Below, piece after piece: positions 1 through 64,000 of a stretch of 64,000 bases of DNA. Made by a program: the position numbers and the translations under genes. Each line of letters begins with the position of its first letter. Position 1 is the stretch's first letter. The notes beneath the pieces were generated by a model. The model had not been told where the DNA came from. It did no database searches and saw nothing but the letters and a program-made list of their open reading frames with translations. The DNA is from Sphingomicrobium lutaoense (lineage in GTDB: Bacteria > Pseudomonadota > Alphaproteobacteria > Sphingomonadales > Sphingomonadaceae). The stretch lies in the NCBI RefSeq assembly GCF_014195685.1, contig NZ_JACICF010000001.1, positions 691,317-755,316 of the forward strand, in the 5' to 3' direction.

Positions 1-2
1 CC

Positions 3-2591
3 CGCGTGCCCTCGGCTCCGCTGGTGCCGCATAACGACCCCACGCTGATGTTCGTCAACGCGGGGATGGTGCCGTTCAAGAATGTCTTCACGGGACTGGA
101 AACGCGCGACTATTCGACCGCGACCTCGAGCCAGAAATGCGTTCGGGCGGGGGGCAAGCATAACGACCTCGACAATGTCGGTTACACCGCGCGTCACCAC
201 ACCTTTTTCGAGATGCTCGGCAATTTCTCCTTCGGCGACTATTTCAAGGAGCAGGCGATCCACCATGCATGGACCCTACTGACCAAGGAATGGGGGCTTC
301 CTGCCGAGAAACTGACGGCCACCGTCTATCATACCGACGACGAGGCCTTTGACCTGTGGCGCAAGATTTCGGGGCTGCCCGAAGAGCGGATCATCCGCAT
401 CGCGACCAAGGACAATTTCTGGGCCATGGGTGCCGACGGGCCGTGCGGGCCGTGCAGCGAAATCTTCTACGATCATGGCGAGCAGATCGAAGGCGGGCCG
501 CCGGGTAGCCCGAACGAGGAAGGCGACCGTTTCGTCGAGATCTGGAACCTCGTCTTCATGCAGTTCACGCAGGAAAATGACGAAATCGTCGGCGACCTTC
601 CCAAGCCCTCGATCGATACCGGCATGGGACTGGAGCGCATCGCGGCGGTAATGCAGGGCGTCCATGACAATTATGACACCGACCAGTTCAAAGCACTGAT
701 CGCGGCGTCGGAGGAACTGACCAAGACCCGGGCCGAAGGCGAGAGCCAGGCGAGCCACCGCGTCATTGCCGACCATCTGCGTTCGGCGAGTTTCCTTGTT
801 GCAGATGGCGTGCTGCCCGCCAACGAGGGGCGCGGCTATGTGCTTCGCCGGATCATGCGCCGCGCGATGCGCCATGCACATTTGCTGGGCGCCGAGGAGC
901 CGTTGATGCATCGCCTGGTGCCCGAACTGGTGAGCGAAATGGGCGGGGCCTATCCCGAACTGGTGCGCGCGCAGCCCGCGATCGAGCAGGCGCTCCAGCA
1001 GGAAGAGACGCGCTTTCGCCGGACGCTCGCCAACGGGCTCAAGCTGCTCGACGAAGCGACGCAGGGCATGGGCGAGGGCGATGCTCTGCCGGGTGAAACG
1101 GCCTTCAAGCTTTACGACACCTACGGTTTTCCGTTCGATCTGACCGAAGATGCGCTGCGCCGCGAGGGCATGAGCGTCGATCGCGAAGGCTTCGATGCCG
1201 CGATGGCCAAGCAGAAAGCGGCGGCGCGCGCGGCCTGGAAGGGGTCGGGCGAGCAGGCGTCGGACGAACTGTGGTTCGACATTGCCGATGAAGTCGGCGC
1301 GACCGAATTCACGGGCTATGCGAGCCATGAAGGCGAAGGCATGGTCCAGGCGATCGTCAAGGACGGCAGCCGGGTCGAGGAAGCCGGGGAAGGCGAGGAA
1401 GTGATCCTCATCCTCAACCAGACGCCTTTCTATGGCGAGAGCGGCGGGCAGGTCGGCGATGCTGGGACGCTGTCGACGCCGTCGGGCGTGAAAGTCAAAG
1501 TGAGCGATACGGCCAAGCCGCTGGGCAAGCTCCATGCGCTTCATGGAAAGGTCGAGAAGGGCAGCGTCCGCAAGGGCGATACGCTGCATCAGCAAGTCGA
1601 TGCCGAGCGGCGCGACAAGGTGCGAGCCAACCATAGCGCGACACATCTCCTCCATGCCGCGCTCCGCAACCAGCTGGGCGAGCATGTCACCCAGAAGGGG
1701 AGCCTCGTCGCGCCCGATCGTCTGCGGTTCGATTTTTCGCATCCCAATGCGCTCACGGCGGAAGAAATTGCCGCGATCGAGCGCGAGGTGAACGAGGAAA
1801 TCCGTGCCAACGAAGCGGTCGGCACCCAGTTGATGACGCCCGACGATGCGGTGGCAGCGGGCGCGCTGGCACTGTTCGGCGAGAAATATGGCGACGAGGT
1901 TCGCGTGCTCTCGATGGGACGCAAGAGCGAGCGGCATTATTCGGTCGAACTGTGCGGCGGCACCCATGTCCGCGCGACCGGCGATATCCAGCTGTTCAAG
2001 ATCATTTCGGAAAGCGCGGTTTCCTCGGGCGTGCGGCGTCTCGAGGCGCTGACCGGCGAAGCTGCCCGGCAATGGCTGATAGACCGCGACAACAAGCTGC
2101 GCGACGCGGCGGCCAGCCTCAAGGCGGCGCCCGACGAAGTACCGGCGCGGATCGCCGCGCTGGTCGAGGAGCGCAAGCGGCTCGAGCGCGAACTGGCAGA
2201 TGCCAAGAAGGCGCTGGCGATGGGTGGCGGCAGCGCGCAGGCGGCCGGTCCCGAGGATGTCGGCGGCAAGGCCTTTGTCGGCAAGGTGGTCGAAGGGCTG
2301 GAGCCCAAGGCGCTGCGTCCCACCATCGACGAGATGAAGGGGCAGCTCGGTTCGGGCGTGGCCGCGATCATCGCGGTCAATCACGGCCGCGCCAGCGTCG
2401 CGGTGGGCGTGACCGACGATCTGTCGGGCGACGTGAGCGCGGTGGACCTGGTGCGGGCCGCGGTCGAGACGCTGGGGGGCAAGGGCGGCGGTGGCCGTCC
2501 CGACATGGCGCAGGGCGGCGGTCCCGACGGCGACAAGGCCGAAGCGGCGCTCGATGCGGTGAAGGACGCATTGCAGCGGGTTTCGGCTTGA
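3..2591 (+). CDS. alaS: Alanine--tRNA ligase (5' end outside window)
   Basis: Charges tRNA-Ala with alanine in the cytoplasm and edits mischarged tRNA. The reading frame is open from the window edge. The visible part starts [20 protein letters not shown], which in this family lies roughly 20 residues after the start, so only a short N-terminal piece is missing. Class II core motifs ([17 protein letters not shown]) come first, then the editing domain with [12 protein letters not shown] and the later CGGTHV zinc/editing motif, and finally the glycine-rich C-Ala tail ([16 protein letters not shown]). The stop overlaps the proposed TTG start of the downstream methyltransferase gene. Identity is not in doubt. 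Confidence 0.98.
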
Positions 2592-3766
2592 CCCCCGGAG
2601 CACGCATACAGGCCGCGATTGAAATTCTCGACGAGGTGATCGCTTCGGCACGGGACAATGGCCCGCCCGCCGATGCCATCGTCCGGCGCTATTTCAAGGC
2701 GCGCCGCTATGCCGGGTCGAAGGACCGGCGCGCGGTGCGCGAACTGGTCTTCGCGGCGATCCGGCGAAGCGGGAGCCTTCCCGACAATGGCCGGACGGCG
2801 ATGCTCGGGCTTGCCGCGGACGATGCGGAAATCGCGGCGCTGTTCACTGGCGAAGGCCATGCCCCGGCGGCAATCGGAGCGGAGGAATCGGCCGCGCCGC
2901 GCCAGCTCATCCCCGATGCCATCGCTGCCGAACTGTCGCCTCTAGTCAGCGAAGCCGAATGGCCCGCGCTGCTCGAACGGGCACCGCTTGACCTGCGGGT
3001 GCACGCCACGCGGACGCGGCGTGACGCAATGCTCAAGGCCATCCCCGAGGCCGAGCCCACGCCGATCAGTTCTCTTGGCCTGCGCTTGCCTGCCGAAAGC
3101 CGGATCGACAGCCATCCCGCCTATCGCGATGGTCTTGTCGAGGTGCAGGACGAAGCCAGCCAGATCGTGATCCAGGCCTGTCAGCCCGAAGCAGGGATGC
3201 TGATCGTCGACCTGTGCGCCGGCGCGGGCGGCAAGAGCCTTGCGCTTGCCGCGCAGGCGCCGAGCGCACGGATCGTCGCGAGCGACACCAATCGGGCGCG
3301 CTTGTCGCAGCTTCCCGCGCGCGCCGAGCGGGCCCGCAGCGGGAATATCGAGACGCGGCTGCTCGACATGCCGCGGGAAGCCGAGCAGCTGGCCGATCTC
3401 GAAGTGCAAGCGGACCTGGTGCTGGTCGATGCGCCGTGTAGCGGATCGGGGACCTGGCGGCGCAATCCCGAGGGGCGCTGGCGGCTCACCCCCGAGCGGC
3501 TCGACCGACTGGTCGAAACGCAGGGACGGCTGATCGATCTGGCGGTGCCGCTCCTCAAGCCCGGCGCTAGACTGGTCTATGCGGTCTGTTCGATCCTCGA
3601 GAAGGAAGGCAGCGGGCAGATTGAGCAAGCGGCAAGCCGCTATTCACAATTGTCATGGCAGGATGAGATGAACGTCGGACGCAAGGCAGGGAAGGGAAGG
3701 CTGCTGACTCCGGGCCATGACGGCACGGACGGCTTTTTCTTCGCCGCTGCGCGAAAAACATGCTAA
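2588..3766 (+). CDS. RsmB/NOP-family rRNA (cytosine-C5) methyltransferase
   Basis: Predicted SAM-dependent 5-methylcytosine RNA methyltransferase, about 392 residues. The SAM-binding motif [10 protein letters not shown] is followed by the catalytic motif [14 protein letters not shown] (nucleophile region Cys284) and the second conserved cysteine in YAVCS (Cys334), the two-cysteine arrangement of the Sun/RsmB/NOP2 family. The N-terminal part is a divergent RNA-binding region. The frame is open far upstream, but that part is a shadow of alaS. The TTG at 2588 overlaps the alaS stop (TTGA) and gives a sensible N-terminus, so I chose it. The exact target base cannot be read from sequence. Confidence 0.88.
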
Positions 3767-3792
3767 CTGACGGAAAAATACTGGAGATTTTC

Positions 3793-4281
3793 ATGCGTAT
3801 CAGCCCGCTCTTCCTCGCGCTCGGCGTTGCGGCCTCGACCATCGCGGTGCCGGGCATCGCGCAGCGTCCGGCCGTCGATCCCGCGTCGGCGGCGCTGGTC
3901 GCCAAGGCCGAAAGCCAGCTGGAAGCCGGCGACCTCGTCGCGGCCGACGATACGCTCGAAGCCGCGCTGGTCCTCGATCCCAAGAATGTCGGGGCCTTTG
4001 TCGCCATGGCCAAGGTGGCCGTGAAGCAGCAGCTCTACGGCCAGGCGATCGCCTTTGGACGCAAGGCACTCACCATCGATCCGTCGAACCGCGAAGCGCT
4101 TGCGGTGCAGGGCGAGGCGATGGTGCAGCTGGGCGCGCTCGAGCGGGCGCGCAAGAATCTCGCGCAGCTTGGCCGCCTCTGCCCCGATGGCTGCGCCGAA
4201 CAGGCCCGCCTGGCGGCGCTGATCGAGCGTGGGCCGATGCTGGCCGCCAAGACCAACGAAGTGGAAGCCAAGGCCAATTAG
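3793..4281 (+). CDS. Secreted tetratricopeptide-repeat protein
   Basis: About 162 residues. An N-terminal signal peptide ([24 protein letters not shown]) is followed by two to three TPR-like helical repeats, for example the segments ending ALVLDPKN and ALTIDPSN. The signal peptide argues for the ATG at 3793 over an in-frame upstream TTG/ATG near 3760. It probably acts as a periplasmic or envelope scaffold; no catalytic residues are visible. The gene ends convergently with rsmA, the two stop codons overlapping by four bases. Specific function unknown. Confidence 0.75.
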
Positions 4282-5105
4282 GCCCGGCGCTCGTCCATCA
4301 GGCGGGCGAGATTGACGAAATCTTCGACCGACAGCGTTTCCGCGCGCCGCGTGGGATCGACGCCGAGCCGTTCGAGCGCTTCCAAGGCGCCTGCCACTGA
4401 CTTGAGGCTTTGCCGGAGCATCTTGCGCCTTTGGCCGAAAGCCGCGGCGGTGAGCCGCGAGAGCGTCGCCGCCGACACGCCTTCGGGCGCTTCCCTGGGC
4501 ACGACATGGATGACTGCCGATTCCACCTTGGGGGGCGGAACGAAGGCCGAGCGGCTGACCTTCATCGCGATGCGGGGGATCGAGCGCCACTGGGCAAGCA
4601 CCGCGAGGCGGCCATAGGCGCTGGTGCCGGGCTTTGCGACGATGCGCATTGCCACTTCGCGCTGGAACATCAGGGTGAGCGACGACCAGAAGGGCGACCA
4701 TTCATCGCCGTCGAGCCAGCCCGTGAACAGCGCCGTTCCGACATTGTAGGGAAGGTTGGAGACGATGTGCAGCTCGCCATCGGTGATGCCGGATGCGTCC
4801 ACTTCCAGGGCGTCGCCCTCGATCACCTCGAGCCGGTCGCCATATTCTTCTTTGAGTTCGGCCAGCACGGGTATGCAACGCGCATCGCGCTCGACCGCGA
4901 CCACCTTTGCGCCGGTGTCGAGGAGGGCGCGGGTAAGGCCGCCGGGGCCGGGTCCAACTTCGAAAACGGTGCTACCTTCGAGCGTGCCTGGAATCGCCGC
5001 GATGCGCGCGAGAAGCTGTCGGTCGAGGATGAAATTCTGCCCGAGCGACTTGGACGCCGACAGGCCGTGGCGGGCGATGACCTCGCGCAGCGGCTCGACG
5101 CTCAC
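4278..5105 (-). CDS. rsmA: 16S rRNA (adenine1518/1519-N6) dimethyltransferase
   Basis: RsmA/KsgA dimethylates two adjacent adenines in the 3' hairpin of 16S rRNA during 30S maturation. The 275-residue protein shows the family landmarks: SLGQNFILD near the N-terminus, the SAM site [19 protein letters not shown] at the acidic ribose-binding position, and the catalytic NLPYN motif. Its start overlaps the pdxA stop by four bases, so it is the last gene of the lptD-surA-pdxA-rsmA group, an order conserved in many proteobacteria. Confidence 0.97.
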
Positions 5106-6133
5106 CGTCCGATCGCCATGCCGGTCCGGCCCTGCGCCGCGAGATCGCGCCGCCGCGTCGCGGCGTTCACTGCATAATGGATCGCTTCGCCCATCGCGGT
5201 CGGGCGGGCGCGGTTGGTGCCTGCGATGTCGAAGGCGGTGCCATGATCGGGCGATGTGCGCACGATCGGCAAGCCTAGCGTGATGTTGACGCCTTCATCG
5301 AAATGGAGCGCCTTCAGGGGAATGAGCGCCTGGTCGTGATACATGGCGAGTGCGGCGTCGTAACGCTGGCGCGCGGCGTCGTGGAACATGGTGTCGGCGG
5401 GGTGGGGGCCGCTTACCTGCCAGCCTTCTTCGCGGAGCGTCTCGACCGCCGGAACGATCATTTCCTCATCCTCATGACCGAGTTCGCCATTCTCGCCCGC
5501 ATGGGGGTTGAGGCCGCTGACCGCCAGGCGCGGATTCTCGATCCCGAAATTGCGGATAAGGCCGCGCAGCGCCGCCCGGCCGCGCGCAGCGATCAGGTCG
5601 GTCGAGAGTGCCGATGGCACACTGGATAGCGGGATGTGCGTGGTGACCGGTACGCAGCGCAGCGTCGGCCCGGCGAGCATCATCGCGACATTGCCGCTCG
5701 CCACACCGCAGCGCTCGGCGATGAATTCGGTCTGGCCCGGATGAGTGAAGCCGACATGGTAAAGATGGCTTTTGGAGACGGGGCCGGTCACCACTGCGCC
5801 CGCCGAACCCGAACGGGCAAGGCCGACCGCCAGTTCGAGCGCGTGCAGGGCGCAGCGCGCGCCCTCGTTCGAGGGCTGGCCGGGCGGGGGGAGCGCCTCG
5901 GCGTCGATCGCGAGCACCGGAAGCGCCTGCTCGAACTTTTCGATCGCTTCCTCGGGATCGTCCACCACCACCAGCGGCACGTCGCTGACCTGCGAGATCG
6001 AGCGCGGATCGCCGACCGCGACGAAGGGCGGCAAGCGCATTTCGGCGCGGGCCTGCCAGCATTTGGCAGTGACCTCCGGGCCGATCCCCGCGGGATCCCC
6101 CAGAGATACTGCCAGCGGCAGGGCTGCCGTCAC
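5102..6133 (-). CDS. pdxA: 4-hydroxythreonine-4-phosphate dehydrogenase
   Basis: Catalyses the NAD-dependent oxidation of 4-phosphohydroxy-threonine in DXP-dependent pyridoxal phosphate synthesis. The 343-residue protein begins [17 protein letters not shown], the hallmark N-terminal motif, and carries TGPVSKSHL, the metal/substrate histidine region [22 protein letters not shown] and [14 protein letters not shown], all diagnostic of PdxA. It starts 12 bases after the surA stop and overlaps rsmA by four, consistent with one transcript. Confidence 0.97.
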
Positions 6134-6145
6134 CGCCAGCCCGTC

Positions 6146-7492
6146 CTAGCGGAAGTCGATGATGGCGTCGCGGCGAAGGTCGCGCAGATAACGGCGGGCG
6201 CGGCTGTTGACGCGCTGTTCGTTCATCTGGCCATAGACCTGGTCGAAGGACGGCAGGCCGGGATTTTCCTCGTCGCGGCCGCAGATCACCAGCACCCGCA
6301 CGCCATCGCTCAGCGAGCCGAAGGGCTGGGTGGCCTGGCCCACCTGCATCGGGAGCATCATCTGCTCGAGCGCGGGGGGGAGATCGCGAAGGCGAACGCC
6401 GTCGGAGCTAACGACTTCGCCGCCGAATTCATTGGCGATGCGATCGGCGCCGCCGCAGCCGCCGATATTGGCAGCCGCCTTGGCGAAGGCTTCGACACGG
6501 GGAACGGCCTGCGCTTCGGTGGTGCCTTGCGGGAAGGTAATCGACACCTGCTTGAGGCTGAGCACCGCGTTGCGCGGATCGGCAGTGAGGATGGTCCGTG
6601 AATCCTGCACGGCGACGATCGAATAGCCGCCGGGCAGCGCGATCGGCACGCTCACCGCGCCGGGGCGCAGGTTGCGCACTGCTTCGGCAAGCTGCGGCGG
6701 AAGCTGTTCGGGGCGCACCCAGCCGAGATCGCCGCCGACCGCGGCGGTCGACGCCTCGGAGAATTGGCGGGCATAGGCCTGGAAGCTGCCGCCCTGCGAC
6801 AATTGTTCGAGGATCTGCTCGGCGTTGGCGCGCACCTGCGCATCATTGGCGGGCGTGGCCGACAGGAAAATCTCGGCGACGCGATATTCGGTGGTGCCCT
6901 TCGAGGCTTCGAGCCGGTCGATAACCGCCTGCACCTCTTCGTCGCCAACCGACACGAAGCTTTCGATCTTGGCCTGCTTCAGACGCTGCCATGCCATTTC
7001 GCCATGAACCTGGCGGCGGATCGAGCGCAGCGAGCTGCCGTTTTCACGCAGCAGTTCGCCCAATTGGTCGGTGGTGCGGTTGTTGCGCTGCGCGACCTGT
7101 TCGAGCGTCTGGTCGATCTCGGCGTCGGTAATCTCGATTTCCTCGGCGCGCGCGGCCTGGATCTGCAGCGTCTCGTCGATGAGATTGCGCAGCACCTGCT
7201 GGCGCAGCTGGACGAGCTGTTCGCCCGTCACTTCGTTGTTCGAGGAAATCATCACCAGCGCGAGGCGATGTTCGACGTCGGTCTGGGTGATGACCTCGCC
7301 GTTGATGATCGCGGTGGCCTTCACCACGGGGGGCAGGGCCTGGCCATAGACGACCGGATTGTCGGGAAGGTTGAGCGTTCCCGCGCTGTTGAAACGGTCA
7401 TTCTGGCCCTGCATCGCGGCACCGGCGGTCGCCGCCAGCATCGCTGCGACCATTCCTGCACCGGCGCGCCGGCCCAAACTACTGAATTTCAT
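6146..7492 (-). CDS. surA: Periplasmic chaperone / peptidylprolyl isomerase SurA
   Basis: Periplasmic folding factor that escorts outer-membrane beta-barrel proteins to the BAM complex. About 448 residues: a cleavable N-terminal signal, then a SurA N-terminal chaperone domain (VVKATAIINGEVITQTDVEHR, here with LRNLIDETLQIQ). One clear parvulin domain follows, marked by the YRVAEIFLSA...GGDLGW pattern, and then a more degenerate second one. I chose the ATG at 7492 because the signal sequence MKFSSLGRRAGAGM begins there; an in-frame ATG lies five codons upstream. Its place between lptD and pdxA fits its role in LptD assembly. Confidence 0.93.
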   Translation of the reverse strand: MKFSSLGRRAGAGMVAAMLAATAGAAMQGQNDRFNSAGTLNLPDNPVVYGQALPPVVKATAIINGEVITQTDVEHRLALVMISSNNEVTGEQLVQLRQQVLRNLIDETLQIQAARAEEIEITDAEIDQTLEQVAQRNNRTTDQLGELLRENGSSLRSIRRQVHGEMAWQRLKQAKIESFVSVGDEEVQAVIDRLEASKGTTEYRVAEIFLSATPANDAQVRANAEQILEQLSQGGSFQAYARQFSEASTAAVGGDLGWVRPEQLPPQLAEAVRNLRPGAVSVPIALPGGYSIVAVQDSRTILTADPRNAVLSLKQVSITFPQGTTEAQAVPRVEAFAKAAANIGGCGGADRIANEFGGEVVSSDGVRLRDLPPALEQMMLPMQVGQATQPFGSLSDGVRVLVICGRDEENPGLPSFDQVYGQMNEQRVNSRARRYLRDLRRDAIIDFR

Positions 7493-7548
7493 ACCCAAGT
7501 CCCTCAAATATTTTGCACTCTTGTGGACGGGCCAGCATGAACCCCCGC

Positions 7549-9786
7549 TTAGCGGCCCAGTCCTTTCAGATTGAATCTTATCTGGAATGTCGAACCCTTA
7601 GTAAAATCGCCGACCCGTTCATAGTCGCGTCGCCAGGAAAGCCCAACCTCGATGGTATCATCCTCATAGGTGACCCCGATACGGTGGCGCGCCGGTTCGA
7701 AACCGTCGGCGAGCGACAGGGGGTCTTCGTCGGCGCTGGTGAGGTCAAGCACGGTCGAGCCGAAGAGCGACCAGTAATCGGCGAACTTGACCCGTCCGGC
7801 AAGGCGTAATTCCTCCTTGTCGCGCAGATCCTCGAGCGCGGGGTCGATGTTGCGGTCGAGGCGCAGATAGCCGATCTGCGCGTAGGTCTCGATCGTGCCA
7901 AAGGTGAGGTCGAGTTCGTTGCGCCGCACCGCGACATTGTCCTTGTCGACGCGATAACGGTGCGTGAGGTCGATCAGCCGGCCGAAGCGCACGCGGGTGC
8001 GGCCCACGATGTCCGAGAAGCGACCGGTAAGGCCGGTTCCGTCGGGGAAAATGTCGGGCGAGCGGTTGATGCGGTAGCTTTGCCCGATGACGCTGCGGAC
8101 CGAGAAATTGGGGCGGTCGAGCAGCCATTCCATGCCGTAGGTGACGCGGCTGCCATCTTCCCACCGGTCATAGCCCGGGAAGCGGTTGAGCGCGAAAAGG
8201 TTGCTGTCCTCGAGGTCGATCGCCCGGGCATCCTCGTTGGGGATCGAGAGATTGGGGGTGGGCGGCGTGAGAACCAGTTGGACGCGCGGGATGAAGCGCT
8301 GCGTCCCGCCGAACGCCTCGCCGATGAGCGGCCAGCGCAGGTCCGCGGCGAGCGCGCCCACGCCGCGGAAATGCCAGCCTTCCTCGCCGCGATAGAAATC
8401 GACATCGGTAAGATGCACGTCATTGGTGCGATAGACATCGCCGCGCCCATAGGCCGTGAGCGTGAGTTCATGCCCGCCCTCGGTGAGGAGGCGGCGGTCC
8501 CAGCGGGCGCCCGCGAAGGCGCGCTGCGTGTCCTGGCCGTCGACGCGCAGGATGGCGAGGCTGTTGGCCTGCAATTCGACCCGTCCCCCCGCGACCGGAT
8601 CGTCGAGCCGCCAGCGCGCATCGATCGCGGGCAGGGCGACGGGGATGCGGTCCTGTACGTCATCGACGCGCAAGCCCTGGAAAGCCCAGCCTGCAATCGA
8701 GACATAGCTGTCGCTATCGATGCGTTCGGCCATGGCGAAGCTGCGCAGCCGGTCGTCGCGCGTGATGTCATAGCGGCGGGTGACGGTCTTGTCGGTGGCC
8801 AGCCGCGCCGATCCGGTGAGGCGCCAGTAGGGATCGAACTGGAAACGGCCGTTGGCTTCGAAATAGGCGCGGATATCGCGTTCGAGGACGGGGTTCGGGT
8901 CGTCCACGTCGGGATTGTCGATATCGCCATAGGTGACGAAAGCGCCGACCTGGTAGGCGCCGGTTTCGGTGAGGTGGCGATAGCGCGCCTCGACCGCGGG
9001 GATGCGGTCGGTGAAGAGCGTGGGCGAGACGGTGAGATCGCGGTTGCGCGCGAGCCGGAAATAATAGGGCAGGGTGAGTTCGAGGCCGTTGAGACGCGAA
9101 ATCTCGATGTCGGGAACGAGCGCGCCGGTCACGCCGCCCAATTCGCCGGGTTCACCAAAGCTGATCACGGGAAGAAGCGGGATATCAAGCCCGAAGACGT
9201 TGAGGCGGCCACCCGAGAAGCGCAGCCTGCCAGTATTTTCGTCGCGGGTGACGCGGGCCGCGGTGATTCGCCAGCTGGATCGGCCGCAGCCATCCTCGGT
9301 CGCGACCGAGCAGGGGGCATAGACCGCGTTGGTGAGGACGATCTGCCCGTCGCGGCGCTCGGCCCGTTCGGCGGCGATGCGCCCGCCGGTGTCGAGCGCG
9401 AGGAGCAGGCCTTCGGTGGTGCCCGCGCGCAATTGCTCGTCCAGTTCGACATTCTCGCCGATGATGCGGTCGCCCGAGGGCGTGAGTACCACGACCTGCC
9501 CGCGGGCGGTGACGATGCCTGCCTGGCGGTCCCAGACCAGTTCGTCGGCAGCGAGATAATATCCGTCGCGATTGGCGCGCACTCGTCCGCGCGCGATGAG
9601 CAGGTCGCTTTCCTCCTCGTAGATGACTTCGTCGGCGCTGAAGGCGATGGTTTCGTCCATCGTCGCTGCGGGCGGTTCGACGATCGGTGTTTCTTCCTGC
9701 GCCAGCGCGGCCTGGGGCAGCAGCAGTGCCAGCGCGCCAAAGCTCACGCTTGCCAGCCAGCGGGGGGAATGTGCAGCAGCGCTCAT
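7549..9786 (-). CDS. lptD: LPS-assembly outer membrane protein LptD
   Basis: Beta-barrel translocon that inserts lipopolysaccharide into the outer leaflet together with LptE. About 745 residues: an N-terminal signal peptide ending near ALAQEE, an OstA/LptA-like N-domain (FSADEVIYEEESDLLIARG, residues about 45-150), then a long LptD C-terminal barrel rich in alternating aromatic strands and ending in ...FQIRFNLKGLGR. The track start is a GTG followed directly by ATG; I use the ATG. It is the first gene of lptD-surA-pdxA-rsmA and divergent from pepA. Confidence 0.95.
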   Translation of the reverse strand: MSAAAHSPRWLASVSFGALALLLPQAALAQEETPIVEPPAATMDETIAFSADEVIYEEESDLLIARGRVRANRDGYYLAADELVWDRQAGIVTARGQVVVLTPSGDRIIGENVELDEQLRAGTTEGLLLALDTGGRIAAERAERRDGQIVLTNAVYAPCSVATEDGCGRSSWRITAARVTRDENTGRLRFSGGRLNVFGLDIPLLPVISFGEPGELGGVTGALVPDIEISRLNGLELTLPYYFRLARNRDLTVSPTLFTDRIPAVEARYRHLTETGAYQVGAFVTYGDIDNPDVDDPNPVLERDIRAYFEANGRFQFDPYWRLTGSARLATDKTVTRRYDITRDDRLRSFAMAERIDSDSYVSIAGWAFQGLRVDDVQDRIPVALPAIDARWRLDDPVAGGRVELQANSLAILRVDGQDTQRAFAGARWDRRLLTEGGHELTLTAYGRGDVYRTNDVHLTDVDFYRGEEGWHFRGVGALAADLRWPLIGEAFGGTQRFIPRVQLVLTPPTPNLSIPNEDARAIDLEDSNLFALNRFPGYDRWEDGSRVTYGMEWLLDRPNFSVRSVIGQSYRINRSPDIFPDGTGLTGRFSDIVGRTRVRFGRLIDLTHRYRVDKDNVAVRRNELDLTFGTIETYAQIGYLRLDRNIDPALEDLRDKEELRLAGRVKFADYWSLFGSTVLDLTSADEDPLSLADGFEPARHRIGVTYEDDTIEVGLSWRRDYERVGDFTKGSTFQIRFNLKGLGR

Positions 9787-9898
9787 CACAGGGGAAGCCT
9801 ATGTCAGCTTGTTTCGCGACGGGCAATCCGCCTTTGCCTTTTTGGGCCTCCCCGTCCTAAAGGGCGGGCAACCCATCTCAATTTCCAAAGGTGTTTCC

Positions 9899-11362
9899 AT
9901 GCAGATCCGTTTCGCCGACAATCGTCCCGCCGGAGATTTCGCGCTTGTCATTCCCGCCGCCGGGCAGGGCGATGACCGGCTCGAAAGCCTGGGAAGCGAC
10001 CTCGACATGGTAAAGGCCGCGATGCGGCGCCAGCGTTTCGAGGGCAAGGCGAAGAATGTCGCGACGGCATGGCTGGCGGGCGACAATGGCCGCCGCCTGC
10101 TGGTCATCGGTGAAGGCGATGGCGATGGCCTGGCCGCCGAAACGCTCGGTGCAACCGTGTCGGCGCAGCTTCTTACCAGCGGCGAGACCCATGCGGTGGT
10201 CGATCTCAAGGGCAGCGAATTCGATGCCGAGGCGGCGGCACGCCTCGCGCTCGGCGCGACGCTGCGGGCGTGGCGCTACGACCGTTATCGCACCAAGCTC
10301 AAGGACGAACAGAAGGTCACGCTGGTGTCGCTGACCATCGTCGGCGCTCCCGATGGAGCCGAGGCGCGGTGGAAGAATCATTATCAGGAAGTCGCCGCGG
10401 GCTGCGCGCTGACGCGCGAACTGGTGACCGAGCCCGCCAACGTCATCTATCCCGAGAGCTTCGTCGAGCGGGTGAAGCAGCATAACGAGGGGACGGGCCT
10501 CGAGATCTCGGTGCTCGACGAGAAGGAAATGGAAGAGCTCGGCATGGGCGCGCTGCTTGGCGTGGCGCAGGGTTCGGTGCGCAAGCCGCGCCTGCTCATC
10601 ATGAAGTGGATGGGCGGCAAGAACGGCGAGAAGCCCACGGTGCTGATCGGCAAGGGCGTGACCTTCGACACGGGCGGCATTTCGCTCAAGCCGCCGCTTG
10701 GCATGGAATCGATGAAGTGGGACATGGGCGGCGCCGGTGCGGTTTCGGGCGCGATGCGCGCGATCGCGGGGCGCAAGGCCAAGGCCAATGTCATCGGCAT
10801 CTGCGGGCTGGTCGAGAATATGCCTGACGGCAATGCCCAGCGTCCCGGCGATGTCGTGACCACGATGAGCGGCCAGACGGTCGAGGTCATCAACACCGAC
10901 GCCGAGGGCCGCCTCGTGCTGTGCGATGCGATGACCTATGCCCAGAAGGAATTTTCGCCCGAGCGGATGATCGACCTTGCCACCCTGACGGGCGCGATGG
11001 TGATCAGCCTCGGCCATGAGCATGCGGGCATCTTCTCCAACGACGACGATCTTGCCGAAGACCTCATCGAGGCAGGCAAGGAAAGCGGCGACAAATTGTG
11101 GCGCCAGCCGCTGGGCGAGGCCTATGACCGGCTGATCGACAGCCCGATCGCCGACATGAAGAATGTGGGTCCGCGCGAAGCGGGTTCGATCACTGCCGCG
11201 CAATATCTCCAGCGCTTCGTCGAGGACGGTGTGAAATGGGCGCATCTCGACATCGCGGGCATGGCCTGGTCGGACAAGGCCAAGACCACGTTCGACAAGG
11301 GCGCGACGGGCTATGGCGTTCGCCTGCTCGACCGCTTCGTCGAAGAAGAACTCGAGGGTTGA
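9899..11362 (+). CDS. pepA: Cytosolic leucyl aminopeptidase (M17)
   Basis: Dizinc/dimanganese exopeptidase that removes N-terminal residues from peptides. It has 487 residues with the M17 C-terminal catalytic domain: IGKGVTFDTGGISLKP supplies the metal-binding lysine and aspartate, and NTDAEGRLVLCDAM is the family signature with the catalytic residues nearby. The frame extends upstream through the divergent lptD region, but MQIRFADNRPAGDFALVIP at 9899 matches a normal family N-terminus. It is followed after about 40 bases by holC, a pairing common in proteobacteria. Confidence 0.96.
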   Translation: MQIRFADNRPAGDFALVIPAAGQGDDRLESLGSDLDMVKAAMRRQRFEGKAKNVATAWLAGDNGRRLLVIGEGDGDGLAAETLGATVSAQLLTSGETHAVVDLKGSEFDAEAAARLALGATLRAWRYDRYRTKLKDEQKVTLVSLTIVGAPDGAEARWKNHYQEVAAGCALTRELVTEPANVIYPESFVERVKQHNEGTGLEISVLDEKEMEELGMGALLGVAQGSVRKPRLLIMKWMGGKNGEKPTVLIGKGVTFDTGGISLKPPLGMESMKWDMGGAGAVSGAMRAIAGRKAKANVIGICGLVENMPDGNAQRPGDVVTTMSGQTVEVINTDAEGRLVLCDAMTYAQKEFSPERMIDLATLTGAMVISLGHEHAGIFSNDDDLAEDLIEAGKESGDKLWRQPLGEAYDRLIDSPIADMKNVGPREAGSITAAQYLQRFVEDGVKWAHLDIAGMAWSDKAKTTFDKGATGYGVRLLDRFVEEELEG

Positions 11363-11404
11363 GGAAATTGACCCTCATGGTCCCGTACCGGTCGCGATGA
11401 CGGC

Positions 11405-11848
11405 ATGAGGGTCGATTTCTACCAGTTGGCCGACCAGGGCGCGCGCATCTCGGTGCTCGCCGCGCTGGCGGCCAAGCTGGCCGAGGAGCAGGAACGACTG
11501 CTGGTGGTGGCCGAGGACGAGGGCTTGCTTGCCAGCCTCGACCGGCAATTGTGGGAAGCGGGCAAGGCGACGAGCTTTCTCGCCCACGGTCGCGAAGGCG
11601 GGCCTGACGACAAGCGCCAGCCCGTCCTTCTGTCGACGCGGACCACGGCGCCCAATCTTGCGCGCAACATCCTGATTGCCGACGGGCAATGGCGCGAGGC
11701 GGCGCTCAAATATGACCGCGCATTCTACCTGTTCGGCGAGGAAACGCTCGGCGGTGCGCGCGAGGCGTGGAAGGCGCTGGGGCTGACGAGCGATGCCGAG
11801 CGCCATTATTGGGCGCAGGAGGAAGGGCGCTGGGTCGAGAAGGGTTGA
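11405..11848 (+). CDS. holC: DNA polymerase III chi subunit
   Basis: Chi links the clamp-loader complex to single-stranded DNA-binding protein. The 147-residue protein begins MRVDFYQL, followed by the family pattern of a helix (LAALAAKLAEEQERLLVVAED) and the segment LDRQLWEAGKATSFLAHGR. The C-terminus (ERHYWAQEEGRWVEKG) is somewhat divergent from enterobacterial chi. It sits between pepA and ndk on the same strand, and pepA-holC linkage supports the call. Confidence 0.88.
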   Translation: MRVDFYQLADQGARISVLAALAAKLAEEQERLLVVAEDEGLLASLDRQLWEAGKATSFLAHGREGGPDDKRQPVLLSTRTTAPNLARNILIADGQWREAALKYDRAFYLFGEETLGGAREAWKALGLTSDAERHYWAQEEGRWVEKG

Positions 11849-11916
11849 GGCTTGCCCATTGCGCGCTGCGCTTGTAGGGGGCGCGGCAATTCCAGCCCCC
11901 TAAGGAGTTTCACGAC

Positions 11917-12339
11917 ATGGCGGTTACCCGCACCTTTTCGATCATCAAGCCCGATGCCACGCGCCGCAACCTTACCGGTGCGGTCACCAAGAAGCTCGAG
12001 GAAGCCGGCCTTCGCGTCGTCGCTTCGAAGCGTATCCACATGACCCGCGAACAGGCCGAGGGCTTCTACGCGGTGCACAAGGATCGCCCCTTTTTCGGTG
12101 AACTGGTCGAATTCATGATCAGCGAGCCGGTCGTGGTGCAGGTGCTCGAAGGCGAAGACGCCGTGAAGCGCAACCGCGACATCATGGGCGCGACCAACCC
12201 GGCCGAAGCCGAGGAAGGCACGATCCGTAAGGAATATGCCCTGTCGATCGGCGAAAATTCGGTCCACGGCTCGGACAGCGACGAAAACGCCAAGACCGAA
12301 ATCGCTTTCTTCTTCGATGAAGACGAAATCGTCGGCTAA
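11917..12339 (+). CDS. ndk: Nucleoside diphosphate kinase
   Basis: Transfers the gamma phosphate from ATP to nucleoside diphosphates through a phosphohistidine. The 140-residue length is typical. It has [12 protein letters not shown] at the N-terminus, the catalytic histidine in NSVHGSDS, and the [13 protein letters not shown] segment. A good ribosome-binding site (ctaaggag) lies a few bases upstream of the ATG. The gene is closed by a strong intrinsic terminator shortly downstream. Confidence 0.98.
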
Positions 12340-12364
12340 ATCGCTGATCTGCTAGCGAATTGCG

Positions 12365-12399
12365 AAGGCCGCCGGGGAAACCTGGCGGCCTTTCTTTTT
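12365..12399 (+). terminator. Intrinsic terminator after ndk
   Basis: AAGGCCGCC pairs perfectly with GGCGGCCTT, extended inward by three further pairs to a GAAA-type loop, giving a 12-pair stem followed by tttcttttt. It lies 25 bases after the ndk stop and just before the convergent purN stop, so it separates the two transcription units. Confidence 0.88.
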
Positions 12400-12406
12400 C
12401 GCCTCT

Positions 12407-13351
12407 TCAAAACTGGGCAGCAGCCTTGTGCATTCGGCTCAATCGGGGAGGCGCGCATTCGAGCCAGCTGCGTTCGAGCCACTCGGCGATGTGGCGCCAG
12501 TCGGTCGAACTGCCGAGGCGGATCCCGACCCAGCCCGAGGGGCCGAGATATTTGGGCCGAAAGTAGAGGCGGTCATCCTGCTCGATGAGGGCGGCCTGCT
12601 CGTCTTCGCCGCAGGCCTTCACCATGAGGGCGGGGCCTTCGCCATAATTGTCGCGGCTGAAATAGGCGAAAAACTTGCCCTTCGCGATACGGAAGCCCGG
12701 AGTGCCGTGCGACAGTTTCTCCTCGCTTTCGTCGAGTGCCAGCGCGAGCGAGCGGACCTTGTCGAGCAGCCATTCGGGATCGCTCTTGCGGCCGAGGTAG
12801 CGCGACAGGACTTGCGGATAGAGCTGGTGTTCGGCGATCAGCACGCGGTCGGCAAGCGTGTCGGGCGTGTCGCCATGCATGATCGCGACTTCGACCTGGC
12901 CGAGGATTTCGCCCGAATCCAGTTCGGGGATAACGAGATGCACGGTCGCGCCGGTCACCGTGTCGCCTGCCTCGATCGCGGCCTTGTGGGTGCCGATGCC
13001 CTTATATTTGGGCAGGAGGGAAGGGTGGATGTTGACGATTTGCCCCGTCCATCTGGCGATGAATTGGTCGGGGATGATGCGCATGAAGCCTGCCAGCGCG
13101 ATCATCTCGACCTCATGGTCGCGGAGCGCCTTGTCGAGGTCATCCCAGAATGCAGCGGACTTGCCGTCGAGCCTTGCCGTGGCGACGCCCTCGGCTTCGG
13201 CCAAGTATAGGCCTGGCGCGTCGGGCTTGTTGCCGGTGACGAGCACGGGTTCGTAGGGGCAGTCGTCGGCCCTCGAGGCATAGACGAGCGCGGCCATGTT
13301 CGATCCGCGCCCCGAGATGAGGATGGCGAGGCGGGTGCGCCTAGCCGTCAT
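12407..13351 (-). CDS. purN: Phosphoribosylglycinamide formyltransferase fused to MmcQ/YjbR domain
   Basis: PurN transfers a formyl group from 10-formyl-THF to GAR in purine synthesis. Residues 1 to about 190 are a complete Pur[16 protein letters not shown] (phosphate loop), MRIIPDQF, the catalytic [12 protein letters not shown] and the conserved [15 protein letters not shown]. Instead of ending there, as the 190-215 residue family normally does, the frame continues without stop for about 120 residues. That tail resembles the MmcQ/YjbR (DUF419) fold: [17 protein letters not shown], then [17 protein letters not shown]. The start overlaps the purM stop by 11 bases. The tail's role is unknown; DNA or nucleotide binding is only a fold-based guess. 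Confidence 0.93.
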
Positions 13352-14411
13352 GGCTCGCCGACCAGCCCTCGCCTTCGACCGTGCAACCGCGCTGGCCCTT
13401 TTCGATGGTGCCGATGCGCATCGGGCTTTCGCCGTTTTCTTCGAGCGCAGCCATCACGGCGTCGGCTTTTTCGGGAGCGACCAGCGCGACCATGCCGAAG
13501 CCGCAATTGAAGGTGCGCACCATCTCGGCATTATCGACATCTCCGCCTTCGCGGAGCATCGCGAAAAGCGGAGGCAGTTCCAGGTCCGACAGGTCGACAT
13601 CGGCGCGCACGCCGTCGGGAAGGATGCGCGGCAGATTTTCGAGAAGGCCGCCGCCGGTGATATGGGCGAGCGCCTTGATATGGCCTGCCCGGACCAGAGG
13701 AAGGACGGACTTCACATAGATGCGCGTGGGTTCGAGAAGGGCCTCGCCCAGCGTCCTGCCGGCATCGTAGGGAAGGGGGTCGGATAGTTTCCAGCCGTTG
13801 CGTTCGATGATGCGGCGAACGAGTGAGAAGCCGTTCGAATGCACGCCCGAGCTGGCCAGGCCGATGAGCACATCGCCTGCTTCGGCCTCGGCGCCCACAA
13901 GTGCCTTGGCACGATCGACCGCCCCGACGCAGAAGCCCGCGAGATCGTAATCGCCTTCGGAATACATGCCGGGCATTTCGGCGGTTTCGCCGCCGATCAG
14001 CGCGCAGCCCGCCTGGCGGCAGCCGTCCGCGATCGAGGCGACGACTTCGGCCGCGACGTCATTGTCGAGCTTTCCGGTGGCATAATAGTCGAGGAAGAAA
14101 AGCGGTTCGGCGCCCTGCACGATGAGATCGTTGACGCACATGGCAACGAGGTCGATTCCCACGCCGTCATGGCGGCCTGCCTCGATTGCGAGCTTGAGCT
14201 TGGTTCCGACCCCGTCATTGGCAGCGACGAGGAGCGGGTCGTTATAGCCCGCGGCCTTCAGGTCGAAAAAGCCGCCGAAACCGCCCAGTTCGGCATTGGC
14301 TCCGGGGCGAGCGGTGGACCTGGCCAAGGGGCCGATGGTCTTGACCAGCGCATTGCCGGCGTCGATCGATACGCCCGCTTCGGCGTAGGTGAGGCCCTTC
14401 TTTTCGCTCAT
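13341..14411 (-). CDS. purM: Phosphoribosylformylglycinamidine cyclo-ligase
   Basis: AIR synthetase, which closes the imidazole ring in purine synthesis using ATP. It has 356 residues: [18 protein letters not shown] at the N-terminus, the ATP/substrate region [41 protein letters not shown] and [13 protein letters not shown], all typical. The frame stays open far upstream, but that is a shadow of the divergent DUF2066 gene; the ATG at 14411 matches the family N-terminus. It overlaps purN, forming a purM-purN pair. Confidence 0.97.
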
Positions 14412-14474
14412 GGAGGCCGTGCTAGCCACATCATGCTTGGATTTCCACGCCATTATCGCCAAAAGCAGGCCGAT

Positions 14475-15746
14475 ATGTCGATTTTTGCCTCTCTTGCCCG
14501 TCCCTGGGCGATGGTTTCGCTGTTCCTGCTGTTGCTTGCCGCGGCGGCGACCGCCCAGATGGAAAGCGGCGATCGGGGTATTTTGCCGATCGACAGCAAG
14601 GGGCTTCTCGAAGTTGACGGCATTGAAGTCGATGTCGCGGGGACGAGCGCTCAGGACGCCCGCTTGAATGGTTGGCGGATCGCGCAGCGCGAAGGCTTTG
14701 CCAAGCTGTGGGCGCGCAACAGTGGCCAGCCGGTGTCGGCGGCACCGCGCTTGAGCGATTCCACCCTCGACGGGCTGGTGAGCGCGATCGTGGTCGAACG
14801 CGAGGAAATCGGGCCCGACCGTTATATCGCGACGCTGGGCGTGCTTTTCGACCGCGCCCGTGCCGCGCAATATGTCGGCATTTCGGGTAACCGGAAGCGT
14901 TCGGCGCCGATGCTGCTGGTGCCGCTGACGGTGGTGGCGGGGACCGAATTGGTCGTCGAGCGGCGCAATCCCTGGCAGCGGGCATGGGCCGAGTTCCGCC
15001 TGTCCGAAACGCCGGTCGATTATGTGCGCCTTTCGGGACTGGGCGCCGATCCGCTGCTGGTCAACGGATCGAGCCTTCGCCGCGAGAATGTCGATTATTG
15101 GAAATCGGTGACCGACCTTTATGGCGCGGCCAACCTGCTCGTTGCCGAAGTGACGCTCGATTATGACTATCCGGGTGGTCCGGTCGATGCGCGTTTCGTC
15201 GCGCGCAAGGGGCTCGATCGCGAAATGCTCGGCCAGTTCCGCCTGCGCGCCTCGGGCCCCGACGATATGAAGCGGATGATGGATGAAGGTGCGCGCCGCG
15301 TGGATGCCATCTATGCGCGGGCCTATGCGCGGGGCGATCTCGATCCCGATCCGCGCTTCATCATCCGCGAGGCGCCACCGCCTGTCGAGGAAGTGCAATT
15401 GTTCGCGGCGATTCCCTACCAGGTTCAGATGGACACGCCCTCGGCGGCGGCGCTGAACAATGGCATCGCGCGTCTGCGCGCCATCACGGGAGTCGAATCG
15501 GTCCAGGAATCGAGCCTTGCAATCGGCGGCACGAGCGCAGTGGTCATTACCTATCGCGGCGATCTCAATTCGCTCCGTAGCGCGCTCGCCGCCGCGGGTT
15601 GGCAGACCGATTATGCCGGGGGCGTCCTCAGGCTGTCGGGTGCGCCGCAGCCTGCCGCTCCCGCGCCGCCGCCTGCGAACGATCCGGCACCGCCGCCCGC
15701 CGCGCCGCCGCGCGACCCGCTTGCCCCGACAGCGGAAGGCCAATGA
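14475..15746 (+). CDS. DUF2066-domain secreted protein
   Basis: About 423 residues, with an N-terminal hydrophobic signal ([22 protein letters not shown]). A DUF2066-like body follows with the characteristic R-x2[10 protein letters not shown] segment and a later two-strand repeat region, and a proline/alanine-rich tail ([18 protein letters not shown]). The ATG at 14475 is preferred because the signal peptide starts there; another in-frame ATG is at 14433. The four-base overlap with hda (ATGA) implies coupling. This gene commonly precedes hda in alphaproteobacteria, but its function is not established. Confidence 0.8.
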
Positions 15747-16369
15747 GCGCGGCCGACCAGATTGCTCTCCCGCTCGACTGGCCGCAGTCGCACGCCGCCG
15801 ACCGTTTCATACCCTCGGCCGCCAACGAGGCGGTGCTGGAACATCTGGCGCGCTGGACGATGTGGCCCGTCAAGGCGACCGTTATCACCGGCCCGCGCCG
15901 ATCGGGCCGCTCGCTTCTCGCGCGGACCTATGTCGAGAAGGTCGGAGGACGCCTGTTCGACGATGCCCAGCGCCATGACGAGGAAGCGCTGTTCCATGCC
16001 TGGAATGCGGCGCAGGACAGCGGCAAGCCGCTCGTGCTGGTGGCCGACGAGGCACCGCCTGCCTGGGCGGTCGATCTTCCCGATCTGCGCACCCGCCTCG
16101 CGGTGACGCCCGTCGCGAGCATCGAGCAGCCCGATGACCGGCTGTTCGAGGCGCTGCTGGCGCTCCATTTCGCTGACCGGGGCCTGCATCTCGGCCCCGA
16201 GGCCTGTGCCTTTCTCGCGGCGAGGATCGAGCGCAGCTATTTCGCCGCCGAGCGGGTGGTCGAGGCGATCGACCGTTTCGCCATTGCCGAGCGGGCGCGG
16301 CTGACCATTCCCACGATCCGCCGGGCGCTCGAACGGGTCGGATCGGACGGGGAGCGGGGAGCGGCATGA
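15743..16369 (+). CDS. hdaA: DnaA-inactivation regulator HdaA
   Basis: Hda-type AAA+ protein that, with the DNA-loaded sliding clamp, stimulates ATP hydrolysis by DnaA to prevent re-initiation. It is 208 residues, shorter than DnaA because domains I and IV are absent. The N-terminus carries QIALPL (residues 6-11), a good clamp-binding motif of the type found in Hda. The P-loop is GPRRSGRS (residues 50-57), with arginine in place of the usual lysine. A Walker B-like [12 protein letters not shown] follows. It overlaps both the DUF2066 gene and ppk by four bases. Confidence 0.85.
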
Positions 16370-18501
16370 GCAAGAAGGCGATCAAGGCGCTTGGCCCCGA
16401 TCGCTATTTCAACCGCGAACTGAGCTGGCTCGCTTTCAACCGGAGGGTTCTGGAGGAAGCCAAGAACGAGGCGCAACCGCTACTCGAACGGCTTCGTTTC
16501 CTGTCGATATCGGGCTCCAACCTCGATGAATTCTTCATGGTGCGCGTCGCGGGCCTCAAGGGGCAGCAGCTCCAGCATATCGGCGATTTCTCGGTCGATG
16601 GGATGACCCCGACCCAGCAGCTCGAGGCGATCAGCGAGGAAACCGACCGGCTCGATGTCGAGCAGCAGCAATGCTGGACCGAACTGCATGACCTCCTGTG
16701 CGAAGCCGGCGTGTCGGTGGTGACGCGAAGCGCGCTGCACGAGCATGAGCGCGCCTTTCTGTCCGAACGGTTCGATGCCGAGATCCTGCCCGTGCTCACG
16801 CCGCAGGCAATCGACAGTGCGCATCCTTTTCCCTTCGTTCCCAACGGGGGGTTCGGGCTGATCTTCAATCTGCGCGACGAGCGTTCGGGAGAGCGAGTCA
16901 ACGAACTGCTGATGATCCCGACCACGCTGCCGCGCTTCATCGCCTTGCCGAGCGAGGGTCAGGAACGTCGCTTCATCGCGATCGAATCGGTGATCCGCGA
17001 ATTTTTCGATCGGCTGTTCCCGGGCTTCCTTCGGGTCGAGGCAGGCGCCTTTCGCTTGCTCCGCGACAGCGATCTCGAGGTCGAGGAAGAGGCCGAGGAC
17101 CTGGTCCTGACTTTCCGCTCGGCGATCAAGCGGCGACGGCGCGGACGGGTAATCCGCCTCGAACTGGCGAGCGACACGCCGCCCGCGCTGGTCGAGCTGA
17201 TCTGCGAGGGGGTGGAGGCGCAGGACGCGCTGATTGTCGATACCGGCGGCCTGATCGGCATCGTCGATTTGGTAGGGATCGTCGAGACCGACCGGCCCGA
17301 CCTCAAGTTCGAGCCGTTCAGCGCGCGCTTTCCCGAGCGCATCCAGGAATATGATGGCGACTGTTTCGCCGCGATCCGCGCCAAGGACATCATCGTCCAT
17401 CACCCTTACGAGACCTTCGACGTAGTGATTGCCTTCCTCCGGCAGGCGGCGGCCGATCCCGACGTGGTGGCGATCAAGCAGACGCTCTACCGCGCGGGAA
17501 AGCAGTCCGAGATCATCGAGGCGCTGGTCGCGGCGGCCGAGGCAGGCAAGTCGGTGACCGCGGTGGTCGAACTGAAAGCGCGGTTCGACGAGGAGCAGAA
17601 CCTCCTCTGGGCTTCGCGGCTCGAACGGGCCGGCGTGCAGGTCGTCTATGGCTTCGTCGATATGAAGACCCATGCCAAGGTCTCGATGGTAGTGCGCCGC
17701 GAGGGCGGAGAAATGGCCACCTACTGCCATTTCGGCACCGGCAATTATCACCCGGTCACTAGCCGCATCTATACCGACCTCAGCTACTTTACCGCGTCGC
17801 GCAGCGCCGCGCGCGATGCGGGCAAATTGTTCAACCTCGTCACCGGCTATGTGCCCGCCGACAATCTCGAACTTCTCACGCTCAGTCCGCGCGGGCTTCG
17901 CAAGGAAATCATCGCGCTTATCGACCGGGAGATCGAGAATGCCGAGGCGGGCCTGCCCGCCGCGATCTGGGCGAAGATGAATTCGCTGCTCGATCCGGAG
18001 GTGATCGACCGGCTCTACCTCGCCAGCATGGCGGGAGTGTCGATCGATCTCATCGTGCGTGGCATCTGCACCTTGCGACCGGGCGTCGAAGGGATGAGCG
18101 AGAATATCCGCGTGAAATCGATCGTCGGGCGGTTCCTCGAACATAGCCGCATCTTCGTCTTCGCCAATGGCGAGCGGCTGCCGCATCGGGGGGCGCGGGT
18201 TTATATTTCCTCGGCCGACTGGATGCCGCGCAATTTCGACCGGCGAGTCGAATATATGATGCCGCTCGAGAATCCCACGGTGCATGCGCAGGTCCTCGAC
18301 CAGGTGATGATCGCCAACCTCATCGACAATGAGCAGAGCTGGATGCTCGACGGTGATGGCCAATATCAGCGGCTCGTGCCCGGCAAGCGCCGTTTCAACC
18401 TGCACCGCTACTTCATGAACAATCCGTCGCTGTCGGGGCGAGGAGCGGCGCTCGAGGGCAAGAAAGTGCCCAAGCTCAAGCTGATGCAGCGCGGCGGATG
18501 A
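16366..18501 (+). CDS. ppk1: Polyphosphate kinase 1
   Basis: Makes inorganic polyphosphate reversibly from ATP through a phosphohistidine. It is 711 residues with the N-terminal RYFNRELSWLAFNRRVLEEA motif, the head domain, and the two catalytic PLD-like domains. The catalytic region includes THAKVSMVVRREGG and FGTGNYHPVTSRIYTDLSYF, and the later segment has VGRFLEHSRIFVFANGE. It overlaps hdaA upstream and ppx downstream by four bases each, so synthesis and degradation of polyphosphate are co-expressed. Confidence 0.97.
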   Translation: MSKKAIKALGPDRYFNRELSWLAFNRRVLEEAKNEAQPLLERLRFLSISGSNLDEFFMVRVAGLKGQQLQHIGDFSVDGMTPTQQLEAISEETDRLDVEQQQCWTELHDLLCEAGVSVVTRSALHEHERAFLSERFDAEILPVLTPQAIDSAHPFPFVPNGGFGLIFNLRDERSGERVNELLMIPTTLPRFIALPSEGQERRFIAIESVIREFFDRLFPGFLRVEAGAFRLLRDSDLEVEEEAEDLVLTFRSAIKRRRRGRVIRLELASDTPPALVELICEGVEAQDALIVDTGGLIGIVDLVGIVETDRPDLKFEPFSARFPERIQEYDGDCFAAIRAKDIIVHHPYETFDVVIAFLRQAAADPDVVAIKQTLYRAGKQSEIIEALVAAAEAGKSVTAVVELKARFDEEQNLLWASRLERAGVQVVYGFVDMKTHAKVSMVVRREGGEMATYCHFGTGNYHPVTSRIYTDLSYFTASRSAARDAGKLFNLVTGYVPADNLELLTLSPRGLRKEIIALIDREIENAEAGLPAAIWAKMNSLLDPEVIDRLYLASMAGVSIDLIVRGICTLRPGVEGMSENIRVKSIVGRFLEHSRIFVFANGERLPHRGARVYISSADWMPRNFDRRVEYMMPLENPTVHAQVLDQVMIANLIDNEQSWMLDGDGQYQRLVPGKRRFNLHRYFMNNPSLSGRGAALEGKKVPKLKLMQRGG

Positions 18502-19964
18502 GCGCGGACGTTCCCTTCGGCCCGGTGGGCATCATCGACATCGGGTCCAACTCGGTGCGCCTCGTCGTCTATGGGGGAAGCGAGCGGGTTCCCTCGATCC
18601 TGTTCAACGAGAAGGTGATGGCGGGGCTGGGCCGTTCGGTCGGTGCCGACGGGCGGATGGACGAGGAAGCGATGGCGATGGCAATCGAGGCGCTGGGTCG
18701 CTTTCGCATCGTCACGCGGCGGATCGGGGTGAAACGACTTCGCACCGTCGCCACCGCGGCCGTCCGCGATGCCGAGAACGGGCCCGAATTCCTCGCGGCG
18801 GCGCGCAAGCTGGGACTGAAGCCCAGACTGCTGAGCGGCGAAGAGGAAGCGGTGGGATCCGCTTATGGCGTGATTTCGGCGATCCCCGAAGCGCGCGGCG
18901 TGGTCGCCGACCTTGGTGGCGGGAGCCTCGAACTGGCGGTCGTGGGCGGCGGCGTGGTGAGCGAAGCGACGAGCCTGCCGCTCGGCGTGCTACGGGTCGG
19001 ATCGCCGGCCGACGAGAAAGCCATCGCGGCCGAACTGGGTCGCGCGCTGTCGGGCGGAGCGCTGGCCGAAGCGGCGCGGGGTGAGGGTCTCTATCTCGTG
19101 GGCGGGAGTTTCCGTGCGGTCGCGATGCTGGACATGGAGCTGGCGCGGCACCCGCTGCCGATCGTCCATGCCCATGACATCAAGGAAGCCCGGCTTCGCG
19201 CGCTGGAGAAACATGTGCGCGCCTATCCCGATGGGGACGGCCAGCATTATGGCCCGATCAGCAGCCAGCGTATTCCCCATCTGCCCGCGGCGATCGCCAT
19301 TCTCCGCCAGCTCGGCCGCAAGCTGCAGCCCGCGTCGATCACGACCTCGGCCTACGGGCTCCGCGAAGGGCTTCTTTACGGCGATCTTCCGGCGCGGCGG
19401 CGCGGGGAAGATCCGCTGCTGGCCGAGGCACTCGAGGTGGGGCGGCGGCTGGGCCGGTTCGGCGACCATGGCGCGCTGCTCGACCAGTGGATCGCGCCGT
19501 TGTTCAAGGACGATAGCGTGGATGCCGCCCGGTTGCGGCTGGCGGCGTGCCTGCTGGGCGACATCGCCTGGAATGCGCATCCCGACTTTCGCGCCGAGCG
19601 CGCGGTCGATCTGGCGGTGCATGGCAATTGGGTGGGGATCGACGCGCAGGGAAGGGCGCTCCTCGGCCGGGCGCTCTACACGGCCTTTGGTGGCAATGGC
19701 GGGTTCGACAAAAGGCTTCGCAAGCTGCTCGCCGAGGGCGACGAGGATCGCGCCGAATGCTGGGGGCGCGCGATCCGCCTTGCCCAGCGCCTGTCTGCCG
19801 GGACCGAGGCCTTGCTGAAGCGCACCGCAATCGGGATGGAGGATGACACGCTCGTCCTGACCGTTCCCGAGCGTCGCCGGGCAATGGTGAGCGAGGCGGT
19901 GCTCAAACGGCTCGGCCAGCTTGGCGAGGCGATGGGGCGCGAAAGCGCGGTGCGCTACGCCTGA
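18498..19964 (+). CDS. ppx: Exopolyphosphatase (Ppx/GppA family)
   Basis: Releases phosphate from polyphosphate ends, and may also hydrolyse pppGpp. It is 488 residues with an actin-like ASKHA fold: phosphate-1 motif GIIDIGSNSVRLVVYGG, RLRTVATAAVRDAENG, the catalytic glutamate region LLSGEEEAVGSAYG, and the DLGGGSLEL motif. A C-terminal helical HD-like domain follows. Its start overlaps the ppk stop by four bases. The stop abuts that of the convergent I78 gene with no bases between. Confidence 0.94.
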   Translation: MSADVPFGPVGIIDIGSNSVRLVVYGGSERVPSILFNEKVMAGLGRSVGADGRMDEEAMAMAIEALGRFRIVTRRIGVKRLRTVATAAVRDAENGPEFLAAARKLGLKPRLLSGEEEAVGSAYGVISAIPEARGVVADLGGGSLELAVVGGGVVSEATSLPLGVLRVGSPADEKAIAAELGRALSGGALAEAARGEGLYLVGGSFRAVAMLDMELARHPLPIVHAHDIKEARLRALEKHVRAYPDGDGQHYGPISSQRIPHLPAAIAILRQLGRKLQPASITTSAYGLREGLLYGDLPARRRGEDPLLAEALEVGRRLGRFGDHGALLDQWIAPLFKDDSVDAARLRLAACLLGDIAWNAHPDFRAERAVDLAVHGNWVGIDAQGRALLGRALYTAFGGNGGFDKRLRKLLAEGDEDRAECWGRAIRLAQRLSAGTEALLKRTAIGMEDDTLVLTVPERRRAMVSEAVLKRLGQLGEAMGRESAVRYA

Positions 19965-20261
19965 TCAGCCGCAGTTGAGGCGGGTGATCCGGTTCTTCTC
20001 GTCGAGATGCACGTTGAGGCGGTCGGTGCGATAATCCATCGTGACCATCGCGCCCTTGGGCACCCAGCGAAGCGCGCCCGCGCCTGCCGCCTTCATCATT
20101 TCCGCGCCGAGTTCGGCAGTGGCTTCGCGTCCGATATAGGCAGACAGCCCCTCGTCATTGCAGGTGAGGCCGGTGCCGCGTTCGGGAGGCGTGCTTTCCA
20201 CTGGTTCAGCGGGAACGCAGCCCGCGACTGCGAGGGCGATCAGGGGAAGGGTCAGGCGCAT
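19965..20261 (-). CDS. I78-family peptidase inhibitor lipoprotein
   Basis: A 98-residue protein with a lipoprotein signal (LPLIALAVAGC, cysteine at residue 15). It ends in the pattern of the I78 inhibitor family: YIGREATAELGAEM, VTMDYRTDRLNVHLDE and RLNCG. Members are small inhibitors of serine peptidases; target and physiological role here are unknown. It lies directly downstream of rnd (three-base gap) and is probably cotranscribed with it. Confidence 0.8.
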   Translation of the reverse strand: MRLTLPLIALAVAGCVPAEPVESTPPERGTGLTCNDEGLSAYIGREATAELGAEMMKAAGAGALRWVPKGAMVTMDYRTDRLNVHLDEKNRITRLNCG

Positions 20262-20264
20262 GGT

Positions 20265-21434
20265 TCACTCTCCGATCCTGCTCATCTTGAGCTTGCCATT
20301 CTCGGTGGCGAAGGCGAGTCGTCCCTCGACGAGGTCGACGGCGTCACGCCCGAACTCTTCGTAGCGCCAACCCTTGAGGATATCCAAGTCCTCGCGCACC
20401 CCGGCAGCCAGCAGTTCGAGATCCTGCGCACGGGCGATGAGGCGCGCGGCGACGCCCGCTTCCTTGGCGCGGATCTTGAGGAGGAGCTTCAAGAGGTCGC
20501 TTACCAGCGCGGCGTCCTTGGTCAGGCCCGGGCGGCGTGGTTTCTTGGCGGGCATTTCCTCTTCGGGGAGAGGCTCGGCGGCATCGAGGACGTCCATCAG
20601 ACGCGCGCCGATGTCATTGTCCTTCCAGCCTTTCGAAAGGCCGCGGATCTTCACGAGGTCGGCCTGTTTCTTGGGCGGATGGTTGGCGAGTTCGCCGAGC
20701 GTGTCGTCCTTCACGATCCGGCCACGCGGGATATTCTTGCTGCGCGCTTCGCGCTCGCGCCAGGCAGCGAGTGCCTTCAAGCGGCCCAGCACCTGCGGGC
20801 TGCGGCCCGGCAGCTTCATCCGCTTCCAGGCGTCTTCGGGAGCGAAAGCGAAGCTCGAGGGATCGGCGAGGCGCTCCATCTCCTCGTCGAGCCAGGCGCC
20901 GCGTCCGGTCTCGACCAGCTCGTCGAGCAGCTTGGGAAAGAGCGTGGCGAGATGCGTCACGTCGGCAATCGCATAGTCCAGCTGGCGCTTGTCGAGCGGG
21001 CGGCGCGACCAGTCGGTGAAGCGCGCGCCCTTGTCGAGCTGGATGCCGAGCGCGGCGGACACGAGATTGGCATAGCCGACCTGTTCGCCATATCCGAGCG
21101 CCATCGCCGCGATCTGCGTATCGAACAGGGGTCGCGGCATCTCGTCGGTCATGTTGTGGAAGATTTCGAGATCCTGTCCGCCGGCATGGAAGACCTTGAG
21201 GACGTCGCGATTGTCGACGAGAAGGTCGAGCAGCGGGTCGAGATCGATGCCATTGGCGAGCGGATCGATGGCCGCGGCTTCGTCGATGCTGGCGATCTGG
21301 ATGAGGCAAAGCTCGGGAAAATAGGTGTTTTCCCGCATGAACTCGGTATCGACCGCGACGAAATCATGTTCGGAGAGCCGCGCGCACAGCGCTGCGAGCT
21401 CGTCGGATTTGGTAATGAGAGGATGGATTTTCAT
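20265..21434 (-). CDS. rnd: Ribonuclease D
   Basis: 3'-5' exoribonuclease for tRNA and other stable RNA processing. It is about 389 residues with the DEDD exonuclease motifs [15 protein letters not shown] (Exo I), [15 protein letters not shown] (Exo II) and [12 protein letters not shown] (Exo III), followed by two HRDC-like helical domains ([20 protein letters not shown]). I chose the ATG at 21434 because [13 protein letters not shown] matches the family start; a longer in-frame extension to 21473 reaches into the aspS upstream region. Confidence 0.95.
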
Positions 21435-21538
21435 ATAGGCGCGGGGCCTTAGCCTGTTTGCGCGGCTTGACAAAGAGGCTTCATGGGGTGAAGCGCCGCC
21501 CGCGCCATTTTTTCACGCACCTCCGGATAGAGAAGAAC

Positions 21539-23362
21539 ATGCACGCCTACCGTTCCCATCATTGCGCCGAACTGCGCGCCGCCAATGTCGGCGACACCGT
21601 CCGCCTTTCGGGCTGGATCCATCGCAAGCGCGATCATGGGGGCGTCCTGTTCATCGACCTTCGCGATCATCATGGCATGACCCAGATCGTCGCCGACGAG
21701 GACAGCCCGGCATTGCCGACCCTCGAGGGACTGCGCGTCGAGAGCGTCGTGACGATCGATGGCGAAGTGAAGGCGCGCGCCGAGGGCACCACCAACGACA
21801 AGCTGCCGACCGGCGACATCGAGGTGTTCGCGCGCTCGGTGACGGTCCAGTCGGCGGCTGCCGAACTGCCGATGCCGGTGGCGGGCGAGCAGGAATATCC
21901 CGAGGATATCCGCCTCAAATATCGCTATCTCGACCTTCGCCGCGAGCCCATGCACCGCAACATCATGCTGCGCTCGGCGGTGATCGCCTCGATCCGCCGC
22001 CGCATGATCGAGCAGGGCTTCACCGAGTTCCAGACGCCGATTCTCACCGCGTCGAGCCCCGAGGGCGCGCGCGATTACCTGGTGCCGAGCCGCGTGCATC
22101 CGGGGAAATTCTACGCGCTTCCGCAGGCGCCGCAGATGTTCAAGCAGCTCCTGATGGTCGCGGGCTTCGACAAATATTTTCAGATCGCGCCCTGTTTCCG
22201 CGACGAGGATGCGCGCGCCGACCGCAGCCCGGGCGAATTCTACCAGCTCGATTTCGAGATGAGCTTCGTCACGCAGGACGATGTGTTCGCCGCGATCGAG
22301 CCGGTGCTGGCTGGCCTGTTCGAGGAGTTCGCCAATGGCCGCTCGGTCACGCCCGCAGGCGAGTTTCCGCGCATTCCCTACAAGGAATCGATGCTCAAAT
22401 ATGGGTCGGACAAGCCCGATCTGCGCAACCCGCTGATCATTTCGGACGTCGGCAGCCATTTCGAGGGCTCGGGCTTCGGCCTCTTTGCCAAGATCGTCGC
22501 GGGTGGCGGCGTCGTCCGCGCCATTCCGGCGCCCGGCACTGCCGAGAAGAGCCGCAAATTCTTCGACGAGATGAACGACTGGGCGCGCGGCGAAGGCTAT
22601 GCGGGCCTCGGCTATGCCACGCGCAAGGGCGGCGAATGGGGTGGCCCGATTGCCAAGAACCATGGCGCCGACAAGATGGACAAGCTTGCCGAGGAACTGG
22701 GGCTTGGCCCCGATGACGGCATCTTCTTTGCCGCGGGCAAGGAAGCCGAAGCTGCCAAGCTGGCGGGTGCGGCGCGCACCCGGGTTGGCGAAAAGCTCGA
22801 GCTGATCGAGGAAAATGCCTTCAAATTCTGCTGGATCGTCGATTTCCCGATGTTCGAGCGCGACGAGGAAACGGGCAAGATCGATTTCTCGCACAATCCC
22901 TTCTCGATGCCGCAGGGCGAGATGGAAGCCCTGGAAACCAAGGATCCGCTCGATATTCTCGCCTGGCAGTATGACATCGTGTGCAACGGCATCGAACTGT
23001 CGTCGGGCGCGATCCGGAATCATCGTCCGGATATCATGTACAAGGCCTTCGAGATCGCCGGCTATTCTAAGGAAGAGGTCGATCGCAACTTCCCGGGCAT
23101 GATCGGCGCCTTCCAGTTCGGTGCGCCGCCGCACGGCGGCTCAGCACCGGGCGTGGACCGGATCGTCATGCTGCTCGCCGACGAGCCCAACATCCGCGAA
23201 GTCATCCTCTTCCCGATGAACCAGAAGGCCGAGGATCTCCTGATGAATGCGCCTTCGCCAGTGACGGCCAAGCAGCTCGAGGAACTCAACATCCGGATCG
23301 TCGAGCAGCCCGATGCAAAGGCGGTGAAGCCCGCTCCGGCAAGCCTCGTCGAAGGCGAATAG
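21539..23362 (+). CDS. aspS: Aspartate--tRNA ligase
   Basis: Class II synthetase charging tRNA-Asp (or both Asp and Asn tRNAs, depending on discriminating type). It has 607 residues: an OB-fold anticodon domain ([23 protein letters not shown]), the motif 2 region ([19 protein letters not shown]), a bacterial GAD insertion, and motif 3 ([19 protein letters not shown]). The ATG at 21539 gives the normal [18 protein letters not shown] start. A TTGACA hexamer lies at 21467-21472, but no good -10 partner was found. Confidence 0.97.
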
Positions 23363-23378
23363 CCCAGTCTGGAATAAA

Positions 23379-23398
23379 CGTCCCTCAGTCGGGGGACG
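23379..23398 (-). terminator. Possible weak terminator after greB
   Basis: CGTCCC and GGGACG form a six-pair stem around an eight-base loop; read on the minus strand it is followed by TTTATT. It overlaps the greB stop codon and lies between the convergent aspS and greB genes. The stem is short and the T-run interrupted, so this is tentative. Confidence 0.35.
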
Positions 23399-23882
23399 GA
23401 TAGACGATCTCGGCGACTTCGTAAAAACGTTCGCCCGCAGGCAGGCGCACGCTGCGCTCGTCGCCCACTTTCGCGCCGATGAAGGCGCGGGCCATGGGGG
23501 CGGACCAGCCGATGCGGCCTTCTCCGGCTTCGGCTTCGTCGTCGCCGACGATGGTCACGCGCCGTTGCCGGTCGTCTTCGTCCACGAGGGTTATAGTCGC
23601 TCCGAAACGAACCTCGTCGCGCTTTTCGGCTTTTGATGGATCGACCACCTTGGCATCCTTCATCACGCGCGAAAGATAGGCGATGCGCCGGTCGATCTCG
23701 CGCAACTTCTTGCGCCCGTAGATGTAATCGCCATTCTCGCTGCGGTCGCCATTGCCTGCGGCCCAGCTGATCACCTCGACCAGCTTCGGGCGCTCGACGC
23801 CGAAAAGCTCGTCATATTCCTCGCGGATGCGGCGGAACCCCTCGGGCGTGATGTAGCGCGGTCTCTTGCCCCCCGCGGGCAT
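23385..23882 (-). CDS. greB: Transcript cleavage factor GreB
   Basis: Rescues backtracked RNA polymerase by stimulating transcript cleavage. About 165 residues: an N-terminal coiled coil (ITPEGFRRIREEYDELF, then ENGDYIYGRKKLREIDRRIAYL, with the tip acidic residues in GDRSENGDY) and a C-terminal FKBP-like domain (VRFGATITLVDED, IGWSAPMARAFIGAKVGDE). The YGRKKLREID segment points to GreB over GreA. I chose the ATG at 23882, which overlaps the lytic transglycosylase stop as ATGA; the longer frame is a shadow. Confidence 0.9.
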   Translation of the reverse strand: MPAGGKRPRYITPEGFRRIREEYDELFGVERPKLVEVISWAAGNGDRSENGDYIYGRKKLREIDRRIAYLSRVMKDAKVVDPSKAEKRDEVRFGATITLVDEDDRQRRVTIVGDDEAEAGEGRIGWSAPMARAFIGAKVGDERSVRLPAGERFYEVAEIVYPSPD

Positions 23883-25882
23883 CAGCCGGGCCTTCCGGGT
23901 TTGCCGATGTGGCGCGAGACATGAACCGAGCCATAGGCCGGGACATAAGGATTGAGACGGTCGTAGACCGCCGCATTCTCGATCACGCGCTGCACATAGG
24001 AGCGGGTTTCCGAGAAGGGAATATTCTCGATCCACATCAGCGTATCGACGCCGTCGCTGCGCGGGTCGCCATATTGGCTCACCCACTGGCGGGCTCGGCC
24101 ATAGCCTGCATTGTAGCTGGCGAGCGCGAGGGGGACATTGCCGTCCCATTGCCGGAGGCGCATCGCGAAATAATCGCTGCCCAGCCGGACATTATAGGCA
24201 GGATCGCGGGTCAGTCGTCCGGCATCCCAGGGAAGGCCGCTGCGCCGTGCCTGGTCGCGCGCGGTGCCGGGCAGCAGCTGCATCATCCCGTAGGCGTTGG
24301 CGTGGCTCACCACCGCGCGGTCGAAGGAAGATTCCTGACGCGTGATGCCGTGGGCAAGGCTCCACAATTCACCGCCAGGCGCGCCTTCGGGATGGATGGG
24401 GAAGGCTTCTCGATAATAGAAGTCGGTGCCGCTGTTGCGCGCCGAACGGGCAATCCAGACGGCAAGGTCGGGACGGTCGATCTGCGCCGCGAACTGGGTC
24501 GCGAGGATGCGTTCGTCCTCGCTCTCGACGGCATTGGCGAGCGCGCGTACGAACTGGGTCTGCTCGCTTCGGCTGTTGGCGAGGCGAGCGGTGGCGGCGG
24601 GAAGCATCCAGGACTGGAACTTGGCGCGCGCATTGGGATGGACCTTGGCGACCGGCATGGGCTGGGGCACCGGGATTTCCCGGCCGAGCCGTTCGAGCGC
24701 CAGCTGCCCGTAGAACATCTCGGGCGAGCGGGCGGCCTGCGCGAAATAATCATTCGCGGCCTGGCCGTTGTTCGCCACCTGCGAAGCGCGGCCTGCCCAA
24801 TACATGCCCTTCGAATGAACCTGTAGCGACTGGCCGCCATTGGCGTAGCGGTAGAACATGCTCGCGGCTTCGGCGGGGCGATTGAGGCGGGTCAGCGCAA
24901 TCTGGCCCGCGAGCCATGCGAGGCTCGTATAATGGTCGCGCACGCCATAGGGCTGCAACGTCATGTCCTCGCCGGGCGGGAAGGCATCGTCGATCTGCCG
25001 GGCGATATTGTAGGCGGTGGCATAGTCGCCACGCGCCTCCGCGCCGCGTGCGCCGATCAGCAGCATTTCATACCAGCGTTCGGGATCGGCGGGGCGGTTG
25101 GTGAACTGGTGCGGCTGCGCGAGAAGCGATTGCAGTTCGCCGTCATTATTGTTGGTGCGATGATAGCGCGCCCGGTCCATCATCAGGCCGGCATCGCGGC
25201 TGACGTAATTGCGCACCGCATTGTAACGATCATTGGCGTCGGCATCGCCGCGCAGAAGCGCGATGCGTGCGCCGTCGATCGCCTGCCGCTCGGGGCTAGC
25301 CGAGGAGAGCAGGCGAAGCGCAGCATCGGTCTTGCGGTCGAACAGAAGGGCATCGATGCGCGCGTCATGGTCCTTGCGGGTGAACTGGCTACCGAAGCGT
25401 GCCTGGATGAAGCTTTCGTCCATCGGGCCGAGACCGGGATGCGCCCAGGCCTGCCGTGCCGCCGACAAGGCCTCGGCTTCGCGGCCCAGCCGCTGATATG
25501 CATAAGCGAGATGCGCCCAGCCGCCGCCCGTCTGGGGCGCGCGCAGGCGGAAGAACTCGACGATCAGCGAAGGATCGTCGCTGGTCGAAAGAGCCTTTTC
25601 GGCGCGCAGGCGAATGCTGTCGAAGCCCCGCTCCGAATAGACCGCGGGGAAGTCGGGATAGTCGATGGCGAAACGCGCGGCATCGACGAAACGCGGCGAA
25701 CGTTCGTCCTTCAATGCGCGCCACCAGGCGATGGCACGATCGATCGACTGGACGCTGGGTGCCTGCGCAGCCTGAACGGTGGCCGCGCCGGTCGCCATGT
25801 CAATTGCTGCCTGCGATGCCGCGGAACTCGGGGTGGCAAGGGCTACGACCCCCAGAATCAACACTCTTCTCATACTGGACAT
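23882..25882 (-). CDS. Soluble lytic murein transglycosylase
   Basis: Periplasmic enzyme that cleaves peptidoglycan between MurNAc and GlcNAc, forming 1,6-anhydro ends. About 666 residues: a short signal sequence, a long alpha-helical superhelix with TPR-like repeats, and a C-terminal SLT domain. The catalytic glutamate lies in HGITRQESSFDRAVVSHANA, followed by YGMMQLLPGTARD and the ALASYNAGYGRARQWV motif. Start choice: ATG at 25882, with a second in-frame ATG at 25873; the longer frame runs into dapA shadow sequence. Confidence 0.93.
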   Translation of the reverse strand: MSSMRRVLILGVVALATPSSAASQAAIDMATGAATVQAAQAPSVQSIDRAIAWWRALKDERSPRFVDAARFAIDYPDFPAVYSERGFDSIRLRAEKALSTSDDPSLIVEFFRLRAPQTGGGWAHLAYAYQRLGREAEALSAARQAWAHPGLGPMDESFIQARFGSQFTRKDHDARIDALLFDRKTDAALRLLSSASPERQAIDGARIALLRGDADANDRYNAVRNYVSRDAGLMMDRARYHRTNNNDGELQSLLAQPHQFTNRPADPERWYEMLLIGARGAEARGDYATAYNIARQIDDAFPPGEDMTLQPYGVRDHYTSLAWLAGQIALTRLNRPAEAASMFYRYANGGQSLQVHSKGMYWAGRASQVANNGQAANDYFAQAARSPEMFYGQLALERLGREIPVPQPMPVAKVHPNARAKFQSWMLPAATARLANSRSEQTQFVRALANAVESEDERILATQFAAQIDRPDLAVWIARSARNSGTDFYYREAFPIHPEGAPGGELWSLAHGITRQESSFDRAVVSHANAYGMMQLLPGTARDQARRSGLPWDAGRLTRDPAYNVRLGSDYFAMRLRQWDGNVPLALASYNAGYGRARQWVSQYGDPRSDGVDTLMWIENIPFSETRSYVQRVIENAAVYDRLNPYVPAYGSVHVSRHIGKPGRPG

Positions 25883-25969
25883 TATAGGTAGCCGGTCCTT
25901 ATCAGTCGCTGAACGCACGCTCAGCCGACGGTTAAATACGCCCGAGGTTCCCAGATTCGAGGAAATTGC

Positions 25970-26848
25970 ATGTTTTTCGGTTCCATTCCGGCCCTGGTGA
26001 CACCTTTCAGAGACGGTGAAGTCGATGTGAGCGCCTTTCGCGATTTTGTCGATTGGCAAATCGCAGAGGGATCGAACGGGCTCGTTCCGTGCGGAACGAC
26101 TGGCGAAGTCGCCACCCTTTCGGCCGAGGAACATCGCCTCGTCGTCACGACCTGTGTCGAGGCGGCGGCGGGCCGCGTGCCGGTGATCGCGGGGTGCGGC
26201 GGCTACAACACGGCGGCAGTAATCGCGGCGACGAAAATGGCGCATGAAGCCGGAGCCGACGCGGCGCTGTGCGTGGTGCCTTATTATAACAAGCCCAGTC
26301 AGGCGGGGCTCATTGCCCATTTCGAGGCAGTGGCCGATGCGTCACCGCTTCCGGTCGTGGTCTATAACGTGCCCTCGCGCACGGTCGCCGATATCTCGGT
26401 GGATTCACTTGCCGAGGTGGCGCGTCACGACAAGGTGGTCGCCATCAAGGATGCAAGCGGCAACCTTGCCCGCGTGACTGCCCAGCGGCTCGCTTGCGGC
26501 GAGGATTTCTGCCAATTGTCGGGCAATGACGACATGGCGTTGGGTTTCAACGCGATGGGCGGCGTGGGCTGCATCTCGGTGACCGCCAATGTCGCGCCGC
26601 GCCTGTGCGCCGATTTCCAGGCAGCGACGCGCGAAGGGCGCTGGGACGATGCACTCAAGCTGCAGGACCGGCTTTATCCGCTGCATGACGCGATGTTCGC
26701 CGATGCATCGCCCGGCCCGGCCAAATATGCGCTCGCCAAGGTGCGCGGCGGGATGTCCGAGGAAGTGCGCCTTCCGCTGACGCCTCCGTCCGATGCGGCG
26801 CGGCGGGCCATCGACGATGCGCTTCGCCATGCGGGCTTCGGCGGATGA
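25970..26848 (+). CDS. dapA: 4-hydroxy-tetrahydrodipicolinate synthase
   Basis: First committed enzyme of lysine/diaminopimelate synthesis, condensing pyruvate with aspartate semialdehyde. The 292-residue TIM barrel shows [24 protein letters not shown], the tyrosine in VVYNVPSRT and the Schiff-base lysine in [10 protein letters not shown], then [16 protein letters not shown] ribosome-binding site (cgaggaaattgc) precedes the ATG. It overlaps smpB by four bases (ATGA). Confidence 0.97.
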
Positions 26849-27315
26849 GCAAGGCGTTCAACAAGGTGAAGGTCGTCGCCGACAACCGGCGCGCCCATTA
26901 TGACTATGCGGTCGAGGAGCGGTTCGAAGCCGGGATCGAACTCAAGGGCACCGAAGTGAAGGCGCTGCGCGTGGGCGAGGGGTCGATCAAGGAAAGCTAT
27001 GCCACGGTCGAGGACGGGGAAGTTTGGCTCGTCAATGCCTCGATCCCCGAATATAGTCATGGCAACCGGATGAACCATGAGCCGCGCCGCCGCCGCAAGC
27101 TGCTGCTCCATGCGCGCGAGATCAACAAGCTGTTCGGCGCGATCAACCGGCAGGGCATGACGCTGGTGCCGCTATCCATCTATTTCAACAGCGACGGACG
27201 GGCTAAGGTCGAGCTTGCGCTGGCCCGCGGCAAGAAAGCGCATGACAAGCGCGCCACGATCAAGGAACGCGACTGGAAACGGGAGCAGGGAAGGCTGTTG
27301 AGAAAGCATGGCTGA
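26845..27315 (+). CDS. smpB: SsrA-binding protein SmpB
   Basis: Binds tmRNA and brings it to stalled ribosomes for trans-translation. It has 156 residues with the N-terminal family motifs [20 protein letters not shown] and [15 protein letters not shown], and the C-terminal RKAHDK-like stretch [18 protein letters not shown] that folds in the decoding centre. It starts in the dapA stop and overlaps the DUF2062 gene by eight bases. The dapA-smpB pairing is frequent in alphaproteobacteria. Confidence 0.97.
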
Positions 27316-27895
27316 GGACAAGGGCAACCTGTTTCACCGCTTTATCGGTCGCCATGCGCCGAGCCGTGAAGAAATGCTCGCCAGCCGTTTTCTCAAGCCC
27401 TTCGGCCCGCGTATCCGCAATTCCGAATATTGGCGCTTCACCCGCCGGTCGGTGCCGCGCGGGGTTCTGGCGGGGATGTTCATCGGGGTGTTCTTGATGA
27501 TCCCCGGGCTCCAGATTATCGGGGCGACGCTGCTTTCCCTGCCGATGCGCGCCAACATCCCGGTCGCGGCAGCAATGACCTTCCTCTCGAACCCCTTCAC
27601 TACGCCCTTCTTCCTTGCAGCGGGGCTGCAGGTTGGGAGCCTGTTCGGCTTTCGCGCCGATCTGGCCGCCTTTACCGAATTGACCGAGGCCAATGCTTCC
27701 TATCGCGAATGGGCCAGCTGGGCCTTTTCGGATGCGGGGCCCGCGCTCATCGTCGGGCTGTTCGTCATCGCCGTCGTCCTTGCACTCGTCGCCTATGCGG
27801 TGTCGCTGGTCGGATGGCGTTTGTGGATCGGCCGCAAATGGAACCAGCGTGTCGCGCGCGACACGGATGAAATGAACTCAGGAGAAAATGTATGA
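27308..27895 (+). CDS. DUF2062-family membrane protein
   Basis: A 195-residue membrane protein. The N-terminal region is basic and cytoplasmic; the DUF2062 body has hydrophobic segments around [37 protein letters not shown], and a C-terminal helix ([27 protein letters not shown]). The PFTTPFF-type motif is characteristic of the family. No enzymatic function is known. It overlaps smpB by eight bases and the M13 peptidase start by four (ATGA). Confidence 0.8.
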
Positions 27896-29964
27896 CCCGT
27901 TTGATGATCGGATTGCTGGCCGGTACGAGCCTCGCCGCCTGCGCGCCGCAGATGGACCGGGAGGTCGAAACCGCATCGAGCGCCAAGACGCCGGTCGAAC
28001 AGCTTTCCGACGATCCTGCGGGCAAGCCCGAACTGGGCAGCTTCGGCTTCGACATGAGCGGGATGGACACCAGCGTCGATCCGGGGGACGATTTCTATCA
28101 ATATGCCAACGGCACCTGGGCCGCGAACACGCCCATTCCCGCCGACAAGTCCAACTATGGCATGTTCACGGTGCTCGACGATCTATCGAAGAAGCGTACC
28201 CGCGCGATCATCGAGGGTGCCGCCAAGGATCCGTCGAGCAAGATCGGCGCGGCCTATCGCAGCTATATGGACCAGGAAACGATCGAGGCGAGGGGCCTCG
28301 AGCCGATGCGCCCGCTGATGGCCGAGATCGATGCCATTTCCACGCTCGACCAATATGCGCGTTTCCTCGGCAAGGCCGACGTGTGGAGCGTGTCGGGTCC
28401 ATTCGCGCCTTTCATCGGGCAGGATGACAAGCAGCCCGACCGTTATATCACCCGTTTCTGGCAGGCGGGGCTCGGCATGCCCGACCGCGACTATTATCTC
28501 GAGGACAATGAGAAGATGGCCGCGCTGCGCGGCGAATATCTGTCCTACATGACCGATATGCTGACGATGGCGGGCCGCGACAATGCCGCCGAGCGGGCGA
28601 AGGCCGTGCTCGATTTCGAGACCAAGCTTGCCGAGGCGCATTGGACCCGCGTGAAGAGCCGCGACAGCGATGCGCGCTACAACAAGATGACGGTCGATGC
28701 GCTGCAGAAGCTCACCGGCCCCTTCGACATGAAGGCGATGATGCAGGCCGCGGGCTATCCCGTGACCGGCGAAGTACTAGTCGCACAGCCCGATGCCTTC
28801 GAGAAGATGGGCCGGATCGTCGCCAAGACCGATCTTGAAGTGCTCAAGGACGACATCCTTCTCGCGGCGCTCGGCGCGGCTTCCTCGGTGCTGCCCAAGG
28901 CGTTCGACGAGCGTCATTTTGCTTTCTACGGTACCGCATTGTCGGGCACGCCCGAGCAGGAAGAGCGGTGGAAGCGCGCGGTCGACTTTACCGTCGGCGC
29001 GCTCGCTGATGACGTGAGCCAGGTCTATGTCCAGCGGCATTATCCGCCCGCCACCAAGGCGGCGATGGAAGAGCTGGTCGACAATGTCGTCGCGGCGATG
29101 GGGCGCCGCATCGACAGCCTCGAATGGATGCAGCCGCAGACCAAGCAGCGGGCGCGCGCCAAGCTTGCCAATTTCACCACCAAGATCGGCTATCCCGACC
29201 AATGGCATGATTATAGCTCGCTCACGATCCGCGAGGACGATGCTTTCGGCAATGCGATGCGGGTGGCCGAATGGGGCCATCGCGACAACCTGTCCAAGCT
29301 CGGCGGGCCGATCCGCCGCTGGGAATGGGGGATGACCCCGATGACGGTGAATGCCTATGCCAATTTCGGTATGCAGGAAATCGTCTTTCCGGCTTCGATC
29401 CTCCAGCCGCCTTTCTTCGATCCCAATGCCGATCCGGCAATCAACTATGGCGGCATCGGCGCGGTGATCGGTCATGAAATCAGCCACCATTTCGACGACC
29501 AGGGCGCCAAATATAACGAGCGCGGTGAACTCGAAAGCTGGTGGACCGATGCCGACGTGCAGGCCTTCGAGGCGGCCGGCAAGGAGCTGATCGCGCAATA
29601 TAATCTCTACGAGATTTTCCCCGGCGAATTCGTCAACGGCGAATATACGCTGGGCGAGAATATCGGCGATCTCGCGGGTCTCACCATTGCTTTCGATGCC
29701 TACAAGGCTTCGCTGGGTGGCAAGCAGGCACCGGTGATCGACGGTACGACCGGCGAGCAGCGCTTCTTCCTCGGCTGGGCGCAGGTCTGGCGGCGCAACT
29801 ATCGCGACGAGAATCTGCGTCAGCGGCTCAAGACCGACAGCCATTCGCCTTCGATCCAGCGGGTCTGGGTGATCCGCAATCTCGACAGCTGGTACGACGC
29901 CTACAACGTCACTTCCGACGATGCGATGTATCTGCCGCCCAAGTCGCGCGTGAAGGTCTGGTAA
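27892..29964 (+). CDS. M13-family (neprilysin/PepO-like) zinc endopeptidase lipoprotein
   Basis: Zinc metallo-endopeptidase acting on peptides at the cell envelope. It has 690 residues with a lipobox (LLAGTSLAAC), so probably membrane-anchored in the periplasm. The catalytic motif HEISH spans residues 528-532 in IGHEISHHFDDQGAKY, the third zinc ligand Glu589 lies in GENIGDLAG, and the tail shows VWRRNYRDENLRQRLKTDSHSP, all of the M13 family. The cckA GTG starts only three bases after its stop. Confidence 0.93.
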   Translation: MTRLMIGLLAGTSLAACAPQMDREVETASSAKTPVEQLSDDPAGKPELGSFGFDMSGMDTSVDPGDDFYQYANGTWAANTPIPADKSNYGMFTVLDDLSKKRTRAIIEGAAKDPSSKIGAAYRSYMDQETIEARGLEPMRPLMAEIDAISTLDQYARFLGKADVWSVSGPFAPFIGQDDKQPDRYITRFWQAGLGMPDRDYYLEDNEKMAALRGEYLSYMTDMLTMAGRDNAAERAKAVLDFETKLAEAHWTRVKSRDSDARYNKMTVDALQKLTGPFDMKAMMQAAGYPVTGEVLVAQPDAFEKMGRIVAKTDLEVLKDDILLAALGAASSVLPKAFDERHFAFYGTALSGTPEQEERWKRAVDFTVGALADDVSQVYVQRHYPPATKAAMEELVDNVVAAMGRRIDSLEWMQPQTKQRARAKLANFTTKIGYPDQWHDYSSLTIREDDAFGNAMRVAEWGHRDNLSKLGGPIRRWEWGMTPMTVNAYANFGMQEIVFPASILQPPFFDPNADPAINYGGIGAVIGHEISHHFDDQGAKYNERGELESWWTDADVQAFEAAGKELIAQYNLYEIFPGEFVNGEYTLGENIGDLAGLTIAFDAYKASLGGKQAPVIDGTTGEQRFFLGWAQVWRRNYRDENLRQRLKTDSHSPSIQRVWVIRNLDSWYDAYNVTSDDAMYLPPKSRVKVW

Positions 29965-29967
29965 GGA

Positions 29968-32367
29968 GTGCTCGAACGGCACGCTGCCTTACTTGACCCG
30001 GCGCCGCAGGACGGTGCGCCGCGCTGGCTGGTGCCCGTGCTGGTCGCCGCGGCGGCAGCAAGTGGCGGCGTGCTGTTCTATGCGGTCGGCGAACCCCTGT
30101 TCGCGGGCCTGTTCCTTGCCGGGATGGCGGCGATGCTGGTCGCTGCCTTCGTCATCGACCGGCGCACTACCGCGCAGCTTCTCCCCGACCCGACCAGCCA
30201 GGCGGGCGAGGAGCGGGCAATGTCGGCGGCGGCACTTTCGCTATCCCCCGACGCGGCGGCCATCAGCGACGCCAACGGTCGATTGCTGGTCGCCAACGAA
30301 ATCTATCGTGAGCGTTTCGCGGGGTCGCCTTCTCCACTCGACCTGGCGACGAGCGAGGGCGGGCGCGACGCGCTCAAGACCGCCTGCCGGATCGCGCTTC
30401 GCGACGGGATGGCGTCGGCATCGGGAATCGAGGTCGAGGGCGGGACGCTCAATCTTGATCTCAAGCGGATCGGCAATGATGCCGACCCCGCGATCCTCTG
30501 GTCCTTTCCGGGCGCGCCGCAGCCTGACGCGCTGGTCGTCGCCGCGCGGCGCCTTGCCGGGCGCACGGGCGAGAGCCTTGCGTCAGCGGGTGTCCTGGCG
30601 GCGCTCGTGGACGACGAAGGGCGGGTCATTGCCGCGAACCGGCCCTTCACCAACCGAGCGCTGTCTTTGAGCGAGGAAGACCGGCCCTATTTCATCGATC
30701 TCGTCGAATCGAGCGAGGACGGCCTTTTGCTGCTCAAGGCCGAGGAAGGGCGGGGCGGGCCATTGAAGGGCGTCCACGTCCCGGTCGATCCGGCAAGCGA
30801 GGACGGGGCGGGTACGATTTTCCTGTTCGACCATGGGCAGCAGCCGAGCGAGACCACCAGCGAACAGGTGCAGATGCTGCTCGAACTGCTTCCGCTCGGG
30901 CTGGCGCTAGTCGATCGCGACGGGCGTTTTCTCACGATGAATTCGGCCTTCCGGACCGCAGGCGGGATCGAGGGAGGCGGCATGCCTGCCTATCCGGGCG
31001 ACCTGGTGGTCAAGGAGGACAAGGCGGCTGTGGCCGATGCGGTTCGGCGCAATGCGCGCGGGCCCGCCATGTCGGGCGACCTTGCCGTGCGGCTCGCCAT
31101 CGCGCCCAAGGAGCCAGTTGCGCTCACCATCGCGGGGCTACGAGGGCTGGGCGATGCGGCGGTGCTCCTTCTCCTCAAGGACAATAGCGAGGAAGCCAAG
31201 CTCAAGCGGCAGATCGCGCAGGCGACCAAGATGCAGGCGGTCGGCCAGCTGGCGGGTGGCGTGGCGCACGATTTCAACAATATCCTGACCGCGATCCTCG
31301 GCCATTGCGATCTCATGCTGATGCGTCACACACCGGGCGACAGCGACTATGACGATATCCAGCAGATCAAGTCCAATGCGAACCGCGCGGCCAATCTGAC
31401 GCGCCAGTTGCTCGCCTTTTCGCGCCAGCAAACCTTGCGGCCCCAGGTGCTGCAACTGCCCGACACGGTCAGCGAGGTTTCGCACCTTCTCAAGCGGCTG
31501 CTCGGCGAGACGGTCGAACTGCAGGTCAAGCATGGCCGAGATCTGGGACCCGTGCGCGCCGATCCGGGGCAGCTCGAGCAGGTGATCGTCAATCTGGCGG
31601 TCAATGCGCGCGACGCGATGGCAGAAAAGGGCGGCGGCACGCTCACCATCCGGACTTTCTCGGTGCGGGCCGAAGATGTCGCCGACATCGGCAGCGAGAT
31701 CCTGCCGGTGGCCGACTATTCGGCGCTGTCGATCAGCGATACCGGCAGCGGTATTCCGCCCGCCATCCTCGGCAAGATCTTCGAGCCTTTCTTCACCACC
31801 AAGGAAATCGGCAAGGGCACGGGGCTCGGGCTTTCGACCGTCTATGGCATCGTCAAGCAGTCGGGCGGCTATATCTTTGCCGACAGCAAGGTGGGCGAGG
31901 GGACGAGCTTCGTTATCTATCTGCCGGTCCATGTCGTCGAAGAGCAGGACGCCAGGACTCCCGCGCAGGTGAAGGCGCCCGACCCCGAAAGCGAATTGTG
32001 GGGATCGGGCACCGTCCTGCTCGTCGAGGACGAACCGATGGTGCGCACCGTCGCCGAACGCGCTTTGACCCGCCACGGCTACGAAGTGCTGACCGCTACC
32101 AATGGCGAGGAAGCACTGGAAATTCTCGCGCGGGGCGAGGAGATCGACCTTCTCGTGTCGGACGTGGTGATGCCGCTGATGGACGGCCCGACCATGGGCC
32201 GCGAAGCGCGCAAGGACCGGCCCGACCTGCCGATCCTGTTCATGTCGGGCTATGCCGAGGAGCAGCTTCGCAAGTCGATCGACATCGTGAATGTGTCCTT
32301 TCTGCCCAAGCCGTTTTCGGTCCAGGAACTGGCCGAGGCGGTCCGCAAGGTCCTTACCGATAAATAG
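29968..32367 (+). CDS. cckA: Cell-cycle hybrid histidine kinase CckA
   Basis: Bifunctional kinase/phosphatase that feeds phosphate through ChpT to CtrA and CpdR, controlling cell-cycle, motility and chemotaxis genes in alphaproteobacteria. It has 799 residues: two transmembrane helices in residues about 20-65, PAS-like sensor regions, then HisKA with the phospho-acceptor His434 in [14 protein letters not shown]. An HATPase domain follows ([26 protein letters not shown]). The C-terminal receiver has Asp732 in [15 protein letters not shown] use the GTG at 29968. The domain order matches CckA rather than generic hybrid kinases. Confidence 0.93.
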
Positions 32368-32416
32368 CTGAAAAATAGGCTTGAGGCGGGATGCGGCTGG
32401 CCCTAGGTTGCCGGCC

Positions 32417-32773
32417 ATGGGGCAGAAGCGTCGCATCCTGATCGTCGAAGACGAACCGCTCATCGCGATGATGCTCGAGGATTTCCTCGAGTCGATCGGT
32501 CATGAGGTTCACGGCGTGTGCGAAACCTTGCAGGAAGCGCATGACGCAATCGATGGCGGCGGGTTCGATCTTGCGATCCTCGACGTCAATCTGAAGGGCG
32601 AGAATGTCTGGCCGGCAGCATTCCGCCTGCAGGAAATGGCGCGTCCCTTCATCCTGGCGACCGGGGGCCATGTCGATCCGCCGCCGCCCGAATTCGCCAA
32701 AACGCCAGTCCTGGCAAAGCCTTATACCGTCGACCGGGTGCGCCCGCTCGTCGAAGCCGCCTTCGCCGAATAG
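32417..32773 (+). CDS. Single-domain response regulator
   Basis: 118 residues, receiver domain only. Acidic pocket ILIVEDEPLIAMML, phospho-acceptor aspartate in LAILDVNLKGENV, and the switch lysine in VLAKPYTVDRV are all present, but there is no output domain. It lies 50 bases downstream of cckA on the same strand, so it may be a phosphate sink or partner of a local kinase, although not CtrA itself (which has a DNA-binding domain). The ATG at 32417 matches the usual start of receivers; the frame extends slightly upstream. Confidence 0.85.
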   Translation: MGQKRRILIVEDEPLIAMMLEDFLESIGHEVHGVCETLQEAHDAIDGGGFDLAILDVNLKGENVWPAAFRLQEMARPFILATGGHVDPPPPEFAKTPVLAKPYTVDRVRPLVEAAFAE

Positions 32774-32782
32774 AGCCTGTTT

Positions 32783-32808
32783 GTTCCCCACTTGTTCTTT
32801 GAGAACAA
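32783..32808 (+). promoter_or_regulatory. LexA (SOS) box upstream of recA
   Basis: GTTCCCCACTTGTTC at 32783-32797 is an exact GTTC-N7-GTTC, the alphaproteobacterial LexA-binding consensus. It overlaps a perfect palindrome TTGTTCT-TTG-AGAACAA (32792-32808). It lies 63-89 bases upstream of the recA start and covers the -35 hexamer of the proposed recA promoter, the position expected for repression. Confidence 0.88.
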
Positions 32809-32820
32809 ATGCGGTACGAA
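32792..32820 (+). promoter_or_regulatory. Proposed recA promoter
   Basis: TTGTTC (32792-32797), a 17-base spacer, then TACGAA (32815-32820) fit a sigma70-like promoter, with the -35 embedded in the LexA box. The hexamers are imperfect, so this is a positional inference supported mainly by the overlapping operator. Confidence 0.5.
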
Positions 32821-32871
32821 CCCTGATGACCGGGCATGATCCCCTTGCCCGTTGACGAAAGGGAACAGGAC

Positions 32872-33936
<1,065 letters not shown>

Positions 33937-33946
33937 TCCTCGAAGA

Positions 33947-35221
33947 TCAGCTTCCTTCCGGCCCCGGGCAGCGTTCAGGCGTTGCTCCGGGGCTTCTTTT
34001 TGGGCCGTGGCTGAACAGGCGCCCGCGTTCGGTGACGAGGACGACGAGCAAGGCTGCGACTGCCGCGAGGGCCATGCCCGCAAGATAGGGGATCTGGGTG
34101 CCATCATAGGCCTGGCCGATGACCAGCCCCAGCGCCGCTGCCCCGACCGTTCCGAATGTTCCCTGCACCGAGGCCGCCGTTCCGGCGACCTTCGCCATGT
34201 TGGTCATCGCCAGCGTACCGAAATTGGCGGTGGTGAAGGCAAAGAAGACGAAACTCGCGGCCTGGAAAAGCACGAACAGCCATAGAGGCTCGACCATCCA
34301 CCATGCGACGAGCAGATGGGCGAGCGATACCATGAGAAAGCCGATCAGCCCCCAATGGCTGACGTTGCGCAGGCCGTAACGTTCGACGATGCGGCTGTTG
34401 CCCCAGCTGGCGATGCTCATCGGCGCGGCGATGGCGCCGAAAACGATGCCGATCGCACCCGGGCGCTCGAACGTCACACTGACGATTTGCTGGATGGAGG
34501 CGAGATAGGCGGTGAGAGCGGTAAAGACGGCGGTGAGCGCCATCGTATAGCCCAGCGACAGCCGATCGCGCAGCGCGATCAGGACCGCCTGTCCGACGAT
34601 CCCGAATTCGAGTTTGCGCCGATAGTCGGGATTGAGGGTCTCGGGCAGGCGGAGCCAGCCCCAGACCAGTACCGCCAGCCCGTAGCCTGCGAGGCCATAG
34701 AAGATCAGCCGCCAGTCGCCGAAGAAAAGGATCAGCTGACCGACCGATGGTGCAAGCACCGGGACCACCATGAAGACCATCATCGTGAGGCTCATCACGC
34801 GCGCCATTGCTTCGCCCTCGAACAGGTCGCGCACGATGGCGTTGACGAGCACGCGGCTGACCGCTCCGCTGGCGCCCATCAGGAAACGGGCGACGATCAT
34901 CAGGGTGAAATCCTGTGCCGCCGCCGCGACCGTTGCGAAAAGGAAATAGAGGCTGACCCCGCCTGCTAGCACGGGTTTGCGCCCGAAGCGGTCGGCGAGC
35001 GGCCCCCAGAGCATCTGGCTCGCGCCGAAGCCGAACATGTAAGCGAGGATGACGAGCTGCCGTTCATTGTCGCGCGTCACGCCCAGGTCGGCGCCGATCT
35101 GTGGCAGCGCCGGGAGCATCGTGTCGATCGCGAAGGCATTGAGCGCCATGAAAGCCGCGAGCAGGAGCACGATCTCCCGCTGGCCGGCGCGGAGCCGCTC
35201 GCTTGTGACGCTGTCTCTCAT
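33947..35221 (-). CDS. MFS exporter, Bcr/CflA-like drug resistance family
   Basis: Twelve-helix inner-membrane transporter of about 424 residues, probably a proton-driven efflux pump. The N-terminal half has FAIDTMLPALPQIGADLGV and the motif-A loop GPLADRFGRKPVLAGG, typical of Bcr/CflA-type multidrug exporters. I chose the ATG at 35221 (MRDSVTSERLRAGQREI); the frame stays open further upstream into the divergent peptidase gene but is unlike a protein start. The C-terminal tail (about 20 residues, charged) is encoded over the recA terminator. Substrate unknown. Confidence 0.85.
   Translation of the reverse strand: MRDSVTSERLRAGQREIVLLLAAFMALNAFAIDTMLPALPQIGADLGVTRDNERQLVILAYMFGFGASQMLWGPLADRFGRKPVLAGGVSLYFLFATVAAAAQDFTLMIVARFLMGASGAVSRVLVNAIVRDLFEGEAMARVMSLTMMVFMVVPVLAPSVGQLILFFGDWRLIFYGLAGYGLAVLVWGWLRLPETLNPDYRRKLEFGIVGQAVLIALRDRLSLGYTMALTAVFTALTAYLASIQQIVSVTFERPGAIGIVFGAIAAPMSIASWGNSRIVERYGLRNVSHWGLIGFLMVSLAHLLVAWWMVEPLWLFVLFQAASFVFFAFTTANFGTLAMTNMAKVAGTAASVQGTFGTVGAAALGLVIGQAYDGTQIPYLAGMALAAVAALLVVLVTERGRLFSHGPKRSPGATPERCPGPEGS
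33961..34001 (+). terminator. recA terminator, inside the 3' end of the convergent MFS gene
   Basis: GCCCCGG (33961-33967) pairs with CCGGGGC (33987-33993), followed by ttctttttg. It lies 25 bases after the recA stop. It sits within the last codons of the convergent exporter gene, whose stop is at 33947. Confidence 0.75.
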
Positions 35222-35291
35222 CGCTGCCTGCTGGCCTATCGGCAGGCGACATGCAACAAGCATCGCCGGACCAATGGGAAGGATATCGGCG

Positions 35292-36566
35292 ATGCGGGTG
35301 AAGCGGCGGACCATGTTGCAGGGGGCGATGGCGGGCATGGCGACCATGTCCACATCGTCGGCGCTTTTCGCACGTGAGGCCAAACAGCCGCTCGCCGGGG
35401 ATATTCCGATCCCGCCGCCCATCACCACCGCCGAGCGTCTTGACCGTCTCGACCGTGCCCGCGAGCGGATGGCGAAGAATGGTATCGGCGCGATCCTCGT
35501 CGAAGCGGGGGCGAGCCTCGACTATTATACCGGCGTCCGATGGTGGCGCTCGGAGCGGCTGACGGGGGCAATTATTCCGGTCGAGGGCGACCCGGTTATT
35601 GTCACGCCCTTTTTCGAAAAACCGTCGGTCGAGGAAAGCCTCGCGATTCCCGCCAGGGTGCTGACCTGGCACGAGCATGTCGAACCTCTGTCACTGGTCG
35701 CCGAATTCCTGCGCCATCGCGGGCTGGAAAAGGAGCCGGTCGGGATCGAGGAAAGCACCCGCTTCTTCATCGTCGACAAGCTTCGCGAAGCATTGCCGGG
35801 CGCGCGGATCGTGAGTGCTAATCCGGTGGTGCGCGCCGGGCGCATGATCAAGACCAAGCCAGAACTCGACCTCATGCAGGCGGCGTCGGACATCACGCTG
35901 GCCGCGATTGCGGAAGTGCATGACGCGCTGAAGCCCGGAATGACCGATGGCGAAGTGAAGGCGCTCCTGTCGGCGGCGATGGTCAAACGGGGCGGCGCAT
36001 CGCCTTGGGCGTTGGTGTTGTTCGGCCCTGCCGCGGCCCTGCCGCACGGAACGGGCCGTCCCCAGACGCTCGAAAAGGGGCAGGTCGTCCTCATCGACAC
36101 GGGCTGTTCGGTGCATGGATATCAGGCCGATATCTCGCGGACCTTCGTGGTGGGAGCGGCGCCGAGCGCCGACCAGCGCCGCGTCTTCGACCAGGTCGCG
36201 CGCGGACAAGAGATCGCGCGTGAAGCCTGCATTCCGGGCAACCCGGCCGGCAGCGTCGATGATGCGGTGCGCTCGGCCTATGAATCCTGGGGCTATGGAC
36301 CGGGCTATGCCTTGCCCGGCCTGTCGCACCGTACCGGGCATGGCATCGGCATGGAAGGCCATGAACCCATTAACCTCGTCAGGGGCGAGGAAACGCCGCT
36401 GGCTCCCGGCATGTGCTTTTCCAACGAGCCCGGTATCTATCTGCCGGGCCGGTTCGGCGTGCGGCTCGAGGATTGTTTCACCATGACCGAAGAGGGGCCG
36501 CGCTGGTTCAGCGTACCGCCGAAATCGATCGACGATCCCATCGGCAGTTCGGCGCGCCTCGCATGA
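35292..36566 (+). CDS. M24-family Xaa-Pro aminopeptidase-like metallopeptidase, probably exported
   Basis: Pita-bread-fold dimetal peptidase of about 424 residues. The metal ligands are in place: Asp269 and Asp280 in VVLIDTGCSVHGYQADISRT, the histidine in SHRTGHGIGME, and glutamates in CFSNEPGIYLPG and VRLEDCF. An N-terminal creatinase/prolidase-like domain precedes it. The first residues (VKRRTMLQGAMAGMATMS) look like a twin-arginine (Tat) export signal, suggesting periplasmic localisation; that is an inference. The ATG at 35292 is chosen on this basis. The stop overlaps the GST start by four bases. Confidence 0.85.
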   Translation: MRVKRRTMLQGAMAGMATMSTSSALFAREAKQPLAGDIPIPPPITTAERLDRLDRARERMAKNGIGAILVEAGASLDYYTGVRWWRSERLTGAIIPVEGDPVIVTPFFEKPSVEESLAIPARVLTWHEHVEPLSLVAEFLRHRGLEKEPVGIEESTRFFIVDKLREALPGARIVSANPVVRAGRMIKTKPELDLMQAASDITLAAIAEVHDALKPGMTDGEVKALLSAAMVKRGGASPWALVLFGPAAALPHGTGRPQTLEKGQVVLIDTGCSVHGYQADISRTFVVGAAPSADQRRVFDQVARGQEIAREACIPGNPAGSVDDAVRSAYESWGYGPGYALPGLSHRTGHGIGMEGHEPINLVRGEETPLAPGMCFSNEPGIYLPGRFGVRLEDCFTMTEEGPRWFSVPPKSIDDPIGSSARLA

Positions 36567-37186
36567 TCATCGTCCACCATCTCGAGAACAGCCGTTCGCA
36601 GCGCATCCTCTGGCTTTTGGAGGAGTTGCGGCTCGACTATGAAATCAAGCATTACAAGCGCGATCCCCGGACGATGCGCGCTCCCCGCGCGCTCAAGAAG
36701 GTGCATCCGCTCGGCAAGGCGCCGATCCTCCAGGAAGATGCCGTCATCCTTGCCGAGAGCGGAGCGATCTTCGAACATTTCGTCCAGACCGAGAAGCGTT
36801 TCGGGCCACCGCGCGACCTTCACGATGCGCGCCGCTATCGCCTCTATATGCATTATGCCGAGGGATCGCTGATGCCTCCCTTGTTCGCGATGCTGGTGGT
36901 GAACAAGCTCGGCTTGCTCGGCCGTCCGGCGCGAAAACCGATCATGAAGATGCTCCACGAACATTTCGTCTATCTCGACGAGGACATGGCCGACCGACCC
37001 TATTTCGCGGGCGACCAATTGACCGCCGCCGACATGATGATGAGCTTCCCGCTGGAGGCCGCGCGCAGCCGGGCGGGCCTCGACGAGCGCTATCCGAACC
37101 TTCTCGCATGGCTGCGCCGTTGTCATGAACGGCCCGCCTACCAGCGCGCGCTCGAACGGGGCGGGGACTATGCCTATGCCGGTTGA
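36563..37186 (+). CDS. Glutathione S-transferase family protein
   Basis: A 207-residue GST: an N-terminal thioredoxin-like half with VHHLENSRSQRILWLLEELRLDYE (the serine/asparagine-containing active-site region) and the cis-proline motif GKAPILQED, followed by the C-terminal helical domain with AGDQLTAADMMMSFPLEA (N-capping box). Its start overlaps the M24 peptidase stop (ATGA). Substrate cannot be read; likely detoxification. Confidence 0.88.
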   Translation: MIIVHHLENSRSQRILWLLEELRLDYEIKHYKRDPRTMRAPRALKKVHPLGKAPILQEDAVILAESGAIFEHFVQTEKRFGPPRDLHDARRYRLYMHYAEGSLMPPLFAMLVVNKLGLLGRPARKPIMKMLHEHFVYLDEDMADRPYFAGDQLTAADMMMSFPLEAARSRAGLDERYPNLLAWLRRCHERPAYQRALERGGDYAYAG

Positions 37187-37245
37187 CGCACGCTCCGGTG
37201 GCCGCAAAGGCTAGGCGCCGACAAGAAACAGGGGATTCGCGGAAA

Positions 37246-38550
37246 ATGGATATTGGCGTGAAAAAAGGAGGCCTGCCGCTTCACTGGCAGATGCTCATCG
37301 GCTTTCTGGTCGGCCTGATCTTCGGACTTTTTGCCAATGCCTTCGCGCAAGGCGCGGGCTGGGTCGATTTCGTCACCACCTATATCACGGGACCGATCGG
37401 CCAGGTCTTCCTGCGCCTCCTGTTCATGCTCGTCATCCCGCTGCTGTTCAGTGCTCTGGTGGTGGGGATTGCCGAGATGGGCGATGCCCGCTCCCTGAAG
37501 CGCGTCGGCCTTCGCACCCTAGCCTTCACGGTGGTCGTCTCGGGGATCGCGGTTGTCCTGGCACTATTCGTCGCCAATGTATTCGAGCCGGGGGCGGGCG
37601 TCGATCGCGCGATGGCGTCCTCGCTGCTCGAGGATGCGCGCGAAGGCGCGGGGGCAATCATCCAGAGCAATGCCGAGACGCCCTCGGGCATCAACGCGGT
37701 GCTGGCCATCATTCCCAGCAATGTCATCGCGGCGATGAGCGCCAACGACATCCTTGCCGTGATGTTTTTCGCGCTGATGTTCGGCATCGGCCTTCTGTTT
37801 ACCGACAGCAAGGAAGCCGAGCTTCTGCAGAAGGGCATCGAAGGCATTTTCCATGTCGCGATGAAGCTGATCATGTGGGTGATCCGCCTCGCGCCGATCG
37901 CCATCGCCTGTTTCATGTTCAACTTGGCCAGCGTCTTTGGCTGGGACCTGCTCATCCGGCTTGGTGCCTATGTCGGCGTGGTGCTGCTTGCTCTCGGCGT
38001 GCACATGTTCGTCGTCTATCCGCTGGTGCTGCGCATCGCGGGCGGGGTGAGCCCCATCTGGTTCTTCAAGAATGTGCAGGAAGCCATGGTAATGGCCTTC
38101 TCGACCGCCAGCTCGAACGCCACGCTTCCCTATGCGCTCAAGGTCGCCGACGAAAATCTCAAGCTGCCGCGCGCGCCGGCTCGCTTCGTCCTGACCATCG
38201 GCGCGACCGCCAACCAGAATGGTACCGCCATCTTCGAAGGCGTGACGGTTCTCTTCCTCGCGCAATTCTTCGGGGTCGACCTGACGATCGGACAGCAGGT
38301 GATCGTCCTTCTGATGTGCATTCTCGGTGGCATCGGGACCGCGGGCGTTCCGGCGGGCAGCCTGCCGGTGGTCGCGCTCATCCTCGCGATGGTCGGGGTG
38401 CCGCCTGAAGGCATTGGTATCGTCCTCGGCGTCGATCGCTTCCTCGACATGTGCCGCACCACGCTCAACGTGACGGGCGACCTTGCCTGCGCGACCGTGG
38501 TGAGCCGGGGCGAGGAGCGCGAAGCAGGGCAACCCGCGCTTCAGACATGA
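37246..38550 (+). CDS. Dicarboxylate/amino acid:cation symporter (DAACS family)
   Basis: Sodium- or proton-coupled uptake of C4-dicarboxylates or acidic/neutral amino acids. It is 434 residues with the multiple helices of the GltP/DctA fold. Two re-entrant hairpin signatures are visible: the serine-rich FSTASSNATLPYALKVADE and the later GATANQNGTAIFEGVTVLFLAQ. The C-terminal RFLDMCRTTLNVTGDLACATVV holds the conserved aspartate and asparagine. I use the ATG at 37246, since the TTG further upstream overlaps the GST stop with no family resemblance. Overlaps the HAD gene by four bases. Confidence 0.92.
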   Translation: MDIGVKKGGLPLHWQMLIGFLVGLIFGLFANAFAQGAGWVDFVTTYITGPIGQVFLRLLFMLVIPLLFSALVVGIAEMGDARSLKRVGLRTLAFTVVVSGIAVVLALFVANVFEPGAGVDRAMASSLLEDAREGAGAIIQSNAETPSGINAVLAIIPSNVIAAMSANDILAVMFFALMFGIGLLFTDSKEAELLQKGIEGIFHVAMKLIMWVIRLAPIAIACFMFNLASVFGWDLLIRLGAYVGVVLLALGVHMFVVYPLVLRIAGGVSPIWFFKNVQEAMVMAFSTASSNATLPYALKVADENLKLPRAPARFVLTIGATANQNGTAIFEGVTVLFLAQFFGVDLTIGQQVIVLLMCILGGIGTAGVPAGSLPVVALILAMVGVPPEGIGIVLGVDRFLDMCRTTLNVTGDLACATVVSRGEEREAGQPALQT

Positions 38551-39335
38551 CGCTCGATGAATTGCCGGATCGCTACTCCACCATCCTGTGCGATGTGTGG
38601 GGAGTGATCCACGACGGCGGTCGCCTCTATCCCGGCGTGTGCGAACGGTTTGCCCGGTGGCGCGAGGAAGGGAGGACGCTGGTCATCCTCACCAATGCGC
38701 CGCGCCCCGCCGACCGGGTGGAACGGGGGCTTGAGCGCATGGGGCTCGACCGGAGCCTGTGGAAAGCGCTGACGTCGAGCGGGCAGGCCGGGATCGAGGC
38801 GCTGACCCATCCGGTCCGGCCCGTCGGCTTTTGCGGGCTGCGCGAGGATTTCGAGGATCTGGAGGCACATGGCGTTTGCTTTGCCTCGGCGCAGGAGCCG
38901 CATGACGAAATCGCTCTGACCGGGCTCGACGAGCAGCGCGACCGCGTCAGCCAATATGATGCCGATCTCGATGACTGGCTCCAGCGCGGCATGACGCTCC
39001 ATTGCCTTAACCCCGACCGCATCGTCGTGCATCGCGGAGAGCGCGTGGTTTGCGCGGGCGCGCTTGCCGACGAATATGAGCGGCGCGGCGGCAAGGCGAT
39101 CTGGTACGGCAAACCCGAAGCGCCGATCTTCGACCATGCGCTTCAGCTGGCAGGAAATCCGCCCTTGGACGAAGTCGTGATGATCGGCGACGGACCGCAT
39201 ACCGACATGCTGGGGGCCTGCCGCAAGGGGATCGACGCCATCTTCGTTCGCGGCGGCATCCAGGAAGGCGAGGAATATGACTGGAGCGAGGAGTTCGGCG
39301 ACTGGCGCCCGCTCATGACCGTTTCGGGGCTTTGA
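38547..39335 (+). CDS. HAD-superfamily hydrolase, subfamily IIA (TIGR01459-like)
   Basis: A 262-residue phosphatase-like protein. Motif I is ILCDVWGVIHDGG with the nucleophile aspartate; motif II is ILTNAPRP; the IIA cap domain lies between; and motif IV is IGDGPHTDMLGACRKG, where the metal aspartates sit. It resembles the sugar-phosphatase/NagD-like branch. Substrate is unknown. It overlaps the upstream symporter stop (ATGA), and its 3' end runs 23 bases into the convergent flippase gene. Confidence 0.87.
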   Translation: MTLDELPDRYSTILCDVWGVIHDGGRLYPGVCERFARWREEGRTLVILTNAPRPADRVERGLERMGLDRSLWKALTSSGQAGIEALTHPVRPVGFCGLREDFEDLEAHGVCFASAQEPHDEIALTGLDEQRDRVSQYDADLDDWLQRGMTLHCLNPDRIVVHRGERVVCAGALADEYERRGGKAIWYGKPEAPIFDHALQLAGNPPLDEVVMIGDGPHTDMLGACRKGIDAIFVRGGIQEGEEYDWSEEFGDWRPLMTVSGL

Positions 39336-40644
39336 CCCCGCGCGGCGCGATGCGCCGATATTCCCGCAGCGTCTGGCCGACGAGCATCGCGGTCATCACC
39401 ACATTGCCGAAGAGATAGGCACCGGCAGCGCCGATCAAGCCGAAATGCTCCGACAAGGGGAAGATGGCGATCAGGAAGGCAAGCACGCCCACCGCGCGTG
39501 CGATGAGCGGCGATTGCGGCTTGTCGAGCGCATAGAGCGTGGGCTGCAGCGGGAAGCTGATCAGCACGAGCAGCGGGACGCCCGCCATTACGAGAAGGGG
39601 AGCGAAGGCCCCGAGGAATTCCTCGCCGAAGGTCAGCGCGATGAGCGGCCTGCCACCGATGACGAGCAGGAGGAATGCCGCCAGTCCGATCGCGGCCGCC
39701 AGCGCGGCACCGCGCAGCAGGAATTGCCAGGGCCTGCTCGAACGCACGTCCATCTTCACGATCTCGGGATAGAAGGCCTTGGCGAAGAGGTCGGCGGGCT
39801 TTTGTGCGCTGTCGGCGATCGAAGCGGCGACACGGTAGAGCGCCGCACCTGCCGGGCCGAGCAGACCGCCGACGATCAACCGCGCCACTGGGCCCCATGC
39901 CGCCTTCAGGGTGATAGTCAGGTTGACGTTGATCGCGAACGGCCAGGCGCGTTCGAGCCCATCGGGCCTGAGCGTCGGGGCGATGCCTTGGGTGAGGTCC
40001 TTGCGCCGCAATTCGCGCCAGCTCCACCACCAGGCCAGCAGCTGACCGAACATCTCGGTGAGGAACCAGATCAGCAGATAGGCCGCGAACGGCCAGCCTT
40101 GCCAATATGCGATGCCGATGAGGATCGCGCGCACGATCGGGTAGAGCGAGCTTTGCAGCGACAGGAGGTCGAAGCGGTCGAGGACGCGCAGGATCCCGAC
40201 CGGCGTGGCAGCGGCGAGGAAGGGGATGATGAGGCAATAGAGCATCGCCTCGCCGATGAGCGGGTCGGGCAGGCCGAACCAGCCGCCCACGAGAGGCAGG
40301 AGCAGCATGGCACCCACCATGCCGAGGAGGCCGCTGACGATGTCCAGGCCGAGCGAGAAGCCGGTAGCGCGCTTCAAGGGATCGGCATCGCCTTTGTCAT
40401 AAGGCCCGCCGCCGTAGCGGATGATGAGCTGCCAGCTCTGGAAACGGCTGATCCCGCTCGCCGCCTGGGCATAGCTGATGACGAGGATGAGCAGGCCGAA
40501 GCCTTCGAGGCCGAGGCCCCGCCCTGCCAGCGCCAGTGTAGCGAGGCTCGCGATGGCGGCGATTACCTTGGCGACCGTCAGATAGCCGCTATTCTTCAGA
40601 AGCGACCGGAAATGCCGGTCGGCGAGCCAATGCCTCATGGGCAT
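39313..40644 (-). CDS. Polysaccharide flippase-like membrane protein (Wzx/MATE superfamily)
   Basis: A 443-residue protein of about twelve hydrophobic segments, starting KNSGYLTVAKVIAAIASLATLALAGRGLGLEGFGLLILV, as in Wzx/RfbX oligosaccharide translocases. It probably moves an undecaprenyl-linked glycan or related lipid across the inner membrane. It stands alone without sugar-biosynthesis genes nearby, so its substrate is unknown. Its stop lies inside the 3' end of the convergent HAD gene. Confidence 0.78.
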   Translation of the reverse strand: MPMRHWLADRHFRSLLKNSGYLTVAKVIAAIASLATLALAGRGLGLEGFGLLILVISYAQAASGISRFQSWQLIIRYGGGPYDKGDADPLKRATGFSLGLDIVSGLLGMVGAMLLLPLVGGWFGLPDPLIGEAMLYCLIIPFLAAATPVGILRVLDRFDLLSLQSSLYPIVRAILIGIAYWQGWPFAAYLLIWFLTEMFGQLLAWWWSWRELRRKDLTQGIAPTLRPDGLERAWPFAINVNLTITLKAAWGPVARLIVGGLLGPAGAALYRVAASIADSAQKPADLFAKAFYPEIVKMDVRSSRPWQFLLRGAALAAAIGLAAFLLLVIGGRPLIALTFGEEFLGAFAPLLVMAGVPLLVLISFPLQPTLYALDKPQSPLIARAVGVLAFLIAIFPLSEHFGLIGAAGAYLFGNVVMTAMLVGQTLREYRRIAPRGVKAPKRS

Positions 40645-40679
40645 GGCTCTAGACCAAGGCGCAGCGATTGTCGCCCGCC

Positions 40680-42710
40680 TTAATCGGCGGGTTCGCGTTC
40701 CCGCGCGACGATCCTGTCAGCCAGCGCGCCATTGACGTCGGCCAGATGGTCGAACTCGGCTTCATAGCTAGCAAGACCCTGGCTCAACGAGCGGAGTTCG
40801 GCATCGAGCCCGTCGAGTTCGCTGGCAGGCAGAAGCATGTCGATGCGGTCCCAATCTTCCCATCCATCGCGCGGCATCATGCCGAGCATCTGTCCGCGCC
40901 GACTGGCCAGCGAGGAGCCGATCCGGCTCGACGAAGCATTGGGCGCGGTGATGGTCAGGCGATGCATCGGTTCGAGGAGATGCGGCTTGGCGGCCTCGAG
41001 CGCTTCCTGCATCGCCACGCGGCCTGCCGTTCGGAATGCCAGTTCGCTTGAATCGACGCTGTGATAGCTGCCGTCGAGCAGGGTGACCGCGACATCGACG
41101 ACGGGAAAGCCCAGGGGGCCTTTGGTCATGGCATCCTTCACGCCTGCCTCGACCGCAGGGATATATTGCTTGGGCACATTGCCGCCCTTCACCTGCTCGT
41201 CGAAGCGGAAACCCTCGCCGCGCGCCAGCGGGCGCACTTCGATGACCACGTCCCCGAACTGGCCATGCCCACCCGACTGCTTCTTGTGCCGGCCGCGTTG
41301 GGTGACCGGTTTGCGAATGGATTCGCGGTAGGGAATGTTGGGCTGCTGTCCGTTGACGGCGACGCCATAGCGCTGCTCGAGCCGCTGGAGAGCGGTGTTG
41401 AGATGCTCATCGCTCATGCCGATGAGGATGAGTTGCCCTTCTTCCTGCGTGACACCAAGGCCGGCATCTTCCTCGATGATCTTGGCGAGCGCCGAGGAAA
41501 GGCGGACATCGTCCTTTCGGTCGCGCGGCGCGATCGCCATGCGCGCGTTCCTCGCCGGTTTGACGATTTCGATGGGCGGGGGCAGGGGAGCATCGCCCGC
41601 CCATTCGCCGCTTTTCCAATCGTCGACCTTGGCGACCCCGACCAGCTGGCCATTGCGCGCACCGTCGGCCTTTTCCTGCCCGCCGCCCTGCAAGGACAGG
41701 ATCGAGCCCAGGCGAACGCGGGCGCCGCCTGCGGTCGAGATTTCCTCGCCCTCCTCGAAGCTGCCCCCGAGAGCCCGGGCGATGGTCAGCCTACCAACCG
41801 CATTTCCATGGTGGGTCTTGGCGGCATAGATGGCGCGTTTCTCGACGCCGAGACGGCGAGCGGTGACATCGGGTCCCGGCCCGTCATGGCGCAGCGCCTT
41901 CAGGAGCCGCCGGATGCCCCATTCGCCGGTCGCCGAACCGAACAGCACCGACACGCCCAGATTGTCTTCGGTTTCATGGTGAAGGTCTTCGAAGATGCGT
42001 CGATCCTCGGGTGTTTCGTCCATCAGCAATTGTTCGAGGAGCCGGTCGTCATGGTCGGCCAGCTGTTCGAGCATGTGATTGCGCGCCTCGACTTCGTCCT
42101 CGCTGATGTCTTCGGGCATCTCGATCTGCTCGGACGCCTTGCCGATGCGATAGCTGTAGGCGCGCTCGAGGGCGAGATCGACGAAGCCGGTGATCTTGTC
42201 ATTTTCGCGGATCGGCAGTTGGCGGGCAATGAGCGGCGAGACGGTGAGCGGCTGGAGAGCCTTCAACAGGTCGCGGATGCTGCCATGCGCCTGGTCGATC
42301 CGGTTGACGAAGATGAGATGGGGAATGCCCTGTTCGTCGAGCATCCGCAGCGCGGGCGCGGCGAGCACGGCCCGGCCAGGATCGGGATCGACCACCACGA
42401 TGGCGAGGTCCGCGACGGCGACCGCGCGGGCGGCGTCTTCGCTGAAGCTCGGCGATCCCGGCGCATCGACGATGGCGAAATGCTGGTCGTGATAGTCGAA
42501 ATGGAGAAAATTGCTTTCGGTCGATCCGCCGCGCGAACGCGCTTCGGGACTGGCATCGCCGATGGTATTTCCGTCCTCCACCTTGCCCCGTCGTGAAATC
42601 GCGCCGGCAGTGTGGAGGAGGGCTTCCGCGAGGCTTGTCTTGCCTGCACCGGCCGGTCCCACCAGCGCGATCAATGTATCGCCGACAATCTCTCCTGCGA
42701 CCCTGCCCAT
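40680..42710 (-). CDS. Elongation factor G-like GTPase
   Basis: A 676-residue EF-G paralogue with all five EF-G domains apparent: a GTPase domain with G1 GPAGAGKTS (residues 18-25), then domain II, domain III (MSDEHLNTALQRLEQRYGV), domain IV (GRHKKQSGGHGQFGDVVIEV) and domain V near the C-terminus. It differs from translational EF-G in the GTPase motifs: G3 is DAPGS (82-86), lacking the catalytic histidine of DTPGH, and G4 is NRID (136-139). A role in translation stress or ribosome recycling is possible but unproven. The ATG at 42710 is chosen because MGRVAGEIVGDTLI matches homologous starts. Confidence 0.85.
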   Translation of the reverse strand: MGRVAGEIVGDTLIALVGPAGAGKTSLAEALLHTAGAISRRGKVEDGNTIGDASPEARSRGGSTESNFLHFDYHDQHFAIVDAPGSPSFSEDAARAVAVADLAIVVVDPDPGRAVLAAPALRMLDEQGIPHLIFVNRIDQAHGSIRDLLKALQPLTVSPLIARQLPIRENDKITGFVDLALERAYSYRIGKASEQIEMPEDISEDEVEARNHMLEQLADHDDRLLEQLLMDETPEDRRIFEDLHHETEDNLGVSVLFGSATGEWGIRRLLKALRHDGPGPDVTARRLGVEKRAIYAAKTHHGNAVGRLTIARALGGSFEEGEEISTAGGARVRLGSILSLQGGGQEKADGARNGQLVGVAKVDDWKSGEWAGDAPLPPPIEIVKPARNARMAIAPRDRKDDVRLSSALAKIIEEDAGLGVTQEEGQLILIGMSDEHLNTALQRLEQRYGVAVNGQQPNIPYRESIRKPVTQRGRHKKQSGGHGQFGDVVIEVRPLARGEGFRFDEQVKGGNVPKQYIPAVEAGVKDAMTKGPLGFPVVDVAVTLLDGSYHSVDSSELAFRTAGRVAMQEALEAAKPHLLEPMHRLTITAPNASSSRIGSSLASRRGQMLGMMPRDGWEDWDRIDMLLPASELDGLDAELRSLSQGLASYEAEFDHLADVNGALADRIVAREREPAD

Positions 42711-42833
42711 AGCGTAATCTCCCCTGGCTCCGAGTGAACGAAGCGCGAGTCGCAATGGGAAGCGGCAGGCGCTTCGCGAAACCGATAGCGTCTGCCTATC
42801 CTTGGCTTTTGTCTAGGGTGGGGACCCGAAAAA

Positions 42834-43748
42834 TTATGCGTCGGCGGTGATGTAGCGCTGTTCCTCGGCCATCTTCACGAGAGCGGCCTGCAGCTTTTCA
42901 AAGGCGCGCACCTCGATCTGGCGGATGCGTTCACGGCTGACGCCATAGACCTGGCTCAAATCTTCCAGCGTCTTGGGATCTTCCGACAGCCGCCGCTCGG
43001 TCAGGATGTGCCGTTCGCGCTCGTTAAGGGCATCCATGGCCTTCACGAGCAGTTCGTGGCGGACCTGCGCTTCCTCGTCGTCAGCAATGATCTCGTCCTG
43101 CAGCGGGGCTTCCGATTCCAGGAGGTCCATCCACTGGCTTTCGCCTTCGCCGTCGCCGGTGCGGAGCGGCGAGTTGAGCGAGCTGTCGCCGCCCATCGAC
43201 ATGCGACGGTTCATCGACACGACTTCGTCTTCGCTCACGCCCAGTTCGGTCGCGATCTTTGCGACATCGTCGGGATGGAGGTCGCCTTCTTCGAAGGCCT
43301 CGATCTGGTTCTTCATGCGGCGCAGGTTGAAGAAGAGCTTCTTCTGCGCGGCGGTGGTGCCCATCTTCACGAGGCTCCACGAGCGAAGAATGAATTCCTG
43401 GATCGAGGCGCGGATCCACCACATGGCATAGGTGGCGAGACGGAAACCCCGATCGGGTTCGAACTTCTTCACGCCCTGCATGAGGCCGATATTGCCCTCG
43501 GAAATGAGTTCGGACACGGGCAGGCCATAGCCGCGATAGCCCATGGCGATCTTGGCCACGAGGCGGAGGTGCGAGTTGACGAGCTGGGCCGCGGCGTCGG
43601 TATCGCCATGGTCCTTCCAGCGTTTCGCCAGCTTGAATTCCTCTTCCGGCTTGAGAATCGGGAACTTCTTGATTTCCGTCAGATAACGGTTGAGTCCATT
43701 CTCTCCACCGGTTGCGGGGATCGACATCGCCGCAGTCGCTTTAGCCAT
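42834..43748 (-). CDS. rpoH: Heat-shock sigma factor RpoH (sigma32)
   Basis: Directs RNA polymerase to heat-shock promoters. It has 304 residues with region 2 (VSELISEGNIGLMQGVKKF, FRLATYAMWWIRASIQEFIL), the RpoH-specific box TAAQKKLFFNLRRMK, and region 4 helix-turn-helix (TLEDLSQVYGVSRERIRQIE). A good ribosome-binding site (acaaggagcgaga) precedes the ATG. It is downstream of rluD on the same strand with a 68-base gap. Alphaproteobacteria often carry more than one RpoH; only this copy is seen here. Confidence 0.97.
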   Translation of the reverse strand: MAKATAAMSIPATGGENGLNRYLTEIKKFPILKPEEEFKLAKRWKDHGDTDAAAQLVNSHLRLVAKIAMGYRGYGLPVSELISEGNIGLMQGVKKFEPDRGFRLATYAMWWIRASIQEFILRSWSLVKMGTTAAQKKLFFNLRRMKNQIEAFEEGDLHPDDVAKIATELGVSEDEVVSMNRRMSMGGDSSLNSPLRTGDGEGESQWMDLLESEAPLQDEIIADDEEAQVRHELLVKAMDALNERERHILTERRLSEDPKTLEDLSQVYGVSRERIRQIEVRAFEKLQAALVKMAEEQRYITADA

Positions 43749-43816
43749 TCTCGCTCCTTGTCCGGCGCGCCTTGACGGCCGCCAATTCGGGACCAGCCTT
43801 ATTAGCCGTCCATTTC

Positions 43817-44764
43817 CTATACGCCAAGTCGGTTGACCAGTTCCTGAATGTCCGACGGAAGGGCGCTCTCGAACGACAAACGGTCACCGCTTGTCGGATG
43901 CGTGAAACCCAGTCGCGCGGCATGCAGGGCTTGTCGGGAAAAACCCAACTCTTTCAATAACGTGCGATGGGAAGCTTTGCTCCTTCCATAAACAGGGTCG
44001 CCGACCAAAGGATGGCCGATATGGGCCATGTGGACGCGGACCTGATGGGTGCGTCCCGTTTCGAGACGGCATTCGACCATGGCCGCTTCTCTAAGGTTCG
44101 TCAGCTTTCGCCAATGGGTTACGGCATGCTTGCCTTTTCCCGCCGGTGCCACCGCCATCTTCTTGCGGTTGTGGGGCGAGCGGGCCAACTGGGTCTCGAC
44201 CCTGCCTTCGCTCTCCTTCGGGATGCCCGAGACGATCGCGATATAGCGCCGGTCGATGCTGTGCGCGGCGAATTGCCGGGCGAGGCCTTCATGTGCCTGG
44301 TCGGTCTTGGCGACCACGAGGAGGCCTGACGTATCCTTGTCGATCCGGTGCACGATGCCCGGGCGCGCCACGCCGCCGATGCCCGAGAGCCGCCCCGCAC
44401 AATGATGGAGAAGCGCGTTGACGAGCGTACCGTCGGCATTGCCCGCCGCAGGATGGACGACGAGGCCCGCGGGTTTGTCCACGACGAGAAGCGCATCGTC
44501 TTCATGGACGATGACGAGGGGGATGTCCTGCGGAACGGCGTGATGCGGGGTGGGTTCGGGGACCGACAGGCGGAACCGCTCATGCCCCTTCATCTTGGTC
44601 TTGGGATCGCGCAGCGGTCCGGTTTCGCCCTCAAGGCTGCCTTCGCTGATGAGCTTCTTGATCCGTTCGCGCGAAAGTGACGTCATGACATCGGCAACGG
44701 CGCGGTCCACCCGCCAACCGGCATGCCGCTCGCTGAGCGCGATGTCATGAATTTCCCCCGCCAT
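43817..44764 (-). CDS. rluD: 23S rRNA pseudouridine synthase, RluD-like
   Basis: Forms pseudouridine in 23S rRNA helix 69. It has 315 residues: an N-terminal S4 domain (RVDRAVADVMTSLSRERIKKLI), the catalytic motif HRIDKDTSGLLVVAKT with the essential aspartate, and GRTHQVRVHMAHIGHPLVGD, diagnostic of the RluA/RluD family. RluC/RluA relatives share these motifs, so the RluD assignment relies on the S4 domain and its length. It precedes rpoH and is divergent from chpT. Confidence 0.9.
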   Translation of the reverse strand: MAGEIHDIALSERHAGWRVDRAVADVMTSLSRERIKKLISEGSLEGETGPLRDPKTKMKGHERFRLSVPEPTPHHAVPQDIPLVIVHEDDALLVVDKPAGLVVHPAAGNADGTLVNALLHHCAGRLSGIGGVARPGIVHRIDKDTSGLLVVAKTDQAHEGLARQFAAHSIDRRYIAIVSGIPKESEGRVETQLARSPHNRKKMAVAPAGKGKHAVTHWRKLTNLREAAMVECRLETGRTHQVRVHMAHIGHPLVGDPVYGRSKASHRTLLKELGFSRQALHAARLGFTHPTSGDRLSFESALPSDIQELVNRLGV

Positions 44765-44818
44765 GGACTCTTATATGGGCGCGGCCTGTGACCGTTCAAT
44801 GACCGCGCGATGCACGGG

Positions 44819-44857
44819 GGTTGCGAAGCGAGCGGCAATCGCTCATCCATCGCAACC
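44819..44857 (+). promoter_or_regulatory. Hairpin over the chpT translation start
   Basis: GGTTGCGA (44819-44826) pairs perfectly with TCGCAACC (44850-44857), and immediately inside AGCGA (44827-44831) pairs with TCGCT (44839-44843), leaving a seven-base loop and a six-base bulge. The right arm ends on the base before the chpT ATG, and no ribosome-binding site is visible. It could act as an RNA hairpin at the start codon or as a DNA-binding site. Confidence 0.5.
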
Positions 44858-45493
44858 ATGGAAGATATCGAATTTTCGTCGCTGCTGTGCAGCCGCCTGT
44901 GTCACGACCTGCTCTCGCCCGTCGGTGCTCTCAACAACGGGATCGAACTGCTCGCTGACGAGACCGACCCCGAAATGCGCGAGCGCTGCCTGCAGCTGCT
45001 GTCCGACAGCGCGCGCTCGACCGCGGCGAAGCTCAAATTCTTCCGTCTCGCCTTCGGTGCGGCCGGGGGATATGGCAGCGAGATCGACACCGGCGAGGCC
45101 AAGGCGGCTCTCGAAGGGCTGTTCGGTGAGGAAAAGCGCATCGAGCTTGGCTGGATGGTCAGCGAGGCCAAACTTCCCAAGGAGGCATTGAAGCTGCTCC
45201 TCAACCTCGCGATGATCGCGGGCGACGGGCTGGTGCGTGGCGGGCGGCTCGATGTCGGTGCCGAACGGCACGACGGGGGCATCGATATCGCGATCCGCGC
45301 CGAAGGTCCGCGCATGGTCATCGATCCGGCACTGCGCGAGATGCTCGCCAAGGGCAGCGACATGGCGAAGGTCGAGCCGCGCACCGCGGCCGCCTATATG
45401 GCGCACCGCCTGGCCAGCGAAGGCGGAGGCACGATCCAACTGTCCGACCCGGCCGACGAACTTCTCGTGCTGGGCGTTTCGCTCAAGGGCTGA
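44858..45493 (+). CDS. chpT: Histidine phosphotransferase ChpT
   Basis: Relays phosphate from CckA to CtrA and CpdR. It is 211 residues: a helical dimerisation/phosphotransfer hairpin with the phospho-acceptor histidine in SSLLCSRLCHDLLSPVGALNNGIELL, and a degenerate Bergerat-like C-terminal domain. This is the ChpT family signature at the N-terminus. The ATG at 44858 gives MEDIEFSSLL; an in-frame ATG at 44810 is possible. It stands immediately in front of the chemotaxis operon. The 64-base-wide upstream gap carries the hairpin described above. Confidence 0.93.
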   Translation: MEDIEFSSLLCSRLCHDLLSPVGALNNGIELLADETDPEMRERCLQLLSDSARSTAAKLKFFRLAFGAAGGYGSEIDTGEAKAALEGLFGEEKRIELGWMVSEAKLPKEALKLLLNLAMIAGDGLVRGGRLDVGAERHDGGIDIAIRAEGPRMVIDPALREMLAKGSDMAKVEPRTAAAYMAHRLASEGGGTIQLSDPADELLVLGVSLKG

Positions 45494-45515
45494 GCCGACC
45501 TCTTCCCGGCGGTCG

Positions 45516-45531
45516 CTAACGAGGCTTTAAC
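45516..45531 (+). promoter_or_regulatory. CtrA-like box between chpT and cheA
   Basis: CTAA-CGAGGCT-TTAAC matches the CtrA consensus TTAA-N7-TTAA(C) with one mismatch in the first half-site. It lies 52-67 bases upstream of cheA, a common position for a CtrA-controlled promoter. CtrA control of chemotaxis genes is known in several alphaproteobacteria; whether it happens here is inference. Confidence 0.5.
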
Positions 45532-45582
45532 CACTTCTGCGCAACAGTCGCTCCCGAACCGGCCGGGAGTGGGGTTGAGTGC

Positions 45583-47943
45583 ATGGATGATCTGATTGCC
45601 GATTTCGTCGCCGAATGTCGGGAAATGCTGGAAGCGCTGGGCGGTGAAATCATCGCCTGGGAAGCCCAGCCCGACAATCGCGAGCGGCTCGATAACATCT
45701 TCCGTTTTGTCCACACGGTGAAGGGCAATTGCGGATTTTTCGACTTTCCGCGCCTCGAGGCTCTCAGCCATGCAGCGGAAGACGCGCTTGCCGATGTGCG
45801 CAGCGGGCACCGGGTTGCCGACCATGCGCTGGTGAGCGCGGTGCTCGGCGTCATCGACCGGATCGGCGAATTCATCGAGATCATCGCGCGCGGAGAGGAA
45901 ATCCCCGCCGGGTCCGATCGCGCATTGATCGCCGCGCTGGCCGCGCCGGGCGATGCCGCGCACGAGAGCGAGGCACCCGCACCGGTCGAGCCCGTCCAGG
46001 GGGAGGGCGATACGCCCAGCACGCACCAGGCGCAGGCTCCGCGCACGATCCGGCTATCGGTGGAACTGCTCGACCGTGTCATGTCGGGTGTTTCCGACAT
46101 GGTCCTCGCCCGCAACGAACTGTCGCGGCGGCTCCGCGAGGCTCCCGAGGATGTCGAGGTCGCGGGCGCCTTCGAGCGGCTTTCCTCGATCATCGCCGAA
46201 ATGCGGGACGCCATCACCCAGACGCGCATGCAGCGCATCGAAAATCTCTTCGTGGGCCTTCCGAGGCTGGTGCGCGACCTGTCCACCGATCTCGGCAAGC
46301 AGGTGATGATCGACATCGACGGCGGGGACGTCGAACTCGACCGCGAAATGATCGAAATGATCCGCGATCCGCTTACTCACATCATCCGCAATGCGGTCGA
46401 TCATGGGATCGAGAAGCCCGCCGACCGCCTCGCCAAGGACAAGCGCGAAATCGGCATGCTCCGCGTCGCGGCGCGCCAGTCGGGCAACCAGATTCTGATC
46501 GACATCATCGATGATGGCGCGGGCATCGATGCCGAACGGCTGGTCGAAAAAGCGCTCCAGAATGGCGTCATCAACGCGGCGCAGCGCGACAGCATGACCG
46601 AAGCGCAGAAGCTCCAGCTCATCTTCGCGCCGGGCCTTTCGACCGCTCGCGAAGTCACCTCGGTCTCGGGCCGCGGCGTCGGCATGGACGTGGTCCGCTC
46701 GAATATCGAGAAGATCGGCGGCGTGGTCGACGTGGAATCGACCGTTGGCGAAGGCACCTGCATGACCCTTCGCGTACCCCTGACGCTGACCATCATGCCC
46801 GCGCTGACCGTTTCGATCGCGGGACAGCATTTCGCCATTCCCCGCACCGCCATCGTCGAGATCGTGCGCGCCAATGGCCATTCGGTGAAGCTCGAGACCG
46901 TCGGCGGGGCAGGGGTCGCCACCATTCGCGGCCAACGCATGCCGCGCGTGACCTTGAGCGATCTTCTCGACCTTCCGAGCGACATGGCCGACGAGGACCG
47001 TACGCTCGTCCTGCTGCGACCCACGGGCCGCGACATCTATGCGCTCGCGGTGGACCGCATCCACGACCATGAGGAACTGGTGGTCAAGCCCGCCGCGCCT
47101 GCGGTGATGGGAACCGGACTCTACGCCGGAACCACGCTGGCCGATGACGGCAGCCCCATCCTCCTGTTCGATGCCGCGGGGCTCGCCTCGGTGGGTGGCA
47201 TCCGCTTCGACAATGCTGCCGCTGCCGGAGCGAACGACGAGGACCAGCAGGTCGCCGCCAATGACGACTTCGCCGACATGCTGGTGTTCCACGCCATCGA
47301 TGGAACGCGGCGAGCGGTGCATCTGGCGCTGGTAGACCGCATCGAGGAAGTCGAAGCAGGCGCGGTGCGATTTGCCGCGGGCCGGACGCGCGTCCAGATC
47401 GGCGAGCGCATCCTTCCGCTGGCGGGCATCGCCGATCCCAAAGAGCTGGATGGCAGCAAGTTGCGCGTCTTCCGCTTGACCGACGGCGACCAGGAAATTG
47501 GCTATGCCTTCGACCGTGTGGTCGACCAGCTCAAGCTCGACCATGAAGTGATCGCGGCCGATACGCCGGGCGAGGTCGCGGGCGTCGCCCTGTTGGGCGA
47601 CGAACCTGCCGAGCTGATCGATGTCCATTGGCTCTTCGCTGACCTCATCGGAGCCGCGACCGTGCGTTCGACCGCTCGCCCCCGCTGCCGCCTTCCGGCA
47701 GGCGACCCCTGGATCCAGCATATGCTTCGCCCGATGGTCGAAGCCGCCGGCTATGAAATCATTTCGGGCAGTGATGGCGATGCCGTTCCCGACCTCGTGA
47801 TCATGAGCGAGGACGAGGAAGACGTACCAGCCGCATCGGCGCGCAAGCTCGTCATCCGGGCGCGCCCTGACGGCAGCGCCGACAGCATCTACCGCTACGA
47901 CCGGGCGGGGCTGATGCTCGCGCTCAAGAATGGAGTGGCCTGA
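45583..47943 (+). CDS. cheA: Chemotaxis histidine kinase CheA
   Basis: Kinase that phosphorylates CheY and CheB in response to chemoreceptors. It is 786 residues: HPt domain with His44 in FVHTVKGNCGFFDF, a dimerisation helix region around residue 160-215, HATPase (HIIRNAVDHGIE, IIDDGAGID, GRGVGMDVV) and a CheW-like domain (roughly 405-545). Beyond this there is a second CheW-like stretch (about 565-690) and a C-terminal segment (about 700-786) resembling a receiver fold without its acidic pocket. No separate P2 domain is evident. Its stop overlaps cheW (TGATG). Confidence 0.95.
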   Translation: MDDLIADFVAECREMLEALGGEIIAWEAQPDNRERLDNIFRFVHTVKGNCGFFDFPRLEALSHAAEDALADVRSGHRVADHALVSAVLGVIDRIGEFIEIIARGEEIPAGSDRALIAALAAPGDAAHESEAPAPVEPVQGEGDTPSTHQAQAPRTIRLSVELLDRVMSGVSDMVLARNELSRRLREAPEDVEVAGAFERLSSIIAEMRDAITQTRMQRIENLFVGLPRLVRDLSTDLGKQVMIDIDGGDVELDREMIEMIRDPLTHIIRNAVDHGIEKPADRLAKDKREIGMLRVAARQSGNQILIDIIDDGAGIDAERLVEKALQNGVINAAQRDSMTEAQKLQLIFAPGLSTAREVTSVSGRGVGMDVVRSNIEKIGGVVDVESTVGEGTCMTLRVPLTLTIMPALTVSIAGQHFAIPRTAIVEIVRANGHSVKLETVGGAGVATIRGQRMPRVTLSDLLDLPSDMADEDRTLVLLRPTGRDIYALAVDRIHDHEELVVKPAAPAVMGTGLYAGTTLADDGSPILLFDAAGLASVGGIRFDNAAAAGANDEDQQVAANDDFADMLVFHAIDGTRRAVHLALVDRIEEVEAGAVRFAAGRTRVQIGERILPLAGIADPKELDGSKLRVFRLTDGDQEIGYAFDRVVDQLKLDHEVIAADTPGEVAGVALLGDEPAELIDVHWLFADLIGAATVRSTARPRCRLPAGDPWIQHMLRPMVEAAGYEIISGSDGDAVPDLVIMSEDEEDVPAASARKLVIRARPDGSADSIYRYDRAGLMLALKNGVA

Positions 47944-48386
47944 TGAACCAGTTGCTTCTCATCGTCTCGATCGCCGGCAGCCGTGTCGCGCTTCCCGCTT
48001 CGGCGGTGGAATCGGTGATCGAACTCGACACGCTCATCCCGGTGCCGCGCTCTCCCGCGCATGTCGCGGGCCTTTCGGCGCTTCGCAGCCGGGTGCTGAC
48101 GGTCATCGACTGCCAGCGCGCATTGGGGCTAGGCGTCAGCGACTTTTCCGACGGCATCAACGAAGCCGCGGTGGTCGAGGTCGAGGGGCACCATTACGCC
48201 CTCTCGGTCGATGCGGTCGAGGATGTGATCGAGGCTTCCTCCGATCTCCAGCCGGTCAAGGCGGCGATGGGCGAGGGCTGGGAACGTGTCGCGCGCGGGA
48301 TGGTGGAAACCGGCGAAGGGCCGCTGCTGCTCGTCGATATCACGGCCCTGATCGGCGCCGAGGCACAGGAACGGGCAGTCGCTTAA
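47943..48386 (+). CDS. cheW: Chemotaxis coupling protein CheW
   Basis: Links CheA to chemoreceptors. It has 147 residues of the CheW fold: LLLIVSIAGSRVALPASAVESVIELD, the conserved loop PRSPAHVAGLSALRSRVLTVIDC, then EVEGHHYALSVDAVEDVIE. The stop codon TGA of cheA overlaps its ATG by one base, so the two are translationally coupled. A short gap follows before cheY. Confidence 0.94.
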   Translation: MNQLLLIVSIAGSRVALPASAVESVIELDTLIPVPRSPAHVAGLSALRSRVLTVIDCQRALGLGVSDFSDGINEAAVVEVEGHHYALSVDAVEDVIEASSDLQPVKAAMGEGWERVARGMVETGEGPLLLVDITALIGAEAQERAVA

Positions 48387-48450
48387 TCTAATCGTTACCA
48401 CTTCGCGCTACGGCAAGTTGGAAACCGGAATTTCGAGGGGCAATTTCTGC

Positions 48451-48816
48451 ATGAAACGCTGTTTGATCGTTGACGATAGCAAGGTCATCCGAAAGGTTGC
48501 CCGGCATATTCTCGAAACGCTCCAGTTCCAGGTGGAGGAAGCGGGCGACGGGCGCGAAGCCATGTCGCGTTGCGAGGAAGACATGCCCGATGTCGTCCTT
48601 CTCGACTGGAACATGCCCGTGATGAGCGGGATGGAGTTTCTCCAGCTGCTTCGCCAGTCGGGCCATGCCGACCAGCCCAAGGTCGTCTTCTGCACCACCG
48701 AAAATGACATGGCGCACATTCGCGCAGCTCTCGATGCGGGGGCCGACGAATATGTGATGAAGCCGTTCGACCGGGAAACGCTCCAGGTCAAACTCCAGCT
48801 CGTCGGCGTCGCCTAG
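48451..48816 (+). CDS. cheY: Chemotaxis response regulator CheY
   Basis: 121-residue single receiver: acidic pair in CLIVDDSKVIRKVARHIL, phospho-aspartate in VVLLDWNMPVMSGMEFL, conserved threonine in VVFCTTENDM and lysine in YVMKPFDRETL. Binds the flagellar motor switch when phosphorylated. Lying between cheW and cheB supports CheY. The ATG at 48451 follows typical CheY starts; an in-frame ATG ten codons upstream is unlikely. The gap in front carries an element similar to that before cheA. Confidence 0.9.
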   Translation: MKRCLIVDDSKVIRKVARHILETLQFQVEEAGDGREAMSRCEEDMPDVVLLDWNMPVMSGMEFLQLLRQSGHADQPKVVFCTTENDMAHIRAALDAGADEYVMKPFDRETLQVKLQLVGVA

Positions 48817-48826
48817 GTCCGCCCCC

Positions 48827-49936
48827 ATGGCCGGAGCCATGCCCTCCAGCCAGACGCGCGAGCGCCGCCCCGCGGCGACCGTGCGGCTGATGATCGTCGA
48901 CGATTCGATGGTCGCGCGCGCTGTCCTGTCGCGGATGGTAGCGAGCGATCCGATGTTCGAGATTGCCGCCGTCGCAGGGACTGCCGAAGATGCGATCGTC
49001 GCGCTCGGCCATACCGATGTCGATATCATCCTCCTTGATCTCGAAATGCCGGGCGCCGGGGGGCTGAAACTTCTTCCCGATATCCTGGCGGCCGCTCGGG
49101 GCGCGCAGGTGCTGATCGTCTCCTCGCAGGCCGAAAGCGGCGCGCGCGAAACCGTGGAGGCGCTCGCGATGGGCGCCGCCGATACGCTTCCCAAGCCCGG
49201 GACCGGTCGTTTCAACGGCTCCTTCTCGCAAATCCTCGTCGAACGGCTGCGTAACCTTGCGCGCAACATGATCGCGGACCGGCAACCGGGTCGCCCGGCG
49301 CCCACCATCGCGCCGATCCCTTGTTCGCACGAACTGCCGCTTCGGGAGATGCCCGATGCGCCGCTCGAACTGCTGGCGATCGGTGCATCGACGGGGGGCA
49401 TCCATGCTCTCGCCAACCTGTTCGCCGCACTTCCGCGAACGACGGGCGTGCCCATCCTCGTCACCCAGCATCTGCCGCCCGCCTTCATGGCGGTGTTCGC
49501 TCGCCAGCTGGCGGCGGCGTCGGGTCGGCCCTGTCATGTGGCGATCGACAATATGCCGCTGCGCGCAGAGCAGATCTATGTGGCGCCCGGCGACGCGCAC
49601 TTGTGCTGCGAATTGCGCCGTTCGGGACTGGCGGCACGGCTGTCGCAGAAAAGCGTGCCTTCGGGATGTCGCCCGTCGGTCGATCCGATGTTCGAAAGCG
49701 CCGCCGAATGTTTCGGGCCGGGCGCGCTTGGCATCGTCCTCACCGGCATGGGCCGCGACGGGTCGACCGGGGCCGCGATGCTCGTGGGTGCTGGGGGTGC
49801 CGTAATGGCACAGGACGAGCAGAGCTCGGCGGTCTGGGGGATGCCCCGCTCGATCGCCGATGCGGGGCTTGCCGCGGCAATCGACGATCCCGTGGGTCTC
49901 GCCCGCAGAGTGGCAGACCGGCTGGAAGGGAACTGA
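48827..49936 (+). CDS. cheB: Protein-glutamate methylesterase/deamidase CheB
   Basis: Demethylates and deamidates chemoreceptors during adaptation. It has 369 residues with an N-terminal receiver (RLMIVDDSMVARAVLSRM, phospho-Asp in IILLDLEMPGAGG) and a C-terminal methylesterase domain. The catalytic triad shows as serine in IGASTGGIHAL, histidine in VTQHLPPAF, and aspartate in GMGRDGSTGAAML. Its stop overlaps the cheR ATG by one base. Confidence 0.95.
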   Translation: MAGAMPSSQTRERRPAATVRLMIVDDSMVARAVLSRMVASDPMFEIAAVAGTAEDAIVALGHTDVDIILLDLEMPGAGGLKLLPDILAAARGAQVLIVSSQAESGARETVEALAMGAADTLPKPGTGRFNGSFSQILVERLRNLARNMIADRQPGRPAPTIAPIPCSHELPLREMPDAPLELLAIGASTGGIHALANLFAALPRTTGVPILVTQHLPPAFMAVFARQLAAASGRPCHVAIDNMPLRAEQIYVAPGDAHLCCELRRSGLAARLSQKSVPSGCRPSVDPMFESAAECFGPGALGIVLTGMGRDGSTGAAMLVGAGGAVMAQDEQSSAVWGMPRSIADAGLAAAIDDPVGLARRVADRLEGN

Positions 49937-50784
49937 TGCAGGTTTCCGACAGCAGCAGCCGCGTCCTGGCCGCCTTGCTCCAGTCCCGCACAGGCCAGCA
50001 GCTCACGATGAGCAGGCGCTGGCGTATCGAGACCGCGCTTTCATCGGTTCTTCGGGAACGCAATATTCCCACGCTCGACCGGCTTATCTCCATGCTGATT
50101 GCCAAGGAGGATCCTTTCCTTGCCGACGAGGTGGTCGAAGCGCTGCTCAACAACGAAACCTATTTCTTCCGCGATCGCACCCCTTTCGACGTACTCGCCC
50201 GCGATGTGCTTCCGCAGCTTGCCCATGCCCGCCGTGACCAGCGCCGCCTGCGCATCTGGTCGGCGGGCTGCTCGACAGGGCAGGAGGCCTATAGCCTTGC
50301 CATGCTGTTCGACGAGGACAGGGAGCGGTGGAAAGACTGGAAGATCGAGATCCTCGGCAGCGATGTCTCGCAGAAGGTGATCGATAAGGCGCGGGCGGGT
50401 CGGTACACCCAGTTCGAGGTCCAGCGCGGGCTCGCCATTCGCCAGACGATCCGCTGGTTCGAAGAGGAAGAGGATGGCTGGACGGTCGCTCCGCACCTCA
50501 AATCGATGGTGCGCTTCGAAACGCGCAACCTCCTCGATCCGCAAGGTGCGCGGCAGTTCGATCTCGTCCTGTGCCGCAATGTGCTTCTCTACCTGTGCAA
50601 GGACAAGCGCCGCCAGGCCTTCGATCGGCTCGCCTCGGTAATCGCCTCCGACGGGGCCTTGCTCCTGGGGGCCGGGGAAACGGTGATCGGCCAGACCGAA
50701 GCCTTTGCCGCCGATCGCGACATTCGCGGCATCTACCGCCCGGCAGCCTTGCAGGCACCCGCGCGACGGGCCACCGGGACTTGA
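49936..50784 (+). CDS. cheR: Chemoreceptor methyltransferase CheR
   Basis: SAM-dependent methylation of receptor glutamates. It is 282 residues: a small N-terminal helical domain (MQVSDSSSRVLAALLQSRTGQQL), NNETYFFRDRTPFDVL, the SAM motif LRIWSAGCSTGQEAYSLAML, then FDLVLCRNVLLYL. The frame continues upstream through cheB but the ATG at 49936 (overlapping the cheB stop as TGATG) gives the family N-terminus. No receptor gene and no cheD lie in this cluster. Confidence 0.95.
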   Translation: MQVSDSSSRVLAALLQSRTGQQLTMSRRWRIETALSSVLRERNIPTLDRLISMLIAKEDPFLADEVVEALLNNETYFFRDRTPFDVLARDVLPQLAHARRDQRRLRIWSAGCSTGQEAYSLAMLFDEDRERWKDWKIEILGSDVSQKVIDKARAGRYTQFEVQRGLAIRQTIRWFEEEEDGWTVAPHLKSMVRFETRNLLDPQGARQFDLVLCRNVLLYLCKDKRRQAFDRLASVIASDGALLLGAGETVIGQTEAFAADRDIRGIYRPAALQAPARRATGT

Positions 50785-50818
50785 TTTTCGGCCCCGGCTG
50801 TGCGCCAAGCATTAGCCC

Positions 50819-51493
50819 ATGATCGAGCGGCCATCGCCCAACCATAATGATCGCAAGCTCCCGATCTCGATGATCGTGCTGCATTATACCGGCATGGCCA
50901 CGGCCGAGGCCGCGCTCGACCGGATGACCAGTCCCGATGCCGAGGTGTCGGCCCATTATTGCGTCGACGAGGACGGGACGGTCTATCGGCTGGTCGACGA
51001 GAAGAAGCGCGCCTGGCATGCGGGCAAGAGCTATTGGCGCGGCATTACCGATGTGAATTCGGCGAGCATCGGGATCGAACTGGTCAATCCCGGGCATGAA
51101 TTCGGCTACCGCCCCTTTCCGGACGAGCAGATCGCCGCGCTCCTTCCCTTGTTGGCGGACATCAAGGACCGGCATGGCATCACTCGGGGCAATATCGTCG
51201 GCCATTCGGACATCGCGCCCGCGCGCAAGGAAGACCCGGGCGAATTGTTTCCCTGGTGGGAGCTGGCCAAGCGCCGCCTCGCGCTTCCCAGCCCGGTCCG
51301 CGACCTGATGGATCCTTTCTGGACCGATGCGGGCTTCATGCTGGCGCTCGAGCGCTTCGGTTATGACGTCACCGACCCTGAAAAGGCCGTGATCGCCTTC
51401 CAGCGCCGGTTCCGCCCCGACATGATCGACGGGATCATCGACGGTGAATGCCGTGCCAAGCTGCTTGCCCTCTTGCTGCCGCGGCCACAATAA
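50819..51493 (+). CDS. N-acetylmuramoyl-L-alanine amidase (AmpD/AmiD-like)
   Basis: Zinc amidase that cleaves the bond between MurNAc and the peptide. It has 224 residues: ISMIVLHYTGMAT (first zinc histidine), SAHYCVDEDGTVYRLVDE, the SIGIELVNPGH segment, and GHSDIAPARKEDPGELFPW, the second zinc histidine and catalytic lysine region of amidase_2. The C-terminal part resembles a peptidoglycan-binding helical domain. No signal peptide is apparent, favouring cytoplasmic AmpD-like muropeptide recycling. Confidence 0.92.
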   Translation: MIERPSPNHNDRKLPISMIVLHYTGMATAEAALDRMTSPDAEVSAHYCVDEDGTVYRLVDEKKRAWHAGKSYWRGITDVNSASIGIELVNPGHEFGYRPFPDEQIAALLPLLADIKDRHGITRGNIVGHSDIAPARKEDPGELFPWWELAKRRLALPSPVRDLMDPFWTDAGFMLALERFGYDVTDPEKAVIAFQRRFRPDMIDGIIDGECRAKLLALLLPRPQ

Positions 51494-51507
51494 CCCATAT
51501 CGCTCTT

Positions 51508-51880
51508 GCCAGGGGACCGGGCGACCGCGGCCCTGCCAGAAGGCAGGGGCGAGGAAAGTCCGGGCTCCACGGAAAAACGGTGCCGGGTAACGCCCGGCGG
51601 CTCCTTTATCGGGAGTCAGGGACAGTGCCACAGAAAGCATCCCGCCGGTCTTCGGGCCGGTCAGGGCGAACGGGTGCGGTAAGAGCGCACCGCGCGGACG
51701 GCAACGGACGCGGCACGGTAAACCCCACCGGGTGCAAGACCGAATAGGGGCGGCATATGAGCTTTTCCGGCTCGTCGCCCGGGTTGGTTGCTTGACCCTG
51801 CTTGCAAGAGCAGGGCTAGAGGAATGGTCGCCCATCCCCTTCATGGGGTGGACAGAACCCGGCTTACAGGTCCCCTGGCG
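51508..51880 (+). ncRNA. rnpB: RNase P RNA (class A)
   Basis: Catalytic RNA that cleaves the 5' leader from tRNA precursors. The P1 stem is clear: CCAGGGGACC (51509-51518) pairs with GGTCCCCTGG (51869-51878). The conserved core motifs are present: GAGGAAAGTCC at 51551, ACAGAAAGCA-type J/P4 region, the P15-P17 loop area, and the distal GACAGAACCCGGCTTACAGGTC at the 3' side. A cttttt run follows immediately, so the P1 arm may also help termination. Boundaries are approximate by a few bases. Confidence 0.93.
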
Positions 51881-51953
51881 CTTTTTCCCCGTTCACTGCC
51901 TGTCCGGCCCCAAGGGGCTGGAAAGTCGCGCGGATCGTGCCTAGGTGACCCTT

Positions 51954-52490
51954 ATGGCGCGTCAACGCAGATCCGATGATTGGGGCTTTCCCCGTTGGCG
52001 CTCCTATGGCGACAAGGGCAGCGAGGCCGCCAAGGTGCGTCTGTGCGACCGGGTCAATTGCAACGAACCCGGTACCTGCCCGGCGCCCAAGGCTCCCAAC
52101 AAGCCCGAACGCTGGTATTTCTGCGAGAAACATGCCGGCGAATATAACAAGGGCTGGAACTATTTCGCGGGCCTCGACAAGGACGAGGCCGCGCGCCGCG
52201 CCGCCGAGGAAAATCGTGATGCTTCCGCCTTCCGCCAGTCGGCCCACTATCAATGGGCCGGGCCGGGCGATGGCAGCCGCAGCCGCGACGAAATGCGCGC
52301 TCTCGATATCCTCGGTCTCGATCCCGACGCGGAATTCGAAACAATCCGCAAGGCCTATCGGGCGATGGCGAAGCAACTCCATCCCGACGTCAATCCGGAT
52401 GACGAGGAAGCCGCACTGGAATTCCAGAAGGTGCAGGCGGCCTATGACGTTCTCAAGAAAGCCGAAGAGCAGCGCCAGGCGCTAGGCTAG
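51954..52490 (+). CDS. DnaJ-domain protein
   Basis: A 178-residue protein with an unusual N-terminal half containing cysteine pairs (CDRVNCNEPGTC, FCEKHAGEYNKGWNYF) and a C-terminal J domain (residues about 118-178): ALDILGLDPDAEFETIRKAYRAMAKQLHPDVNPDDEE, where HPD is the Hsp70-stimulating tripeptide. Such small alphaproteobacterial J proteins are probable Hsp70 co-chaperones; substrate unknown. The cysteines might bind metal. The ATG at 51954 is preferred over an upstream GTG at 51945. Confidence 0.85.
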   Translation: MARQRRSDDWGFPRWRSYGDKGSEAAKVRLCDRVNCNEPGTCPAPKAPNKPERWYFCEKHAGEYNKGWNYFAGLDKDEAARRAAEENRDASAFRQSAHYQWAGPGDGSRSRDEMRALDILGLDPDAEFETIRKAYRAMAKQLHPDVNPDDEEAALEFQKVQAAYDVLKKAEEQRQALG

Positions 52491-52942
52491 GGCCTGCGCA
52501 TATAAGTGCCCGTGACATTGGCAAGCTGCCGTTCCTCGTCGAGAAAGGCCGTGCCTCTCACGAACGCGACCCGGCTGGTCATCTTGTAGCATTCGCAGCG
52601 CGCGAAAACGCTGTCGCCAAGCAGGGCTGGGCGGAGATAGTCGAGCCTCAGATCGATGGTCACGATCGGTTCGAACAATCCCATGGTCTGAAAGACGCTG
52701 GCGCCCCCGCACATGTCGACAAGGCTGAAGATCGCCCCCGACGCGAGAATATTCTGCTCGGGCACGCCGACCAGTTCGGGACGGGAAGGCAGTTCGAGTT
52801 CGACCCAATTGTCGCCATGGTCGCGGTAGCGGTAGCCGACTGCCTTGCCATGACCAAAATTGCCCGCGAGGCCGACGAAGCGCTCGATGTCGAAATCGCC
52901 GCGCGTCAGCGCATCGGCCTCCGCGCTCGTGGGTGATTTCAT
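52487..52942 (-). CDS. PaaI-type hotdog-fold thioesterase
   Basis: A 151-residue hotdog-fold protein. It shows GHGKAVGYRYRDHGDNWVELELPSRPELVG, the helix with ASGAIFSLVDMCGGASVFQTM, and TIDLRLDYLRPALLGDSVFAR, in the pattern of PaaI-family acyl-CoA thioesterases. The acyl substrate is unknown. Its start overlaps the sufE stop by four bases (ATGA). The longer upstream frame is a shadow of sufE. Confidence 0.83.
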   Translation of the reverse strand: MKSPTSAEADALTRGDFDIERFVGLAGNFGHGKAVGYRYRDHGDNWVELELPSRPELVGVPEQNILASGAIFSLVDMCGGASVFQTMGLFEPIVTIDLRLDYLRPALLGDSVFARCECYKMTSRVAFVRGTAFLDEERQLANVTGTYMRRP

Positions 52943-53349
52943 GCCAGCCGCTCGGCGGTCTCGCGCACCAGCGCGATCATGTTGGGAACGCCTTGCGTGC
53001 GATTGGAGGACAATTCCCGCTTGAGGTCGAAAGGTTCGAGCGCGGCGGCGATGTCGGTTTGTGCGACCTCGCTGGCGGGCTTGTCCTGCACCGCAGAGAG
53101 GACGAGTGCGACCACCCCCTTGGTGATCGCCGCATTGCTGTCGGCAAGGAAATGCAGCCGGCCGTCCTCGAGCTGGGTGGGATAGACCCACACGCTGGCC
53201 GAACAGCCCCGGACCTTGGTGGCATCGGTCTTGAGTGCATCGGGCATCTCGTCGAGCTTTCGGCCGAGATCGATCAGCAGTCGATAGCGGTCCTCGCTGT
53301 CGAGAAATTCATATTCGTCGGCAATGTCGGAAAGGCTGGGAAGGGTCAT
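52939..53349 (-). CDS. sufE: SufE-family Fe-S cluster sulfur acceptor
   Basis: Accepts persulfide sulfur from the cysteine desulfurase SufS and passes it on for Fe-S assembly. It is about 136 residues with the family cysteine in VRGCSASVWVYP, then GRLHFLADSNAAITKGVVALVL and FDLKRELSSNRTQGVPNMI. I chose the ATG at 53349 (MTLPSLSDI). The gene lies 22 bases after the last small Psp-region gene on the same strand, so it may be read through from the psp operon. Confidence 0.92.
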   Translation of the reverse strand: MTLPSLSDIADEYEFLDSEDRYRLLIDLGRKLDEMPDALKTDATKVRGCSASVWVYPTQLEDGRLHFLADSNAAITKGVVALVLSAVQDKPASEVAQTDIAAALEPFDLKRELSSNRTQGVPNMIALVRETAERLA

Positions 53350-53371
53350 CGCACCTGCCATAGCCGCCTGT

Positions 53372-53617
53372 TCACCGCTCGCGCAATTGCTCGATCTCGC
53401 GGGTCAGCGTGTCTTCCTTCTCGACCGCGATGCGTTCGAGCACCTTCACCCGGTCGCGCAGCTGTTCGACTTCCTTCTCGAGCGCGAGATTGCTCGACGC
53501 CGAACCCGCCGCATCCGAGGACACGGCTCGTCGCTGGGCATATTTGGCGCGGACCATCATCGTCACCGTGCACATCACGATAAGTACGATCGCAACAACC
53601 ATTTCGAACACGTTCAT
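53372..53617 (-). CDS. PspB-like small membrane coiled-coil protein (4)
   Basis: An 81-residue protein: one membrane segment near the N-terminus (residues about 5-24, VFEMVVAIVLIVMCTVTMMV), a basic linker, then a charged coiled coil from about residue 45. It ends in RVKVLERIAVEKEDTL followed by TREIEQLR (residues 56-80). This ending is almost the same as that of gene 2 in the row. It starts inside the stop of gene 3 (four-base overlap). Not assignable to a named family; likely a paralogue of PspB/PspC tail. Confidence 0.82.
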   Translation of the reverse strand: MNVFEMVVAIVLIVMCTVTMMVRAKYAQRRAVSSDAAGSASSNLALEKEVEQLRDRVKVLERIAVEKEDTLTREIEQLRER

Positions 53618-53946
53618 CGCGCGACCTTTTCCTCGCTCTGGTCGGAGAGCGCGGCGAGCGCGTCGATTTCGGCGGCCAGCCGCGAAGGCTTGTCGGTCGC
53701 GATCCGCTCGAGCGTCGCCACCCGGTCGCCGATGCGGTTCAGCCGTTCGTGCAGATCCTCATTCTCTGCCTTGAGGCGCCGAATCTCGGCTTCGTCTTCG
53801 GGACGGGACTGGCGATGCAGCGGCTCGCCATCGTCACCGGTGATCGGATAGCCATGCTTCACCTTATAGGCCTCGAGAGCATACCAGCCGCCGACGATGA
53901 AGAGGATGAAAACGAAGACGAAAGGCAAGTCGAACATGGTGATCAT
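53614..53946 (-). CDS. PspB-like small membrane coiled-coil protein (3)
   Basis: A 110-residue protein: one membrane segment (residues about 6-24, LPFVFVFILFIVGGWYALE) and a long charged region. The tail carries a coiled coil with the motif RVATLERIATDKPSRL and EIDALAAL (residues 75-100), then a charged end. It is the longest of the four extra genes. It sits two bases after gene 2 and overlaps gene 4 by four. Function unknown; position and architecture suggest the same envelope complex. Confidence 0.82.
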   Translation of the reverse strand: MITMFDLPFVFVFILFIVGGWYALEAYKVKHGYPITGDDGEPLHRQSRPEDEAEIRRLKAENEDLHERLNRIGDRVATLERIATDKPSRLAAEIDALAALSDQSEEKVAR

Positions 53947-53948
53947 CC

Positions 53949-54197
53949 TTACTGCATCTGGCCCGGCTTGTCGCGGAGCGACTCGATCTCGCGCGCCAGG
54001 CTGTTTTCCTTCTCGACGGTAATCCGCTCGAGCACTTTCAGCCGGTCGCGCATCTCTTCGATTTCCTTGCGCAGTTCGCGATTTTCATGCTCGAGCCGCG
54101 GGTCGGCTTTCGACGGGCGTCCTTCGAGCAATTTCATCACGATCTTGCCTGCCGTCACGATGAGAATGATCCACAGGACAAAGGAAAAAGGGTTCAT
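53949..54197 (-). CDS. PspB-like small membrane coiled-coil protein (2)
   Basis: An 82-residue protein: one membrane segment (residues about 4-23, FSFVLWIILIVTAGKIVMKL) followed by a highly charged coiled coil and the motif RLKVLERITVEKENSL plus REIESLR (residues 52-75). The ending closely resembles gene 4, suggesting a recent duplication. Its start overlaps the stop of gene 1 by four bases (ATGA). No named family could be assigned. Confidence 0.82.
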   Translation of the reverse strand: MNPFSFVLWIILIVTAGKIVMKLLEGRPSKADPRLEHENRELRKEIEEMRDRLKVLERITVEKENSLAREIESLRDKPGQMQ

Positions 54198-54469
54198 CGA
54201 TCAGGCTCGCTTTCCATGCGGGGGAGGGAGCGCAGGGCATCGATCTGAGAAGCGGTCTGTGCTCCGCTGTCGACGACGATCTGTTCCAATACACGCACGC
54301 GCTGCTCCAGTTCGCGGTCACCTTTTCCTTGGTGCCGGGCGGTCTTGGCCTGCTCGGCCTCCAGTTCGAGGCGTCGTTCCTTCATCTTCAGCCAGCGATG
54401 GACGACCGTAAAGAAAAGAATGGTCGGGATCGTCACGAACAGGAGAATGGCGACCAGTTCTTCGTCCAT
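54194..54469 (-). CDS. PspB-like small membrane coiled-coil protein (1)
   Basis: A 91-residue protein: one membrane segment (residues about 5-26, VAILLFVTIPTILFFTVVHRWL) followed by a charged coiled coil and the motif RVRVLEQIVVDSGAQ then SQIDALR (residues 57-80). It begins nine bases after the pspC stop. It is the most divergent of the four at the tail (LEQ in place of LER). Architecture resembles PspB. Confidence 0.82.
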   Translation of the reverse strand: MDEELVAILLFVTIPTILFFTVVHRWLKMKERRLELEAEQAKTARHQGKGDRELEQRVRVLEQIVVDSGAQTASQIDALRSLPRMESEPDR

Positions 54470-54478
54470 GCCGCCCTC

Positions 54479-54865
54479 CTAGCGAAGATCGTCGATCTGT
54501 TGGGCCAGCACGCGGTTCTCGCTGGTCACGAAACTCTCGATATCGGCGAGGCGGCGGTCGATGTCGCGGAATTGCGAGTGGATCTGGCGCGCCGACTTGC
54601 GCGGGCTGGCGCGGACCCCCTGCCAGAAACGGCGCTCTTCCTCGTCGCTGCTGCTGATGCCTTCGGGGCGATTGTCGGCGATCCAGCCGGCGATGAAGTA
54701 TAGCGGCACGGTCGAACCGCCCGACATAAAGACGGTCATCAGGAACATGATCCGGACGAGCGTGACGTCGAAGCCCGTGTAATCGGCGATCCCGGCACAC
54801 ACGCCCATCACCTTGCCGTTGCGCTTGTCCTTGTAGAATTTGGTGCGGCTCGGGGGCTGGGGCAT
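54479..54865 (-). CDS. pspC: Phage-shock protein PspC
   Basis: Inner-membrane activator that senses envelope stress and, with PspB, relieves PspA inhibition of PspF. It has 128 residues: the PspC domain in residues about 5-66 (VMGVCAGIADYTGFDVTLVRIM, then a hydrophobic hairpin) and a C-terminal amphipathic tail RLADIESFVTSENRVL with QQIDDLR (residues 105-128). E. coli PspC ends in a similar tail. Its ATG overlaps the pspB stop (TGATG). Confidence 0.94.
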   Translation of the reverse strand: MPQPPSRTKFYKDKRNGKVMGVCAGIADYTGFDVTLVRIMFLMTVFMSGGSTVPLYFIAGWIADNRPEGISSSDEEERRFWQGVRASPRKSARQIHSQFRDIDRRLADIESFVTSENRVLAQQIDDLR

Positions 54866-55188
54866 CAGCGGCGCTCCTTCTCGCGGCCCATCAGGGCCTC
54901 ATGTTCGGCAAGCAGTTCGTCGGCCCGGCCAATGAGGCCCTGGTCGCGGTTGCGGTCGACCGTCAGGCATTTCTGCCGCCAGTTGGGATCCTCGGCATTC
55001 ATGATCCGCTCGATCGTGCAGATGCGTTCGTCGAGGCGCCGCGCCGCGTCATGCAGTTCCTCGAGCAGCTTCTCGTCGGGCACGGTCAGTGTCGCCTGGC
55101 TCTTCCACCGCGTGATGTAGTGGAAGATCAACCACGGCAGGCCGATGAAAATCGACACGATGGCGATCACCGGAATCAACTCGTCCAT
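54865..55188 (-). CDS. pspB: Phage-shock protein PspB
   Basis: Small inner-membrane partner of PspC. It has 107 residues: a membrane segment in residues about 7-26 (VIAIVSIFIGLPWLIFHYIT), then a coiled-coil region RRLDERICTIERIMNAEDPNW (residues 51-71) closely resembling the PspB cytoplasmic end of E. coli. A C-terminal extension of about 35 residues follows that E. coli PspB lacks. It lies 30 bases after pspA. Confidence 0.9.
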   Translation of the reverse strand: MDELIPVIAIVSIFIGLPWLIFHYITRWKSQATLTVPDEKLLEELHDAARRLDERICTIERIMNAEDPNWRQKCLTVDRNRDQGLIGRADELLAEHEALMGREKERR

Positions 55189-55218
55189 ATTTCAATTCCC
55201 CTTTTGCCCGACGGGCAG

Positions 55219-55890
55219 TTACGACTTGTTCTTGGCTTTGAGCGCGGCTTTCATCGCTTCGAGTTCGGCATCGACCTTGTCGGAGGCGCGCAGGCCCGCA
55301 ATTTCTTCTTCGAGGCTCTTGGGGCCGGTCATGCCGAGCGCGTCGGCATGGCCCTCGGCAAGATCGGCACGCTTCTCGAGCATGTCGAAGCGCGAGAAAG
55401 CGTCCTCGGTCCGCCCGCCATTCAGAAGCTCGCGCGCCTTGGCGCGCGTCACCGCGCTTTCGAGGCGCGTGGCGATGGCATTCTGGCGAGCGCGCGCTTC
55501 GCGCAGCTTGGCCTGCAGCTTGGCGATGTCGGCTTCGTAGGTCTTGAGCGTCTCGTCGATCGCCTCGATTTCCTGCTTGAGGCCCTCGGCCATTTCGGCG
55601 GCCTTCTGCCGCTCGACCAGCGCCTGCTTGGCGAGATCCTCGCGGTCCTTCGACAGCGCAAGCTCGGCCTTCTCGGTCCAGCTTTCCTGCATTTCCTCGA
55701 GCCGTGCATAGGCGCGGCGCATTTCCTTGCCGTCGGCAATCGAGCGAGCGGCGCTGGCGCGAACCTCGACGAGCGTTTCTTCCATTTCGAGAATGATCAT
55801 CCGGATCATGCGCGCCGGATCCTCGGCACGGTCCAGGATTTCCGTCATGTTGGCTGCAAAGATATCCCTGACACGGGAAAAGATAGCCAT
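55219..55890 (-). CDS. pspA: Phage-shock protein PspA
   Basis: Peripheral membrane protein that both inhibits PspF and stabilises stressed membranes. It has 223 residues, nearly all helical coiled coil, starting MAIFSRVRDIFAANM, the amphipathic helix region of PspA/IM30 family, then RAEDPARMIRMIILEMEETL. A ribosome-binding site (ggagtga) lies just upstream, and a sigma54 promoter about 40 bases upstream. First gene of the psp operon. Confidence 0.96.
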   Translation of the reverse strand: MAIFSRVRDIFAANMTEILDRAEDPARMIRMIILEMEETLVEVRASAARSIADGKEMRRAYARLEEMQESWTEKAELALSKDREDLAKQALVERQKAAEMAEGLKQEIEAIDETLKTYEADIAKLQAKLREARARQNAIATRLESAVTRAKARELLNGGRTEDAFSRFDMLEKRADLAEGHADALGMTGPKSLEEEIAGLRASDKVDAELEAMKAALKAKNKS

Positions 55891-55926
55891 AGATCACTCC
55901 ATATCACGATCGTTCGCATTTATTTA

Positions 55927-55942
55927 TGCCAGAACCATGCCA
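55927..55942 (-). promoter_or_regulatory. Sigma54 (-24/-12) promoter of the psp operon
   Basis: Read on the minus strand: TGGCATGGTTCTGGCA, with the GG of -24 and the GC of -12 separated by exactly ten bases. This matches TGGCACG-N4-TTGCA with two mismatches. Transcription would start near 55916, giving a 26-base leader before pspA. A sigma54 activator of PspF type is encoded immediately next door, which strongly supports the call. Confidence 0.8.
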
Positions 55943-56016
55943 GAACATGGGATAGCGCAGTTTTGCGGAAAAGCGCCAATTTTTCGACCAACGGCGGCGC
56001 GAAAATTCTTGCCAAC

Positions 56017-56034
56017 TGGTGGGATTTCCCACCA
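56017..56034. promoter_or_regulatory. Perfect palindrome, candidate PspF-binding site
   Basis: TGGTGGGA-TT-TCCCACCA is a perfect 18-base inverted repeat, 75-90 bases upstream of the sigma54 promoter and 11 bases before the pspF start. Its position fits an activator site for psp and an autorepression site for pspF. That PspF binds it is inferred from position. Confidence 0.6.
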
Positions 56035-56044
56035 ATGATTGGGC

Positions 56045-57100
56045 ATGGAACGGACCAATCAATTCGTCGGGCAAAGCCTCGCCTTTCTCGACGCCGTCGA
56101 ACGCGCGAGCCGTGCCGCGCCGCTCAACCGTCCCGTTCTCGTAATCGGTGAGCGCGGTACCGGCAAGGAACTCATCGCCGAACGCCTGCATCACCTCTCG
56201 ACGCGCTGGTCGGGTCCGCTGGTGACGATGAACTGCGCCGCGCTTCCGGAAAATCTCATCGAGGCCGAACTCTTCGGGCATGAAGCCGGCAGCTTCACCG
56301 GCGCTGCCAAAACCCGCCAGGGCCGTTTCGAGGAAGCCGACGGCGGCACGCTCTTCCTCGACGAATTGGCGACGCTTTCGTCGGCGGCGCAGGACCGGCT
56401 GCTCCGCGCCGTCGAATATGGCGAGATCACGCGGATCGGTGCCTCGAAGCCCATTTCCGTCGATGTGCGTATCGTCGCCGCCACCAACGAACATCTTCCC
56501 GACCTGGTCGAGCGTGGCCAGTTCCGCGCTGATCTTCTCGACCGCCTGTCCTTCGAGGTGGTGACCCTGCCACCGCTGCGCGCCCGCGAAGGCGACATTC
56601 TCCTTCTCGCCGAACATTTCGGGCGGCGCATGGCGGTCGAGCTCGACTGGCCCAACTGGCCGGGCTTTTCGCCCAAGGCCGCCGAACGGCTCGAGACCTA
56701 TCCCTGGCCCGGCAATGTGCGCGAATTACGCAATGTCGTGGAACGGGCGGTCTATCGCGCCGAAGACCCCGAACGGCCCGTGGAGGAAATCCAGTTCAAT
56801 CCCTTCCGTTCGCCTTGGACACCCTTGTCCTCTTCCGAGCTGGAAGCGGCCGACGACGGCGAAATGCGCGAACCTGCGCGCCCGGGCGCGGCCGCGAACG
56901 AAGGGGAGGACGCCGCCCGCATCGAGGTCGAAACCGAAGACTTCAAGGCCAGCGTCGCCGAATATGAAAAGATCCTCATCGGCACTGCGCTCGAAAAGCA
57001 TCGCTTCAACCAGCGGGCGACCGCGGAGGCCCTGGGGCTGAGCTACGACCAGCTTCGCCATGCGATGAAACGGCTCAAGCTCAACGCCGACGCAGCCTGA
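56045..57100 (+). CDS. pspF: Sigma54-dependent activator PspF
   Basis: AAA+ enhancer-binding protein that activates the psp promoter and is held inactive by PspA. It has 351 residues with no N-terminal sensor domain, as in PspF. Walker A is GERGTGKE (35-42), the sigma54-contacting loop is GSFTGA (82-87) in place of GAFTGA, and Walker B is GGTLFLDELATL. Trp55 in TRWSGPL matches the PspA-contact tryptophan of E. coli PspF. A C-terminal Fis-type HTH follows (NQRATAEALGLSYDQLRHAM). ATG at 56045; a TTG at 56039 is also in frame. Confidence 0.92.
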   Translation: MERTNQFVGQSLAFLDAVERASRAAPLNRPVLVIGERGTGKELIAERLHHLSTRWSGPLVTMNCAALPENLIEAELFGHEAGSFTGAAKTRQGRFEEADGGTLFLDELATLSSAAQDRLLRAVEYGEITRIGASKPISVDVRIVAATNEHLPDLVERGQFRADLLDRLSFEVVTLPPLRAREGDILLLAEHFGRRMAVELDWPNWPGFSPKAAERLETYPWPGNVRELRNVVERAVYRAEDPERPVEEIQFNPFRSPWTPLSSSELEAADDGEMREPARPGAAANEGEDAARIEVETEDFKASVAEYEKILIGTALEKHRFNQRATAEALGLSYDQLRHAMKRLKLNADAA

Positions 57101-57115
57101 AGCGCTCGCCTGCCC

Positions 57116-57143
57116 TTGACGTGCAACATGGATGGCTTAGGCG
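57116..57143 (+). promoter_or_regulatory. Possible sodB promoter
   Basis: TTGACG (57116-57121) and TAGGCG (57138-57143) are 16 bases apart, in the gap between pspF and sodB. The -35 is good, the -10 poor, so the assignment is tentative. Confidence 0.4.
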
Positions 57144-57180
57144 CGTTGGCGACACGAACATCTAGCAACAGGAGCATCCC

Positions 57181-57804
57181 ATGGCCTTCATCCTTCCCGA
57201 CCTGCCTTTTGCCAAAGACGCGCTGGGCGATCACATGTCGGCGGAAACGCTCGATTACCATCATGGCAAGCATCACAAGGCCTATGTCGACAAGACCAAC
57301 GGCATGCTCGGCGATCATGGGCTCGAAGGCGCCAGCCTCAGCACGGTGATCAAGACCGCCAAGGAAAAGGGCGAAAAGGGTCTGTTCAACAACAGCGCCC
57401 AGATCTGGAACCACAGTTTCTTCTGGCTGGGCCTTGCGCCCGAAGGCTCGACCAAACCTTCGGAAAAACTCCAATCGATGATCGACAGCGACTTCGGTTC
57501 GACCGACAAGATGCTGGAAGCGCTGCAGAATGAAAGCGCCAACCATTTCGCGTCGGGCTGGGGCTGGCTCATCCTCAACAATGGCAAGCTCGAAGTGACG
57601 TCACTCCATGATGCCGACAGCCCGGTTGCCCATGGCATGACCCCGCTGTTCACCGTCGATGTCTGGGAGCATGCCTATTACATCGACTATCGCAATGCGC
57701 GGCCCGACTATCTGAAGAGCGTGCTCAACAATATCGTCAACTGGGATTTCATCAGCGAAAACCTTGACGGCCAAGGCGTGCAGCGCGCCGACCAGATGGG
57801 CTGA
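57181..57804 (+). CDS. sodB: Superoxide dismutase (Fe-type)
   Basis: Dismutates superoxide to peroxide and oxygen. It is 207 residues with the four metal ligands in place: LDYHHGKHHKAYVD, NNSAQIWNHSFFW, FTVDVWEHAYYIDY. The WGWLILNNGKLEV segment and NHSFF favour the iron form over manganese. A ribosome-binding site (aggagc) precedes the ATG, and a strong terminator follows. Confidence 0.96.
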   Translation: MAFILPDLPFAKDALGDHMSAETLDYHHGKHHKAYVDKTNGMLGDHGLEGASLSTVIKTAKEKGEKGLFNNSAQIWNHSFFWLGLAPEGSTKPSEKLQSMIDSDFGSTDKMLEALQNESANHFASGWGWLILNNGKLEVTSLHDADSPVAHGMTPLFTVDVWEHAYYIDYRNARPDYLKSVLNNIVNWDFISENLDGQGVQRADQMG

Positions 57805-57830
57805 TCGAGCTTCGCCATCTGTCGATTTCC

Positions 57831-57867
57831 AAGGGGCGGTGACCGGTGGTCGCCGCCCTTAGTTTTT
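57831..57867 (+). terminator. sodB terminator
   Basis: AAGGGGCGGTGACC pairs with GGTCGCCGCCCTT (one bulge, one G-T pair) around a short loop, followed by agttttt. It lies 27 bases after the sodB stop and overlaps the stop codon of the convergent ABC permease. Confidence 0.8.
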
Positions 57868-58620
57868 GAGCTTGTAGCCCGTCCGGAAGATCCAGGTGAT
57901 CGCTGCGAGCGGGACGAGGATCGTCAGCATCATGCCGAGGATGCTTGCGCCCAACGGCACGTCCGCGACCCCGTAAAAGGTCCAGCGATAGCCCGAGACA
58001 AGATAGATGATCGGGTTGACGAGCGTGACCGTGCGCCAGGGCTCGGCGAGCGCGCTCACCGAATAGAAAACCCCGCCGAGGAACGTGAGCGGAGTGACCA
58101 CGAGAAGGGGGACGAACTGCAGTTGCTCGAAATTGTTGGCCAACAGCCCGATGAAGAAGCCGAGCAGGCAGAACCCGAGCGCGATCAGGACGAGGAACAG
58201 CAGCATCAGCGCAGGATGCTGCACCTCGACATCGACGAACAGCGTCGCCGTCAGCAAGGTGACGAGCGCGAGGATTACAGACTTGGTCGCGGCTGCGCCT
58301 ACATAGGCGCTGACCGTCTCGAACGGCGAGAGCGGGGCCGAGAGGATTTCGTAAATGGTGCCCGTGAACTTGGGGAAATAGATGCCGAAGCTGGCATTGG
58401 AGATGGACTGGGTCAGCACCGACAGCAGGATGAGGCCCGGCACGATGAAGCTGCCATAGTCGATCCCCGCCATGTCGCTCATGCGGCTGCCGATTGCCGA
58501 TCCGAACACCAGGAAATAGAGCGCGGTGGTGATTACCGGCGCCACGAGGCTTTGCCAGAGCGTGCGGCGCCAGCGCGCCATCTCGAACCGATAGATCGCT
58601 GCGACGCCGCGCAGGTTCAT
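57859..58620 (-). CDS. ABC-2 type transporter permease
   Basis: A 253-residue membrane protein with six predicted helices: the first near residues 23-43 ([18 protein letters not shown]), and the typical ABC-2 region [40 protein letters not shown]. Together with the overlapping ATPase it forms an exporter of unknown substrate (drug, lipid or polysaccharide). Its start overlaps the ATPase stop (ATGA). Confidence 0.9.
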
Positions 58621-59546
58621 GCCTGCTTCTCCTCATTGACAAGCGTCACGAATATATCCTCGAGGCTCGACTGGCGGGTAGTCAGGTCCTTCCAGGCGAT
58701 GTCGCTTTCATCGAGCCGCCGCATCAGCCGAGGAATACCGCTTTCTTCGGCATGCCCATCGAAATCATAGCAAAGTGTCGATCCGTCATCGTCGAGATGG
58801 ACATCCCAGTCCGACAGCGAAGGCGGAATCGCGTTGAGCGGCGTTTCGAGGAAAATCTTGAGCGTCTTGCGACCCATTCGGCGCATCAGCTCATCCTTCT
58901 CGCCAAGGGCGACGATCTCGCCCTTGCGGATCACGCCTACGCGATCGGCCATTTCCTCGGCCTCGTCGATATAATGGGTGGTGAGGATGATGGTGGTTCC
59001 GCCCGATCGCAGGCTACGCACCAGCTCCCACATGTCGCGGCGCAATTCGACATCGACGCCGGCAGTGGGTTCGTCGAGGAAAAGGATGTCGGGCTCGTGC
59101 GACAGTGCCTTGGCGATCATCACCCGGCGCTTCATTCCGCCCGACAATTCCATCATGCGGCTCTTGCGCTTGTCCCACAGCGTCAGCCGCTTGAGCAGGT
59201 CTTCGAGATAGGCATCATCGCCGGGCTTGCCGAACAGGCCGCGGGTGAAGCGCACCGTGTCCCACACGGTCTCGAAGGCGTCGGTGGTCAGCTCTTGCGG
59301 AACGAGACCGACATGTTCGCGCGCGGCGCGATAATCGCTTTCGATGTCATGGCCGTGGACGCGGACCGTTCCGCCACTCTTGGTGACGATCCCGCAAACG
59401 ATCGAGATGAGGCTGGTCTTGCCCGCTCCGTTGGGGCCCAGGAGCGCGAAAATCTCGCCCTTCCGGATAGTGAGGTCGATGCCCTTGAGGGCTTCGAAAC
59501 CGCCCGCATAGACCTTGCGAAGGTTCTCGATCTCGAGGACGTTCAC
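58617..59546 (-). CDS. ABC transporter ATP-binding protein
   Basis: Energises the partner permease. It has 309 residues: Walker [12 protein letters not shown], the Q loop, signature [16 protein letters not shown], Walker [18 protein letters not shown], and the switch histidine in [17 protein letters not shown]-terminal extension of about 90 residues is of the DrrA/CcmA type. It overlaps yciB upstream and the permease downstream by four bases each. Confidence 0.94.
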
Positions 59547-60145
59547 TCCTTCTCCTCGATCTTCAGCCCGTGGCGCATCAGCATCGGCATGTTGGCGGCG
59601 GCGAAAATGAAGGTGAGGGGAAGCATCGCCCAGATCTTGAAGCTGATCCAGAAATCGGTCGACGTGGTGCGCCAGACGATCTCATTCAGACCCGCCATGG
59701 CGATGAAGAAATAGGCCCAGTTGCGCGAGAGTTTCATCCATCCCTCGGTCGAAAGGCCGGGATAGGCCGATCCCAAGATCGATTTGAGAAGCGGCCGCCC
59801 GGTCAGGACGCCGAACAGCAACAGGCTGCCCGCCGACCCGTAGAAGAGTGTCGGCTTGATCTTGATGAAGGTCTCGCTCTGCAGCCAGATCGTCAGACCG
59901 CCCATAACCAGTACCAATACCGCCGAGAAAAGCTGCAGGCCCGACACGTGACGGACCGCGACATAGCTGATGATCATCGCGGTGAGGATCGCGACCATGA
60001 AGACCGCGGTGGCGGTAAAGATGTCGAACCGCCAGTTGGCGAGGAAGAAAAGCAGGAGCGGGCCGAGATCGAGCAGCAACTGCTTGCCCGCCGACAGCTT
60101 TTTCTTCTCCGCCTCGATCGCGGGGCCGGGATTGATGTCGTTCAT
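59543..60145 (-). CDS. yciB: Inner membrane protein YciB/IspZ (septation protein A)
   Basis: A 200-residue membrane protein of about five helices, with the family segments [44 protein letters not shown] and [21 protein letters not shown]. Implicated in cell envelope synthesis and division in Gammaproteobacteria, exact role unclear. It overlaps ftsY by four bases upstream and the ABC ATPase by four downstream. Confidence 0.92.
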
Positions 60146-61059
60146 TGGGGAGGAAGTCCTGCGATGGCGCGGGCGACGGCGCGGGGGTCGAAGGGGCGAA
60201 GATCGTCGACGCCTTCGCCGACGCCGATGGCGTGAATGGGAAGACCGAATTTTTCGGCGGCGGCGACGAGCACGCCGCCGCGGGCGGTGCCGTCGAGCTT
60301 GGTCATGACGAGGCCGGTCACTCCGGCGGTTTCCTGGAAGACCTCGATCTGGTTCAAGGCGTTCTGGCCGGTGGTGGCGTCGAGGACGAGGATGACGTCA
60401 TGGGGAGCGGCTTCGTTCAATTTGCCCAACACCCTGCGAACCTTGGACAATTCGTCCATGAGGTGCTGCTTGTTCTGCAAGCGGCCCGCGGTGTCGACGA
60501 TGAGCACGTCGATGCCGGTCTCGGTGGCCTGCTTGACGCCGTCAAAGACGATCGATGCGGGATCGCCGCCTTCCTTGCCCGCGATCACCGGCGCGTGGAT
60601 GCGTTCGCCCCAGATCTTCAGCTGTTCGATCGCGGCGGCGCGAAAGGTGTCGCCCGCGGCGAGGAGGACGCCATAATCCTGTTCCATCAGATGATGGCCG
60701 ATCTTGCCGATCGTGGTGGTCTTGCCAGAGCCATTGACGCCGATCACGAGAATGACGTGGGGGCGGGGAAATCCGTGGATATCGAGCGGCTTGGCGACCG
60801 GCGTTAAAATCTTTTCGATCTCTTCTGCGAGGATCGTACGCAGCCCGCGTTCATCGAGCTGTTCGAAGCGGCGCGCGGCGATCGCGTCGCGGATGCGCTT
60901 CGAGGCCTCGGGGCCGAGATCGGAAGCGATCAGCGCTTCCTCGATATCGTCGAGGGTCGTGGTATCGAGCGCGGTTTTCGAGGTCAGGCCGGAGATATTT
61001 TCCCCGATGCGGTCCGCGGTCTTGCGAAAGCCGCCGGTGAGGCGGTCAAGCCAACTCAT
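60142..61059 (-). CDS. ftsY: Signal recognition particle receptor FtsY
   Basis: GTPase receptor that docks SRP-bound ribosomes at the membrane. It is 305 residues, lacking the long acidic A domain found in E. coli. It has the NG domains with G1 GVNGSGKTTTIGKIG, the I-box region FRAAAIEQLKIWGERI, G3 DTAGRLQNKQHLMDEL, G4 TKLDGTARGG and the closing GVGEGVDDLRPFD. It overlaps mtaB upstream and yciB downstream by four bases. Confidence 0.97.
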   Translation of the reverse strand: MSWLDRLTGGFRKTADRIGENISGLTSKTALDTTTLDDIEEALIASDLGPEASKRIRDAIAARRFEQLDERGLRTILAEEIEKILTPVAKPLDIHGFPRPHVILVIGVNGSGKTTTIGKIGHHLMEQDYGVLLAAGDTFRAAAIEQLKIWGERIHAPVIAGKEGGDPASIVFDGVKQATETGIDVLIVDTAGRLQNKQHLMDELSKVRRVLGKLNEAAPHDVILVLDATTGQNALNQIEVFQETAGVTGLVMTKLDGTARGGVLVAAAEKFGLPIHAIGVGEGVDDLRPFDPRAVARAIAGLPPQ

Positions 61060-62273
61060 TCGAATGTCCCTGTCAGAAAGCTGTCGGTTGCGCCGGTGAT
61101 GCGCACCTTGCCGTAAGCGCCGCGAGCGGCACCTTCAACCATGATCGGCGCGAAGGCGTCGGTATGGCCCTTGCCGTGATTTTCGATGAGCGCTGGCTGG
61201 ACGGTGCCGACCTGCGCATCGAGCCAGGCGCGGCGCCGTTCGGCGGCGCGGCGGCGCAGCCGGGCGGCACGGCGCTTGATCAATTGGCGGTCGAGCTGGG
61301 GCATGCGCGCGGCGGGGGTCTTTTCGCGCGGGCTGAAGGGGAAGATATGCGCGGCGACGATGTCGCAATCGTCGAGCAATTTGAGCGTGTTAAGCGCCAT
61401 TTCCTCAGTTTCGGTGGGAAAGCCCGCGATGAGGTCGGCGCCAATCGTGGTCTCGGGGCGTGCGGCCTTGATCTTGTCGACGATCGCGACGGCCTGCGCG
61501 CGGCTGTGGCGGCGCTTCATGCGCTTCAGGATCATGTCGTCGCCTGCCTGCAGCGACAGATGGAAATGGGGCAGGAGGCGCTCGTCTCCCGCGAGCAGTT
61601 CGTAGAGCGGGCCGTCGATCTCGATACTGTCGATGCTGGAGAGGCGCAGGCGCTTGAGGCGCGGTTCGTCGGCGAGCAGCCTCTGGAGCATGGCGCCAAG
61701 GGTCGCGCCATTATCGTCATAGCTGGTGATATCGACGCCGGTGATGACGATTTCGGCCACCCCGCGATCGAGTTCGGCGGCGACGGCGCGGCGCACCTCG
61801 TCATAGGGAAGCGAACGGCTGTTCCCCCGGCCATAGGGGATGGTGCAGAAAGTGCAGCGATGGTCGCAGCCATTCTGCACCGACACGAAGCTGCGCACCT
61901 TGCCCTGGAAGCCCGCAGCGACCGGATCGGCCTTTGCCGTCATGACGTCAGAGGGCAAGTCCTTGACGGCATTGGCGATTTTGGCGGGGTGCAGCTTGTC
62001 GGCATTGCCGAGCAATGCATCGACCTCGGGCATGGCGCGGAAGGTCTCAGGTTCGATCTGCGCCGCGCAACCGGTGACGAGAAGCCGGGCATCGGGATGG
62101 TCGCGGCGAGCGCGGCGGACCGCCTGGCGCGTGTGGCGCACCGCCTCGGCGGTGACCGCGCAGCTGTTGACGATGACGAGATCCTGTTCGCCCTTGGCAT
62201 CGAGCGCGCGCTTCATCGTCTCGCTTTCGGCATAGTTGAGCCGGCAGCCGAGGGTGATGGTCTCGACGCTCAT
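61056..62273 (-). CDS. mtaB: tRNA t6A37 methylthiotransferase MtaB
   Basis: Radical-SAM enzyme that adds a methylthio group to t6A37 of tRNA. It has 405 residues: N-terminal UPF0004 domain with three cluster cysteines (TLGCRLNYAESE, VNSCAVTAEA, VTGCAAQIE), the radical-SAM CxxxCxxC motif in NGCDHRCTFCTIPYGRG, and a C-terminal TRAM-like tail. The arrangement is MtaB rather than MiaB (shorter, no extra N-terminal segment). It overlaps dapF and ftsY by four bases each. Confidence 0.94.
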   Translation of the reverse strand: MSVETITLGCRLNYAESETMKRALDAKGEQDLVIVNSCAVTAEAVRHTRQAVRRARRDHPDARLLVTGCAAQIEPETFRAMPEVDALLGNADKLHPAKIANAVKDLPSDVMTAKADPVAAGFQGKVRSFVSVQNGCDHRCTFCTIPYGRGNSRSLPYDEVRRAVAAELDRGVAEIVITGVDITSYDDNGATLGAMLQRLLADEPRLKRLRLSSIDSIEIDGPLYELLAGDERLLPHFHLSLQAGDDMILKRMKRRHSRAQAVAIVDKIKAARPETTIGADLIAGFPTETEEMALNTLKLLDDCDIVAAHIFPFSPREKTPAARMPQLDRQLIKRRAARLRRRAAERRRAWLDAQVGTVQPALIENHGKGHTDAFAPIMVEGAARGAYGKVRITGATDSFLTGTFE

Positions 62274-63070
62274 GCCAGCGCGTCCATGTCAATGTCGCCG
62301 GTGAAGACATGGGTGGCAGGGCCGCGCATCAGAATGTTCTGGCCCGGCGCCCAGCTGATTTCGAGCGTGCCGCCGTCCATTTCCACCTCGACCGGCGAGA
62401 TGGCGAGCTTTCGACCGATTGCGGCGACCGCGGTGGCGCAGGCGCCGGTTCCGCAGGCACGGGTAAGCCCCGCGCCCCGTTCCCAGGTGCGCAGCCGCAC
62501 CTTTCCATCGTTCACCTCGGCGACATTGACGTTGATCCGGTCGGGGAAGGCGGGATCGGTCTCGATGCGCGGGCCGAGGTCGCCAAGCGGGACGGCATCG
62601 AGGTCATCGACGAAGAAAACGAGGTGGGGATTGCCGACATTGACCGCATCGGGGGCCGAAAGCTGGTCCCAGGCCATCGGCAGGGGACGGGTGTCGACCG
62701 GATCGGCAATCGGGATCTGGTCATGCGCAAAGCGCGGCGGGGGCAGTTCGATACTGACCATGTCGTCGACGGTTACGCCGGTGAGCAAGCCGCCCTCGGT
62801 CTCGATCGTCGGGGCGCCGGTGAGCGACACCACGCAGCGTGCGGCGTTGCCGCAGGCGCTGGCGGGCTTTCCGTCGGGATTCCAGATGCGCATCCGCACC
62901 TCAGCCTTCTCGCCCGGTTCGATCAGGATGAGCTGGTCGCAGCCCACGCCTTCGCGCCGGTCGCACAGCGCGCGCACCTGCGCCCCGCCGAGATCGACCG
63001 GCTGCCGGCGCGCGTCGATGACAATGAAGTCATTGCCCAGACCGTGCATCTTGTGAAAGCGAAGCTTCAT
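62270..63070 (-). CDS. dapF: Diaminopimelate epimerase
   Basis: Converts LL-DAP to meso-DAP for lysine and peptidoglycan synthesis. It is 266 residues with two catalytic cysteines: ASACGNAARCV and RACGTGACATAVA, and the N-terminal MHGLGNDFIVIDARR motif. It is first in a six-gene row linked by four-base overlaps. dapA lies elsewhere in the window (25970-26848). Confidence 0.97.
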   Translation of the reverse strand: MKLRFHKMHGLGNDFIVIDARRQPVDLGGAQVRALCDRREGVGCDQLILIEPGEKAEVRMRIWNPDGKPASACGNAARCVVSLTGAPTIETEGGLLTGVTVDDMVSIELPPPRFAHDQIPIADPVDTRPLPMAWDQLSAPDAVNVGNPHLVFFVDDLDAVPLGDLGPRIETDPAFPDRINVNVAEVNDGKVRLRTWERGAGLTRACGTGACATAVAAIGRKLAISPVEVEMDGGTLEISWAPGQNILMRGPATHVFTGDIDMDALA

Positions 63071-63171
63071 GGAGTGAGCGACTTAGTGATGCCCGGCCTT
63101 CAGGGCAATGGCGGCGCTTTTTCCGGGGTCGGTTCGTTGAAACAATCGCAGCGCAGTGCGTTGGGATGCGC

Positions 63172-63657
63172 ATGGAACTCAATCCCGCTATCGCGATCGA
63201 CGGACTCGATGCCGACCTGCTGCTCCGCGTCGGCCTGGCCGCGCTGATCGGCCTGCTCCTTGGGTTCGACCGGGAATTGCGCGGTCATGCGGCCGGGATG
63301 CGAACGCATGGCATCGTCTGCGTGTCGGCGGCGGCGATGACGATTTCGGTGATGGCCATCTATCTCCAGTTGGGGCCCGCGCGGATGGACCCCCTGCGCC
63401 TGTTCGAGGCGGCGGGCGCCTTCATCGGGATCATCGGGGCGGGTCTCATCATCTTTTCCAAGGGGCGGGTACATAATCTCACCACCGCCGCGCATCTGTG
63501 GCTGACCGCGGTGATCGGGATCGCCTGCGGCGCGGGGCAATGGCCGCTGGTCCTGATCGGCACGGTGATCAGCGTGGTGATGATCACCTTGCTGGGGATT
63601 GCCGAGAAGATGGTGCGGCGCGGCCACAGGCTGGAGAAGGAACCGCGCGAGGAGTGA
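63172..63657 (+). CDS. MgtC/SapB-family membrane protein
   Basis: About 161 residues: a four- to five-helix MgtC N-terminal domain with LLLRVGLAALIGLLLGFDRELRGHAAGMRTHG, the conserved R-E-L-R-G-H and R-T-H residues, then AAGAFIGIIGAGLIIFSKG. The second MgtC domain (C-terminal ACT-like) is missing, as in many short members. Function in magnesium or membrane-potential homeostasis is inferred from the family. Start at 63172 or an ATG two codons upstream. Confidence 0.88.
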   Translation: MELNPAIAIDGLDADLLLRVGLAALIGLLLGFDRELRGHAAGMRTHGIVCVSAAAMTISVMAIYLQLGPARMDPLRLFEAAGAFIGIIGAGLIIFSKGRVHNLTTAAHLWLTAVIGIACGAGQWPLVLIGTVISVVMITLLGIAEKMVRRGHRLEKEPREE

Positions 63658-63763
63658 TTTCGTCGCGCTCGCCGATTGCCCCCGCCGGAGAATTGGACGA
63701 TGGTGAGCAAGTGACGAACCAATCGGGGGATGCAGTTTTCATGCAGGACGGGGAACGGCGCGG

Positions 63764-64000
63764 ATGAGCAATGCCTTTGCGCCGATCGACACGGAATTGC
63801 GCCAGAAGGCGCAGGACGTGATCGACTATTGGTTCGACGAAGTAGGACCCGAGGGCTGGTTCACCAAGGATCCCGCACGCGATGCCGAGATCAAGGAGAA
63901 ATGGGGCGCGCTTCGCCAGCGGGTGATCGACGAGGAAGGACGGGTGTGGCGCGAGGGGCCGAGACGGATCCTTGCCGCGGTCATCCTGCTCGACCAGTTC
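63764..64000 (+). CDS. DUF924-family protein (3' end outside window)
   Basis: Truncated at the window edge after about 79 residues. The visible N-terminus reads QDVIDYWFDEVGPEGWFTKD followed by RDAEIKEKWGALRQRV and AAVILLDQF, matching the start of DUF924 (a helical TPR-like family of unknown function). The remaining part lies beyond the window. Confidence 0.82.
   Translation, partial: MSNAFAPIDTELRQKAQDVIDYWFDEVGPEGWFTKDPARDAEIKEKWGALRQRVIDEEGRVWREGPRRILAAVILLDQF

Follow-up and report, generated by a model that had tools for sequence, protein, structure and literature searches.

The psp cluster of most sphingomonad genomes examined contains, as judged from sequence, a variable row of small, membrane-anchored, PspB-related coiled-coil proteins encoded after pspC. 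In the window, by which we mean the whole 64,000-nucleotide stretch of Sphingomicrobium lutaoense DNA that was analysed, this row has four members, x1 to x4. Perhaps these genes encode accessory PspB-type subunits, controlled by PspF and sigma-54, that hetero-oligomerise with PspB/PspC and tune the docking of PspA, a reading to which we give a probability of about 0.5.

Gene layout and candidate promoter of the psp locus

The genes and the candidate promoter are as follows.

pspF, 56045..57100, + strand: sigma-54 activator, divergent; TIGR02974 E 1.4e-147, over cut-off
Candidate sigma-54 promoter TGGCATGGTTCTGGCA, 55927..55942, - strand: begins 52 nt upstream of pspA; 2 mismatches to TGGCACGNNNNTTGCW
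pspA, 55219..55890, - strand: TIGR02977 E 2.6e-77, over cut-off
pspB, 54865..55188, - strand: 107 aa with a C-terminal extension; TIGR02976 E 8e-24 (over cut-off), PF06667 E 2.4e-25
pspC, 54479..54865, - strand: TIGR02978 E 1.2e-36, over cut-off; last ~40 aa a coil module in common with the array
x1, 54194..54469, - strand: Q-type unit, 91 aa, QTASQIDALR end; array profile E 3.2e-20
x2, 53949..54197, - strand: T-type unit, 82 aa; array profile E 1.7e-25
x3, 53614..53946, - strand: H-type unit with HGYP motif, 110 aa, or 107 aa from a second ATG three codons in; array profile E 8.9e-22
x4, 53372..53617, - strand: terminal T-type unit, 81 aa; array profile E 2.4e-25
sufE, 52939..53361, - strand: borders the array on the right, a conserved position; probably outside the psp/array system; PF02657 E 1.4e-34

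The first-pass annotation had described four same-strand genes after pspC, each encoding a charged coil behind a single membrane helix at the N terminus, and this description was borne out when the coordinates were rechecked. The proteins have 91, 82, 110 and 81 aa, the junctions are 9, -4, 2 and -4 bases, the unit types follow each other in the order Q-T-H-T before sufE, and no further domain passed the Pfam or NCBIfam cut-offs in any of the four. By hydropathy, a single hydrophobic segment at the N terminus and none elsewhere was found in x1-x4 and in all 127 units analysed (the decayed unit G019_4 was excluded).

With a divergent pspF, a sigma-54 site in a conserved position before pspA (score 10/12) and then pspABC, the window has the arrangement of a PspF/sigma-54 operon. 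The sigma-54 pattern is not rare by itself in the window (7 matches versus 9.35 expected). Of the 56 loci tested, 29 had a site scoring at least 10/12 that started 51-71 nt upstream of pspA, and this score was reached by 20 of 2800 base shuffles used as a control. Among host-genus loci, 26/37 had such a site before pspA and 11/37 were without one. On the coding strand, the one terminator-like site found is within pspB. Array junctions are short, 109 of 125 being 30 nt or less and 56 overlapping (the count of 125 includes G019_4).

Distribution of the units and their relatives

Between pspC and sufE, 2-6 units were present in all 36 complete intervals from 37 host-genus genomes, window included; G025b and G012, which run off their contigs, were excluded, and a further frameshifted T unit in G013 was left uncounted. 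Three unit subtypes recur (Q, H and T) and are common to several genera, and a T unit was last in 35 of the 36 host-genus intervals. Across the family the copies in a row number from 1 to 7, and a strong array match was found in 181 of 199 Sphingomonadaceae genomes. For the location of the copies we picked 35 of 96 genera, 28 for having a match and 7 for having none. Units followed pspC in 27 of the 29 pspC-bearing genera in this sample, which is not an unbiased rate because the genera were picked by match status. In one genome, G109, sufE comes directly after pspC with no units, and the units are therefore dispensable.

The first-pass annotation had named homologues commonly unlinked to psp genes as a finding that would speak against it. 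Such homologues occur in other families of the order, although linkage is almost complete within Sphingomonadaceae, where the 35 genera gave 96 copies after pspC versus one strong unlinked coil match. Selected on the basis of a match, 23 genomes of those families yielded 28 strong and 18 weak matches to the array profile, and 16 of the 18 strong copies with a known pspC place were unlinked to psp, which rules out strict psp linkage of the unit family. Several of these relatives lie near a DnaG-RpoD gene pair, four loci of family f8 having theirs directly after an RpoD gene, and two genomes of this family (G049 and G059) carry one copy after pspC plus one stand-alone copy each. The stand-alone T-like genes have the same membrane-coil layout as the array units and match the array profile at E values down to 1.3e-23; unlike the units, they are mostly single and, where placeable, away from psp. 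A psp-independent role thus exists or existed.

These relatives bear on an alternative in which the units are co-induced effectors and not parts of the signal but coiled-coil scaffolds, anchored in the membrane, which would strengthen the inner membrane or keep PspA at it without interfering with PspB/PspC signalling, the array being a relocated and amplified stand-alone gene. The stand-alone copies, their coexistence with post-pspC copies in two genomes and the location of the array in a stress operon all speak for this, whereas the PspB-like start and PspC-tail-like end of the units, described below, point to contacts with PspB and PspC. We consider it possible, if on the unlikely side.

Selection, recombination and divergence

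The dN/dS ratio was 0.04-0.36 in all eight close-pair comparisons, as expected under purifying selection; for 11 further, more divergent pairs, matched by chosen subtype, it was 0.13-0.54 in ten and 1.12 in one. Chance ORFs are ruled out by these ratios together with the homologues at the same place in 36/36 intervals.

One unit, G034_1, is a hybrid in which two neighbouring units of a relative, G001, are fused in frame. The blastn diagonal switches from G001 unit 1 (nt 110) to G001 unit 2 (nt 109), the two pieces being about 81-86% and 87% identical to the respective units, which indicates that the array recombines. An in-gene breakpoint scan gave five rows, of which only G034/G001 was clean, and this is the only hybrid shown at the DNA level. 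When N-terminal and C-terminal types were assigned by regular expression (G019_4 left out), the two agreed in 99 of 124 units and disagreed in 15, and 10 units stayed unclassified. Judged by eye, the expressions had erred in at least four of the discordant units (G036_2, G011_2, G018_2 and G013_1), and others form hybrid-like groups of related units.

An extended proposal would make the array a recombining set of cassettes, exchangeable PspB/PspC-tail modules forming a combinatorial Psp sensor whose inputs and set-point would shift in evolution as copy number changes and in-frame hybrids arise. If this were true, every species would put together a particular collection of membrane helices and coils. 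We put it forward tentatively and think it rather unlikely.

Between the window and G018, its nearest sampled relative by PspC, PspC is 91% identical and the four unit pairs 34-51%. Such low identity, the copy number of 2-6 and the hybrid would suit units that are kept variable by an arms race and triggered in the psp response, acting as decoys for phage or mislocalised secretins or serving to exclude them; however, close pairs are under purifying selection, the subtypes are common to several genera and the 13 PADLOC families matched, with one member each, form no defence-family pattern, and we find this improbable.

Relationship to PspB and PspC

Database models were compared with 46 array members, 20 of which were scanned singly (10 picked by eye and 10 through a local PspB profile). 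The NCBIfam PspB model TIGR02976 matched 22 of the 46 and the PspC model TIGR02978 matched 14 (best E 7e-5); no member reached the cut-off of either model, the best PspB match having E 1.2e-6 and 28.7 bits versus 51.7. Each non-Psp NCBIfam model matched had one member only. The Pfam PspB gathering score was passed by one of the 46, the last T unit of G024 (L047:3947-4189; 26.1 versus 25.6 bits). In the window x4 came closest to PspB (TIGR02976 E 3.6e-6, 27.2 bits versus 51.7; Pfam 19.9 versus 25.6). The alignments to TIGR02978 leave out the beginning of the model, starting at about position 46 in T units and no sooner than position 35, in x3, and the PspC domain PF04024 is absent from the 18 Pfam families matched by the 46 members. 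The array profile matches the PspC tail at E 1.1e-4. Some members also match unrelated coiled-coil Pfam models, and no PDB match was better than E 0.2. Defence or phage-borne genes were rejected as candidates, the 13 PADLOC and 22 PHROG families matched having at most 3 of the 46 members each.

For profile-profile comparison, the unit sets contained only units with concordant N-terminal and C-terminal types. The three subtypes matched each other with a probability of 97-99% and PspB with 81-96% (E 1.2e-5 to 1.1e-8), exceeding the membrane-coil controls FtsB and ATP synthase b (1-49%, E 1.8e-4 to 0.035), though for uQ the match to PspB (E 1.2e-5) was only about 60-fold better than the FtsB control (7.1e-4). 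Probabilities against the PspC tail ranged from 20 to 94%, uQ being lowest at 19.5%, and PspB compared directly with the PspC tail gave only 6.8%. The PspC tail matched PspA at 49%, which we take as the noise level of this comparison. At the sequence level the units are remote homologues of PspB.

An E.PNW end is typical of PspB, and the window PspB has AEDPNW; by eye, this end is missing from x1-x4. The earlier picture of PspB-like units multiplied beside pspC is kept in part. A relationship to PspB is indicated by the weak genome matches in other families, which in all 14 placeable cases (of 18) fell on PspB, the gene immediately upstream of pspC, but x1-x4 lie below the PspB cut-offs and their ends resemble the PspC tail. 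Convergent membrane-coil proteins that merely happen to lie in the operon, with a likeness to PspB due to composition, would account for the missed NCBIfam cut-off, the 49% reached by controls and the unrelated coiled-coil matches, but are very improbable given the one Pfam pass, the 14/14 weak matches, the restriction of multi-member NCBIfam matches to Psp models and the fixed place in the host genus.

Proposed role of the array

In the inner membrane PspB and PspC make up a complex; once this is switched on, PspA is bound by the C-terminal cytoplasmic domain of PspC and PspF is released (PMC5596341). The topology of E. coli PspC is disputed (PMC3068692). As accessory PspB-type subunits, the units would each span the inner membrane with a single helix and extend the coil into the cytoplasm; in the coil, a PspB-like beginning is followed by an end similar to the PspC tail. 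They would be expressed from the PspF/sigma-54-driven psp operon with coupled translation, and their partners, contacted by both membrane helix and coil, would most likely be PspB, PspC and other units. This pairing may set how easily the PspC tail docks PspA and PspF is released, or else the number of membrane docking sites for PspA. A larger PspB/PspC complex with different stress inputs, as suggested in the first-pass annotation, would be a conceivable outcome. Weighing against the accessory-subunit reading are the missed NCBIfam cut-off, the narrow margin of uQ over the FtsB control, the relatives away from psp, the unit-free locus of G109, the host-genus loci lacking a sigma-54 site of at least 10/12 and the disputed topology of PspC. 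The array may expand, contract and form hybrids through recombination of neighbouring units, which would give each species a unit combination of its own, ending in a T unit in the host genus.

Comparison with known systems

Small additional genes also belong to or accompany the psp regulon of E. coli, namely PspD, PspE and PspG (PMC9239133). The units differ from PspD and PspE, as no PspD or rhodanese match occurs among the 18 Pfam families matched by the 46 members. In Zymomonas, ethanol is reported to induce pspABC, and the available portions of the ethanol-induction texts make no mention of a gene downstream of pspC; another Zymomonas paper reportedly names ZMO1065 and ZMO1067.

The closest precedent is in Ravi et al. 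2024 (PMC11237479), where "PspB duplicates" in psp operons are mentioned in one clause with one accession (AOL22920.1) and a divergent PspB is also reported from the C-terminal end of PspC. Like the array, these duplicates add PspB-type genes to a pspFABC operon. The array, its subtypes, its hybrids and its family-wide distribution are absent from the text of that paper as far as it was available, and no published account of a recombining array was found in the literature searched. The first-pass annotation knew of no description of the four genes as one family; PspB duplicates in psp operons are already in print.

The units share with PspB (TIGR02976/PF06667) one N-terminal membrane helix, a short charged coil, an R..LE.I core and a psp-operon gene beside pspC; unlike PspB, they end in an L..EI..LR module resembling the PspC tail and occur in 1-7 copies in a row. 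For the study of how PspB/PspC sense membrane stress, these natural PspB-like variants in a fixed place beside pspC, one of them a hybrid, offer a ready-made set for testing the role of helix and coil in signal input and PspA docking. These results suggest that models with a single PspB subunit do not cover the sphingomonads.

Organization of the psp locus in the window

On the (-) strand the gene order is pspA, pspB, pspC, x1, x2, x3, x4 and sufE, with pspF divergent; x1 to x4 are the four small genes between pspC and sufE, encoding 91, 82, 110 (or 107) and 81 amino acids. Their sizes and junctions agree with those reported in the first-pass annotation: x1 starts 9 nt past the pspC stop codon, and 4-nt overlaps join x1 to x2 and x3 to x4. 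Each product has a single hydrophobic segment, located inside the first 24 residues, and 38-50% of the residues downstream of this segment are charged. Judged by gene spacing, the array would be carried on the shared psp transcript. A sigma-54-like site starts 52 nt upstream of pspA. The best site scored below 10/12 in 11 of the 37 Sphingomicrobium loci, and 8 or less in 10 of those 11, and therefore sigma-54 control may not be universal in the genus.

Neighbouring genes (window coordinates)
51945-52490: J-domain protein
52487-53191: 4HBT thioesterase
57181-57804: Fe/Mn superoxide dismutase

The PspB ORFs of the genus (54865-55188 in the window) are 89-112 aa long when measured from the first start codon, versus 70-79 aa (one of 91) in other families. 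The window's own genome also has a second PspC-domain match at another place (G000:C2:167056-167256).

Relationship of the units to PspB and PspC

Scanned as single sequences against the NCBIfam PspB model TIGR02976, the units gave weak matches for x4 (3.6e-6), x3 (0.013) and x1 (0.036), and none for x2. We scanned 46 array members, 44 from the genus and two from another family. At E <=0.01, TIGR02976 matched 22 of them and the PspC model TIGR02978 matched 14, none of the 46 reaching the cut-off of either model; non-Psp NCBIfam models matched one member each. Among Pfam models PspB came first with 15 of the 46, followed by coiled-coil models with at most four members, and the best member, the last T-subtype unit of genome G024, exceeded the Pfam PspB cut-off (26.1 versus 25.6 bits). 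By these cut-offs the units are classed as PspB-like proteins on the border of the PspB family.

The T units also match the second half of PspC, aligning to TIGR02978 from about position 46 to the end of the model. In profile comparisons the units aligned with PspB over the helix and first coil (unit columns 6-7 to 64-89), and a C-terminal segment, 38-40 columns long, aligned with the PspC tail, so that they look like a PspB-type start joined to an end of the PspC-tail type. The FtsB and ATP synthase b controls were lower (1-49%), and PspA and the PspC N-domain gave at most 3%. Contrary values were 19.5% for the profile of Q-subtype units against the PspC tail, 6.8% for PspB against the PspC tail and 49% for the PspC tail against PspA. 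Run on the window's own genome, the profile built from units ranked the four units first, followed in order by the PspC tail (1.1e-4), one further place (0.033) and PspB (0.05).

Conservation and subtype order of the array

The interval from pspC to sufE was complete in 36 of 37 Sphingomicrobium genomes and held 125 units, at two (n=9), three (9), four (11), five (6) or six (1) per interval. The subtypes are distinguished by their motifs and profiles (Q, AEKAAQYA...TAxQIEAL; H, HGYP; T, PFEMV...VEKE), and the order in the window is Q-T-H-T. A T unit is final in 35 of the 36 complete intervals; in the sole exception, G013, the last intact unit is followed by a frameshifted T unit.

From the rest of the Sphingomonadaceae we sampled 35 genera, 28 chosen with a match and seven without. 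Their 112 profile matches comprised 96 downstream of pspC, 11 PspC tails, two PspB and three elsewhere, of which one was weak, one fell in the tail of a second PspC and one in a protein of G124. This last protein (L233:4752-5180) is 142 aa long, DUF6487-like at a score slightly below the cut-off (E 8.4e-5) and unlinked to psp, and it ends in the coil module of the units. Units occur in 27 of the 29 pspC-bearing genera; G109 has none, G135 only a divergent last unit, and the remaining six genera have neither pspC nor units. PspC was present in 56 of 61 genomes. At least one of Q, H and T was found in 12 of 14 arrays of other genera, and a divergent W unit (DLKERIRKLEAIA) stands last before sufE in nine of the 14 (L234-L240, L244, L247); none was seen in the window's array. 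The last unit of the G104 array is not T. At the scale of the family, 185 of 199 genomes matched the array profile at 0.001, and 181 did so better than 1e-10, a level reached by no PspB or PspC tail in the placed sets.

Turnover of the units

Judged by PspC, G018 is the closest relative of the window in the sample; between the two, PspC gave 91% and four unit pairs only 34-51%, and unit number differs (four in the window, five in G018). G034 has five units and G001 six; the two matching pieces of this region meet within unit 1, skipping 266 nt, and unit 1 of G034 is an in-frame hybrid of units 1 and 2 of G001. This would represent either a loss in one or a gain in the other. Close orthologues are under purifying selection. 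The G013 array (L053) includes a frameshifted T unit and the G019 array (L070) a decayed one, and units can thus be lost. Taken as a whole, the array is real, conserved and recombining.

Relatives outside the Sphingomonadaceae

Matches at 0.001 occurred in 174 of 196 genomes at the scale of the order, a count that includes PspB matches, and in two of 142 at the scale of the class, both Sphingomonadaceae. The 11 of 150 at the scale of the phylum were five Sphingomonadaceae, one other alphaproteobacterium, three of family f157, outside the class, and two weak matches. A search up to 5 kb from the alphaproteobacterial and f157 copies turned up no psp locus apart from one weak PspB-profile match. 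The f157 loci (L229-L232) have unit-like genes away from psp, two of them in one genome. In a narrow-pattern scan of named contigs all 37 loci carried sphingomonad, alphaproteobacterial or Pseudomonadota titles.

Twenty-three genomes from other families of the order, chosen for having a match, gave 28 strong matches (16 away from pspC, two directly after it, 10 unplaceable) and 18 weak ones (14 PspB, four unplaceable). Among 20 stand-alone loci, four of family f8 (L181, L182, L183, L194) have the gene 21-33 nt after a gene that we take to be RpoD, itself following a presumed DnaG; these and the other neighbour names at such loci were assigned by reading the translations. At seven more (L184, L185, L188-L191, L196) the RpoD cluster lies further upstream, a few genes before the stand-alone gene, and at others the gene is near other genes. 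The position near DnaG-RpoD is suggestive of a separate conserved small membrane protein. Because the strong relatives are mostly away from psp, some near RpoD, the ancestral unit may have been independent of psp, and may later have moved and multiplied in the Sphingomonadaceae; two f8 genomes with both forms would fit a half-way state.

Comparison with described psp systems

No account of the array was found in the open-licence literature searched on PspB paralogues and sphingomonad psp. Paralogues of PspA and of PspC are pointed out by Popp et al. 2022 (PMC9239133), with no mention of a PspB array in the accessible part. The array is partly foreshadowed in print by Ravi et al. 2024 (PMC11237479), which, in the part accessible, mentions PspB duplicates in psp operons. 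We infer the function of the array, and the mechanism proposed for it draws on work in Yersinia and E. coli, as given in the accessible parts of those papers (PMC5596341; PMC3068692).
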